A stretch of 64,000 bases of DNA from Luzula sylvatica (Eukaryota > Streptophyta > Magnoliopsida > Poales > Juncaceae). Below, in pieces: positions 1 to 64,000 of this stretch (its first letter is position 1; every line of letters begins with the position of its first letter). The stretch covers positions 69,747,264-69,811,263 of the forward strand of contig OX326958.1 in assembly GCA_946800325.1 (NCBI GenBank), in the 5' to 3' direction. Made by a program: the position numbers and the translations under genes. A model generated the notes under the pieces. It saw only the letters and a program-made list of their open reading frames with translations, did no database searches and was not told where the DNA came from.

Positions 1-117
1 GTTGACGTGGACAAAAACATCTAATTTGATTGATTTGGACTCCCTATGTATAATTAATATTAACGTATTATAATAAATTGAGGTGTCAATTAATCCTTAA
101 TCGAGTGTTAATCAACA
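1..117. other. AT-rich flank left of the copia element
   Basis: No coding region or recognisable element is visible in this short AT-rich stretch. It ends at the target-site copy CAAAT (118-122) of the copia insertion. Confidence 0.6.
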
Positions 118-122
118 CAAAT

Positions 123-436
123 TATTAATGTTTATAATGGACAATTCCAGTTTTGTTATCAAAGGAGATCTTCGCTGCTTGTAATTTTGTCTATTCTCCA
201 GTATGGAAGAGAGACGTGTCAATGTCTCTATAGACAGTACCCAGAATGAGAATATGCTGTAGGCCATCGTGACAGTTAGCAGTAATACGTGGTTAGTTTT
301 TAGTGAAGAAGAATAACTAGTAGGCCCTACAGTTTGTTATTACAAAGTGTATAAAACGATCTCCATTGTAAATGTGTCACTGTGGTAATGAAAAAGAAAA
401 GTTTTCTTCTAATAGTGTTTTTCACTTAATCTATCA
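123..436 (+). repeat. 5' LTR of the copia element
   Basis: This is a 314-bp LTR matching 6099-6412 base for base except one C/T difference. It ends in ..CTATCA. The 3' copy starts TGTATTAATG, but here the sequence passes straight from the target copy CAAAT to TATTAATG, so the canonical terminal TG is lost. As the promoter-bearing LTR it would drive element RNA; a TATAAA-like motif lies near 350. Confidence 0.93.
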
Positions 437-450
437 TGGTATCATGAGCC
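437..450 (+). promoter_or_regulatory. Primer binding site (initiator tRNA-Met type)
   Basis: TGGTATCATGAGCC follows the LTR directly. It matches the usual plant copia primer site complementary to the initiator tRNA-Met 3' end, except for one extra T before GAGCC. Whether priming tolerates that base is unknown. Confidence 0.85.
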
Positions 451-515
451 ACTGAGCCACCGCTCACCATTTTTTTTTTTTTTCGTTCTTTCTTTCTCCT
501 CTCTAGTTTATCTTA
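451..515 (+). other. Copia leader with polypyrimidine tract
   Basis: A short untranslated leader with a run of 14 T and a C/T-rich stretch ending CTCTCTAG, followed by the ATG at 516. The tract plus AG resembles a 3' splice site, which may be coincidental. The copia gag start codon expected here is replaced by the ATG of the badnavirus-like segment. Confidence 0.5.
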
Positions 516-1688
516 ATGGTTAACTCGGGCACCTCAATTGACCCAACAACAAAGAAAGAGGTGAAAGACAAAGAAAGGATGGTATTTAATTACCGGACAC
601 TAAACGATAATACTCATAAAGACCAGTATAGCCTACCCGGAATAAATACTATTCTCAAGAAGATCGGAAAAAGTAAAATCTACTCGAAATTCGATCTAAA
701 GAGTGGGTTCCACCAAGTCGCCATGGACCCAGAGTCAATACCCTGGACAGCTTTCGTAGTTCCAGGAGGATTATACGAATGGTTAGTGATGTCTTTCGGC
801 TTGAAAAATGCACCAGCGATATTCCAACGAAAAATGGACAATTGTTTTCGCGGAACTGAGGAGTTTATAGCAGTTTATATCGATGATATACTAGTATTCT
901 CAGAAAGTGAACGAGAACATGCGGAACACCTGTCGAAAATGCTGGGAATATGTGAGAAGGAGGGTCTAATACTCTCCCCGACAAAGATGAAGATTGCGGT
1001 CCAAGAAATTGAGTTCCTTGGAGCTGTAATCGGTAACAGGCGTATCAAGCTTCAACCTCATGTCATAAAGAAGATTATTGAGTTTGATGAGGAGAAATTA
1101 AAAGAGAAAGCAGGGCTCCGAGCATGGTTGGGAATTCTCAACTATGCCAGATCGTATATTCCAAAGCTCGGAACCCTTTTGGGTCCTTTGTATACAAAAA
1201 CCAGCCCTCATGGAGATAAACGCCTAAAAAGTTCTGATCTCGAACTTATTAAAACCATTAAGAAGGAGGTTCAGCATCTTCCAAACTTGGAACTCCCACC
1301 CACGGGCGCATATATTATCCTAGAAACCGACGGATGTATGGAGGGATGGGGAGGAGTTTGTAAATGGAAACCGATGAAAAACGACCCACGAAGCGTTGAA
1401 CGGGTCTGTGCATATGCTTCGGGAAAATTCCCGGTTATTAAATCCACTATTGATGCAGAGATATATGCCTGTATGGAAACAATGAAGGCATTGAAAATCC
1501 ATTATCTTGACCAGAAGGAAATAACCCTCCGAACGGACTGCCAAGCGATTATTAGTTTCTATAACAAGACAGCCGTGAATAAACCTTCGAGAGTAAGATG
1601 GATAAATTTTGTGGATTTTGTTACAGGAACAGGAGTACAAATAAATTTCGAGCATATAGAAGGAAAAAACAATGTGCTTGCTGACTCT
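516..1688 (+). other. Captured badnavirus-type reverse transcriptase/RNase H module
   Basis: The first 391 codons of the chimeric frame are typical of Caulimoviridae (badnavirus group) pol, not of copia or Ty3. The RT palm has FDLKSGFHQVAMDPES (59-74), FGLKNAPAIFQRKMDN (94-109) and YIDDILVFS (121-129). RNase H keeps all four catalytic acids: D272, E315, D341 and D390. There is no stop or frameshift. The segment begins just before the first conserved RT block and ends one residue after the last RNase H catalytic aspartate, so movement, coat and protease regions are absent. In the parent family these domains copy pregenomic RNA into DNA. Here the piece is an endogenous fragment inside a transposon, not a viral genome. 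The exact 3' junction (about 1683-1695) is uncertain to a few codons. Confidence 0.9.
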
Positions 1689-4118
1689 GCTCCCTCTCCT
1701 CTTACCACATCTACGCCTCTTTCATCTCCGGTTCTTTTCGCATCTGATAAAGTAACTACTACTTTCACACACCAAATTCCTTTCAAATTAGATGCAAATA
1801 ATTTCCTTCTGTGGAAATCACAAATCTCTCCCATTCTATCAGCATATGATTTGCTCGGATATGTTGATGGTTCTCTCACTCCTCCACCTCAACTCATTAT
1901 TCCTTCACGTGAGTCCACCACTCTTACCGTCAATCCTGAGTTTCAACAATGGCATCGCCAAGATCAATTTTTGCTTGGTTGGTTAATCTCATCCTTAACA
2001 GAATCCATTCTTTCACAAGTTCTCAACTGCAAAACTTCTGCTGAGTTATGGAAATCCCTTCACACCACTTTCAACTCTAAGACCATGGCTCATATCATGG
2101 ACTTAAAAGCCAAGCTTCAAACTCTAAAGAGAAATAATATGTCATGTGATGAGTATATTAATCAAATGCAAACTATTGCTGATCGATTAGCCTCTATTGG
2201 AAGCCCAGTCAGTGATCTAGATTTGAGTTTAGCTGTTCTTTATGGTCTTGGTTCAGATTACAATTCTTTTGTTGCTTCTATCTCTTTTCAAACTCAACCT
2301 CCCAAACTCTCTGAACTTGCTGGTTATCTTAGGAGTCATGAACGACTTCTAGAACAACAAAACTCTGCTCCAATCATCAACATTGCTACTAAAGCACCCA
2401 CTCCTTCTTATTCGTACTCAAATCCCCATCAGACTCACTACTCTTACAATCCAAACTTCTCTCAAGGGTCCAACACATTTCCAGGACCTAATTATCGTCC
2501 ACCTAATATTCGTTCCTCATTTCCACAAGTAAATCAACCCAATGCTCAAAATCCTCTTCAACAATATGTACCTCATCCGAATCGAGGCAGGGGCAGAGGT
2601 AGAGGTCGCGGACCTAAATGCCAAGTTTGTGGAAGAATTGGGCATGTTGCATTACGATGTTGGGATAGATTTAATCACAACATACAGCCTTTACCTCCTC
2701 AGCAACAACAATCGCAACATCCACAGGCACCACAACAGCATCCTCAAGCTCTCCTCGCAAATCCAGCTCCACAACAGCATCCTCAAGCACCACCTGCCGA
2801 GTGGTTTTTAGACTCTGGAGCCACACACCATGTAACAAATGATCTCAACATACTCTCTCAAGCGCAATCCTATCATGGTTCAGATCAAGTCTACATTGCC
2901 AATGGTCAGGGTCTCTCTATATCTCATATTGGTTCAACTTTTCTCTCAAATAGTTCAATTCTGTTAAAGAATGTTCTTGTTGTTCCAAATATATCAAGAA
3001 ATCTTCTTAGTATCTCCAAATTATTATCTGATAATAATATTGTCGTTGAGTTTAACTCTGATTTCTGTCTTCTTAAGGAACGTATCAATCTCAAGCCTCT
3101 TCTTCAGGCGCCACTCACTAATGGGCTTTACACTATTACTCCATCATCAGTCTCCTCTCCGATCTCTGTAAACTCCGTTCAAAAAGCTTCTGCTGATATT
3201 TGGCATCAAAGATTAGGACATGCCTGTTCATCTACTGTTTCTTTTCTTCTTCAATCAAGTCAGTTGTCATCCTATGTACACAAACTGAGTTTCTGCGGCG
3301 CATGTTGTCAAGGAAAATCGAGTCAATTACCATACATCTGTTCCTCTTCTCGTTCTATCAAACCTCTACAACTCATTCATTCTGACCTATGGGGTCCAGC
3401 TTCATGTCAGTCATCTCAGGGGTCACGATATTACATTGTGTTTATTGATGATTTTACAAAGTTTGTATGGATTTATTTCTTAAAAACAAAGGATGAAGTT
3501 TTTAGTATTTTTGTTAAATTTAAAGCCTATGTTGAAAACCTTCTTTCATCTTCTATTCAATCTCTCCAAATTGACGGTGGAACAGAATACAAGCCAATCA
3601 TTAAACACTTTCCTCAAATACACTTTCAAATATCATGTCCCTATACTCCACAACAAAATGGAGTCTCTGAACGTAAACATAGAAACATAATAGAACTCTC
3701 TCTTGCATCTATGGCTAAAGCTAAAATACCACAAATATATTGGGAAGATGTATTCTCCAGCATAGTCTTTCTCATAAATAGACTACCTCCTATTTCATCT
3801 CCTCGAATTTCACCTTTTGAACTTCTCTTTTCCAAGCAACCTGATTATAATTTCCTACGTGTTTTAGGATGTCTTTGTTATCCCCATATAAGGCCATACA
3901 CAAAATCTAAATTAGATTTCCGATCCATACCTTGTGTATTTATGGGCTACTCTAGTATATATAAAGGTTATAAATGCATACATCTTCCTACAAACAAAAC
4001 ATACATTTCTCGTAATGTCTCGTTTGATGAAACATCTTTTTCGTTTCATACACATTCAGATATTACTTCGCCCATGACAGCCTCATTTATTGATCCTGCT
4101 CTAACAATTATTTCTTAG
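516..4118 (+). CDS. Chimeric ORF: badnaviral RT/RNase H fused to copia gag-protease-integrase
   Basis: A 1200-codon open frame. Residues 1-391 are badnavirus-type RT and RNase H (YIDD at 121-124). Copia gag follows from about 392, with a gag domain at about 420-615. Then come an RG-rich stretch (690-699), a CX2CX4HX4C zinc knuckle (C702 to C715), an aspartic protease with DSGA at 766-769, a GAG-pre-integrase HHCC region (about 896-931), and integrase with the D957, D1020, E1052 triad. The ATG is the first in-frame one after the leader. The frame ends at TAG 4116-4118, inside the linker before copia RT; the same frame continues open to 6104. The stop therefore looks like a CAG-to-TAG type lesion rather than a natural gene end. 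The product would be made in the cytoplasm and self-processed. Whether it is translated as a fusion is not known. Confidence 0.9.
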   Translation: MVNSGTSIDPTTKKEVKDKERMVFNYRTLNDNTHKDQYSLPGINTILKKIGKSKIYSKFDLKSGFHQVAMDPESIPWTAFVVPGGLYEWLVMSFGLKNAPAIFQRKMDNCFRGTEEFIAVYIDDILVFSESEREHAEHLSKMLGICEKEGLILSPTKMKIAVQEIEFLGAVIGNRRIKLQPHVIKKIIEFDEEKLKEKAGLRAWLGILNYARSYIPKLGTLLGPLYTKTSPHGDKRLKSSDLELIKTIKKEVQHLPNLELPPTGAYIILETDGCMEGWGGVCKWKPMKNDPRSVERVCAYASGKFPVIKSTIDAEIYACMETMKALKIHYLDQKEITLRTDCQAIISFYNKTAVNKPSRVRWINFVDFVTGTGVQINFEHIEGKNNVLADSAPSPLTTSTPLSSPVLFASDKVTTTFTHQIPFKLDANNFLLWKSQISPILSAYDLLGYVDGSLTPPPQLIIPSRESTTLTVNPEFQQWHRQDQFLLGWLISSLTESILSQVLNCKTSAELWKSLHTTFNSKTMAHIMDLKAKLQTLKRNNMSCDEYINQMQTIADRLASIGSPVSDLDLSLAVLYGLGSDYNSFVASISFQTQPPKLSELAGYLRSHERLLEQQNSAPIINIATKAPTPSYSYSNPHQTHYSYNPNFSQGSNTFPGPNYRPPNIRSSFPQVNQPNAQNPLQQYVPHPNRGRGRGRGRGPKCQVCGRIGHVALRCWDRFNHNIQPLPPQQQQSQHPQAPQQHPQALLANPAPQQHPQAPPAEWFLDSGATHHVTNDLNILSQAQSYHGSDQVYIANGQGLSISHIGSTFLSNSSILLKNVLVVPNISRNLLSISKLLSDNNIVVEFNSDFCLLKERINLKPLLQAPLTNGLYTITPSSVSSPISVNSVQKASADIWHQRLGHACSSTVSFLLQSSQLSSYVHKLSFCGACCQGKSSQLPYICSSSRSIKPLQLIHSDLWGPASCQSSQGSRYYIVFIDDFTKFVWIYFLKTKDEVFSIFVKFKAYVENLLSSSIQSLQIDGGTEYKPIIKHFPQIHFQISCPYTPQQNGVSERKHRNIIELSLASMAKAKIPQIYWEDVFSSIVFLINRLPPISSPRISPFELLFSKQPDYNFLRVLGCLCYPHIRPYTKSKLDFRSIPCVFMGYSSIYKGYKCIHLPTNKTYISRNVSFDETSFSFHTHSDITSPMTASFIDPALTIIS

Positions 4119-6104
4119 CACAGGTCTAAGGAAGCTCAACCCGAAATTATTCCTCAGCCCACTATACAAATCTCTCCACAAATAAATACTCAGCCCAGTA
4201 TTTCTCGGCCCACAGTACAACCTTCTCCACAATTACCTTCTCAGCCCACAATAGCTCCACAAACTTTATCTCCACATAACAACTTATTCAATGAACCCTC
4301 ACTAAATTCATCTCAGCCCATAATACTCGAGCATAACCATTCACACAGCAATATTGAGCTCGTTCACTCACCTAACCCATCAGATTCATCCAATAACTCA
4401 CAAACTCAACCTACCATCTCTTCTTCTCTAAATGAACCTCCCCAGCATCAAAATAATCATTCCATGATTACTCGAAACAAAGACAACACAAGAAAGATTC
4501 GAGCTTTTCCAGATCACCTTCTCTATAATGTCACATCTCGTCTTCCAATTGAAGAACCAACATGCTTCACCTCTGCTAATAAAGACCAACTCTGGCGTGA
4601 TGCAATGAGTAATGAACTCAATGCTCTGGCTATAAATCAAACCTGGATATTGGTGCCACCGCCGTCTGATAGAAAGATCATTGGATCAAAATGGGTGTAT
4701 CGTATTAAAAGGAAATCGGATGGGACTATTGAGCGTTTCAAAGCCAGATTAGTCGCTCAAGGATTTAATCAGGATGAAGGGATAGATTACTTCGATACAT
4801 TCAGTCCTGTGGTCAAGCCAACGACAATTCGAATAATCCTGACTGTGGCACTATCCAAAGGCTGGATGATAAACCAACTAGATGTCGACAACGCATTTCT
4901 CAACGGCGAACTCGAAGAACAAGTGTATATGAAGCAACCCCCTGGTTATCCAAGCTCTCTCTATCCTCACCATGTATGTATGCTCAAAAAGGCTATTTAT
5001 GGCCTTAAGCAAGCACCTAGGGCATGGTTCAATAAGCTTCGTATGACTCTCGCTGAATTCGGTTTGCATCCGTCGCATTCTGATCAATCTCTATTTATTC
5101 GAATTCTCAATGGTGAATCTTTATTTCTATTGGTTTATGTCGATGATATAATAATCACAGGGTCAAATCCAAAAGCAATCCATCAACTCATTTCAGATTT
5201 AAATAACAAGTTTCGTCTGAAAGATCTCGGACCCCTACATTACTTTCTTGGAATTCAGGCAAACTTCTCAAATTCTGGGCTATTCCTCTCTCAAAAGCGA
5301 TATATTCAATCTCTCTTAGTAAAGGCAAATATGGCAAATGCCAAGCCAGTTCAATCCCCAATCTCCACAACAGAACAATTATCCAAATTCTCGGGTAATC
5401 CTCTTTCTGATCCTTTTCTCTATCGTAGTTTAATTGGGGGTCTTCAATATCTTACGATCACGAGACCAGATATTAGTTTTGCTGTGAACAAGTGTTCGCA
5501 ATATATGCAAAATCCCACTGATAATCATTGGAGTGCTGTCAAGCGTATCCTTCGTTATCTAAGAGGAACCGAAAATCAAGGTTTATTCTTATCAAAATCA
5601 TCCGATTTGGGTATTAATACTTATTGCGATGCCGATTGGGCAAATTGCCTTGATGACAGGAGATCCACGACAGGATTTTGTGTATTTTTGGGTAAAAATT
5701 TGGTCTCTTGGAACTCGAAGAAACAACCTACTGTTGCTAGATCCTCTACTGAAGCTGAGTACAGAAGTATGGCAATGGCAACTATGGAGGTTATGTGGAT
5801 TCAAACGCTCTTAACAGAGCTTCAGATTCCATTATTTGTCACACCTGTTCTATGGTGTGACAATTTAGGTGCAACGTTCTTAGCCTCGAACCTGGTATTT
5901 CACGCGAGAACGAAACACATAGAAGTGGATTTTCATTTTGTGCGAGAACGAGTCAGTTTAAAGCATCTCCGTGTTTCCTTCATCAGCTCCTCGTCACAAA
6001 TTGCTGATGTTCTTACGAAAGCTTTACCAACAAATAAGTTCAGGGAACTTCGTTTCAAGCTCACAGTACATGCTGTACCTGCTTCTCTTGAGGGGGTGTA
6101 TTAA
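4119..6104 (+). pseudogene. Copia pol C-terminal part: RT and RNase H downstream of the in-frame stop
   Basis: Continues the 516-4118 frame without a shift after the TAG at 4116-4118. The first 115 codons are a Pro/Gln/Ser-rich linker. From the internal Met at 4464, the copia RT domain (RVT_2 type) follows: WRDAMSNEL, KWVYRIKRK, LDVDNAFLNG, AIYGLKQAPRAW, and the catalytic YVDD at residues 225-228 counted from 4464. RNase H follows with YCDADWA and the typical closing DVLTKALP. The stop codon TAA at 6102-6104 lies inside the first bases of the 3' LTR. All motifs are intact, so the only visible lesion in copia pol is the upstream TAG. The Met at 4464 is internal and not a real gene start. Confidence 0.9.
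6090..6096 (+). promoter_or_regulatory. Polypurine tract
   Basis: GAGGGGG lies directly before the TG of the 3' LTR. It is the expected primer for plus-strand synthesis in LTR elements. Confidence 0.8.
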
Positions 6105-6412
6105 TGTTTATAATGGACAATTCCAGTTTTGTTATCAAAGGAGATCTTCGCTGCTTGTAATTTTGTCTATTCTCCAGTATGGAAGAGAGACGTGTCAATG
6201 TCTCTATAGACAGTACCCAGAATGAGAATATGCTGTAGGCCATCGTGACAGTTAGCAGTAATACGTGGTTAGTTTTTAGTGAAGAAGAATAACTAGTAGG
6301 CCCTACAGTTTGTTATTACAAAGTGTATAAAACGATCTCCATTGTAAATGTGTCACCGTGGTAATGAAAAAGAAAAGTTTTCTTCTAATAGTGTTTTTCA
6401 CTTAATCTATCA
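6097..6412 (+). repeat. 3' LTR of the copia element
   Basis: A 316-bp LTR starting TGTATTAATG and ending CTATCA, followed by the target copy CAAAT (6413-6417). It retains the terminal TG that the 5' copy has lost. Confidence 0.94.
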
Positions 6413-7347
6413 CAAATAATCTTTTTTTGTCCACCTTATATTGAATGGTGGGGTGATATTGGAGGCATTGCATATTTCCCAAATAGTAAGGAAAATACTT
6501 TTTCATATTTATCTTTGGAAAATTTAAAAAACATAGAATAATATATAATATATAGAGAATTTTTTGGGGAAATTAATTAAAAGAATAAAGAACAAATGCT
6601 GTAACTGTTGATGAATGAATCTTTTAATACATATTATGAAATTTGATAAAATTATTTTAGTATACTATTTTTTTTTTAATTAAGAGGATTAACATCTTAG
6701 GTGTTGGTATATAATAAAGAAGAAACGAAGGATTACATCTTTCTTAAATTGATAAACGAATGAATCTTGTTAAAAGAAACGAAGTATACTATTTTTGTAT
6801 ACTATTAATCAACCAAAATAGTAAAATAAAGATAAAGCAATATTTTGCAAAAAAAAAATCTGTAAATAATGAATTGAACTATAAATTAAAGATAAAATAA
6901 TATGTTGCGTACAAAATAATAATTCTCATATAGCAAAAAGATGTGCGGAGGTAAAACGACAAAATAAAGAATGTAACTTAAAATATTATTGTAAGTTAAA
7001 ACAAATTATACAATTGCTCTGAAGGATTACATCTTCAAGTTTGACTCCTCTCAATTTATGTGTCAAATGGAGACATCATCCTTGTTTTTCCTTATGCTTG
7101 ACAACCATGTAAATATAGAACACACAGAAGATCCTGATGCATGTTGTAGGGGAAATACGTGATATTTTTAGATTTTCTCGAACCTTCATATACAGGTTTG
7201 GTAATTCAAAAGTTGAAATTTGGATCCGAATATTCTTCTCTCATCTAAAACTATGTAATTCGAACATTGAGATTGAGATCGATCTTCTCCCCTATATATG
7301 AGCAAGTCATTTCATTCTCTCTCCCCATTTTCATTTTTAGATCTAAT

Positions 7348-7350
<3 letters not shown>

Positions 7351-7402
<52 letters not shown>
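7351..7402. repeat. (AG)26 microsatellite
   Basis: An uninterrupted AG dinucleotide run of 52 bp. Confidence 0.95.
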
Positions 7403-7406
<4 letters not shown>

Positions 7407-8180
7407 TTGAATACTAGATTTACGTGAGATCTCAGGTCCGGTCGGCGGTCCTGAGATTTGAGGGGACTTGGGCTGATCGGTACATGAAAAATATTTGTGT
7501 TCAACTATGAAAAAAATAATAAGAGTACATTATTTTTTTTACATGAAAAAAAAATTGAGGAGAAAAATACTAACGACTTAATAAAACGGTATGCATGAAA
7601 AAAAATTGTTTGAAGAAATAACGGAATTTGTATATTATAATAATTAATAAATGGATGTTGAGATTAGCTTTAGATATTGATAGTTTCTTTTTAGATCAGT
7701 ACATTATTCTTTTACATCGTTTCCAAATAGAAATTTACTAATACATAAATTATTATTAGATAGAATGATCGAATCTTGTGCTAGTATTATTACCCTGTCA
7801 GCTCGGATTACACAATGTCTCCATTAAATAATGAACATTAATAATGTATGAATTTACTAAACATATTAGGGAGTTCAAATATTTTGTGTATTTTCAGTTT
7901 CCATCACGGTCATTTATCATGAACTTCTATGGCTATAATTACACTTTATAAACTATAAAATAACGTAAGACACATTGAATACATATTCTTATTCACATTA
8001 TAATAACATATATTTCTCATACATGCAACATTATATTAATGAAATTATATTACGAGGCCTTGATTTTTTTTAGGCTTTAGGCTCTTTCGGGCCGAAAGGA
8101 AAGGCCGTCACTGGAGATCTCATTTGCGAAAATGGCCAGGCAAATATATATGATTGTTCTATATAAATTGTCAAGAGGCT

Positions 8181-8353
8181 ATCCATCTCTCAAATTTGTA
8201 CCCCCTCATTTGAATTTATGATTAATTAAAATTATTAATTATATTGATGACTAATTCAATTGTATTAACTGTTAATTATATTTGAATTAACCGTTAATTC
8301 AAAGCACAATTAACCATCAATTGAAATTGTGGATACAAATTGGGGAGGGATAT
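8181..8353. mobile_element. MITE-like short inverted-repeat element
   Basis: The left end TATCCATCTCTCAAATTTG and the reverse complement of the right end (TATCCCTCCCCAATTTG) match imperfectly over about 24 bp. The interior is AT-rich with repeated TTAATT motifs. No clear target duplication is visible, so the superfamily is undetermined. Confidence 0.4.
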
Positions 8354-8420
8354 TATCACCATCCCCACTATTCACCGTATCGTGAATAGTGGGCGGAATA
8401 GTAAAATTTCCCAATTGTCA

Positions 8421-8446
8421 ATATATATATATATATATATATATAT
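8421..8446. repeat. (AT)13 microsatellite
   Basis: A pure AT dinucleotide run. Confidence 0.95.
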
Positions 8447-10684
8447 GTATTTTTGTTCTACGATTTTTGTGTGTTTTTTTTCTAAGAAGTGTTGATTTTT
8501 CAGAAAATGATAATTAAAATTTTAATTTCTAGTTTGGATGGCTATGTGTCCATTGAGAATATTTTGTCTCATCAAAAGGAAAATAAAATAAATTGTCCCT
8601 TTATTTTTAAACATATTAATTATCAATTCTTATTTCTCATGTGTAAGTAGAAAATACGCTTACATAATTTCTTAGAACATATTTTGAAGCACATTAAAAA
8701 TAAAACATATAAATAAAGCAATTTCTGCTAACGCGCCAATTTGGATACGCCAGAAAGTTACTTGCATCGTCAATGACTGAACAATGATGTAAAAAGTAAT
8801 AAAAGTATGAACTAAACCAATGTACAAATAAATTATGGTACATTATTTTTTTTTTCATCCTTTCGCACATCACAAAATTTATAGTTATAATTTTGATGAC
8901 CTGGTTTTACGAGAGATTGAAGATATGTGCAAATTTTGTTTGAATATTTTCGAAGGACACACAATTATTTTGCAGGGCACACAAATGGAAATTGCTCCCA
9001 CCGATGGGTTGTACTTTACACGTGAAAATTGTACGTGCAGAATTTTTAAATTCAAGCTATATGAATATATCTAGTCGAGTTAATTTTTTTATGCTTTCAA
9101 TTCTCAAAGCATTTTTTAAGAGAGAAATTATTTCTTGACCCCAAATTTCTCCAGCACATCATAAATTAATAATAAATAATTAATGAGGAACGAAAAGGAA
9201 TACGTACCGTGGATATCCTTGAGTCCAGTTGTAAAATGCAACATGTTTTTTTTTAAAATGCAACGTGTTAGTGGAGAAGGAAGAAGAAAGAAGTTGTTAA
9301 CGGAGAATTAACAAACACGGTGAATCTCATTGTATCAAGTACTTGACTAATACATATAAATATGTTTGAAATAATAAATATATCTTTCTAATGAGATAAA
9401 CAATTATGTAACCAACATAACTTTCATCTTAAATATTTTGATATTTCTCATGTTTTTTCTTTATTTCTGGAGAATTAACAAACGACAATGTAGGCAAAAT
9501 TGATAGAAAAGAAATATTATGATATTTCTCATGCTTTTTTTTAGAGGTATACATGTTATTCTCAGTATTATACGGGCATTTATTATTTTATTTTATGTTT
9601 TATGAGAATATACGGTATACATGATATTTATTTTTGATATTGAAACTTAATAAATATATCGCTTCAATGAAAATCTTATGATTTTGATATTGAAATAATA
9701 ATTACATGAAACACAAAATAATATATAGGATGATTTTATAGTAGAATTTTTTCTTAATTAGATGGATAAGATTTTCATACAAATTAATTCAAAGATTGTG
9801 ATTCAATCCATTTACGGTAGATCCTTAATTAAAAAGGGTAAATGATAATTATTTTCAATGCTCTCTCATCTTTTTTGGTAACTCCTCATTCTCTCTTTCT
9901 CCCTCTCTCTTGCATTGAATCACCCTATTTCTTTTTTATTTTCGGATCTGAGAATTAACTACTTGTAGATTTTGCAATATTTGCAATCTTTACAATATTT
10001 GCAGATCCAAATAATATTTGAAAAATCATACGATTACTTGTAATTAACAATATGACTAATTTGCTTAATTTACATACTTTTACATATTTGTATTAATTGA
10101 TAAATTCGTAATTGAAAAATAATTTGAGACCAAATTTGAAATATTGATTTGTGAGTTTGTGTTAATTGTTAAATGACATATTGGTGAATATATGGAATGA
10201 ATATTAATTGTGTTAAATCAAAGATTTAATTATCTGTGTTAGTTAATAAATTTTGAAATATTAATTTTAACTAATGATATATTGAATTAATGACTATATA
10301 TTTTTTATTATAGATCTCTTAATTAGGTGTGTTACAAAATTATTATATGAAATATATAGGCAAAATTATTATATTAATCGATATAGTTAAAATGAACGGC
10401 AGTACAAATTGTGCTCGCATCAAGACCTGGCAGGTAGGCCCCACTTATTTTATTTTAATGTCATTTGATAGTATACAAATAATATACCAATGTTCCTCAT
10501 ACAGGGAGGGTGAGGCTCAGAAACCCCTTGCAAGACTCAGGTTCGATTTGTCAAGTGTATCATTATCTGAATTTTAGCTTGATTGGGCTAGTTAAGTGTA
10601 TCATTATCTGAATTTGAGATTTATTAGATCTTATAATTTAGAACTGGATCTGAGTGAATTGGCAGTTGTTGACGTTGAGGAATG

Positions 10685-12195
10685 TTTTAATTAATTTGAT
10701 TTTGGCAGAGAAAAGGAACTGTTACCTCATCTTTGGCAGCGAGCAAATGTTTAGGGCGCTAAAGCTTCATTTCTGCCAGCGAATAATTGTAGAAGTCACA
10801 AAAACTTCATTTTTGGCAGCCAAAAATCGAAAGGGCACTAAAAGTTCTTGTTGGCAGCCAAAAAGAGATGAAACTCCAACTTTGGTAACGAAAAAAGGAA
10901 AATAGCACTTAAAAGTTTTTTTTGGCAGAGAAAAAGATAAATGCGGCACCAAAAGATACTAATTGGTAGCGAAAAGGTAAACGGCGCTTAAAGTTGTTTT
11001 TGGTAGTCAAAAAGGAAGCGGTACTAAAAGTTATTTTTGGCAGCGGAAAAGAATATAGCGGCACTAAATATACCTTTTGGTAGCACAAGTTTGAACGGCA
11101 CTAAACATTTTTTCTGCATCTCGAAAAGAAACTGGCACTAAAAGATCTTGTTGGCAGCTAAAAAGATAAAACGGCAATAAAAAGCCTTTTTGGTAGCTAA
11201 ATGGCAAACGGCAAGTTTTTTGCAGCATAAATAGGAAGCAGCACAAAAAGATCTTTCTAGTAGCAGAAAAGAAAAGGCACAAAAAGATACTTTTTTTGAA
11301 GCGAAAAGAGAATTGACACTATTTTTTTTTTGGCAGCAAATAATGCAAGAGCCTCTAAAAGATCTTTTTGGCAGTTGAAAATATAAAACAGCACTAAAAG
11401 GCACTTTTTGGTAGCAAAAGGAAATGGCACAAGAAGTTTTTTGGGCAGCAAGGCAAGAAGTGGCACTAAAATATCTTTTTGGCTCTGAAAGACAAAATGG
11501 CACTAAAAGTACTTTTTGGTAGCAAAAGGGAAACGGCTCTAAAAGTTGTTTGCAGCCATTAAATGTCACTAAAAGATCTTTGTGGCAGCGTAAAAGCCAA
11601 AAGGCATTAAAAGATACTTTTGGTAGCTAAAAAGGAAATGGCACATTTTTTTGGCAGGAAAAAGAGTGGCACTAAAAGATCTTTTCAGCAGCTGAAAAGA
11701 TAAAGCAGCACTAAAAGTTTCTTTTTGTAGCGTTAGGTAACGACACTAAAAGTTTTTGCTGCAAAATAGGAAGTGGCACTAAAAGATGCTTTTTGGTAGC
11801 TAAAGCCAAACGACGCTAAATGTCTTTTCTGGCAGCCAAAATAGAAAGTGGCACTAAAAGATTATTTTTACAGACGAAAAGATGAAATGGCTCAATATTT
11901 TTTTTGGTACCATTTACTTTTTAGCTACCAAAAAGTATCTTTTAGTGCCTTTTTCATTTTACGCTGCCAAAAATATCTTTTAGTGCCTTTTTCATTTTAC
12001 GCTACCAAAAAGTATCTTTTAGTGCCTTTTCATGTATTAGCTGCCAAAAATATCTTTAGTGCCTCTTCCATTTTTTGCTGCCAAAAAAACTTTTAGTGTC
12101 ATTTTCCTTTTCGCTCCCAAAAAGTATTTTTTTTGTGCCTTTTTCTTATCTGCTGCCAGAAAGATCTTTTAGTGCCACTTCTTTTAGTGCCCTTG
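10685..12195. repeat. Tandem sub-repeat array inside the left arm, with orientation switch
   Basis: A divergent tandem array of roughly 50-60-bp units built on GGCACTAAAAGAT-C-TTTTTGG-CAGC, spaced by short variable AAAAG-rich stretches. From about 10690 to 11905 the units run one way. From about 11908 to 12195 they are in the opposite orientation (TTTTAGTGCC, GCTGCCAAAAA). The array recurs in the right arm at about 24690-26200. Sub-repeats within long terminal inverted repeats are a known trait of foldback elements. Confidence 0.8.
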
Positions 12196-12574
12196 GCCTT
12201 TTAGCTTCCAATTTTTTTTTTTATTTGTCCAAGCCCCCTTGCATTCAAATTAAAATGTTGCAAGATAGTCTTGAGGAATTTATCGTTTGTCTGTTTGGAG
12301 GACCCTCATATATAAAAAAATAAAAATAAAAAAAGCTGGGCCGTTAATGAATGTGGTGGATTTTAGAAGGGGGTCGGCCTACGCGCCAAGGGATTGAGTG
12401 ATTGACTCGTTGAGTAGGACATTTGGAGGACCCTCATATATAAAAACTTTGTAATATAATATTAGCCCATTTGGTGGTAAGGAAATGAAGCCCGTTATTT
12501 TCGTAAAATTAACTCATTGAGTAGGAGAAAATTTAATTGACTTGGGCTAAGAAATTATTTTACCCAAGTGTGAT

Positions 12575-12626
<52 letters not shown>
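12575..12626 (+). repeat. Poly-G homopolymer, 52 nt
   Basis: A 52-base run of G on the + strand. It is mirrored by a 50-base poly-C at 24262-24311 in the other arm and is the only internal length difference between the arms. It could form G-quadruplex structure. Confidence 0.95.
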
Positions 12627-12627
<1 letters not shown>

Positions 12628-15242
12628 GTTAGTTGTTCATAAACAAAATTGTATTAATGGAGAAACTGTATTATTATTATTTATTTTATTTGGAAATATA
12701 TTGTATTAAAAATATTTTTTTTCACATGATTGGTCATGATAAAGTGTGTATGTTGCGTCAAATAATTTTGTCGTTTAGCAATATGTTTAAATAATTTAGG
12801 CTTACTATCGTCATTAGGACCAAACAAAAAACAAGTCTACTAATACAAGGTAATCAAAAGTAAAACCAAACAAAAAACCACTCAATTATTTGCATCAATC
12901 ATGTAGACAATGTTGAAAAACACTTTTTTGTATTAATGTTATAAAATACAAATATAAACAAATGCTTACATCTCATTTCTTTTTGTATAACCACATGACT
13001 TAATGACAAATACTATGCACGACATCGGTATTTAAATGCAAGTACGTTTGAGTTTTAAAGAACTTACTATTTGAAGGAAAATACATATTAAATTCTCTAT
13101 TTTAATATGATCACACAATTTAATAAATATTATAAAGTTCTCAATTTATTTATTTATAGAGAAATTTCAGAATGGGCTCTGTGACCCATACCTGAAAGTT
13201 ATGCATTTCACATGATAAAAAAATTTACAATGTTTTTTATTTTATTTTTACATTTGCTAAAACTGACCTTTAAATTTCCTAAATAACACTTAACTAAACA
13301 TAAAGAAAAGGAAAAAATATATATATGATTCATGCCAATTACTTAAATTTTCAGATTTTTAAACAAAAAAAAGTATTTCAATATTGATTTCCAATCAACA
13401 TTTTTTGCTTGTTTTGGTATCAATAACTGAAAACATGAGAAAAGAATTACATTTTTTTTACTACAATACAATGAACTCACAAAATCAGTAGTGAACCTTT
13501 TTGAGAATAAAATCAGTAGTAAACTATGAAATTCTTGTACTTTTGCTTCTTTTCTGATCAGCAAATCTATCTCAATCTTTGTGAGGTTCCCCTAAATCTT
13601 CTCTCTTCATTTTTTTTCCATTTTTTTTTTGTCTCCATCAAAAAAAATTAAAAATGGAAAATTCTTAATCACCTGGAAAATACTTTTTTTATTTTAATAT
13701 TTTGGAAAATTTGTTTTTTTTAGAATATTGTTGTATAATGCGAGGATGTGTGTGTTTCAAACAAAATATCGTAAGGAGTTATAATAATTATAGTTTTAAA
13801 AATTATATTATTGTACAATTTTTGTAAGTCATAATTTAAAAAATACTGATAGTTACATTTAGAAGTTACTAATGTAATTATAATTATTTTTATATTCTGT
13901 TTTCTTACGTAATTACTTTCATAACTTTGAGTTAGAGAAAATTATTGGATATATGATAATATAAAATCAAAACAAAGATAAAATTCAAATGATATTTCAT
14001 AATTTTTAAAATTATATTTTTAAAAATACTAATAACATTTGATGTATGTTTTATAATATTATATATTAATTTATCAGTATTAGATATTTAAATTATTCAC
14101 ATTTCATTTGTATTCACATTTGATCATATAACATAATTTGAAATAATTTAAAATTAAATACAACTGGAAACAACATGAATTTAACGAATATTATTTCGCA
14201 CGTCATCAATGTATAGTAATATGATCTTATAAAATTAATCAAAATTATGTGTAAAATAATGATTACATAAATATCTACAAATTCAATATAAAAAATTTAA
14301 TGATTGAAAATTACATACAAAATTTGTATCTAAAATAAACACGTCAAATCATGACTTTCTTTTCTTCTCATTTGAAAACTGGGCCACTCCACTTACGTCA
14401 TCTACTTTTTACATTCTTGGAAGAATTGGGCCACTTTTAATGCTAATGCTGGCATGACAATTGACAAGAGTCAAGAGAGCTACTAAACTCGAAAATACAA
14501 ACAATTAATCCTACTATAATATTTTATAAATATTTTTCTCAAATCTCTGATTGCCACGTCATTATTCACTCCACGGATTTGAAAAATAGCCTTAACTGTA
14601 TTCAAATTTCATGATATCCCTTCGTTAGGCATTATTTTGGAACCTTTTCTTCTTCAAAGCTTTCCATGATATCCGTTCTTCTTCGAAGCTTAACTCTACA
14701 CCTCCACGATGCCTCTTATTATCTCCAAATCTCCACAGACGATTGTCCCAAATCTCAGGCGGCGCTCTTTCACTTCGTTTCATATCTCACTCAAAACGAC
14801 TTTCACGAAATGGAGTCGCGTTCCTTCTCTCTTTGTTTTTTGCTCGGCATAGCGACAGAACATGAAACGCAAATTGGGTTGGAAAAGGTAGCTGGAAAAT
14901 AGGCGATTTTTTCTTTCTCTCGTCTCTCATCTCTCATCTCGATCCTTTGTTCTCTGTGGGCTGACCTAGCGAAAGAGTATATCTTTTGTTTTTCTTTAGT
15001 TCTTTTCTTCTACGTCATTCGATTGTGTTTGATTGTTTTTCGTTTTATACTAATTAGCGACGGCTTGTGATAAATTAGTGTTTAAGTGAGTGAATCAGGT
15101 ATAATTTCGCTGAATTAGAGTTTAGTTTCTAATTTATGATATTAATTTTGTAATTTTTATCATTTTTTTTTTCTTCAGATGGCAACAAATATTCCATCTT
15201 CAATTTCGCCGTAACAGAGAAGAAAATGGACGTGAGTAGGTA

Positions 15243-15451
15243 GGTCTTTTTGAAATTACTCAAGTATCGAAACTCAAGAAACTGACCAAAGGGGGTAGCC
15301 CTAGCGAGGATAAATGCCAGGGCTGTGAGAATCCTAATTTGAAGAAAAAGGGATCTGGCCCCTCTGGTTTGACTCGCTCAATTGATTCATATCGAGAGAA
15401 AAAACAAGGCGGCCTTTTTAATCGCCATAGACGTACCTCTTCTGACTCCAG
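15243..15451 (+). pseudogene. Captured exon fragment in the Helitron, basic Ser/Lys-rich
   Basis: An open frame translating to a basic stretch (SPSEDKCQGCENPNLKKKGS, then SIDSYREKKQGGLFNRHRR) that ends at a good splice donor, CCAG|GTATAT. It lies upstream of, and in the same orientation as, the two START-domain exons. It probably comes from the N-terminal part of the same host gene, though I cannot assign it to a named family. No start codon is evident and no complete gene remains. Confidence 0.5.
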
Positions 15452-15895
15452 GTATATGATTTTTAAATTTCAGTTTGGAAATTTCAAATTTGATCTATTA
15501 CCCCATTTTGGCAATCTATAGTTCATTATGATTATGTGATTTTCTAGGCATGGGGATTCTCTGACTGGTACCAGTTTGATTTTTGGTAATTTATTAACTT
15601 TGAAATGAATTACAATTTCTCTTTTAATTGATTTGGCAATTTATAATCCATGCACTTGGCCTCTCTATCAGTACACCTCTGGTACGAGATTTTATCTCTC
15701 AAGTTATGCTTCTTTTCATGATATTTAAAAGATTACAGTATGTTATTGTTTATTCTATTTAGGTGGTGTGGGCATCGATATAGTTGGGTTCATATATTAA
15801 AAATAATATTTCTTGAATATTTTTTCAGTTAATCAAGGTTTGTTGATTGAATTTTTCATCTTAAATGCTCATTTTACACTTCGTTGAAATTAAAA

Positions 15896-16066
15896 GCGGA
15901 GCAATCTTCAAATTTCAGTTTAGCAAGCATAATAACAGATGATGATTTGGGGGATTTGATTAAGAGCCCGGACGCAAATCCCACGGAAGAAAAGGTAAAT
16001 TGGGAAGATGTCATCTCGAAGAAAAACAATTCGATTTCGTACCAAGCTTGGCATCACGAACACTCG
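15896..16066 (+). pseudogene. Captured START-domain gene fragment, exon 1 of 2
   Basis: Encodes a stretch including ASIITDDDLGDLIKSPD, WEDVISKKNN and SYQAWHHEHS, and ends at the donor CACTCG|GTAAAT. The pattern of an acidic leader, then W-x-x-(V/I)-I..., then SYQAW, precedes the lipid-binding START domain in plant START-domain (SRPBCC fold) proteins as I know them. The next exon continues the domain in phase. The left edge is approximate. Confidence 0.6.
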
Positions 16067-16152
16067 GTAAATATGCCATTTCCTCAAAATAATATATCAT
16101 TTATATGTATACAACAAAATACTCAATACTAAGATTTTCTTGTCACTGACAG

Positions 16153-16414
16153 GTGGGACCCCCAGAATGTGTAAGCATAACAACATTTGATAAATGCTCT
16201 CCTGAGATTCTGCGCGTTTTCTACATGGACAATGAATTCAGAAAAGATTGGGATAACATGATATTTAAACACGACCTAATCCAATCTGACGGTACCACAA
16301 GGAATTAAATTGGCCTTACCGTGAAGAAATTTCCATTTTTAACCCGGAGAGAGTATGTAATTTGCATGGCGCGTTTGGGAAGGAAAAAACGGTAGCTTTT
16401 ATTGCTTCATCAAG
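16153..16414 (+). pseudogene. Captured START-domain gene fragment, exon 2 of 2
   Basis: Begins after a clear acceptor (CACTGACAG|G) and ends at CAAG|GTAATT. The translation includes ECVSITTFDKCSPEILRVFY, MDNEFRKDWDNMIF and KKFPFLTRREYV, matching the conserved START-domain core of plant lipid-transfer-type proteins. An in-frame TAA after SDGTTRN breaks the frame and later sequence is degraded, so this is a dead fragment. It sits inside a Helitron, which accounts for its exon-intron structure being retained: Helitrons capture genomic DNA, introns included. Confidence 0.7.
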
Positions 16415-16689
16415 GTAATTTTACTTTTATACCCCTATGAAACCTTGAATTGCCTTATTTATCCCCTATAGCAAAAGGGAATTTTGCACTTATACCCATA
16501 AAAAAAAATTTCCTTTCTTGAAAGGAATGTGATCATCCACTTGCACCAAAACAAAAGAATAATGTACGTGTCAGCATTTTCAGATTGTGTTCGTGTATTC
16601 GTAAAGGTACGATTCACACCTTTTGCACTTAGATCCAATAAATTATCATATTCTAATTTCATCCGAACATAGTTTCTTTTATAGGTGTA

Positions 16690-17230
16690 CACTTGACATG
16701 TCAGATTTTGGAGCGGTATACATGGTAATTTGAAATTTTATAAGCGCATATATGATAATTTCAGATTTTAGAGGGGTATATTTGATATTTTCAGAGTATA
16801 AATCTCTTTATATTTTAGATGGGTATATTTGATATTTTCAGGATTTTTAAGTGTATTTATGAAACTTTCAGATTTTATTTGATATTTTCAGGTTTTGTAA
16901 GGATATTCTAGAAATTTCCTGATTTTGGAAGGGCGTTTTAAAAAAATTTCAGATTTTATAGGGGAATATTTGGTATTTTCAGGTTTTAATAGGGGCATTT
17001 TTGATATTTTTAGATTTTGAAATTGTATTTTTAAACTTCCATGTTTTAGATTGGTATGTTTGATATTTTGAGGTTTCATAAGGGTATTATTTAAGATTTT
17101 GGATGTGTGTGTTCGATATTTTCAGATTTTAGATGGTTGTTTCTGCAATTTCATATTTTGGAAGGGTATATTTGATATATCAAGATTTTGTCAGGAAAAT
17201 ATTGAAATTTTCTGGTTTTAGAGGGGGTAC
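16690..17230. repeat. Degenerate minisatellite in the Helitron
   Basis: About a dozen irregular copies of a 35-40-bp unit of the form GGGTATATTTGATATTTTCAG plus ATTTT(A/G)GA. A similar motif recurs on the other strand near 26930-27150. No coding content. Confidence 0.65.
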
Positions 17231-17622
17231 AGTCGAAACGTATAAAATGTTCTTTACATTACCCGTAAGAAAAAATCATATATTACCATATTTGAGTATA
17301 TTTTTACTTTGGTTACCATTTGAAATGTATCCTAAGTTCTATTTCTTAATTTTTTTTCTTCAAATTATTTTGACAATTATTTTATTGATAATGAAAAATA
17401 AAATAATTTTGTAGTTATCACATTTTTAACTATTTGGTCTTAATAAGATGTTGAGTAACCGAAACGAAACAAAGCGGATGAGATATTGCAAATTTAAACC
17501 ACATTTGGGTCTCATTATTTTGAGCCAGTAGAATTTTAGTCTTTTTTTGACACGTTCAATTCGCTACTGAATATTGCAAATTACAAATGTTATTAATCTT
17601 GTAGCAAGCATGAACTAATGTA

Positions 17623-17726
17623 AGGAAAAGACAAGCATGTACTGATATAAGATAAATAGTAAGCGGAAATATGTAGGAAAAGACAAGTATGTACTGATAT
17701 AAGATAAATAGTAAGCGGAAATATTA
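17623..17726. repeat. 52-bp tandem duplication
   Basis: Two nearly identical 52-bp copies beginning AGGAAAAGACAAG, the second at 17675. They differ by a C/T change in the motif ACAAGCATG versus ACAAGTATG. Confidence 0.9.
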
Positions 17727-18026
17727 CATAGAGGAATGCATGATTTATTTGAATTAAAATGGAGCGGTACTTATTTAATGAGGAATATTGTATAATTATA
17801 GTATTTTTGTTGGACTAATAAAATATAATAAGGGTATTCTTAGTTTGTGCCTCAAGCTAATTACTATAATCATCTTTTATTATATATACTTGATTGGATT
17901 TGTATATTTGAAGTAAATATTAAGCTCAACAAATATTAAATAATTCATTTTTTAACATGGTTTATCATGACAAGTAAGAGTGAAACAGATCAAATGCCCG
18001 CAGCGAAGTCGCGGGTATTATACTAG

Positions 18027-18267
18027 TAGATCTTAAAGGACAACAATACAGAAAAATTGAAAGCTTAAACCACGTCATCTTTCAATATAAATAAATGGTC
18101 ACAAAAATATTGGCTCATAGTCATAGCCCCAATACCATTAATATCAATAAACCTGGCTGACACAATACAGAAAAATGTACTATGTACTATCCATATTAAA
18201 AGACAACACGAATAAGGCACACACATGACGAGTAATGATACAAACCACATCTTTCTTCCCACGAATT
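18027..18267 (+). repeat. Giant inverted repeat, left arm, inner part
   Basis: Resumes the left arm after the Helitron and matches the reverse complement of 22143-22382. Paired positions sum to 40410, which is 36888 plus the 3522-bp Helitron. One visible substitution lies near 18071 (ACCACGTC versus GCCACGTC). Homology stops after CCCACGAATT, inside one stem of the palindrome at 22024-22180. Confidence 0.93.
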
Positions 18268-18325
18268 TATAATCTAATTTTCATTGACCATAGTTTAATT
18301 GACATCAATAATGAAAATTAGACAT

Positions 18326-18386
<61 letters not shown>

Positions 18387-19265
18387 ATTATTATTATTTG
18401 AGTTTGTGTTAGTTTAGTGACGTGACGTAGTGTATTTTGTTACTTAAATTATTTAAAACTTATTAAAAAAACTGTGATTTGTAATTTTGTTTAATTAATT
18501 TAAATATTAAATATAAAAAAATAAAAATCCGCCGAGGTCCGCCGAGATTCCCGATTAATCCCGATTAATCATCCTTGGCGCTTGATGGTCGTCTGCCGAT
18601 CAGCGAGCGCCGAGCGATTTCTGGAACATTGCATCCAATTCATTTTTAAATAAAACTCAACAAAGAAATGAAGAGAGAAGAATTAAGGGAACCTCACAAA
18701 GATTGAGATGGATTTGCAGTCTTGTTCGAAGGTACAATCAACTAATCGCTTAGGGTCTTCGGAAACACAAGACCGGTCCTGAGGAGGGGTGGTGGTGGAG
18801 AGAATCGAGATTTCTCTTTCGCTCGTAAGGATCTATGGCTCGTGAGGATTGTTTCTCCTCGCTCGACCTGGGTGGAGTTCATATTTGTTTTGTTTTTGTT
18901 TGGTTTTCAGCGAGAAAGAAGAAGGGGGTAACAAAGACTAGAGAGGGCTTAATTGAAAAAAAATAAATAGATAGGAGTGTAATATAGTCATTTAAATTTA
19001 TATATGTCATTTTTGTTATATTTTAAATTTTGAATTGTGGTTAACTTAACAACAATCTAACAGTTTGCCTATATTTGATATTTGTAAGATTTAATTGGAT
19101 AAATATGATACGAGTTGTATTTACGAATGATAAATATGATATTAATGATTTAAGAGGAATAAATGTATTATTTTATTTTTTTACGGTGAAAGCCCGTAGG
19201 CATTTAATTAATAAGAGCATAAGGTTTATCATTCTTACAAGAGGTCATATATCATGTCCCTCAAA
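18268..19265. other. Spacer of the inverted repeat, left portion
   Basis: No gene is visible. It contains an (AT)n/(ATT)n tract (18331-18398). It also contains a 50-bp motif near 18668-18720 (GGGAACCTCACAAAGATTGA) that is also present in both arms near 13560-13610 and 23285-23325. The block at about 18770-19170 is distantly similar to the interior and right end of the Mutator-like element at 37570-37990, so it may be a degraded relative. Confidence 0.5.
18331..18398. repeat. (AT)n followed by (ATT)n microsatellite
   Basis: About 25 AT units continue into ATT units. Confidence 0.9.
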
Positions 19266-19406
19266 TTCTCCCACAATTTTTCCACAATAATAATTTATGG
19301 TTAATTTAATAATTAGTGTTTTGGATTAACTATTAATTCATAATTATTTATTTTTAAATATTTAGAATTAATCATTAATTAGTATGGACCTTAATTCCAT
19401 ATTAAA

Positions 19407-20227
19407 CTAGCTTTATCCCCGCGCAATTGCGCGGGATTTTTTTATATAATTATTTAAATAGAATTAACGCGTGTGCGAATTAACGCACATGCGTTTGAAC
19501 TAAATTAATCTAATCATGACATATTTGCAAATATCATGATGTCAATAGATGCATAAGGTTCATGAAATTAGTCTATCACTGATATTATTTTCTAATATAA
19601 TTTGTATAAATAGCATTTGTTCAGGTGCTTCTAAAATCGATTAATATAATCAAGACATATTCGCAAATTTTAATATGTATGTAAAATAGGAAAAAAGACC
19701 AAATGTAAAAAAGGACCAAAATATAAAATAAGAAAAAAAGATCAAAATGTAAAAAAGGACCGAAATGTAAATTAAAAAGGACCAAAATGTAAATTAAAAC
19801 TAAAAAGGACCAAAACGTAAATTTAAAATGTAAAAAAAGACCGAAATGTAAATAAAAAAGGACCAAAATGTAAATTAAAACTAAGGACCAAAATGTAAAT
19901 AAAAAGGACCAAAATGTAAATTAGAAAATGTAAAAAAGGACCGAAATATAAATAAAAAAGGACCAAAATGTAAAGTAAACTAAAAAGGACCAAAATGTAA
20001 ATAAAATGGACCAAAATGTAAATTAGAAAATATAAAAAAAGGACCGAAATGTAAATAAAAAGGACCAAAATATAAACAAAAAAGACCAAAATATAAATTA
20101 AAACTAAAAAAGACCAAAATGTAAATAAAATGGACCAAAATGTAAATTTAAAAAATATTTTTTACAAAAAACCCTGATGACGTGGAGGCTTAGAATTGCA
20201 AGAATTTTGTCTACTTTATACATAAGA
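19407..20227 (-). mobile_element. Short non-autonomous Helitron, minus strand
   Basis: Read on the minus strand, the 3' end shows a perfect GC hairpin (CCCGCGCAATTGCGCGGG, 19418-19435), then GATAAAG and CTAG (19407-19410), followed by host T. The proposed 5' end is TCTTATGTATAAAG ending at 20227, with CCACGTCATC about 45 bp inside, as in other plant Helitrons. Insertion lies between A and T. It is 821 bp long, most of it a minisatellite, with no coding capacity. The 5' end is inferred from motif alone. Confidence 0.65.
19690..20150. repeat. Minisatellite, about 17-20-bp units, in the small Helitron
   Basis: More than 20 copies of a unit like AAGGACCAAAATGTAAAT, with variants (GACCGAAATG, TATAAAT). 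Long open frames on the minus strand across it (FGPFLHF, YILVLF repeats) are by-products of the periodicity. Confidence 0.9.
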
Positions 20228-20481
20228 TTAATTTATAGTAACCATGAATTAATTAGTAATTTACTTTGTTAATTATGAAATTAATTAGTGTGGCAGAATT
20301 GTGGGAAAAATGAAGAAGAAAAAATAATTGTCCTTACTACAAACCTTTTAACATAATAATAAGCTTAACCACTTCCCTCTGCTCTTTCCTATTACTTGTA
20401 CCTACTAACCCAAAAGCAACTGAACCAAAAAAAACAATGTAGAGCTTCTAAGAAGACAAAATATAGAAAAAATATATATAA

Positions 20482-21153
20482 GGGGGTGTTTGGCAACAAG
20501 CTATTTTGCAAAGAATTAGATTATAAATTTTCACTCAATCTAATTTTTTGTTTGGCAAAGAGAATATAGTAAAATTATATTATTCTTGAATCTTCTCTTT
20601 CACAAAGATTCTCCAAAATATAATTTCATAAATTTGGAGAGTGTCAAAGTGGAGGAAACCAAAAAAGAGAGTTGGTAATGAAAAAGTAATTATAACATTT
20701 TTTATTATATGATAATTATTAAATTCATATAATTAAAAACAATTATAACTATTATAATTATATTTATAATAAAAAATTATTATATCCATCAAATTAATAT
20801 AAAATTATATATCATTGAAATAATATTTAATAATTATATTATAATAATAATATATCATATCAATATAATTAATATTATATTATATATGTTATGGTTATAG
20901 TATTATTACATGGATAAAATAAAATATTATATAATACTACGCTAGCGCGGAACCGACCTCTTCCTCCACTTTTGCAGGCACCTAGGAGACATATCCATCA
21001 AATTAATATAAAATTATATATAATTGAAATAATATTTAATAATTATATTGTAATAATAATATATCATGTCAATATAATTAATATAATATAATATATGTTA
21101 TGGTTATAGTATTATTACATGGATAAAATAAAGTATTATATAATAATATAACA

Positions 21154-21246
<93 letters not shown>

Positions 21247-21885
21247 ATTATTTAATAGCTATTAATATTAGATTATAACAATATTGTAATAATAATGATT
21301 ATATTATATATTTTTACAATAATTAATATATACAATATAATATTATAATGATTATATTACATCTATTATTATAATTGTAATATAATTAATTAAAAATATA
21401 TTATATATTATTATAATATAATTAGTATACAATATTGTAATAAATATATAATAATTATCATGCATAATAATAATAATAATATTATTATATATTATAATAA
21501 ATAATATACAATATTATATTAATTATATGAATAAAATATTATATATCTTATTTAGTAATATATAAATATTATAACAACAAAATAGCAATATTATAATTAT
21601 TAAATTTATATAATATTATATTATATATTATAATAATATTATTACATGAATAGATTAAAATAGTATTAATTTTTATCAATTTGATGAAATATTTTTTTTT
21701 ACATTTGCGATAACAAGCTTCCCAAATTTTGAAAACAACCAAACAAAAAATTATATTTTTCAACATTTTATAATTTGAACATCCAAACAAACTGTAAAAT
21801 TACTAATTTTACTAATTCCAGAATTTTTTACTCCTTCGCCTTATAATCCAATTCCAATCTACTCATTCTGCTTGCCAAACGGTCC
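20482..21885. mobile_element. PIF/Harbinger-like MITE
   Basis: The left end GGGGGTGTTTGGCAA and the right end TTGCCAAACGGTCC form short imperfect inverted repeats. Each is flanked by TAA (20479-20481 and 21886-21888), the three-base target duplication of PIF/Harbinger elements. Subterminal regions closely match a second copy at 28756-29808. There is no transposase. The interior is extremely AT-rich. It holds a roughly 210-bp direct duplication (from about 20783 and from about 20992), a GC-rich 50-bp island at 20941-20991, and a palindromic (ATA)n/(TTA)n tract at 21157-21242. Confidence 0.72.
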
Positions 21886-21888
21886 TAA

Positions 21889-22023
21889 GAAACTGCGAAG
21901 AAAATTTTATAAATAGTTGTATTTAGATGTTGAAGAAAGGTCGTGCATTGATGAATCGTCCAATTCCCCGTCTGTTCAACACATGCGTTGGGTACGTGTT
22001 TCCTTTAAGATGTGTCATGTGTG
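21889..22023. other. Spacer between MITE and palindrome
   Basis: 135 bp with no recognisable feature. Confidence 0.5.
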
Positions 22024-22180
22024 GAGTAATGATACAAACCACACCTTTCTTCCCACGAATTAACCACACCTGCCACGTGGCAGCCAGTGATTGGCTGCAG
22101 CAACTGCAGCCAATCACTGGCTGCCACGTGACAGGTGTGGTTAATTCGTGGGAAGAAAGATGTGGTTTGTATCATTACTC
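22024..22180. repeat. Near-perfect 157-bp palindrome (77-bp stems, 3-nt loop)
   Basis: The left stem (22024-22100) and right stem (22104-22180) are reverse complements with only two mismatches, separated by CAA. The stem includes CACGTGGCAGCC and GATTGGCTGCAG. The right stem's distal half is part of the inverted-repeat right arm and is also present at 18230-18267; the left stem and loop are not. Such a hairpin could be a foldback MITE or a small-RNA precursor; sequence alone does not decide. Confidence 0.9.
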
Positions 22181-24260
22181 GTCATGTGTGTGCCTTATTC
22201 GTGTTGTCTTTTAATATGGATAGTACATAGTACATTTTTCTGTATTGTGTCAGCCAGGTTTATTGATATTAATGGTATTGGGGCTATGACTATGAGCCAA
22301 TATTTTTGTGACCATTTATTTATATTGAAAGATGACGTGGCTTAAGCTTTCAATTTTTCTGTATTGTTGTCCTTTAAGATCTATTGTTTGTATTTTCGAG
22401 TTTAGTAGCTCTCTTGACTCTTGTCAATTGTCATGCCAGCATTAGCATTAAAAGTGGCCCAATTCTTCCAAGAATGTAAAAAGTAGATGACGTAAGTGGA
22501 GTGGCCCAGTTTTCAAATGAGAAGAAAAGAAAGTCATGATTTGACGTGTTTATTTTAGATACAAATTTTGTATGTAAATTTCAATCATTAAATTTTTTAT
22601 ATTGAATTTGTAGATATTTATGTAATCATTATTTTACACATAATTTTGATTAATTTTATAAGATCATATCACTATACATTGATGACGTGCGAAATAATAT
22701 TCGTTAAATTCATGTTGTTTCCAGTTGTATTTAATTTTAAATTATTTCAAATTATGTTATATGACCAAATGTGAATACAAATGAAATGTGAATAATTTAA
22801 ATATCTAATACTGATAAATTAATATATAATATTATAAAACATACATCAAATGTTATTAGTATTTTTAAAAATATAATTTTAAAAATTATGAAATATCATT
22901 TGAATTTTATCTTTGTTTTGATTTTATATTATCATATATCCAATAATTTTCTCTAACTCAAAGTTATGAAAGTAATTACGTAAGAAAACAGAATATAAAA
23001 ATAATTATAATTACATTAGTAACTTCTAAATGTAACTATCAGTATTTTTTAAATTATGACTTACAAAAATTGTACAATAATATAATTTTTAAAACTATAA
23101 TTATTATAACTCCTTACGATATTTTGTTTGAAACACACACATCCTCGCATTATACAACAATATTCTAAAAAAAACAAATTTTCCAAAATATTAAAATAAA
23201 AAAAGTATTTTCCAGGTGATTAAGAATTTTCCATTTTTAATTTTTTTTGATGGAGACAAAAAAAAAATGGAAAAAAAATGAAGAGAGAAGATTTAGGGGA
23301 ACCTCACAAAGATTGAGATAGATTTGCTGATCAGAAAAGAAGCAAAAGTACAAGAATTTCATAGTTTACTACTGATTTTATTCTCAAAAAGGTTCACTAC
23401 TGATTTTGTGAGTTCATTGTATTGTAGTAAAAAAAATGTAATTCTTTTCTCATGTTTTCAGTTATTGATACCAAAACAAGCAAAAAATGTTGATTGGAAA
23501 TCAATATTGAAATACTTTTTTTTGTTTAAAAATCTGAAAATTTAAGTAATTGGCATGAATCATATATATATTTTTTCCTTTTCTTTATGTTTAGTTAAGT
23601 GTTATTTAGGAAATTTAAAGGTCAGTTTTAGCAAATGTAAAAATAAAATAAAAAACATTGTAAATTTTTTTATCATGTGAAATGCATAACTTTCAGGTAT
23701 GGGTCACAGAGCCCATTCTGAAATTTCTCTATAAATAAATAAATTGAGAACTTTATAATATTTATTAAATTGTGTGATCATATTAAAATAGAGAATTTAA
23801 TATGTATTTTCCTTCAAATAGTAAGTTCTTTAAAACTCAAACGTACTTGCATTTAAATACCGATGTCGTGCATAGTATTTGTCATTAAGTCATGTGGTTA
23901 TACAAAAAGAAATGAGATGTAAGCATTTGTTTATATTTGTATTTTATAACATTAATACAAAAAAGTGTTTTTCAACATTGTCTACATGATTGATGCAAAT
24001 AATTGAGTGGTTTTTTGTTTGGTTTTACTTTTGATTACCTTGTATTAGTAGACTTGTTTTTTGTTTGGTCCTAATGACGATAGTAAGCCTAAATTATTTA
24101 AACATATTGCTAAACGACAAAATTATTTGACGCAACATACACACTTTATCATGACCAATCATGTGAAAAAAAATATTTTTAATACAATATATTTCCAAAT
24201 AAAATAAATAATAATAATACAGTTTCTCCATTAATACAATTTTGTTTATGAACAACTAAC

Positions 24261-24261
<1 letters not shown>

Positions 24262-24311
<50 letters not shown>
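24262..24311 (+). repeat. Poly-C homopolymer, 50 nt
   Basis: Mirror of the left-arm poly-G, two bases shorter. Confidence 0.95.
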
Positions 24312-24689
24312 ATCACACTTGGGTAAAATAATTTCTTAGCCCAAGTCAATTAAATTTTCTCCTACTCAATGAGTTAATTTTACGAAAATAACGGGCTTCA
24401 TTTCCTTACCACCAAATGGGCTAATATTATATTACAAAGTTTTTATATATGAGGGTCCTCCAAATGTCCTACTCAACGAGTCAATCACTCAATCCCTTGG
24501 CGCGTAGGCCGACCCCCTTCTAAAATCCACCACATTCATTAACGGCCCAGCTTTTTTTATTTTTATTTTTTTATATATGAGGGTCCTCCAAACAGACAAA
24601 CGATAAATTCCTCAAGACTATCTTGCAACATTTTAATTTGAATGCAAGGGGGCTTGGACAAATAAAAAAAAAAATTGGAAGCTAAAAGG

Positions 24690-26200
24690 CCAAGGGCACT
24701 AAAAGAAGTGGCACTAAAAGATCTTTCTGGCAGCAGATAAGAAAAAGGCACAAAAAAAATACTTTTTGGGAGCGAAAAGGAAAATGACACTAAAAGTTTT
24801 TTTGGCAGCAAAAAATGGAAGAGGCACTAAAGATATTTTTGGCAACTAATACATGAAAAGGCACTAAAAGATACTTTTTGGTAGCGTAAAATGAAAAAGG
24901 CACTAAAAGATATTTTTGGCAGCGTAAAATGAAAAAGGCACTAAAAGATACTTTTTGGTAGCTAAAAAGTAAATGGTACCAAAAAAAATATTGAGCCATT
25001 TCATCTTTTCGTCTGTAAAAATAATCTTTTAGTGCCACTTTCTATTTTGGCTGCCAGAAAAGACATTTAGCGTCGTTTGGCTTTAGCTACCAAAAAGCAT
25101 CTTTTAGTGCCACTTCCTATTTTGCAGCAAAAACTTTTAGTGTCGTTACCTAACGCTACAAAAAGAAACTTTTAGTGCTGCTTTATCTTTTCAGCTGCTG
25201 AAAAGATCTTTTAGTGCCACTCTTTTTCCTGCCAAAAAAATGTGCCATTTCCTTTTTAGCTACCAAAAGTATCTTTTAATGCCTTTTGGCTTTTACGCTG
25301 CCACAAAGATCTTTTAGTGACATTTAATGGCTGCAAACAACTTTTAGAGCCGTTTCCCTTTTGCTACCAAAAAGTACTTTTAGTGCCATTTTGTCTTTCA
25401 GAGCCAAAAAGATATTTTAGTGCCACTTCTTGCCTTGCTGCCCAAAAAACTTCTTGTGCCATTTCCTTTTGCTACCAAAAAGTGCCTTTTAGTGCTGTTT
25501 TATATTTTCAACTGCCAAAAAGATCTTTTAGAGGCTCTTGCATTATTTGCTGCCAAAAAAAAAATAGTGTCAATTCTCTTTTCGCTTCAAAAAAAGTATC
25601 TTTTTGTGCCTTTTCTTTTCTGCTACTAGAAAGATCTTTTTGTGCTGCTTCCTATTTATGCTGCAAAAAACTTGCCGTTTGCCATTTAGCTACCAAAAAG
25701 GCTTTTTATTGCCGTTTTATCTTTTTAGCTGCCAACAAGATCTTTTAGTGCCAGTTTCTTTTCGAGATGCAGAAAAAATGTTTAGTGCCGTTCAAACTTG
25801 TGCTACCAAAAGGTATATTTAGTGCCGCTATATTCTTTTCCGCTGCCAAAAATAACTTTTAGTACCGCTTCCTTTTTGACTACCAAAAACAACTTTAAGC
25901 GCCGTTTACCTTTTCGCTACCAATTAGTATCTTTTGGTGCCGCATTTATCTTTTTCTCTGCCAAAAAAAACTTTTAAGTGCTATTTTCCTTTTTTCGTTA
26001 CCAAAGTTGGAGTTTCATCTCTTTTTGGCTGCCAACAAGAACTTTTAGTGCCCTTTCGATTTTTGGCTGCCAAAAATGAAGTTTTTGTGACTTCTACAAT
26101 TATTCGCTGGCAGAAATGAAGCTTTAGCGCCCTAAACATTTGCTCGCTGCCAAAGATGAGGTAACAGTTCCTTTTCTCTGCCAAAATCAAATTAATTAAA
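24690..26200. repeat. Tandem sub-repeat array inside the right arm
   Basis: Reverse complement of the array at 10685-12195, with the same orientation switch (near 24980). Units centre on CTTTTAGTGCC and GCTGCCAAAAAG. Confidence 0.8.
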
Positions 26201-26849
26201 ACATTCCTCAACGTCAACAACTGCCAATTCACTCAGATCCAGTTCTAAATTATAAGATCTAATAAATCTCAAATTCAGATAATGATACACTTAACTAGCC
26301 CAATCAAGCTAAAATTCAGATAATGATACACTTGACAAATCGAACCTGAGTCTTGCAAGGGGTTTCTGAGCCTCACCCTCCCTGTATGAGGAACATTGGT
26401 ATATTATTTGTATACTATCAAATGACATTAAAATAAAATAAGTGGGGCCTACCTGCCAGGTCTTGATGCGAGCACAATTTGTACTGCCGTTCATTTTAAC
26501 TATATCGATTAATATAATAATTTTGCCTATATATTTCATATAATAATTTTGTAACACACCTAATTAAGAGATCTATAATAAAAAATATATAGTCATTAAT
26601 TCAATATATCATTAGTTAAAATTAATATTTCAAAATTTATTAACTAACACAGATAATTAAATCTTTGATTTAACACAATTAATATTCATTCCATATATTC
26701 ACCAATATGTCATTTAACAATTAACACAAACTCACAAATCAATATTTCAAATTTGGTCTCAAATTATTTTTCAATTACGAATTTATCAATTAATACAAAT
26801 ATGTAAAAGTATGTAAATTAAGCAAATTAGTCATATTGTTAATTACAAG

Positions 26850-28755
26850 ACCTAAAAACAGAAAAACAATTCTATTAATTAACAATAATTTTCAGAAATC
26901 TTATAAGAATTATTTTGTCAAAATATTATATTTACCCTTCCAAAATATGGAAGTATGATATTTATTATTTACCTTTGTAAAAAGCTGGTAAGATCATATT
27001 TATCCTTTCAAAAAATCTGAAATATTATATTCATCTTCTGCAAATACAAAACATGATGTTTACCCTTGTAGAATTTGGAAATGTCATATTTACCCTACTA
27101 ATATATGGAAATATCATGTTTACCATTCTAAAAAATACGGATCGTATTATTTAGCCTACCAATTAATTCCAGTATAAGTAAATAAACGTACGTTCAGTAA
27201 CTTCAAAATCGAAATCTATGTTATATAGAAAATGAAGTAAAACAGTTTTTGATGATGTAAAAGAAAGAGTAATAATTAGTTATTAATTTTGTGTTATGGT
27301 CAAGCCAATATTTGTTTGAATTTTTACTTGAAAATAGGCAAAAGATTATATTGTACCATTTTGAAAAATTACATCATATACGGAGTAAAGAATCCCAAAC
27401 ACGATCAGGATTTAATATGAAGAAAGAAAGAAAAGAGGGCATTACAGAAATTTAAAAATTCAAAAACCATAAAACGAGATCATCAAAGAAATCCACAAAT
27501 CAATAATGATGAACCAATTTTTTTAAAGATAAAATGTACTTTGTTGATTCTATTTATTAGGCCCGTTTCCGATTTTTAAGTTGGAAATTAGGCTTCAATA
27601 ATGATGAACCAAATTTTTTTTCGTGATGAACTAGATTTTGAACAAGTAAATAATCCATGATACTCATGCAATATCATCTAAAAATTGACGTAACAAAATC
27701 AGCAATGGTCATACTTCTAGCATGATTTCTGTTTATATATCAAATACATGTTGGGCTTAATTACTAAAATAGAACATCTTATCTGTGGACTTGAATAACT
27801 ACAAATATTCAGAACACTTGTTGAATCATTATGGGTTGAATTTTTTCCAAAATATGAAGAAAAATTGAAAAGGCTAATTTGATAAACAAGGCAAGAGTAC
27901 TATGTGGGCTGCCAAAAATATCAAGAAATTGAAGAGGCTAATTTGATAGAACAAATAACTGATATCCATGGGCCACCCAAAATACAAAAATAAAAAAGAA
28001 ATAACTCTTTTTTTTGGGTGAAAGGCAAGCGCGATGCGCGCTCGATCCATTCATTTTTATAAATTTCAAAAAAGAAAAGTACACTATTTACATGGTTTTT
28101 AAGAAATAAATGTAAATTAAATTTTCGCCTACGAAATTCTCCTATGCCTATTACTAACTCAAAAAAAGAAATAACTCTTAGCCCATGCCAAAATGCAAAA
28201 TAAAAAGAAACTTATCCATCAACTTTTGCCATAATGTTTGCAATTTTATTTCAAATCGTGACAAGGTTGAATGGGCATTAAAGTTTGATTTCGAGCAATT
28301 AGTTGATTATAGGGAGGAACACAACGTGTAATCCCCTAAACTAATTAGCCTTAGTTACAAGGCTTTTTTTTTTTTTTTTGTGAAAGACATCCATTATTTT
28401 TATGTTATTTAATTTTCTGGACGTTTTTATCATGTAATGTAAGGGAACTAGCTAGATAATGTAAGAAAAATACTTAGTTAGGGATATTAAATGCAACTTA
28501 ATTTGTATGCAAGAAACCAAACTTAATTCTCCTAATCTTTTTGATAGGAAAAGAGTTTGCCCCAGCAACATTAAAAACGTAATATTAAGAACACTTTCAA
28601 TAGTAAAGGAGGACTACTTGCAGTTTGGTCTGATGACTTCAAGCTAATGAACTCAAACACGGGAAACTATTCTTCAACCGTAACACGTTACGATCCTTAA
28701 CAATTTATGATCACAAATATTTATGATCACAAATAGTTCCGCGTCTTCTCTTCTC
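26850..28755. other. AT-rich intergenic region with minisatellite and dispersed repeats
   Basis: No gene. 26930-27150 carries degenerate units like GGAAATATCATGTTTACCCT, related in reverse to the Helitron minisatellite. Segments also found elsewhere in the window are: 27530-27600 (also 35185-35255; reverse near 45595-45670), 27885-28010 (also 38285-38415, 59735-59800; reverse near 61440-61510), and 28205-28375 (also 42735-42900; reverse near 61225-61330). These are fragments of a dispersed repeat. Confidence 0.6.
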
Positions 28756-29808
28756 TGGGGCTGTTTGGCAACCTGAATCTTAACATGAAATATAACTTTA
28801 TAATTCCATTTCTACTAATTTCTTGTTTGGTGGACATAATATTATGGAATTATGTTTTTCCAGAATCTTCTTCTTCACATAAAGCCGGTAAATTGTAATT
28901 CTCTTGATATGAGGAGTGTTAAGGTGGAGGAAAAAGTAAACGTGCCACATACTCAACGCTTCTCTATTGCTCAATGATTTATTCCATTTATTATACGAAA
29001 AATTAAGTAAACTTTGTTTTTGTCAAGATTTCATTCGTGTGAATAATTAGTCGGCTCTTCTGAATATTATCAATTGAAATTTATTTATATAAATAAATAT
29101 TTTAATTGGTATTTTGTTTTTTTACTAATCATATTTTATATTTAAACAAAAAAATTTAGTCAACTATTATTATTGATGATGATTGAAATTTGTTTTGATA
29201 AATATTTTTATTTGGCATGCAAATTTTATTTTATTTATTTGAATAATCTAATTTCATAATATAATAAAATAATTATATAGTAATTATATCATAGTAATAG
29301 AATAATAATATGCAAACTAATAATAATAATAATAATAATAGTAATAATAATAATTATTATTATAATATGAAAAAGATTATTACTATTATTATTATAATGA
29401 TATTATTACATGGATAAAAATATAATATAATAATAATAATAATATAAAATAATAATAATTATTATTATTATTATACCATGACAATATTGTAATAATAATG
29501 ATTATATTATATAGTATTAAAATAAGTAATATACAATATGATATTAGAATAATTATATTACATATGTTATAATAATTATAATATAATTAATATAAAATAT
29601 ATTATTTCATTAATTATAATAATTATCATACATAATAATTGCAAAATTCCATAATTTTGTAAACAACCAAACGAAGAATTAAATTTTCCAATATCTTATA
29701 ATTTGAACATCCAAACAAACCGTGGAATTAATAATTCCAAAACTTTTTACTCCTCCACCTTGTAATCCAATTCCACTCCATTAATTCGGCTTGCCAAACG
29801 AGAGAGGT
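28756..29808. mobile_element. Second copy of the Harbinger-like MITE family, degraded
   Basis: Starts GGGGCTGTTTGGCAAC and ends CGGCTTGCCAAACGAG. Its subterminal sequences match the 20482-21885 element (TATAATTTGAACATCCAAAC, TTTTTACTCCTCCACCTTG). The interior is AT-rich with (ATA)n. The TAA target duplication is not preserved; TCTCTTC occurs on both sides but not next to the termini. Confidence 0.55.
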
Positions 29809-30195
29809 TTTCTCTTCATCTTCAAATAATTGCCAGAATAATTGTTTTCTCTGTGTTGTGTTTTTTAGTTGTTTCTCTTCAAATACTTGCCCACGAAGCT
29901 CCTCTCGCGAGTGTGTAGCTTGATTTTGAAGTTGTTTTTTTTGTTTGAGGTGTAAAACAACTTAGTTGATTAAGTGATCTCTTTAAATACTTGCTCACAT
30001 AAACAATTTTAATTTTACGCATGTCTATGATTTAATTAACCTATCAATTTACGGGAAAGAATTTAAAAGCGACATGCATATTTTTTAATTAGTTGATACA
30101 TATATGAACTGGGATAAAATTTGCTGATACATATATGAAACACTGTTATAGACCAAACTTTACAATAAATTAATCTCATTTGATTTTTTTTAATG
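29809..30195. other. Intergenic
   Basis: No recognisable gene or element. Confidence 0.5.
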
Positions 30196-31268
30196 CCTAG
30201 AACGAAGCCACACTCTCCACTCTCTACTCTCTCAACGCGCTAGTGCAGAGAACTAGCACATAGAATGAAGCTCACAAACTGGTTCTATTGGGGAGATAAC
30301 AAATTTCTCCTCAAGACACCTCCAAACATAAATGATAAACCATCATCAATTTCTCGAAGAATATGGTACCTATTTCGAGAGAGAAGGCGTAGTGTGCTAC
30401 CCCTGGTCAGGGGCGATCGGGGCCAATGTAGTTCACTACAACTACAAGCTCGAAGTCGAAGTAGACTTATTCGACCTTGTCCTCACGGCCTATTGTGAGA
30501 GAGAACTATACAATATTTGCGGGTCAATTGACGAAATCTTACACCATGGCCCCTTGGTGCATTTTTGAACACTAGAGAAACTTAGAATCATAGTTGCGAC
30601 ATCGCACCTCCTCGAGTACCCTCCCTATGTTAACTGCTTATGTGATGGCTATGAGAGGCAAGTCCCGATTCTAATAACTAAGGTAATCAAGGAAACGTCT
30701 TTCTTCTTTAGGCCACCAGATGAGACTCCCCATCTCGACTACTTCGTCAAAGTGGACATAGCCATCAAAAAGTCAGCTCGACAAATCAAGTCAAGAGCAC
30801 CATCGCAACACTCACTGAGCTCGATGGAACAAGGTTCTCCCAGATCGATCCCTAACCTCGTCTGAATTGAGGGCATTGAGGGCCTTAGAAGAAAAGCTCC
30901 ACTCCGACAAATAGAACAATGACAATCTCCTTCGCCTATGGCAGCTGGCGCCTCCCTCAAAAGAAAAGGACGCCCTTGCTCCTTTGATCTTTGGAACGGC
31001 GAAGCAATCTCAGGTGGCTGCAACCTCCAGAAAGCAGAAAATTATTGATGAGCCACAGGGGGAAACACACATGGTCCATAAACCTACGGTGCACCGAGCT
31101 GAAGAAACAATGAGGAAGAAGCACCAAACCAGATCGTTCGATGCGACAACAGAGAGGAGATGGGACGTTCGACGGATCTTTATCACCCACCAGGGTTCAC
31201 GAATGACGCGGGGGGAGGGACATCTTGAACGAACGGGGCATGATACCAATGACGAAGAGCACGGCTGA
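30196..31268 (+). pseudogene. Unrecognised degenerate coding-like block
   Basis: Clearly less AT-rich than its surroundings and coding-like. One frame runs from 30332 to 30864 with a single TGA at 30566-30568; the conceptual product includes FLEEYGTYFEREGVVCYPWS and LEVEVDLFDLVLTAYCEREL. A second open stretch in another frame, 30984-31268, is rich in charged residues (MVHKPTVHRAEETMRKKHQT). The change of frame plus internal stops indicates decay. I do not recognise the family. A decayed mobile-element or viral-like gene, or a host pseudogene, are all possible. Confidence 0.35.
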
Positions 31269-31775
31269 CAAAAGGATTGTCAAGATTACCAGTACAACAC
31301 AAAGAAAACATTCAAGGCCTCTTTGGAGGCATAGTTTTGGAAGCTAGTTTCAATAGAAAACCTTAGATTTGGAGTTTACTTGTAATGTTCGGACCGTACA
31401 TAGGAAATTAAGAATTGGATATCAAAAACTTGTCAAAACCAGGAATGTGTATCAATTTTGTTAGCTTTGAAAACTTATGTCCAATTGGATTTTTGGTGCT
31501 TTAAGTTCCATGGAAGGAGATAATTGATATCTTTAAGTTACAAAGTTTAATAAATTTTGAAGTATGCTGAGTTGGAACATTATATTCTTTAATAATATTT
31601 TTTAATTAATATTTTTAGTCAAAATATAATTTGTGTGCTAATTTATGTGCTGTTAACAAAATTAAAAATCTATTTAGAAAATAATAATAATATTAATAAA
31701 TTAATACAAAATTTCAAATGTATTTAGAAAATAATAATAATAATAAATTAATACAAAATTTAAATGTATTTAGAA

Positions 31776-31815
<40 letters not shown>

Positions 31816-32001
31816 TAATCCATAATTAAAAATGAATTTAAAAATTAATAATAATAATAATAATATGAACAACAATAATAATCGTAATAATAAAAAATAA
31901 ATCCATAATTAAAACTGTATTTATAATTAATAATGATAATAATAATAATAATATTACTAATAATAATAATAATATTTAAATACATAATTAAAAATGTAGA
32001 A

Positions 32002-32079
<78 letters not shown>

Positions 32080-32477
32080 TAGACATTACATTTTTGGTAT
32101 GATTTATTTAGGTGATATAATTATAATATTTTTATATTATTAAGAAATAAATATGATAGTTATAGATTTTCATAAGAAATAATAAAATTTTAGAATATTT
32201 TATTCAATTACGACATCTAATCCCATGGTTCTCATCAAACGCCCTTTAAACATCCTACATTCATAATTTTTGCATATTCCTGCTATTGTAATTTCCTGAT
32301 ATTCATATATTTTCTAAATACCCTTTAAACATCATTTTTTATTTTAAATTATTATTTCTAAATTCATTAATTAATGGAGAAAGCAAAATAAACATTTAAA
32401 AAAATGAAAGTGCAAACTGACTAAAAAAATAAATTAGGGACCAAAGTGAACAATAACAATACAACAAAGATTAGAAT
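31269..32477. other. Intergenic with multiple (AAT)n tracts
   Basis: No gene. 31675-32080 consists of repeated blocks of a motif like TAAATTAATACAAAATT, each followed by (AAT)n. The longest pure AAT run is 32000-32079. Confidence 0.7.
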
Positions 32478-32956
32478 TAGGGGGTGTTCAAACGGTTCGG
32501 TTTATTCGGATACCGAACCGAACCGGTCGAATTCGGTTTAATCGGTTCGATTTTCGATTTATTTGGTTCGGTTCGGTTTAAAAAATTATATTGTTCGGTT
32601 TATTCGGATCGGTTCGGTTTTGATGTGATTCCGAACTGACCGAATAACATCTCATTTTTCGTAATTTTTAATATAATAATGTTAAAATAATATAAATTTT
32701 TTATAAAATAATATAATTGTATTTTATAATATGTATTTATATTTTTGATAAATAAAATATATTTTTTCGATACATTTATTTTTATTTTAAAGTTGTAGTG
32801 TTTCTTATTCGGTTCAACCGAATAAACCGAATAAGAATTCGGTTAATTCGGTTCGATTCTTAATCAGTTAGAAAGTTAAAACATTTACGTTCAGTTTAAA
32901 TTAGTTTGGATTTATTCGGTTCGGTTTGATCCGAACCGACCGAATGAGCACCACTA
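32478..32956. mobile_element. hAT-type MITE
   Basis: Termini TAGGGGGTGTTCA and, reversed, TAGTGGTGCTCA are typical of non-autonomous hAT elements. The interior is a scatter of CGGTTCGGTTT and its complement, giving strong self-complementarity. The flanking 8-mers ATTAGAAT and ATTAAATT are similar, consistent with a decayed 8-bp target duplication. It is 479 bp and non-coding. Confidence 0.7.
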
Positions 32957-33369
32957 ATTAAATTTTTTTTTTCTTTTTTAATATGACCGTGCAAAAAACA
33001 AAATAAAATAAAATAACAAACTTTTGGCCCACGACGCAAAGTAATAAAACATTTTCAAAAGTCATAAAAACCCAAGAGGTAACAAAGAATTCAATTAAAA
33101 ACAACGGCCCTTAAATAAGATTTCTTATATAACAAAAGATAAAAATAATAGATCTCAAATACTTGGATTACTCCAAATAGAACTAACAAACCCAAACCCA
33201 AACCCAAACCTAACTCCACAATGTGGTTTGCAAAGACCAGACACAAATGAAAAAGGCTGTAACCACATCGAAAAACAGGGAAACAAAGGGGGGGGGGAAG
33301 AGATCAAAATAGGGTTTAGGGTTTGATCAAAATAGGAACTTTTTTTACTCTTTCATAGGAACTTTTGTA
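32957..33369. other. Intergenic
   Basis: AT-rich, with a short (CCCAAA)n-like stretch near 33190-33210. No gene. Confidence 0.5.
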
Positions 33370-34410
33370 AGTAAGTTATAGCACTTATATCATAGGAGCT
33401 TTTTCGTTTTGTTATGATTTCACGTGTGATATTTGTTTTTTTACTCTTTCACTAATTCATCAAAAAAAAGTGAACGATGATTTCATATTACTTAACTTGT
33501 AACAGAAGTGTAATGTTCGACGTCACTTTCACGACTATGAACTTGTATTGTTGGATATATATTTCGAACCATTTTTTTATTATGTATTTTTGTTAGTCAG
33601 CAATTTCCTACCAAATATGACACTTTTTTCGAAGTTGACATAAATAAAAAAATATTATCTTTGATCACTGATCAGCAATGCTAAAAGAGAAGTTCAATGA
33701 ATAACACGTTGTCCATAAAAGATGATTTCACTTTATATCTAAATTATTTAAACTGAATTAATTTCTCGGAGCACCAAAAGAAAATATAACATTGTAAGGA
33801 TAACCAAAATCTTGATTTTCTAATGTTTTTTTCAATTCATTTTTTACTATAGTGGATTTGGTTATGAGTATGTCTATTTTTGCAATTTACAGTTAGTGCA
33901 GCAATATAACAATAGTTTTCAATCTGATGAGTGATGAGTGATGAGTGATATTAACTGACCGGTGTTAATTGTTATCTGCTAGCTAGCTGCGATATAATTG
34001 ACAACCGAAGTAAGGCTTATATTTTGTAACCTTGGCTAATTGGAAGAATTCAAAAGAAGATTCTGATCTAATTACCTCAAAATTTGCTAGAATGAGAAGT
34101 TCAAATTAGAAAGAAATATATTTGTTCCATACAAAAATGTAAGAATGAGAAGTCATCAACTAAAAATGTTTTCACTACAAATCAAGATTACTTAAGTTTA
34201 ATTCATGTATTTACTTCAAACAATGCAAGAAGAATAAAATGTTACTATCTTTTTATTTTACTAAACTCAATTCCTAAGTATTTTGTTAATTTTATAATCC
34301 AAATTACTTTTTTATTTCATGTTTCAAAAAGTAGCCTCACACAAATGACCCACAGCCCAAAATTCACTGTCAAGAGTTGATCACTGACAATTATTTGATC
34401 TTTTTTCATT
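33370..34410 (+). repeat. Dispersed repeat, copy A (inverted relative to 51290-53050)
   Basis: 33395-33850 matches the reverse complement of 52570-53050, and 34010-34400 matches the reverse complement of 51295-51665. The central stretches do not correspond, so one copy has an insertion or replacement. A third partial copy lies at 60030-60290, in the orientation of 52780-53050. There is no coding potential; it is probably a decayed transposable element. Confidence 0.8.
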
Positions 34411-36809
34411 TTATTAATGAATTACAGACCAAATTTATAATATAGAAAACTAGTTGATAATTTGTTTATTTTTCTTCTCTATTCTTTGGTGGCCTCTTGT
34501 AAATATTCAGATTACCTCTGAATACTTCTAAAAAAAAGAGTAAGTAATATATAATAATTTTTTATCTAAGTTACATTTACTTGATTACGTCTAATTAAAA
34601 CCCAAAATTACCGAAAATACCCGTTCAGCTTCGAGATCTTAACTCATTTCTCTATCAGAATGAGTTCTGCACGCAATTTGCGCATCAGGCCGAACAAGGA
34701 TTACTCCTTTTGCTACTCAACCGACACGTGTCTCGCCATGATTGGCTCGCTTTAAAGTTTAATATCTGTCACATCTACATAATTCATCCAAGGCTCGATT
34801 TTACTCCGACTCTCAGTTGCTAAGACTGATGATTTGTCTTTGCACAGATCTCGAGAGGAGAGCTTGAGTTCTTCTGCCGTGGTTACCAAATGAGTGTGGC
34901 CATATTGTACCATTTTCTTTTGTTGAGAAATTGTAAGGACAAATTTGTTGAGCTTGAAATTAGATTTAATGCAAATGTTTAACAACAAAAAAAATTGATT
35001 CCAATCAAAAAATTTAAAAGGTAAAAAAAATGGCATTCATGTTTTTACTTTCTGGAAGGGTAGATGTAAGAAAAAATCGCCTAAAAAGTTTTAAAAGGCC
35101 AAATTTAAAAGGTATAAATTGTTGGGTCTATATATTCATTTTTGTTTTCTTTTTTTGCAATGTATTATTGTTATCCAATTTTTAAAGATAAAATGTACTT
35201 TTTTGATTCTATTTATTAGGTCCGTTTCCGATTTTTAAGTTGGAAATTGGGCTTCAATGATGAACCAATTTATTTTGTTTTCTTCTCTTTGAAAACTGGG
35301 CCACTTACGTCCCCTCCTTTGCTTTCTAATATCATTTAGATGCAAAACTAAGTTTTGAGTATGTTGAATAATTAATATGGGTTGAATTTTTAGTATAGAA
35401 AGGGGATAGGGAAGAAAATTCAACCCATAAGACGAAACAAATTAATTTGTTATAAAGAAATATATTGAGATGGAATTTGAGGCCTCTTATGAAATGGAGG
35501 CTTTGCTAAATGCCAAGTTGGTCCTATAACCCGTTTAGGAGGAAATGAATAATTAACTTGGGCCTTGAATGATTATGCATACTTTGAGCCTCATTTATTT
35601 AATTTATCATGAGATTAACAATACTTGATTGGGCCATGAATAAGAGTTATGCATTTAGTCCAAAATTATTTAATGTATTTAATGTTAATCCCTCGTAATT
35701 AAAAATATTATTATATAATTTTTCTTTTTTTATTTTTACTACACAATTATACAACCATCAATTATTTGTTGGGTCTTTTTGAAAATGTATAAATATTTCT
35801 GTTAAGGTTGTATAAGGTAATAATTAGATATCAAAGCAGTTACAACACAGTTTTAAGATATAATTGAGAGAACGGGTCCTTCCGTACTCATTTTTCCTTA
35901 CGATACACTCATTTTCAAAAATATTTTGAGTAATTATTAATTTATAAATATTTATCTAAATTTTCAAGTGTATATTTATCGATTAATATTTGACTAAATT
36001 GAAAATATTTGTTGTTCATTTAAAAAAAATCTTCTTAAAAAATAATTGTTATACATCCTTGTAAATAATTAATATATCTTCTTGCAAAATATGTGTTGTT
36101 CATTTTATTACATTCATGTGTATTCATAATATTTTGAGATAATTGAGAGAGGGCATGATTTTGCCTAATAAATATGCACTTGTAGCATTATTGATAAGCA
36201 CTCTAATGTCGTGAAATAATTCGTGAGCCATTTAAAGTTTGTACAAACCACTACCTACCTAATTGAAGTATAGCTCTATTCATCTTTAACTAATGAAAAA
36301 ATATCTTGTAAAAAATTCTTAATTATGTAGACTAAGACATCATTAGTAGTATTAAATATTAATTATGCAGTTCTCTCTTAAATTTTAAATATTCACCATC
36401 TACCTCGTTCATCACTAATGACAATAGATTAATTTTCATAGTTTATCAAGATTACTTGATAATGACGTGCAATGTTGGAGCCCTGTCTTTATCAATTATG
36501 GTTGATTGTCTCATCGACTTCACTATGGTAAATTAAGATTTTCATTTGATAATATTTGTCATACTATATGGTACTATTAAGATTTTCATTTGATAATATT
36601 TGTCATACTATATGGTACTATTAAGATTTTCATTTGGTACACCGTACACAAAAAAGACAATTAAAAATATTTGTCATGGTTGTAAATATGTGATTGTTTT
36701 AGTTATTTATTCACTCGAGTGGAGGGCTTAGAACCTACCTCGAAATTACTCAAAAAAAAAATTGAAAATGAACTCGGAGCGAAATCTAAGCAAGCAAAAA
36801 ACACAATTA
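34411..36809. other. Intergenic with dispersed repeat fragments
   Basis: No gene. 35050-35420 matches the reverse complement of 45480-45800 (for example AAAAAATCGCCTAAAAAGTT). A 44-bp tandem repeat occupies 36532-36635. The 94-codon open frame at 34752-35036 (minus) shows no family resemblance. Confidence 0.55.
36532..36635. repeat. 44-bp tandem repeat, 2.4 copies
   Basis: Units begin ATTAAGATTTTCATTTG at 36532, 36576 and 36620. The first two are identical and the last is partial. Confidence 0.9.
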
Positions 36810-36818
36810 TAAAAATTA

Positions 36819-38028
36819 GGGGGGCAATTTTTTATATATCCCTTGCTAAACTCTAAAATAACAAATTTATCCCTTCATAATTACAAATTACAAATTTATC
36901 CCTCAAACTTCAATTTATATCAAAATTATCTTGACTTGACATTTTTCATTAAATTTAACGGAAAACAAGTTACCTTCTTCTCATAATCTCATTGTCCCCC
37001 ATCTTACTTTTCGTCCTCACCGTAGCAATGGTGGACTTGCCCTCCGCGCCATTTCTGCACAGGCAATCATCCAGCGACAATATGCTATACTAGAAGATAC
37101 TTCATCTCCTCTTGGCGTCTCGACTCTCGTAGCGTGTATTTCTTCCTCTGTTTGGACCAGGCAATATCATGCGCTAGTCACTACCTCTCGAGCCTGATTG
37201 ACTTTCCTCATCCTGACTATGCGCTCCGAGAATGAAAATATAATTGATATTCTTTCTCTATTTCTCTTGTCTTCTAGATCAACTTGTATCTTGCATGTTC
37301 AAATTATCAAGCATCAAAGCCTAAGAAATAATTTTTTATTTTGGTCCAAATTGAACTTTTCAGATAGTGAATTAATTCCATTAAAACTTTTTGCTGGTCA
37401 TTAAGCACCATCGCTTAAAGAAGACCAATTGTGGTGAATTCGAATACTACAGCTGGGTTATTGGGGATTAAATATTTTAAATTAGGATTAATGGTAGATG
37501 AATCGAAGTCAGTTACAACTTAATTAGAATTAACCACACTTGTTTGAATTAAGGTTAGGAAAAAAAACAAGACACGAGAGACTTAGAGAGGTAGCGAGAA
37601 AAAAGATGGGTCAGAGGAGGGGAGGTGAAGAGATGAAGAAGTTTATAGAGGTGAGGTGAAGAGAAGCGAGATTTTATCCTTGCTCGTCAGGATTGATTAA
37701 ATTTGTCCTTGGCTCGAGCTTGAGTTCAGGTGTGCGTTTGTTTCGTTATGAGAGAAGACCCATAATTTTATTTTGCTTGGTTTGAAAAATATAGAAGGGG
37801 TAGTTTGGTCTTTTAATTTGTATTTGTGGATTTAATTAGATTTATATTTTTCTAATAACGATAAACTTAACAGAAATTTAACAGTTTGTATATATTTGAT
37901 ATTTGTGAGTTTTGAGTGGATAATTTTGATACACTCTGTATTTAGGAAGGATAAATATGATATTGATATTTTAAGAGGGACAAATTTGTTATTTAAGTGT
38001 TCAACAAGGATATACAAGAAATTCTCCC
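36819..38028. mobile_element. Mutator-like element (MULE), non-autonomous
   Basis: Flanked by a perfect 9-bp direct repeat TAAAAATTA (36810-36818 and 38029-38037), the target-duplication length of Mutator elements. The terminal inverted repeats are about 55 bp and imperfect: the left end is GGGGGGCAATTTTTTATATA and the right end reversed is GGGAGAATTTCTTGTATATC. Both then continue to AATAACAAATTT(A/G)TCCC. The 1.2-kb interior encodes no transposase. A higher-GC stretch near 37000-37200 could be captured host DNA (Pack-MULE style), but I do not recognise a gene in it. Confidence 0.85.
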
Positions 38029-38037
38029 TAAAAATTA

Positions 38038-38469
38038 ATATGGCTTGAATTTTCATTCTCATCCTCCTTTTTTTAACTAGTAGTAAAGTCTACTCTCTTT
38101 CTTTGGACTAAAATGTTCCTCGTCTAATTTTTTCAATTTTATTCTATTGCGCGTAAAGGTACTAAAGATATTGACCAAATTAATATAGTTTTATTTTATA
38201 AAATAAAATAATTTTTTTTAATTATGATACAATAAAAGAATACGTAGAGCATTTTAAAATCAGATGAATTTGTTACAATTAGATGATAGAATACGTAGAA
38301 TACTATGTGCGCTGTCAAAATGTCAAGAAATTGAAAAGGCTAATTTGATAACACAAATAAATGATAATCATGGACCACCCAAAATACAAAAATAAAAAAG
38401 AACTAACTCTTAGCCCATACCAAAATGCAAAAATAAAAAGAAACTTATAGGGATATTATTTTGAAACAA
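38038..38469 (+). repeat. Dispersed repeat segment
   Basis: 38038-38300 matches the reverse complement of 44855-44978 joined to 45472-45510, and so preserves the empty site of the hAT-like element there (AGTAAAGTC at about 38083-38091). 38285-38450 matches 27885-28010. Confidence 0.75.
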
Positions 38470-38494
38470 CCAACCATAATATGGTGCAAGACAA

Positions 38495-39289
38495 ATGGCG
38501 CATTTTTTTCAAACAAGAATCTGTTGGAAAGGTGGCCGAGGGGACATTAACATGTGGGAGACCGACTGGGGGAGTGGATTGGTAAAATATAACTCGCCCG
38601 AATTATATTCATTCGCCAAAAACAAGCAAGGGACTCTCAAGGAATTATCACAGGAGCCGACAAGTCTGACTTGGTTGAACCAATGTATCTCGCAAAAGGC
38701 GGAGGATCAGCGCATAATTCTAATTGACGCGCTCCCTCAAATAAATGAAAACGAAGAAAATCGCTTCGAGTGGAAAGACGATCCAAACGGGCTATTCTCG
38801 ACAAAAAGCACATATGAGGCAATCATATGGGTAGGGTTGTGCAGCGTGCGATGGGCCAGACTATGGAAATTGAAAATTCCTCAAAAATTGAGGACTTTCG
38901 CGTGGAAATGGGTAAGACAAATAATTCCAACTCAAGATCTGCTCTGGAAGAGAGACTGGTCAATACCGTCTAGATGTCTTCTCTGCGAGAGCGCCGGAGA
39001 AAATTTAAAACACATCACAACCGAATGTGTCTTCTCCGATAAAGCATGGCAAGCTTGGATTCGAATGGGTCATGAGGACGAGAGAGCAAAACACGGAGAG
39101 TGCTTCCAAGGTTGCAATGGAACGGGTAAGACAATCTTCCTTATATTCGAGATTTGGAAGGAGCGTTGCAACATAATTTTTAGGGAAATATTCAGGAATG
39201 ATCGGCAAGTCGCACTAGCAGCCAATGATGAGATGATAATATGGCTAAATACGAAACAAAACTCACGAGAGAATAACGAGTCGGGGTAA
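38495..39289 (+). pseudogene. LINE ORF2 C-terminal fragment: RT-associated zinc-binding domain
   Basis: 264 open codons covering the region after the RT palm in plant LINE ORF2. WETDWGSG (21-28) belongs to the W-x-D-x-W block. FEWKDDPNGLFSTKSTYEAI (91-110) and LWKLKIPQKLRTFAWKWVRQ (123-142) lead into the zinc-binding domain (zf-RVT type), with CLLC at 161-164, H173 and C178. Endonuclease and RT domains are absent because of 5' truncation, so it cannot mobilise itself. The Met at 38495 is incidental; the true ORF began far upstream in the intact element. Confidence 0.88.
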
Positions 39290-39323
39290 AAAGGTAATTA
39301 GATGTTCAGTATAATTGCCTTAT

Positions 39324-41256
39324 TGTTATATCAATAATTAAATACAAGAAAATTCTTGATAGAAAATAATTACAAGAGAAATGAGGGATCAAATTGAAAA
39401 AAATGACAACCTACACCCTTGACATGTATATAACATTATTTTATTTAATGTCTCTAGCCCCTTCTATCCTGTCCCATAACCCCTTATTTTCGTGGCTTTA
39501 GAGAGAGGTGAAAGAAGGAGAAGAAGAAGAACCAAGAAGAGGAGATTGGAGAAAAGGAAGCGAACAAGTGATTCAAGACAAGAAACGAAGAAAGCGAGCT
39601 CACTTTCGAGGTCATCTTCATCGAGACAAGCATACATATATGGTGGTGGAGTTGTCTAAACCTAGGAGCTTGAAGTTTTGAGGTTGTAAATCTATTTTCT
39701 AATCTAATTCGAAGAATCCTTCGTATTTACTGTCATGGAAAACGATTGGAAGATTGATTTGAGATTTCCTTGTTGAAACCCTAGATTTTGGGGGTGGAAG
39801 TAATTCTGAATTTTAGGATTTCATAGATGGTTTTGGGGTATAAGGATGGTGCCGTGGTGATTCGGCCGCTCGAATAATGGCGTTTCGATCATCTATTAGG
39901 CTTCCATCGAGAAAGGATAAAACAATTAGGGTTTCGGTTTTTGGGAAGAAAAGAAGTGATACAATTGAGTTGTTTGATCTTAATGGGTCGGGTTTAGGTT
40001 TGGTTTTGAGTCAAGATCCATTAACCCGGTATCCTCTAATCCTAGTTCAAATTCTGGATGTAAGGGGTATTTTCGTAATTGTGCAAGATATGATTTTTCA
40101 GAGGCACAATTATACAATGGAGAAAAGGCTTAATCGCTTGATAACGTTCAACTATATAATGGTTGGATTGGTGAGCTTTTTAGCCAACATTAAACACATG
40201 GCTGAGTTTTCTCGTGTCATTCGTTCCTCTCGTATCCTGTTTAGGGTTTCAATTCATAGTCATTAGTTATTCCGGTATGTCGGATAAGTAGAAGTATTGT
40301 AGTTGATCGGTTCTTTGACGGGTCTACCGAACCAGATTCCGTGTGTCATGTCATCGTAATTTGGTCATAACTTCTCCGTTCGGTCTCCGTTTTCCGTGTT
40401 CTTGGTTCCGTTGGAAAGCTTATTTCGAGACGATTCTATTAGCAGTAATTATGATTACTGAATCTGATTATTCATTTATTTATTCATCATTTTATCTGTA
40501 GAATAGGTGTAGTTCTTTGTAGTAGGTAGGATCGTTGTTGATGTAAATCAACTCGTAGTGAGGATGAGAGGTGGATAAGGGAACACATGTTTGGACATTA
40601 ATGTAGTGTCTGGCCAGAGGTGCATTTTCGGGTCGCTCCCGATCTTGCGAACTGTTAGACGTAGCAGTACGGTCTCCTCGAGTAGTTGTAGTAAATGTAG
40701 TGTTCGAGGGGGCGTGGTTTCAGTCGTGGCGTGGTTGAAACCACCACTCTTGGGATAGAGTGCAGCGGACTTTTACCTCATTGTAGATCCGAGGTACTAG
40801 TCTATGAGTAGGGTCCCATGTGGCAGCCAACCTTAGCGAAGTAGTCGTTGTAGTATCACACTATGAATTCTGTAGTAGTTGTTACCGTATTTGCAGGATC
40901 ATAGTTGTAGTAGTATTGTAGTAGTTAATCTCTCTTAGTAGTTGTCATGGTAGTCGTGGTCGAGTAAATAATAATTAAATATTATTTTACTTATCTAATT
41001 CTCAGCCAACATTTCCAGGTAGCACTTGAGGTGGCAGTGGCATTCTTGTAGATTACGAGCTTAGCGGAGTGTGAGAGTACCAATTACCATATTTTGTTTA
41101 GTCGTGTTTGTTTGTATCGACCTTATGTATATTGGATAGTTGTAGGTTATCTTTTATGCCAACTGGTTTTGTATTGTGTGTTTTTGACTCTGCTATTGCT
41201 CATATGTTCATAGTTTTAGTGCGTTGTTCACGTTATCTCATTTTCGGGTCGTGACA
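39324..41256 (+). mobile_element. Solo LTR (1.93 kb) nested in the LINE
   Basis: Begins TGTTATATC and ends GTCGTGACA. It is flanked by the 5-bp direct repeat CTTAT (39319-39323 and 41257-41261). Removing the LTR and one CTTAT rejoins the LINE 3' UTR. There are no internal genes; the 129-codon frame at 39877-40266 lies within the LTR. Length and character (GAAACCCTAGATTTTGGGGG, conserved CGTTGGAAAGCTTATTTCGA) suggest a Ty3/gypsy LTR. It was probably formed by recombination between the two LTRs of a full element. Confidence 0.85.
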
Positions 41257-41409
41257 CTTATTGTAATAGGAGCCTCAATATATCTTAGGATGATAATTAA
41301 CGTAAGGAACGGTACATGTAAATTTAAACTATATATAAATGAAATACAACTGAGTATGGGATACACCCATCTCAGTAAAAAACTCAAAAAAAAACCCAAC
41401 CATAATATG

Positions 41410-41627
41410 AATTCTACAAAGCATACCTATTAGACGCTCCCCCTTGTTCTTTTGGATGATATCCTACGATATGGCCTCGATATATTTTGTTGTGAGAAAA
41501 TAAATAATAAATAATACTATTTAACAAACAACAAAAACAAAAATATATAAAAACATACTCTCAAATGTTTAGTTGCATTAAAAATTATCTTCTCCAATAA
41601 CTAATTTTTGAAACAGTTTTATATCCA
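41410..41627. other. Intergenic
   Basis: No recognisable feature. Confidence 0.5.
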
Positions 41628-42300
41628 CTAGGATAATACCCGCGCTTCGCTGCGGATTTTATAATTTTATATTTCTCACAAATTGTAATTTTTATCATAA
41701 AATTTATAGCCATCATGCAAAATTAAAAAGACTAGAAATATTTATCGCGCTTCGCTGCGATTTTTCAAAATCTTTTATGATCATAAAATAATAATTTTAT
41801 CTAAAACGTTACAAGTGCAAAACAAAAGTAATCTTCATAAATGTTAATTTAAAAAAAAAATCTGACATTAAACAGTCTCACAAGTATTATGCAATAAATA
41901 CAAATTTTTTTCCTCCTCAAAGCATATCATATGTTCCAAAAGAAAATTTTAAATGTTTTATTTAGAATACAAAACATGTCAAATAAAATAAAATTATGAA
42001 AAAGACAAACAAAAAACATAAAAGACGCAGAAAAAGACAAACAAAAAACATAAAAGACGCAGCTTGGTACGAATCAAAAATATTATAATAAGCACAAAAA
42101 AAGACAGCTTGGTACCAATCAAAACTGTTATAATAAGCAAAAAAAAATAATAATACAAGCTAAGGAAAAAAAAAATGAACAGTAATCCGGATGAACAGTG
42201 AGTGAACAGTATCGGGGTGAACAGGGAGCGAACAGTAAACCGGGGTAAGCAGTAAGTAAATACGACGTGGCCTTTTGGTTTGCCTCCAAATTGGTGGAAA
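41628..42300 (-). mobile_element. Probable Helitron remnant, minus strand
   Basis: On the minus strand the sequence ends in a GC hairpin (CCGCAGCGAAGCGCGGG), then TATTATC and CTAG (41628-41631), followed by host T; this is the plant Helitron 3' signature. A second CGCGCTTCGCTGCG motif lies at about 41744. The interior has short duplications (AAAGACAAACAAAAAACATA twice near 42000; GAACAGT repeats near 42180-42250). The 5' end was not located, so the right boundary is a guess. Confidence 0.55.
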
Positions 42301-43349
42301 TTGGTTTTAAATTAGCTCTTGTTTGTTGGGCCCAAAATGCTCAATCACGAGGAACAAATTAGGATGGACAATAACCATAGCATATTACTCTGTCTGTGTG
42401 AATTGGCTTTTAACTTTTTCTATGGGCTCTTTTTTGAATTTGTTCTTTTTTTATGGGTTTTTTGTTTGTTGAATTCGTTCTTTGAAAAACCATCAATTTT
42501 GCGATACATTAGCTGAATGTAAAACAAAGGAGAAAATAAAAGATTAATTTATGCTTTAATTAATAAGTAATAATAATAGTTAGTATCAAAGTTGTGGAAT
42601 CTTTATAACCCATTTTGTATGATTTTTATAAAACCCATTTTGATTTGAAATATATGTTTGAAAAGTCCGCTCTGACGGAACAACATTGTCAAAAATATCT
42701 TGAAACAGATGAGTTGACCTACTTAATCTATCGACTCATGCCATAATGTTTGCAATTTTATTTCATATCGTGACAAGGCTGAATGGACATTAAAGTTTGA
42801 TTTCGAAGACGACGAGCAATTAGTTGATTATAGGGAGGAACACAACGCATAATCCCTTAAACTAATTAGCCTTAGCTACAAGGCTTTTTTTTTTTTTTTA
42901 TAAAGACATCCCATTATTTGTATGTTATTTAACCTATTTTAATTGATAAATACACTTGGAAACATATTTTAAATTTTAAATATTCATTAATTTATAATTA
43001 CACAAAATATGCTTACAAAAATATATCATAATAAAAAAAAATGTATCACATAACTCTCTTACTAATATATATCCATTACAACAACTAAATAGGGCCATTA
43101 TGACGTCCTATAACATTTTCGGAAGACAAAACATGTCACTGTAATAAAAAATTATAACTACCATTTGGTGGCTACGAATTGCGACCAATAACGAGTATAT
43201 CAGTCAAATCGAATCTGAACCCGAACCGTTTTGATTAGAATCACCCCAGATCCAAACCGTTTTGAAGTTGTGTTTACCGTGAGAGTTCCTTAGACATCAT
43301 CCAAACATGTCCTTAGTTAAATAGTATCTTTGATTAATTTGCATTTCTT
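42301..43349. other. Intergenic with dispersed repeats
   Basis: No gene. 42735-42900 is a copy of 28205-28375. 43145-43325 is a direct copy of 53060-53245, including ACGAATTGCGACCAATA and CCGTTTTGAAGTTGTGTTTA. Confidence 0.65.
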
Positions 43350-44490
43350 TTATTTGTCCAAGACCCCTTGCATTCAAATTAAAATGTTGCAAGATAGTCT
43401 TGAGGAATTTATCGTTTGTCTGTTTGGAGGACCCTCATATATAAAAAAAAAAAAAAAAAAAAAAAAGCTGGGCCGTTAATGAATGTGGTGGATTTTAGAA
43501 GGGGTTGAGTGATTGACTCATTGAGTAGGACATTTGGAGGACCCTCATATATAAAACCTTTGTAATATAATATTAACCCATTTGGTGGTAATGAAATGAA
43601 GCCCGTTATTTTTGTAAAATTAACTCATTGAGTAGGAGAAAATTTAATTGACTTGGGCTAAGAAATTATTTTTTTGGAAATATGTTGTATTAAAAATATT
43701 TTTTTTCACACTGACCTGGGCATGTTTATTATTGAAAAATATGTCTTATAAATTGAAAAAGTTATTGATGATTGATACATTAATATCTTTCATTTTTTTG
43801 AATTTTTTTGAATTTTTTTTAAAAACATTACATGAAAAAAAAATTGAGTAAAAAAAATATATAATTATATTTACAATAGCTTTAAAAGTAAAAAAAAAAA
43901 AAAATTATAATCTCCTAGTTCTTGAAAAAGACATATTCATATACAACTTTTAATATCTTTAAAAGTAAAACGAATTGAGAGTTTCACCTGGAAAATACTT
44001 TTTTATTTTAATATTATGGAAATTTTTTATTTTTTATAATATTGTTGTATAATGCAAGGATGTGTGTGTTTCAAACAAAATATCGTTAGGAGTTATAATA
44101 ATTATAGTTTTAAAAATTGTATTATTGTACAATTTTTTGTAAGTTATAATGTTAAAATAGTAAACGAACAAGTTAAGCCCAAATTATGCCTTAAGACCCC
44201 ATATCTAAGAATACTAAAAAAGCATGCACCATAAAACCGGGTGCAATTGGAAAAAAGAAAGGTCCGACTAAACAAATTACAAAATATCATAATCTCATCT
44301 CGGCCTTGAACAAGGAATCCAAATTTTCAAAAATTGCAAACCTCTATTCATTATGTACCATAGAAAACATGATGGATAACATTCCTAATACGATCCGAAC
44401 AAAAAAATTAGCCCAAGTCAATGAGCTAATTTTACAAAAATAACGGGCTTCATTTCCTTACCACCAAATGGGCTAATATTACAAAGGTAA
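43350..44490. mobile_element. Small foldback-like relative of the giant inverted repeat
   Basis: 43350-43715 matches left-arm sequence 12222-12717 in the same orientation, with internal deletions (the poly-G tract is gone). 43986-44150 matches 13668-13855. 44403-44490 is the reverse complement of arm sequence around 12452-12560 (TTAGCCCAAGTCAATGAG, CCACCAAATGGGCTAATATT). Arm-type sequence thus faces outward on both sides of a 1.1-kb unit, like a deleted derivative of the same family. Confidence 0.6.
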
Positions 44491-44854
44491 TTTCTAGGAA
44501 TAAATTATCAAAAAAAGAATCCATTTTCTCAATTCTTTAATCTGGTCTCTCTTTTTTTTTTTTTAGGACATGTAAATTATTTTTCCATTGTAATTTACCA
44601 TCAACTAATTAATTGGTGATTATGAATTTATGAGCCTAATTCATAATTAACGATGATAGTTAGATTAGTGGTGTTAGTTGCTGATGGGGACGTAACTAAC
44701 TATTCTATAAGTCGCCTTTCTTGTAATCGTTATATTAATCACTCAAAAATATATTTCTATCTAATATTATTATTATACTATGTACATTATATCTAGTATT
44801 ATCTATTGTAATAGTTAGTACGAAAAGAAATATATATTAAGAAAAAAAGTCTAT
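44491..44854. other. Intergenic
   Basis: AT-rich; nothing recognised. Confidence 0.5.
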
Positions 44855-44978
44855 CATCTAATTGTAACAATTCATCTGATTTTTAAATGCTCTACGTATC
44901 CTTTTATTGTATCATAGAAAAAAATTGAAAAAATTAGATGAGGGACATTTTAGTCCAAAAGAGAAAAGTAGACTTTAC
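44855..44978 (-). repeat. Dispersed repeat, left of the hAT-like insertion
   Basis: Reverse complement of about 38085-38300. Continues after the insertion at 45472-45800, which matches 35050-35420 reversed. Confidence 0.75.
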
Positions 44979-45471
44979 CATAGTCAGTCATCCGGGATAC
45001 GCAATAATACGATACGGAATAAGTTCGTGTATAATTCCGATAGTGCGTTTTTCCATACGGCAAAAAGTTCGGACCTAAAGAACGTGAACGGATAATATTC
45101 GTACTCGTATAGGCTCGTGTATAATACGATTTTTATTAAAAATTCGGTTCAAAAAATTCGGCAAAATATAATACCGCGAAGTTCGCGTATTTTTCAAAAT
45201 TCGTATAATTTGTGTATTATTCGTGAACTATTCACGAATTGACTAACTTAGATCATGATATGACTCATGTAACTTAGAAATTGCAATACATATAAACAAT
45301 TAAAAATTTCCAATTTGAAAAATTCGGCAAAAAATCGGCCGAATATTTTTTGGCCATAAAATTCGCGAATATTTCCAAATCATTGAATTGGATACGCGAA
45401 GTTCGCGTATTTTTCAAAATTCGTATAATTCGTGTATTATTCGTGAAATATTCACGAATTGACTAACTTAT
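44979..45471. mobile_element. Short hAT-like element with 8-bp TSD
   Basis: Flanked by the 8-bp direct repeat GACTTTAC (44971-44978 and 45472-45479). Short imperfect inverted termini: CATAGTCAGTCA, and reversed right end ATAAGTTAGTCA. The paralogous repeat at 38038-38300 has a single GACTTTAC with no insert, which supports the boundaries independently. Inside, a block of about 75 bp (from CGCGAAGTTCGCGTATTTTT to GAATTGACTAACTTA) is repeated at 45176-45251 and 45397-45472. It is non-coding. Confidence 0.75.
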
Positions 45472-45479
45472 GACTTTAC

Positions 45480-45800
45480 TACTAGGTGAAAATTCAACCC
45501 ATATTAATTATTCAACATACTCAAACTTAGTTAAGGAAGTAAGTGGCCAAGTTTGGAAACAAAAAAAAAATGGTTTCATCATTATTGAAGCCCAATTTCC
45601 AGCTTAAGAATCGAAAATGGACCTTATAAATAGAATCAACAAATTACATTTTATTTTTAAAATTGGAAAACAATAATACTCATGTATTGAAAAAAATAAA
45701 AAAAATAAAATGAATATATAGACCCAACAATTTATACCTTTTAAATTCGGCCTCTTAAAACTTTTTAGGCGATTTTTTCTTATATCTACCGTTCACAAAC
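45480..45800 (-). repeat. Dispersed repeat, right of the hAT-like insertion
   Basis: Reverse complement of 35050-35420, including AACATACTCAAACTTAG-type and TTTTAGGCGATTTTTTC segments. Confidence 0.75.
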
Positions 45801-47786
45801 TCAAAATATCAAATTTAATTTAATAAACATGAATTTCAACCAAGAATGATAGCCCAATACGAACACATCAATAAAGTAACATTTTTCCTTTGTTGAAAAG
45901 GATATTTCTGGTATTGAAAATATTTACATGTAGTTTTTTGTTGTAACCCTCCATTTTCATAAAACTGGATATCTCCAATTACTCCAATTAATGTGAATTA
46001 GTGTCAATCTTTGCTTCTCCAACTTTGCATTCTGAATTAGGATTTTTTTTTTATTTTAGACGACCATGAAACAATAATTACAAAGATAGACACTTCTCAT
46101 CTAAATATGTATCAAAACTGTGTATTATTTAAAAAAATATATTTTAATAAAAAATTGTCTCTTTTAAAAAACATTTCATATTTTACAAAATATTATATCT
46201 AAAATATTTTATTTTGAAAAAAAAATAATTTAAAAGTAAAAAAATATACACGCAGAATTAATATATCTAAGTGTAAGTATGAATTATATTTTCATTGTGT
46301 TAATGTAACAAACTAATCAACCATAATAATCTAACAAAATAACTAACAATATTTCAAATATTGATTTTTCTAATATTTTGAAATATTTTGTCTTTTTTAT
46401 AATATTTACAAATATGAATTATATTCTAAAGATTTTAGATTTTCTACTAATTAGTAATGAAATTTAGCACGAAACTAGTTATGCAGAATATCCTTAAATC
46501 AAATATCCATAATTTCATAATCAACTAAAATATCATGTATGATGATCCTAAAGGTAAGAAATAAAAAAAGATCAAATCTCCATCTCTCAAACAATTTAAA
46601 ATTAATTGATTTGGTACCCATAGTTGGGCATCCAAGTTATAACTTAAATTTCAATTTCATAGTTGGGCATCCAAATTATAACTTAAGTTTCAATTTCAAA
46701 CAATTTAATATTAAAAAAAAAATTCGAACTATGGGTATAACAAAAAAGTTACAAAAAGATTCGACACCGTGTAGGTTTCCGTTTCCAAATCTTCATTTCG
46801 AAGTTGTAAATTTTCGGTTCATACAAATAAGCAACAATAATATACATATACTTTAATTTGCCAACAAATATTGTTACAACATATACATAACATACATTAA
46901 TATATACACTCAATTACTCAAATTTAGCTTGTAAACACATAGGATACAAGTAGAAACTCAATTACTCAAATTTGCAGCTTGCTTCTCTGCGTATCTCTGC
47001 TCTATCTCCGATTCTTCTTCTTTTTTCTCTCAATTTCCCTCCTCTCAATATTGTAATTTTCTCCTCATGGCTGATCTGCCGCCCAATTTTCCTCTGGAAT
47101 CGGCCATCTTCTCCTCCCACAGGGCGAGACGGGATCTTTTTATAATATTGAAATCTGCAAAGATGATTTATTAATTTGATTGATATCTAATTATACCACT
47201 ATCCATAAATAACCAATTACTAAGAACTTGCATCAATCGTGAATTATTGTTCTTCGTCATTTCATCAAACACATAAAAGGTTTAATTTTGGAAAACATAA
47301 AAAAGCAAGATTGTTTGCAAGAACAATTTCACAAATTAGCATACATCGCTGATTTTTTGCATTAACAAAAAAACCAAAAAGTATGCAAATTAAAAATCCC
47401 AAATTAATTTTTTTTTAAAAAGACCTAAATTATAGAAAATTATGAAATCAAACCCTCAAATTACCAACATTTTGCAAAAAGAACCTAACATTTCTGAAAA
47501 AAACCCAAGTTCATGTTTTTTGTTGCAAAAAGCCTTCAATTGCCAAGAAATGCAAACTTAATTTGAACAACTTAAATTATAAGAGAGACTAATCAAGAAT
47601 TTCGTAGGCCTTGTGAAAATAACTTAATATCAGTCGAAGAATAAGCCCCAATCCATTGTTAGTTCGTTTTCTCATGCCTCATTTCATCGAACGGTACACA
47701 AATTGAAAGAGAGTAAAATAGTTCGAATAGTCGATCCGTGAAGCTCTCTCTTCCGTGTATGTGATCCCTTCATCCCTTGAACCAAT
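45801..47786. other. Intergenic; possible exon-like stretch near 47070
   Basis: Mostly AT-rich with no assigned gene. 46621-46698 is a 39-bp unit duplicated in tandem (TAGTTGGGCATCCAA). Near 46980-47130 a C/T-rich leader-like stretch precedes ATG at about 47069, opening MADLPPNFPLESAIFSSHRA in higher-GC sequence; no family is recognised and the frame soon closes. It could be a relic first exon. Confidence 0.4.
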
Positions 47787-48219
47787 CTCCAAACTAGGGA
47801 TGTCAATGGGCCGGGGAAAACCCGAACCCGAACGGGTAAAACCCGAACGGGTAAAACCCGAACGGGGCGGGTAATACCCGAAAAAAAATACCCGCGGGTC
47901 GGGTAATACCCGAAAAAAAATACCCGGTCCGGGTTCGGGTTCGGGTACGGGCGGAGTACTACCCGCCCCGCGGGTAACCCGAACCCGTACCCGAAAATCC
48001 ACAGTACTAACCCGAAAATGAAATTACATGTTTACCCTTGTATATTTACCCTTCGAACCCTAAAATAAAATAAAACCCTACACAGTAACACATCTACAGC
48101 CGCTACGTGATGCTCCTTCTCGTCTCCTTCTCCAGCTTCTCCTTCTCCAGCGTCGCCGTGATGCTTCTTCTACTTCGCCGTCGCTACGTCTCCTTCTCCA
48201 ACGATACCGGAGCCATCGC

Positions 48220-49313
48220 TGTTGGGGAATATCCTCGACCCCGAGCCCGCGCAGCGGATATGTAAGCCCGGTTCGATTCCCCGATTCCCGAGATCACGCC
48301 ACGACTTCGAGGGTACGATGCGAATAGAAGGACAGATTCATACCAGTGCCAAATTGATGGCACGCGAAGGGTTGATCGCCGCCTTCTATTTCCTTCGGTG
48401 TCACGTTGGTGACTAGCCCGTACGTCCCATACCGCACGTCTCCCACCGTTTCGACACGCCTCGGGTTGTCTTCGTGCGTTCCATGACCGCATGATTCCAC
48501 AGCCCGTTACTCGATTACTTCTCCGGTTTGATCACAACGAAGAGCCACATGTGTCGCTCCTCTACCCGTATCCACCGTGAGTCGTAGCACCTCGGTCGCG
48601 GATGCACCTGCCTAGACGATGCACCGGCGAACTTGCATGATTGCGTTTCGATTCTCTAGACGGAGAAAACTCTTTTCTCCTTCTCTCTCAATCTCTTCGC
48701 ACTCTTTCATCAAGTGATTAGAGTCTCTTAATTTCTGGATTAATTCTAAATTAACTCCATTAATTTTCTGGTTGAACTAATATAATTATTCAACTGGTTG
48801 GACTGATGAGAGAGAGAGAAACATCCTATATATACTCCATAGGATAAGGATGGGCCAAAAGGTATGTATATCTTCTATACACCTTTTCAAACAGAAAACT
48901 GCATACACCCTTTCAGTAATATGTCAGAACGAAAATATTAAATCGTTCCAACCGACTTTGAACATTTACGAAAGTTGTAGATAATCTAATTATCTTTCCA
49001 ACCCAATTTGGCCCATCCCAATTGGAGTTCGGACCCGAAAGTTACGGCCGTTTTACTGACTGTATGTCAAACTGTCGCACCCTTTCGGTATTTCATTAGA
49101 ACGATACTGATACTTCGCTCAAATGAAATATATTACAACATGAAAGTTCTAGATAATCTCATTATATAACTAACCCAATTTGAACCATTCAAATCGGAGT
49201 TTCCTACTAAAAGTTATACCAGTTTTACTAATCTGTTTCGTATGCCCACGAACGCGTACGTTCGTTTGTCCTACGTACCATTTTAGCGATGATCCAAAAC
49301 TGTATTTCCTTCA
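48220..49313 (+). mobile_element. Solo LTR (1.09 kb) nested in the outer hAT element
   Basis: Begins TGTTGGGGAATATCC and ends TTTCCTTCA. It is flanked by the 5-bp repeat ATCGC (48215-48219 and 49314-49318). Removal restores the surrounding CGTCGC-rich hAT interior. Its small open frames are not meaningful. The lineage is not determined. Confidence 0.85.
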
Positions 49314-49318
49314 ATCGC

Positions 49319-49555
49319 TACGTCGCCAGCGTCGTCGCCACGTCGCCGTGTCGCCGGGTTTAGGGTTTACGCAAACCAGAGGCACTTCCAGCGTCGCCTC
49401 GTCGCCTCGTCGCCACGTCGCCAGCGTCGCCACGTCGCCACGTCGCTGCAGCCTGCGTCGCCAGGTCTCTTCGCGCGTCGCCACGTCGCCAGCTCTTCTG
49501 CTCTTGTCGCGCGTCGCTGCAGCCTGCGTCTGTGCTCTTCTCGGGTAACGGGCTA
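49319..49555. repeat. GC-rich CGTCGCCA low-complexity repeat
   Basis: A run of variants of CGTCGCCA(C/G) with interspersed CTGCAGCCTGCGTC, part of the outer hAT interior. The related stretch 48150-48215 lies on the other side of the solo LTR. Confidence 0.8.
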
Positions 49556-49563
49556 CCCGCGGG

Positions 49564-50729
49564 CAGTGTTGTAAAAAACGGTGAAAAACGGTGAAAAACG
49601 GTGAAAAAACGGTGTTTCGGTGGAAAAACGTTCCGTTTTTTGCAAGACGGTTTGAAAAAACGGTCAAACGTTTTTTTACGTGTTTGACCGTTTTTTTTTT
49701 GGCGAAAAACGTTTTTCGGACCGAAAAACGATCGTTTTTCGCAACAAAAATCATCTTTTTCAGTCTAATTATTTTTTTAGCCCATCATATTTTTTTAGCC
49801 CAATAAAATTCTTTTTTTTTTGGGCCCATTAGTCACTCCTGCTCTCTCTTTTCTTCCTCCAGCTTATCTCCCTCCCTCTCCTGCTCTCCTGCTCTCTCGC
49901 TTCACTACTAGAAGCCTCACTCGCTCCAGCTTATCTCCCTCTCGCTGCAAGTGAAGTCCTGCTCTAGCCTAACTCCTGCTGCCCTGCAGTCCTCACTCTC
50001 GCCTAACTCACTCTCTATCGCTCGAAGTCGAACAGTGACTGTCCTCGCTTCTCTCACGCTCTCTCGCTCGAAGAAGCTTTGCGTCAAAGTCGAAGTCGAA
50101 GTCGAAGTCAGATCGAAGAAGCTTTGAGTTGCTCTCTCTCTCTCTCTCGCCTCGCAGCCTCTCTCAAGCAGGTGCGATTTTGAATCAATTGAATCAATTG
50201 AAGGCCAGAATCGATTGACAGGGGCTTTTGAATTTTCAGATGGGAATGTGGATTGACAGGGGCTTTTGTACAATTATTTTTGAATTTTCAAGTTATTGCT
50301 ACTTTTGATTTTGACAGGGGCTTTTGAATGTGAATATTCAGATGAGAATGGGGATACATTTGATGGAAAAAATTGCTCCAGTAAAATCAATTATCCTTTT
50401 GATTTTCAATTTGATTAATTTTAAAATGACAGAGACTTCGTTGATATTTTAATTTGATATTTGAATTTGATATTTGCTAAAGTTTGTGGATGTTTAAAAT
50501 TTGTGAATGTTTAAAGTTTGTGATGTTGAAATGATAGTGAGTAAAATATGTGAATGTTTAATTTATGTTTAATTTATGTTTAAAATTTGTGGATTTTTGG
50601 TTTCATCTATAAATTTTAATAAAATTATTATCGATTTCGGTGACCGTTTTTTCACCGTTTTTCCACCGTTTTTTCACCGTTTTACGGTCCCCGACCGTTC
50701 CGTACCGTTTTCCGTATTTTACAACATTG
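49564..50729. mobile_element. hAT element (inner) nested in the outer hAT element
   Basis: A perfect 8-bp target duplication CCCGCGGG (49556-49563 and 50730-50737) flanks termini CAGTGTTGTAAAA and, reversed, CAATGTTGTAAAA. Both subterminal regions are repeats of AACGGTGAAAA. A C/T-rich leader (about 49830-50170) ends at a donor-like CAG|GTGCGA, resembling the 5' UTR of a transposase gene whose coding part is missing. It is 1166 bp and non-autonomous. Confidence 0.9.
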
Positions 50730-50889
50730 CCCGCGGGTATACCCATTACCCGCGGGTTCGAGTTCGGGTATGAAATTTTACCCGCGGGTATTTGGGTTCG
50801 GGTTCGGGTAATACCCGAAATTTTCGGGTTCGGGTATGGGGAAGGCTTACCCGAACCCGACCCGCCCCGTTGACATCCCTACTCCAAAC

Positions 50890-51289
50890 TCACCTTCTCT
50901 TTCCTGCCCCCGTGATTGTGAAGCGCTCTCTCTCCCTTTCTCTATGCCTTGGCGAAAAGTAAAGACCGAGAGAGATTAGTTTAAAAAAAACCCCACAGCC
51001 CAAATGAATAGTCGGTACATAAATTCAGATTGTTTACAAAATTATAATGCGAAATAATAATTGGATTTTGTGGATCAATGGGCCACATAAAACATCTAAA
51101 TAGATCCTTTCTGTTCACAAAAAACCCCACAGCCCAAATGAATAACCCTTGAAGCGTTATCGATTATTATTGTAAACATCTCAATAAAAATTGTCAAAAA
51201 GATCTTTTTTCAAAAAACTGTTTGATATGACTATTCCGAATTCAAATTCAAATATATATAACTCTTATTTGAAGAAAGATCAAATAATT
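50890..51289. other. Intergenic
   Basis: Contains two copies of a short segment (CCCCACAGCCCAAATGAATA near 50990 and 51125). No gene. Confidence 0.5.
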
Positions 51290-53050
51290 GTCAGTGATCA
51301 ACTCTTGACAGTGAATTTTGGGCTGCGGGTCATTTGTGTGAGGCTACTTTTTGAAACATGAAATAAAAAAGTAATTTGGATTATAAAATGAACAAAATAC
51401 TTAGGAATTGAGTTTAGTAAAATAAAAAGATAGTAACATTTTATTCTTCTTGCATTGTTTGAAGTAAATACATGAATTAAACTTAAGTAATCTTGATTTG
51501 TAGTGAAAACATTTTTAGTTGATGACTTCTCATTCTTACATTTTTGTATCGAACAAATATATTTCTTTCTAATTTGAACTTCTCATTCTAGCAAATTTTG
51601 AGGTAATTATATCAGAATCTTCTTTTGAATTCTTCCAATTAACCAAGGTTACAAAATATAAGCCTTACAAAAACTAGCATTTTTCGAAGGATGGTTGTGG
51701 TCTATTTTCTTATTAGTAAATTTTTGTATGTTGGTAAATAAACATGTCTTTGATATATAAAAACAAATCCTGTTTGAAGTTTAGCATAATTTTGGTGCTT
51801 TAATTTGAGTAACTATTGCATCAAATATCAGACACGAGTTCTTTTTTTTTTTTTTTATGAAATTCCCGTAGGATTCTATTAAAGCAGCATAACGTTTACA
51901 AAATAAGGACAGGTAAAAAACTTAGTTCTAAGACAATATTTTAAAAAGAACTAAAACTGGAAAATAAGAATAGGATCCGATATTGGCTTAGTAAATCAGG
52001 AAAGGACCTCGAAATGAAAGCTACTTTAATGCTGAGAGAAAAGGCCCCATTAATATGCCGAGAAAAGGCTCGGTTGGGTATCGTTGTAAGCTACGTGGAG
52101 GATTCTTGATAAATTTGCAATAGCATGTGCCTCCGTATTGAAAGAGCGCGGGATGAAGTGAAAGATTGGGTCCTCGAGTCGTCGTTTTCATAATATGCAG
52201 TCGCGTGCATTAAAAAAATATAATATGCATGTAAACACATATATTGTTATAAATAAGACACACATACACACACACACTCGAATCGGAGGGTCCCACCTAG
52301 TTTATATTAAACATTTTATGGCCAACAATCTTTCTTTCTAATAAATCGAGAAGGTTCAAATATTATCCATCCATTGATGTCAATGTGGACCGAGCTCACA
52401 ATTTCTCGTAACGTATAATTTTTCGTACCTCATACTCATGACTCAACTAACTAGGTTATATGTCTATTGGTTATGTCAACAATTTTGTAGTATATTTTTT
52501 AGTTCATACATTGATAAAAACCAATAAACAACAATAAAATAAAATTCAAAGCACACTCGTAACCAAATCCACATGGTAAAAATGAATTGAAAAAACATTA
52601 GAAAAATCAAGATTTTGGTTATCCTTACAATGTTATATTTTCTTTTGGTGCTCCGAGAAATTAATTCAGTTTAAATAATTTAGATATAAAGTGAAATCAT
52701 CTTTTATGGACAACGTGTTATTCATTGAACTTCTCTTTTAGCATCGCTGATCAGTGATAAAAGATAATATTTTTTGTTTATTTCAACTTCGAAAAAAGTG
52801 CCATATTTGATAGGAGATTGCTGACTAACAAAAATACATATTTATGAAAAAAATATATGGTTCGAAATATATATCCAACAATACAAGTTCATATTTATGA
52901 AGTGACGTTGAACATTATTACACTTCTGTTACAAGTTACAACATTAGTAATATCAAATCGCCGTTCACCTTTTTTTGATGAATTAGTGAAAGACTAAAAA
53001 AACAAATATCACACGTGGAATCATAACAAAACAAAAAGTTCCTATGAGCC
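51290..53050 (-). repeat. Dispersed repeat, copy B
   Basis: 51295-51665 and 52570-53050 are the reverse complement of 34010-34400 and 33395-33850. The middle (about 51670-52560) is unique to this copy and includes a poly-T run (51843-51857) and a (CA)n stretch (52257-52277). Probably a decayed transposable element. Confidence 0.8.
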
Positions 53051-53245
53051 TGTATTAAAAAATTATGACTATACCATTTGGTCGCTACGAATTGCGACCA
53101 ATAGCGGGTATATCAGTCAAACCGAATATGAGCCTGAATCGTTTTGATCAGAATCAGCCTAGATCCAAACCGTTTTGAAGTTGTGTTTACCATGAGAGTT
53201 CCTTAAACATCATCCAAACATGTCCTTAGTTAAATAGTTGAATAT
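53051..53245 (+). repeat. Dispersed repeat, direct copy of 43145-43325
   Basis: About 180 bp shared at high similarity, including GGGTATATCAGTCAAACCGA and CCTTAAACATCATCCAAACA. Confidence 0.8.
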
Positions 53246-55264
53246 AATATTTTTTCATATTTATATTTTTTTTATACAATAAATACAAATTTTGTTTTTA
53301 TTTATATATATTTTTAATGTGGATGAAGATCAGTGATACTTTTTGTTCTTACTATTATTTATATATTTTGGAATATTTGTTGTAGAAAAAAATACTAGTG
53401 TTTTTATTATGAATAATTATAAAAATGTATAAATATGAAGGCGAAAGATATATGACGGACTGTCGTACGTTATCAGCCTCTTATAAAATTTCCTCTCTGT
53501 TAAGAGTATGATATGAAGTTACCGGGATGGAGAGGAGAATGCAAGAACATTGGAAAATTGAAAAATGTTTATAAAGTTCGGTAAACTTGTTGGCGAGCTA
53601 CTCGCGTTCACAAGTACTATCTACTTCTCCGATTTTATGGCTACTTCTTCTTTTATTGTTCCGTTCAAACATATATACGAGAAAAAAATGTGGAGCTAAT
53701 GATCCTTAATAAACGTTACTTGAAAAGCAATCCAAGAATTAAATAATCTCAATTTTTAGGACTTTTTACTCTTTTGCTCTTTGTTTGTTTTGAATCAACG
53801 AGACCTGAGGGAACACAATGTGGAAACAAGGAATAAGGCTGTGTTAATTGGATTCGTCTCGAGTTTAGCCTAGATCTTTTTTTTTTTTTTGAAAATTGGC
53901 CCATGGGCTGAGTTTAGCCTAGATAGGCTGAGAAATATATACGGTGAAATGATAGTTTTATCAAGATTAAAAGTTAATGAATTAAGAGTTGAAATAAATT
54001 TGATTATTTAACTAGCATAATTTAATGTCTAAAAAGAACTAGCATAATGATTTTTTTTTACTTGATTAGCATTATTAAATTTAGTCAATTAAAAAATCAA
54101 GCTAGCATGATTAATGATAGTCACTTATTATCGTCATTATAGTGTCCCTTGCTATATTACTAGCATATTTGTTTAAAATATTAATTGAACTTATTATTTT
54201 AATCCAAAACTTCATTTGTAAACAAACATTATTTTTTTTGAAGTTGTATTTGATTTGTTATTATACATTTTTAAAAAATAATAATATTTTTTATTTAAAT
54301 CTATAATATTTATTTTTAAGCGGTAGTAAATTTTTTTGTTTAATATAATTCTGTTAATTTTTTATATTTTTGTTTAGTATGATTTTTTTTGGAAAATCAA
54401 TAGTTTATAATTATTTAGTGTTTATTTATTTAAGCATGAACAACAGAACAACCCATTTATCAAGGGGTTTCGTATGGTGCCGCTCAAATTCAAAAATCAT
54501 TTATGAAACCATTACCATTCAATTAGGTGAGTTGATTAATATTTTAATTGATAGTTTAATTTAAGTGACATGTCAATTAACATATTAAAAGAATGACTTG
54601 TCAATTAAAAATTCTTAATTGAAGCAATTAAGGATGCTAATCAATTTATTTAAATTGAGTGGTAAGGCATTTATATGTTCCCACAAATCTTTTCTTCCAT
54701 TCTTGATGCGATTTTTGAGAGATTTAGGGGAATTAATTAAGTCAATCAATATTAAATGTATTTGTAAAAAATGATTAATTTACCCACTCCCTTATTTTGC
54801 GCCTATGTTTGAGCCTCCTCATGAAGCCACATCATCATGTATTTGTAAAAAATGATTAATAATTAATTCATGAAATAAAAATTCAATTTCTAAATTATGA
54901 AAAATATTTACATAATTTATCTTTACCTAACCCATTTAGAAAAGGACAAAAGATTAATGAGTCCCACACGTAATAAGAGATGACCGGAAAGACAGGATCT
55001 CCGTTGATTAAACATTAAGGAAATTATATTTCTTCCCCATATTTCCACGAAACATCTTTTATTTTTTAATTAACTAGTTTATTTGACATGATAATTAGCA
55101 ATGAATACTTAATAAATAATTTTGAATTGTTAAACTAAAAATTGTTAATTCGAATGGACATCAATTATAAATTGTTAATTTGAATGAATGTTAGTTATCG
55201 TGCTAATTAAATGGGTTAATTAAGATATGAGGATGTTTCGTTGAAATTGGATGGCACATTCTGA
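53246..55264. other. Intergenic
   Basis: No gene. A segment of about 60 bp near 54778-54840 (CTCATGAAGCCACATCATCA) recurs near 61770-61830. Confidence 0.5.
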
Positions 55265-56025
55265 AAATGTATTTGGATCGCGATAATTTGAAATTATCAT
55301 GTTAATCATATTTTTTGGAATGTGATTCGTGGGAATCACGTTACCATGTCATGGATATATTGTTGTTTGGATTAAAAAATTACATTCCTAAAAATGTCAA
55401 TATTTTTTGATTTATTTATTTATGAAATTACCATTATACTTTGAGATATATAAAATCAATTATATATTTTATATGCCCATATCATCTAATATTTATATCA
55501 TTATAATATCTAATTCAATATATTATTATATATTATTATCTGCAATCGCTTATACTTTAGTTTATAAATTAATATTTAACTAAATACAATTATAATTTAA
55601 TAATATATAAAAAATACATTAGGAAGAGAATATGAAGCCCAACTATATTATTTTTCTTAAAATAATTACAATCACAATTATATTATATTTAATAATTATA
55701 TATTTACTTTATTTGTTATTTTTTAAAATAAATATAATAATTATTTTAATTATAACTATAATTATCTAATTATATTTAATTTAAAAATAAATTAATAAAT
55801 GTTTCAAAGAATAAACAATATAACAAATAGAGAGTATTTCGTAAACGAAATGAGAATGTCACATTACCACTAATTTTTGTGAGAATCATTTTTCCTGAGT
55901 ATTGGTAATGTATCACATTTAGAAAATGTTACATTCCCGCCCACATAGGATTCTCATGATGTATCAAATAATCACATTTTCATGATCAAAACTTTTCAAG
56001 TGTAATTTTTTCACGATACAAACAC
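55265..56025. mobile_element. Candidate MITE with imperfect inverted ends
   Basis: The left end (TGTATTTGGATCGCGATAAT) and the reversed right end (TGTGTTTGTATCGTGAAAAA) resemble each other over about 22 bp. Subterminal GTGATTCGTGGGAATCACG-like and TAGGATTCTCATGATG sequences surround a very AT-rich core. No target duplication was found. Confidence 0.4.
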
Positions 56026-56312
56026 ACCTAGGTTTGCAAAATAGAATTTTTTCAACTTTCTTTTGTCGAATTCATATTAACCTGCTAAATAGAAATTCTT
56101 ACCGGCTAGTTTTGCTAAAATATAGAAATTTTTGGTGTATCGAGAAAACCTCATCTAAATAAATGAGAGACTGACCTATGTAAGTAGTTGATTCCTATCC
56201 AATAGGTTTTTCCACGACTTAAAAGTGGTAAAATAATTTATTTCAAGAAGTCACGGAATTAGATAACATTGATTGATCTCAATTAGCTCTGAGAAGTTCA
56301 AATGATGGAACC
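56026..56312. other. Upstream flank of the P450 pseudogene
   Basis: No clear TATA box or other promoter element identified. An upstream ATG at 56301 opens a different frame; see the P450 entry. Confidence 0.4.
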
Positions 56313-58571
56313 ATGGCTTTCTTATTCTCTCTTATTCTTCTCTCTGATTCTCTTCTCTTTTTCAAACACAAATTAATTTCCAAAACTAACTCAATTAAGT
56401 CTCCACCAGGTCCATGGCAATACCCCATACTTGGAAACCTCTACAATTTGATTGGTTCTCTTCGTCATCATGCCATGCAGCACTTATCTTTGCGGTTCGG
56501 TCCAATTATGCTCCTTCAGCTCGGAGAGACTTCTACTATTGTAGTCTCTTCCCTTGACGGAGCAAGGGAAATCATGAAAGCCCGCGACATCACGTTTGCA
56601 ACGCGGCCAATTAACACCACGGTCCGCATCCTTAGTCAAGGAGGAAAGGGTTTAATCTTCCCTCCTTATGGAGAATACTGGCGACAGTTGCGGAAGATCT
56701 GTATTACGGAATTGTTTAGCTCGAAACGGGTCCTTTCGTTCAGGTCGATTCGCGAACAAGAAACAAAAAACCTAATTGAAACCATCTCTTCAAGTGCGTC
56801 TAATGGTCAAGTAGTCGATCTCAGTGAAAGGTTAGCGATAATGATTAATGATTCTGCGGCAAGGGCAATTTTTGGAAGCAAATGCAACGACCAAAAGTAC
56901 TCTTGAATGAGATCGATAGATCTAGCAAGATCGTGTCGGGTTTCAGTTTGGGAAATTTATATTTTATACCCCTCGTCTTGGCTCGTAAACCTCGTGAGCT
57001 TTATCAGCGGATCGAGACGTGAAGCCGAGAGTTGCCAGAGGACTAAAGCTGTCATAATGAACAGGATTATCGAACATCATAGAGAGAGAAGGAGAGGAGA
57101 GGGAGAGACGGATGATCTGGTCGACGTTCTACTAAGGATATGTGACGAAGGTGCGCTAGAGATTCCATTGGACATCGATACTGTCAGAGCCGTCACCACG
57201 GTGAGTTCTCTTCTTGAATTTGGCCACAAAATTTGTAGGTATATTTTCCTAATTTTTTTTTTTTAGAAAATATATTTTTCCTATTTTAGAATCAAAAGGG
57301 CAATAGTTTTGAGTTTATTAGTGATTTCACAATTACATATGGCATTAATGATTTTGAAGTACATGTTAAGTTCAAATAAGACGGGGATTATTAACCTAAA
57401 GATACACTGTTTTAATTAGTTTAGAGTGATGTCATGAAGTCTGATTACAATCTTTTCATTGTATCGACGAAGCAATGATAAATGAGCAAATAAACTCGAT
57501 TTATCGGATTTAACACATAATTTTATTGTAAATTTTATACATTTTTTTTTTTATTTATTTAGTTTACTATTAGTTGGCAACACATCAATGAACGTGTAAT
57601 AATTTAGAAGGACATGTATATTTTTTACTATTAGTTTATATATAATATGTACTGCTGGCCTAAAATTTGTTGATACAATAGTTTGTCAACCAAGACCATG
57701 AAACATTGTTATAGAAAAAGAGGTCATTGATCATGGAGATGGAGTGGAATTCTATTATGATCCTACAAAATGTTTTGCAAGAATATGTAGATTCCAAAGC
57801 ACGTCACAATCTCTCATCGATCACCTCATGATATTTTGCCTTTGAATTTCAGGATGTTTTTTCGGCAGGTAGCGGGACCTCGAAAAAGACTCTAGAGTGG
57901 GCCATGTCCGAGCTCATTCGCAATCCTACAATGATGGAAAAAGCACAATCAGAAATACGAGAACTCCTAAAAGGAAGAACGAATGTATACGAGTTGGATC
58001 TTCTTAAACTAAACTACTTGCATCTAGTCATCAAAGAGACGCTGAGGTTGCATCCACCAGCTCCTCTCCTCGTCCCAAGACAATGTCGCGAGAGATGCCG
58101 CATTTCTGGCTATGATTTCCCCCAAGGAGCAACCGTCATTGTGAATGCATGGGCCATTCGTAACCAATTTTGTCCCATCACAATAATATCATTATGTACA
58201 AGATACTGTGTTAAGTCAAATATTGGAGTGCTTTGCTTTCAATTATTTGATGTAGGCAGAGATCCAAAATACTGGGAAGATCCAGAGGAGTTCAAGCCAG
58301 AAAGATTCATTAACAACAATGTTGATTTCAAGGGTCGAGTTTCTCCCATTCGGTGCGGGTAGAAGAATCTGTCCTGGCCATGTCGTTTGGCTTAGCAAAT
58401 GTCGAGTTGCCATTGGCCAACCTTCTGTACCATTTTGACTGGAAGCTTCCTGATGGAGCCAAACCTGAAGAAATCGACATGTCTGAGTCATTCGGAATCA
58501 CAATCGGAAGAAAAACTCCTCTAAAAGTACTGGCAACACCATATAAATGTGCTGTTGGCCTAGATGATTAG
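56313..58571 (+). pseudogene. Cytochrome P450, CYP71-like, inactivated
   Basis: Intact relatives are about 500-residue ER-anchored monooxygenases of specialised metabolism. Visible parts: hydrophobic N-terminus, PPGP hinge (31-34), helix-C WRQLRK (123-128), I-helix, ExxR (KETLR, about 58033), PERF (58297-58308), and heme loop [10 protein letters not shown] (58349-58378). The intron is 57201-57852; a second short GT-AG intron (58160-58255) restores A-I-R-R-D-P. Lesions: a 1-nt loss near 56895 causing TGA at 56904-56906, compensated by a 1-nt gain near 56960; a small deletion near 58338; an extra C near 58379. The I-helix reads AGSGTS (57865-57882), lacking the usual acidic residue. The 56301 ATG frame gives a more CYP71-like start (MEPWLSYSLLFFSLILFSF), hinting at another indel near 56370. 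Substrate cannot be inferred. Family call firm; pseudogene status likely unless these are assembly errors. Confidence 0.88.
57201..57852 (+). other. P450 intron
   Basis: GTGAG donor and TTTCAG acceptor, phase 0. It lies just before the I-helix, the conserved single-intron position of CYP71-type genes. AT-rich; no nested element recognised. Confidence 0.8.
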
Positions 58572-59293
58572 GTTTGTGGCAATAATATTAATAATATTTT
58601 TGTTGAAGCCTTGATGTATTGAACTATTTTTCTTTAGGAGAATAAAGATTCAAGTTTAGTATATTTTGTTTGTTGCTTAAAGTTTATACGAGAATTGGAA
58701 ATAAATCCAAATTCCAAACAGAAAAAGATTTCGTATTTGAACAACAAGAAGCAAATATTTATTTTTAAAAAATAATAAAGAGGACTTAAAATCTGTCTTC
58801 TAATGTTATATTAAAATGCAAATATTGTTTACGTAATATTTGCACATCTTATGGCCCTTTTCTTTAAAAACATCTACATCGTTTCATTGAAATCACTCAT
58901 CAATTCATAATCTTTATTTTGAGAATATCTAAATGATGACTACATTTTTTTACATGCTGTCACTCTACTGCTATATGTCTCATCGATTCACACTCTCCTC
59001 CACATTCTCATGCAAAACGTACAAAATCCTATAATCATTGATCAGAACTATTGCGACTCCAAAACCCCTTGAAAGATGTGTTGTAATTTATTTAGGGTTC
59101 GATGATGTAATATGTATAGTAATGTATTTAGAGTTTGATGATGTATTGTAATCTATGCTTATATTGTAATGTATTAGGTTATATTGTATGGTTGTATTGT
59201 AATGTGTTTATGGTTTGATGATTATTGTAATATTTCACATGTGTACATAGATGTCTATATGGTGTGTCGTGTACCCGTTTTCGACAAATAGAC

Positions 59294-59334
<41 letters not shown>

Positions 59335-60029
59335 TACTTAATTAAGTATCAACATTTTGGTACTTAATGTTTTTTTTTACCATCGAATTTGCATTGAGAT
59401 TTGCGTTTTTTCATGATGATCATTAAAGTTTGTTTAGCCTCCCGCTATATATATATTGGCTTTTGGGCTGTCAAAATGTTTACCATAAGATATTGGAGAA
59501 AACTATGTATGTTTTTCTTCACAAAGTATACTTACCACTACTTAAAAAAGTGTGTTAAGATATTGTTACTGACAATCATTTCTACAGGTTGTCCATAATA
59601 AAGGAACTTGTGGCTTTTTGAAAACATAGAAATGCATTATGATTGGGACAAAATACTAAGTTACTAATTTCCTAATGAAAAATTGTAATTGAATGTAGAC
59701 TAAAGTTTTCAATCGAAAAAAACAAATTGAATAAACAAGACTAGAATACTATGTGGGCTGTCAAAATGTTATCAAATTAGCCATACCAAAATGCAAAAAT
59801 GAAAATAATCCATTTTCAAAATCAAAAAAAAAAAGAAAAAAAAAAGAAAATAATCCATTTTCTGAATTCTTTAGTCTGGTCTCGTTTTTTTCTTTTTCTT
59901 TTTCTTTAGGACATGTAATTTATTTTTCTTTACCATGAGTTAGTATTAGAATATTTGGGTCATAATTCATTGTTCATTCCACGTTTTTTTAACATGGTTG
60001 ATGATTAAACGTAATAATTTTATTAATTT
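58572..60029. other. P450 3' flank and intergenic region
   Basis: AATAAA at 58641-58646 could be a polyadenylation signal. 59296-59333 is an (AT)n tract. 59735-59800 is a fragment of the dispersed repeat at 27885 and 38285. No gene. Confidence 0.5.
59296..59333. repeat. (AT)n microsatellite
   Basis: Pure AT run of about 19 units. Confidence 0.9.
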
Positions 60030-60290
60030 GAACTTCGAAAAAGGAGCCATATTTGGTACGAGATTGCGACTAACAAAAAACACGTATAAAAAAGTGGTTC
60101 AAAATATTTATCCAACTGTACAAGTTTTTATTTGTGAAGTTATGTAAAAATAAATAGCGCATTTCCAATACAAGTTACAACATTAGCGTATCAAATCTTC
60201 TCTCACTCCTTTTTGATGAATTAGTGGAAGACTAAAAAATAAATATCACACGTAAAAGCAGAGAACAAAACAAAACAAAAATTCCTATGA
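60030..60290 (-). repeat. Dispersed repeat, partial copy C
   Basis: Same orientation as 52780-53050 and inverted relative to 33370-33660. More diverged than copies A and B. Confidence 0.75.
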
Positions 60291-62480
60291 TATAAATGTT
60301 TCAATCGCAATATTCAAAACAGGAAAAGGAATTCTACCTCCCTATAATTTCTCGTTGCCTCGATGGGTCTCGTCACGGCCGTTCCAAATCGTGTGTACCT
60401 CGATGAGCTTCTAAAATGTATTTAAGGCTATGACCAATGTCTCAGTTGGTTCATACATATGACCAACCATCCGAAAAAGAATGACAATAGCTAAAGGATG
60501 GTGCATTATCACTGAACCACATATCCCATGTTATATTTAGTAGATATAATTTTGAACGTAATGTGGTCACACGTGTTAATTTTTTTTTTTTTTTTTGAGT
60601 TTGTTTATGTTACAACCCAAATTATACTCATATATGGAAGAAAAATATAATTGGTCCACAAACTCATCACAATATCGGTGACAAAATAAATTTATTATCA
60701 TTTCTAATTGACTCAATTAAATGTTAATTGATACGTTTAATTAACACATCAATAATTTTTAATATGTTAATATTAGTAGACGTGTCAATTCAATGAAACC
60801 GTAAATAAAATCGTTAATTGAGTCAATCAATAATACTAATCAAGCTACTTAATTTTTTTTTGCCACCTCATCAAGAATGTTATTTTTGTGTTATTCGGAC
60901 TCCATATATAATCCCTCTACGAAACAATAGCTCAATTGTTATCTAAATTCTTTTTGATATTTTTATGTTAATGGATGACATTTTAAATATATATTTCGAT
61001 TTTATGTGTATTATTCACGATTTTCTGATATTTGTTTTGAAACATTAATTTTGTTTGCATTATAACATGTATTTTTTTTTTGGTGAATTTATAATGATGG
61101 ACTAATTTCATGGATACTAATTCATTATAATGCATATATTCATGATAAAACAAATTTCATTAACATTTATTAATTATAATGCGTTTGTTGAGGCATAAGT
61201 CGATGGACATTGTGTTCCTCCCTATACTAATTGCTCGTCGTCTTCGAAATCAAACTTTAATGCCCATTCAGCCTTATCACGATCTGAAATAAAATTACAA
61301 ATAGTATGCGGCATTAGTCGATGGATAAGTTTGGTTTCTTGCACACAAATTAAGTTTGTTTCATTGAACAAGCTCCTATAAGTTTATTTTTATTTTTGCA
61401 TTTTGGTATGGGCTCACGTTAGTTTTTTTTTTTTTTTTGTATTTTGGGTGGTCCATGACTATCATTTATTTGTGTTATCAAATTAACATTTTCAATTTCT
61501 TGAGGTAATTTTGCATTTTAGTATTTTGTCTCGGCCCACTAGACCTTCAGCCCATTTAACATTATTAAATTTGTCTTTTCTCATTGATAACTTTAAGTCT
61601 AGATTCAATTACAATTTTTCATTAGCAAATTAGTAACTTAGACTTGCCATTTTAAAGTTTGGAAGGAAATTTTCGAACTTTTCAAGATATAATCTACGAC
61701 AAGTCAAGTTTTGAATTCAAGTTGAACTAGAACTACACGTAAGGAAAAACTACCTCTAGCTAGGAATAAATTTATCCATCCCTTATTTTTCACCTATCTT
61801 TGAGTCTCCTCATGAAGTCACATCATCATGGTTATTCATGATTATTGACCATTAGATTTTGTGATATTTATTCATCCTATAGACTTTTTAGTGATGTGTT
61901 TTGATCTAAACCATTGATTTATTTTTTAGATTTTTTGAAAATCATATTTTGTGTAGTCATTTATGTGTCATTATTTTACACCATGTTTTAAGCATCATTG
62001 GAAAAGCCACATCATCATACATCAATGACGTGGACTAATATTATTGGTTAGGTTCGCACTAGACTAAGTCTATTCAATTGTTATCATTTCACACAAAATT
62101 ACACGATCAAATGTGAATACAATGGAAGATGAAAAGTTTATATATGAAATACTAATAACTTAATATGTAATATTATAAACATACAACATATAGTAGTATT
62201 AATTTTAGAATTTTAATTTTAAAAATTCATCAAATATATTCGTTTTAATTTTCTCTTTATTTTGACATCCATATTAGCATAATTCGTACATACTATTTTC
62301 GATAATTTGAATTTGTAAACATATTATGTAAAAAATACAATGCAAAAAATGCTTTTTAGAAAATAAAATTTTAATTATTTTTCTTACATAATAGAAAATG
62401 AAAGATGAAAAGTTTATATATGAAATACTAATAACTTAATATGTAATGAGAAAAGCTAGAGTACTTAATTAAGTAAATTG
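60291..62480. other. Intergenic with dispersed repeat fragments
   Basis: No gene. 61225-61330 and 61440-61510 are reverse-complement fragments of the 28205-28375 and 27885-28010 repeats. 61770-61830 matches 54778-54840. Confidence 0.55.
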
Positions 62481-63480
62481 CTTGATGTACTTAAAGGTTT
62501 TAAGCCGTTTGATAGACGGAACGGTACGATACTCTAGACGTTACATAAGCCATTTTCACTTTTTTCAGACGTTACCTAATATATGCTTCTTTCCCAAACA
62601 ATACTTCAACCTTTCTCCCCAAAATTGGATTATTTGCAATGGCCATCTCCTTGCTCGCGTCAGGTTTTTCTTTGTGGGAAGCTCGCCCCAATTTCATTGA
62701 TCCACCCAACTGCCTGCCAGAGGGGAGATTTGCAGTGGATTTCTCGTCTGTGTTGTTCGCCTATGCCAGAGCGGTAGCGTACATTCGTAAATGTCTTCAA
62801 GAGGCTCGCCCCAGATTTAAGTTCTCGTCCCTATGCTACTATAGATTTGATCAACAGATTTGAATCGCTGAAAGATGCTTGCTTCGAGATTGGTTACTTT
62901 TCATGGTTATGGCTTGCCTCAACTTTCAGATTTGAATCCAATTTTGTTCGAAAAGGTAAAGCATTTAGCAAAACAAAAGTAGAAATTAATCGATAATTGT
63001 TTAGATATGGTTTTATTGTTTGTGGGCAATTTCTAAATTGTTTAGTAAGAACAATTTGTTCAAAGAATTTGATCTAGGTATGGCTTCTGTTCATCTACTT
63101 GTACTATGTTGAAACTAGTGATGGTTTTGTTTATATATTGTTCAATTAGGTAGGCTAATGTTTTTTATGCTTTGTTTATGGTTGTTATTTTCGGTTTGTT
63201 TTAAATAAAATTTGATTAATATGGCAAACTGATTGTTGGTGTATCATTTCATTTCAGAGATGTGCAGATATAATGTAGAAAGAGGGGGAGAAGGCGTATG
63301 TTGAGTTTCATGGTTTTTGTGAGTGAATTTGGTTATATTGCATGTGATCATTTTATTTGATATTTGGTGAATACGATTTAATTTTAGTTCGAAGGTCCGA
63401 AGGCTATTCAGGACGATCGTGTTGTCGAGATGGCTGATGTCGCAGACAATTACATGGCCGATCATGTTGTCGAGTTTTGG
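62481..63480 (+). other. Unrecognised exon-like sequence
   Basis: Higher GC than its surroundings at 62640-62960 and 63390-63480. An open frame at 62639-62863 reads MAISLLASGFSLWEARPNFI and so on; another stretch near 62820-62950 reads SLKDACFEIGYFSWLWLAST. Near 63390-63475 a frame reads EGPKAIQDDRVVEMADVADN. No single frame joins them, and I recognise no family. It could be a relic or TE-captured gene with introns. Confidence 0.3.
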
Positions 63481-64000
63481 ATGTGTATGAATTGTAAAAA
63501 TACAAACTTTATTATAAGAAAAGCTTTGAATGTTATGGCTACAATAAGATTGTAATTATGCAGATTATGTAATTATGAAATTTTGTTGAGTTGATGTGTT
63601 TATATATGTATATTCTTGTTTTATTTTCGTTATGTACCGTGTTATACAATTCTTCAAGGTTGGCGCTTATACTGGTACTGATATCATCACCGACAAATAT
63701 AGATTATTATTATGGAACATTTGAGATACTACTTAAAACTTTACAGTGTACAAAACAAACCAGCAATTTAATGTGTATGGATACAGAAGTCGAAAATATC
63801 ACAATTTACATTCAAAAAGAAAAATCACGTTTACCCCTTAATTTCCAAATTTTCACTCTTTTTGCAATTTGGTTGGCAGTTTTGCGAAAAACCATCAAAT
63901 TGGAAATTAACACTATAAATCATCAATAAATTTTAATTAAGTCCAAAAAAACTCTAAAATTACACAAAATCCAACATCATCACTGCTATAATCACCTCTT
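63481..64000. other. Intergenic, right end of window
   Basis: AT-rich. A 112-codon open frame (63591-63929) shows no recognisable domain and is likely chance. Confidence 0.4.

Follow-up and report, generated by a model that had tools for sequence, protein, structure and literature searches.

A Ty1/copia element of Luzula sylvatica with a badnaviral RT-RNase H module at its gag start

A complete Ty1/copia retrotransposon, spanning positions 118-6417 of the 64,000-nucleotide stretch of Luzula sylvatica DNA analysed here (the window), carries a piece of badnaviral polymerase, in sense and in frame, at the place where gag starts in related elements, and gag's own start is lost. The badnavirus lineage is present in multiple copies in this genome, and the copia element in a single one. 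To account for this organization, we favour, with moderate confidence, a one-off capture in which the copia reverse transcriptase would have switched templates twice at microhomologies, within one reverse-transcription cycle, and thereby placed the badnaviral RT-RNase H at the gag start codon; the module would then likely be a passenger.

Organization of the element

The hallmarks of a copia element, LTR pair, 5-bp TSD, PBS and polypurine tract, are all present (Table 1). The two LTRs differ by one mismatch in 314 bases (381 versus 6357). With the substitution rate of 1.3e-8 used for LTR dating, this one difference corresponds to an age of about 0.12 My (95% range 0.003-0.68), and the element is young. 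It was also observed that a TG precedes the 3' LTR (GGGGGTG TATTAATG, 6097-6108) and that the 5' LTR opens with TATTAATG straight after the TSD (121-130). The absence of this TG before the 5' LTR reflects either the loss of 2 bp from the 5' end or a terminus that is non-canonical.

A single open reading frame extends from 507 to 4115. From N- to C-terminus, Pfam domains are arranged in it in the order RVT_1, RT_RNaseH, Retrotran_gag_2, Pol_BBD, gag_pre-integrs, rve (a match below the Pfam curated cut-off) and SH3, and RVT_2 is found in the frame segment that follows an in-frame TAG. The gag-PR-IN-RT-RNase H order and the copia-type RT (RVT_2) identify a Ty1/copia element, interrupted by one TAG between IN and RT. 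The first methionine 3' of the virus-copia joint is at 2085, that is 133 codons into the copia part, and gag has no start of its own near the joint. Thus, a near-complete Gag could be obtained from this copy only as a viral fusion. With the TAG at 4116-4118 and the gag start lost, the copy is predicted to lack autonomous coding capacity.

Table 1. Positions, in the window, of the features of the chimeric element.
Feature	Position	Strand	Remarks
TSD, 5' copy	118..122	+	CAAAT
5' LTR	123..436	+	314 bp, TATTAATG...CTATCA, TATA-like stretch near 350
copia leader	437..513	+	PBS-like TGGTATCATGAGCC at 437
5' joint	514..519	+	TAATGG, common to the virus and compatible with copia leader and start codon (copia side deduced)
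Badnavirus RT-RNase H module	516..1688	+	391 codons, ATG at 516
Viral polymerase motif	876..887	+	YIDD
Viral RNase H motifs	1320..1685	+	LETDG (1320), DAEI (1452), RTDC (1530), VLAD (1674-1685)
3' joint	1683..1687	+	GACTC, last bases shared with the virus; copia only from 1688
copia gag, protease, integrase	1689..4115	+	gag with zinc knuckle
In-frame stop	4116..4118	+	TAG, between integrase and RT
copia RT and RNase H	4119..6104	+	RVT_2, YVDD; same frame as 507-4115
Polypurine tract	6087..6098	+	CTTGAGGGGG, then TG
3' LTR	6099..6412	+	314 bp
TSD, 3' copy	6413..6417	+	CAAAT

Identity of the N-terminal module

Among solved structures, the module is best matched by the CaMV RT (8r0s, 240 bits), followed by the Ty3 RT (174 bits). 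In the best 40 rows of a database search, it is about 82-86% identical to 15 of 16 endogenous badnavirus polyproteins of Rhynchospora and 74% identical to the remaining one. In a quick tree of 105 rows, the module falls inside a supported set (97) of 19 rows, made of the module itself, one JGI protein and 17 Rhynchospora proteins, and a caulimovirid RT is nearer to it than the RT of Ty3 or of copia. All four RNase H acids are kept. A frame left open by chance was ruled out, as 0 of 20000 shuffles stayed open.

Retrotran_gag_2 was seen in none of the first 120 of the 228 module-like proteins, nor was RVT_1 or RT_RNaseH seen in any of the 53 matches to the gag region. One annotated protein of Tanacetum cinerariifolium (P0118) associates a badnaviral RNase H with a copia Pol_BBD. 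It is possibly a second, independent virus-copia junction, or else a gene-model join.

Joints and position of the gag start

Viral DNA homology covers exactly 514-1687 in 26 of the 29 endogenous copies read, the other three being shorter matches. No viral flank was found on either side of the piece, and searches of the window with pieces of three polyproteins gave no further viral match. At the 5' joint, TAATGG is preceded by GGCAA in the virus versus TATCT in the window. Past GACTC, at the 3' joint, the virus continues with its own codons and the window with copia. No filler DNA was seen at either joint.

An earlier note on this DNA had described, in an element with near-identical LTRs and a TSD, a badnaviral RT-RNase H that bears YIDD and the full set of four RNase H acids and is joined in frame to copia gag. 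This description holds, including the grouping of the module RT with Caulimoviridae rather than with Ty3 or copia that the note had proposed as a check. However, the note had read gag-PR-IN-RT-RNase H as one unbroken fusion, and the in-frame TAG had been overlooked. Its viral segment, 516-1688, is right for the viral codons but not for the boundaries of the DNA homology.

In comparison with copia relatives, the piece is located where gag starts. In 16 of 19 relatives, gag starts 22-37 codons before a conserved gag motif, which is absent in the other three. A PBS could be recognized in 15 relatives, and in these gag starts 49-122 nt after it. Here, 79 nt separate the PBS from the viral ATG, and the shared DS/ADS residues stand 27-28 codons before the gag motif. 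Among the gag starts of the relatives are M-D-S (L008), M-D-P (L009-L011 and L021) and M-A-D-P (L004); others exist. The original copia sequence across the gag start would have been TAATGGACTC. If a copia start ATG-GAC-TCT is assumed, six bases are shared at one joint and five at the other, and no copia base is lost. The viral side of the joints is read directly, and the copia side, with the pre-capture sequence, the microhomology and the absence of copia loss, is deduced from relatives at most 70% identical.

Copies of the virus and of the element in the host genome

The host assembly (445 Mb, 37 contigs) was searched by scoring the best candidates for each query, a procedure that weak copies may escape but near-identical ones should not. 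The LTR query gave two matches in the assembly, both being the element's own LTRs. Beyond the element itself, the next best match was 70% identical for the copia core DNA (best 40 of 87 candidates) and 69% identical for the gag-PR-IN protein (best 56 of 5492 candidates). For the viral module, 42 matches were obtained, that is 41 besides itself (best 40 of 45 candidates scored). Twelve of the endogenous copies are near full-length at 94-98% identity, with a top value of 97.9%. With 1.5-kb flanks included, the virus was found in none of the 19 fetched copia relatives, and copia in none of the 29 fetched viral loci.

The earlier note had proposed to ask whether other full-length copies of the LTR family share the viral segment. 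The searches, in which neither LTR nor core revealed a second copy, speak against a chimeric family. Several module copies with identical joints, as in a fixed family with a second RT/RNase H (aRNH-like), were likewise seen neither in the assembly nor among the 19 relatives. For the favoured capture, it is nevertheless odd that so young an element stands alone, with no parental copy.

The endogenous badnavirus copies of this genome (L024-L052) form two groups, 92-98% and 80-82% identical to the module. The frame is free of stops in 20 of 27 near-full-length endogenous module regions, which suggests recent badnavirus invasions. Two of the copies, L028 and L029 (G000 C6:2147095-2149581), have mutually identical module regions, inverted and about 140 bp apart. 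Besides, a higher-copy copia group (L022, at G000 C6:43712037, and similar loci) shows 48-49% identity, and its frames stay open over about 1700 codons. Ahead of the gag match, the frame of L022 has 243 further open codons; this stretch is proline-rich and has no similarity to the viral module.

Possible mechanisms of capture

Ty1/copia, the type of the recipient element, is also that of Onsen. In the portions of the cited papers that are available, template switching is considered for plant LTR elements (PMC5668417) and proposed for Caulimoviridae (PMC9794742), and recombination between caulimovirids and LTR elements is also proposed (PMC10377300). In the double-switch model, minus-strand synthesis on a copia RNA would reach the gag start and jump, at GACTC, onto a packaged badnaviral RNA. 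After copying of 1.17 kb of this RNA, a return jump at TAATGG would bring synthesis back onto the copia RNA, and the chimeric product would integrate normally, giving the 5-bp TSD. The original RNA would have owed its mobility to an element, or to proteins, no longer seen here. Double template switching would account for a piece that lies in sense, has clean joints and is conserved inside.

Microhomology joints can also come from DNA repair. In the main rival model, the copia element would have integrated first, and a later break at the gag start would have been mended, through microhomology, with badnaviral DNA. In favour of this model, endogenous badnavirus copies are plentiful in this genome, and repair involving filler DNA is one of the two standing hypotheses for caulimovirid integration (PMC10377300). 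The model fits the microhomology and would leave LTR identity and TSD unaffected. It has nevertheless to explain a clean 1.17-kb sense fragment with filler-free joints, located at the gag start of an interior of about 5.7 kb. A sense and in-frame insertion would have a chance of about 1 in 6, and orientation alone is not decisive. Altogether, we regard this model as rather unlikely, though deserving serious attention.

It may also be imagined that the fusion is older and jumped as a unit, the present copy being the sole one left or assembled, and that the module may be kept because it is working. That neither the LTR nor the core DNA nor the protein query revealed a second copy makes this improbable, despite the near-identical LTRs and intact TSD of the element. 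A wholly open module, with its RNase H acids kept and its few changes mostly synonymous, could point in the same direction; yet these changes are compatible with selection that acted on the virus prior to capture, as seen for further copies of the clade, and with an LTR age of about 0.12 My (0.003-0.68) the openness requires no selection since. Finally, an artificial junction between an endogenous virus and copia, produced during library preparation or assembly, which a single locus might evoke, is hardly credible, considering that both LTRs, the TSD and unbroken copia sequence flank the 1.17-kb piece in a window free of N, and that the module, at least 2.13% different from every near copy compared, is not a misplaced one.

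Timing and selection

Aligned with its protein clade, the module departs from the majority residue at 50 columns, of which two belong to the 138 near-invariant ones (P 2.8e-8). With respect to near copies, 13 DNA changes are private to the module, 9 synonymous and 4 non-synonymous (P 0.001 against 75% non-synonymous, in a test leaving out L029, one of two identical copies). One of the two changes at conserved sites is common to L026 and therefore predates the capture. The same pattern of changes is displayed by near copies other than the module, as expected if all of them sample one viral population. Hence, the module acquired nearly all its divergence in the virus, under selection, and only a short time has passed after the capture; this provides no evidence of selection since then.

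Completeness and possible function of the module

According to the offset given by structure alignment, the module corresponds to about residues 81-469 of the 474-residue CaMV RT. The CaMV domain map used for numbering, as given in the available part of its source, assigns residues 1-35 to the N-terminal palm (PMC11363490). On this map, the module has no N-terminal palm and only about half of the fingers, and the RT domain is incomplete. The RNase H half is near-complete, the module ending one residue past the last catalytic acid. In the modelled module, the mean pLDDT is about 34 over residues 1-100 and about 76 over the RNase H half; in the one control protein, which has its N-terminus (P0055), it is about 53 in the corresponding polymerase region and about 70 in the RNase H, both models being weak, with mean pLDDT values of 59.5 and 54.4, and built on shallow alignments of 15 rows. 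On these grounds, the polymerase of the module is probably dead, and its RNase H is possibly able to fold.

Today, the module is likely a passenger rather than a working part, because the N-terminal palm and part of the fingers are missing, each Gag would bear 391 extra residues and the TAG severs the copia RT. The intact YIDD and RNase H acids and the open frame run counter to this reading, since a decayed passenger need not show them; however, a short time since capture allows a passenger to be intact and open. An added polymerase function is less plausible, as the polymerase half is truncated. A much more doubtful idea is that the viral RNase H, folded at the N-terminus of Gag, would be packaged into copia particles, where it would cut RNA-DNA hybrids and thereby alter or inhibit, in trans, the reverse transcription of related copia elements or that of the badnavirus. 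With a truncated polymerase and a lost gag start, an RNase H-Gag would be the only product that this copy could deliver. Capsid-targeted nuclease fusions engineered on Ty1 and retroviral Gag resemble such an arrangement.

Relation to known systems

The ingredients of the chimera are each known already; their combination, a copia element with a viral RT-RNase H in place of its gag start, was not met in the literature searched, a scope outside which most subscription journals fall. The comparisons below concern the available portions of the cited papers. In Musa balbisiana, an endogenous banana streak GF virus is flanked by Ty3/gypsy, and a recombinant integration was proposed (Gayral et al., via PMC10377300). 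As in the present case, a badnavirus and an LTR retrotransposon are found at one locus. However, the retrotransposon there flanks the virus and simultaneity is disputed, whereas here the 1.17-kb viral piece is inside a complete copia element, with LTRs and TSD, in frame at the gag start. Caulimovirid-host co-transcripts, as well as badnavirus EVEs and Ty1-copia at the eggplant R1 locus, have been reported (PMC8346255). These cases share with ours RT-RNase H pieces fused to other transcripts, and copia and badnavirus at one locus. In contrast, the fusion partners are host genes, and copia is drawn, in the portion available, as separate boxes without polyprotein fusion.

Gene transduction and additional ORFs are documented in plant LTR elements, such as maize Bs1 (PMC7264820). 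There too, an LTR element has taken up foreign coding sequence in the sense direction, and such captures mostly exist as one copy or a few, but the sequence lies between pol and the 3' LTR; here, the source is a virus and the piece replaces the gag start. Wendovirus, a caulimovirid group with a second protease (PMC9794742), is another case of module gain by a reverse-transcribing element for which template switching was proposed. In that case the virus gains from other caulimovirids, whereas here a retrotransposon gains from a virus. Retrotransposons with a gained foreign enzyme domain are also exemplified by insect R1 LINEs, with a tobamovirus-like helicase domain (PMC4686597), and by an orchid Ty3/gypsy, with an m6A demethylase domain (PMC9289625). 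These domains are fixed in their families; in the present case, there is one copy, and the acquired domain duplicates an activity with which the element was already equipped.

Badnaviruses are devoid of integrase, and one proposed route for their entry into plant chromosomes is recombination with LTR retrotransposons (PMC10377300). At the locus described here, the two joints of such a chimera are placed to within a few bases, its LTRs are near-identical, a TSD is present and the parental virus lineage resides in the same genome. The locus also shows an LTR element with its gag start taken over by a viral enzyme. Sequence exchange between badnaviruses and LTR elements becomes directly testable by resequencing the species.

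Other features of the window

Elsewhere in the window, a 4.47-kb inverted repeat has arms at 10037-14505 and 22383-26849, 99.87% identical and 7.9 kb apart, which contain matching ORFs at 11138-11626 (-) and 25260-25748 (+). It is either a recent inverted duplication or an assembly effect. Exons of a plant cytochrome P450 (CYP71-like) are found at 56277-58362, with best matches in Carex rostrata (63%), Rhynchospora (57%) and Juncus effusus (55%).
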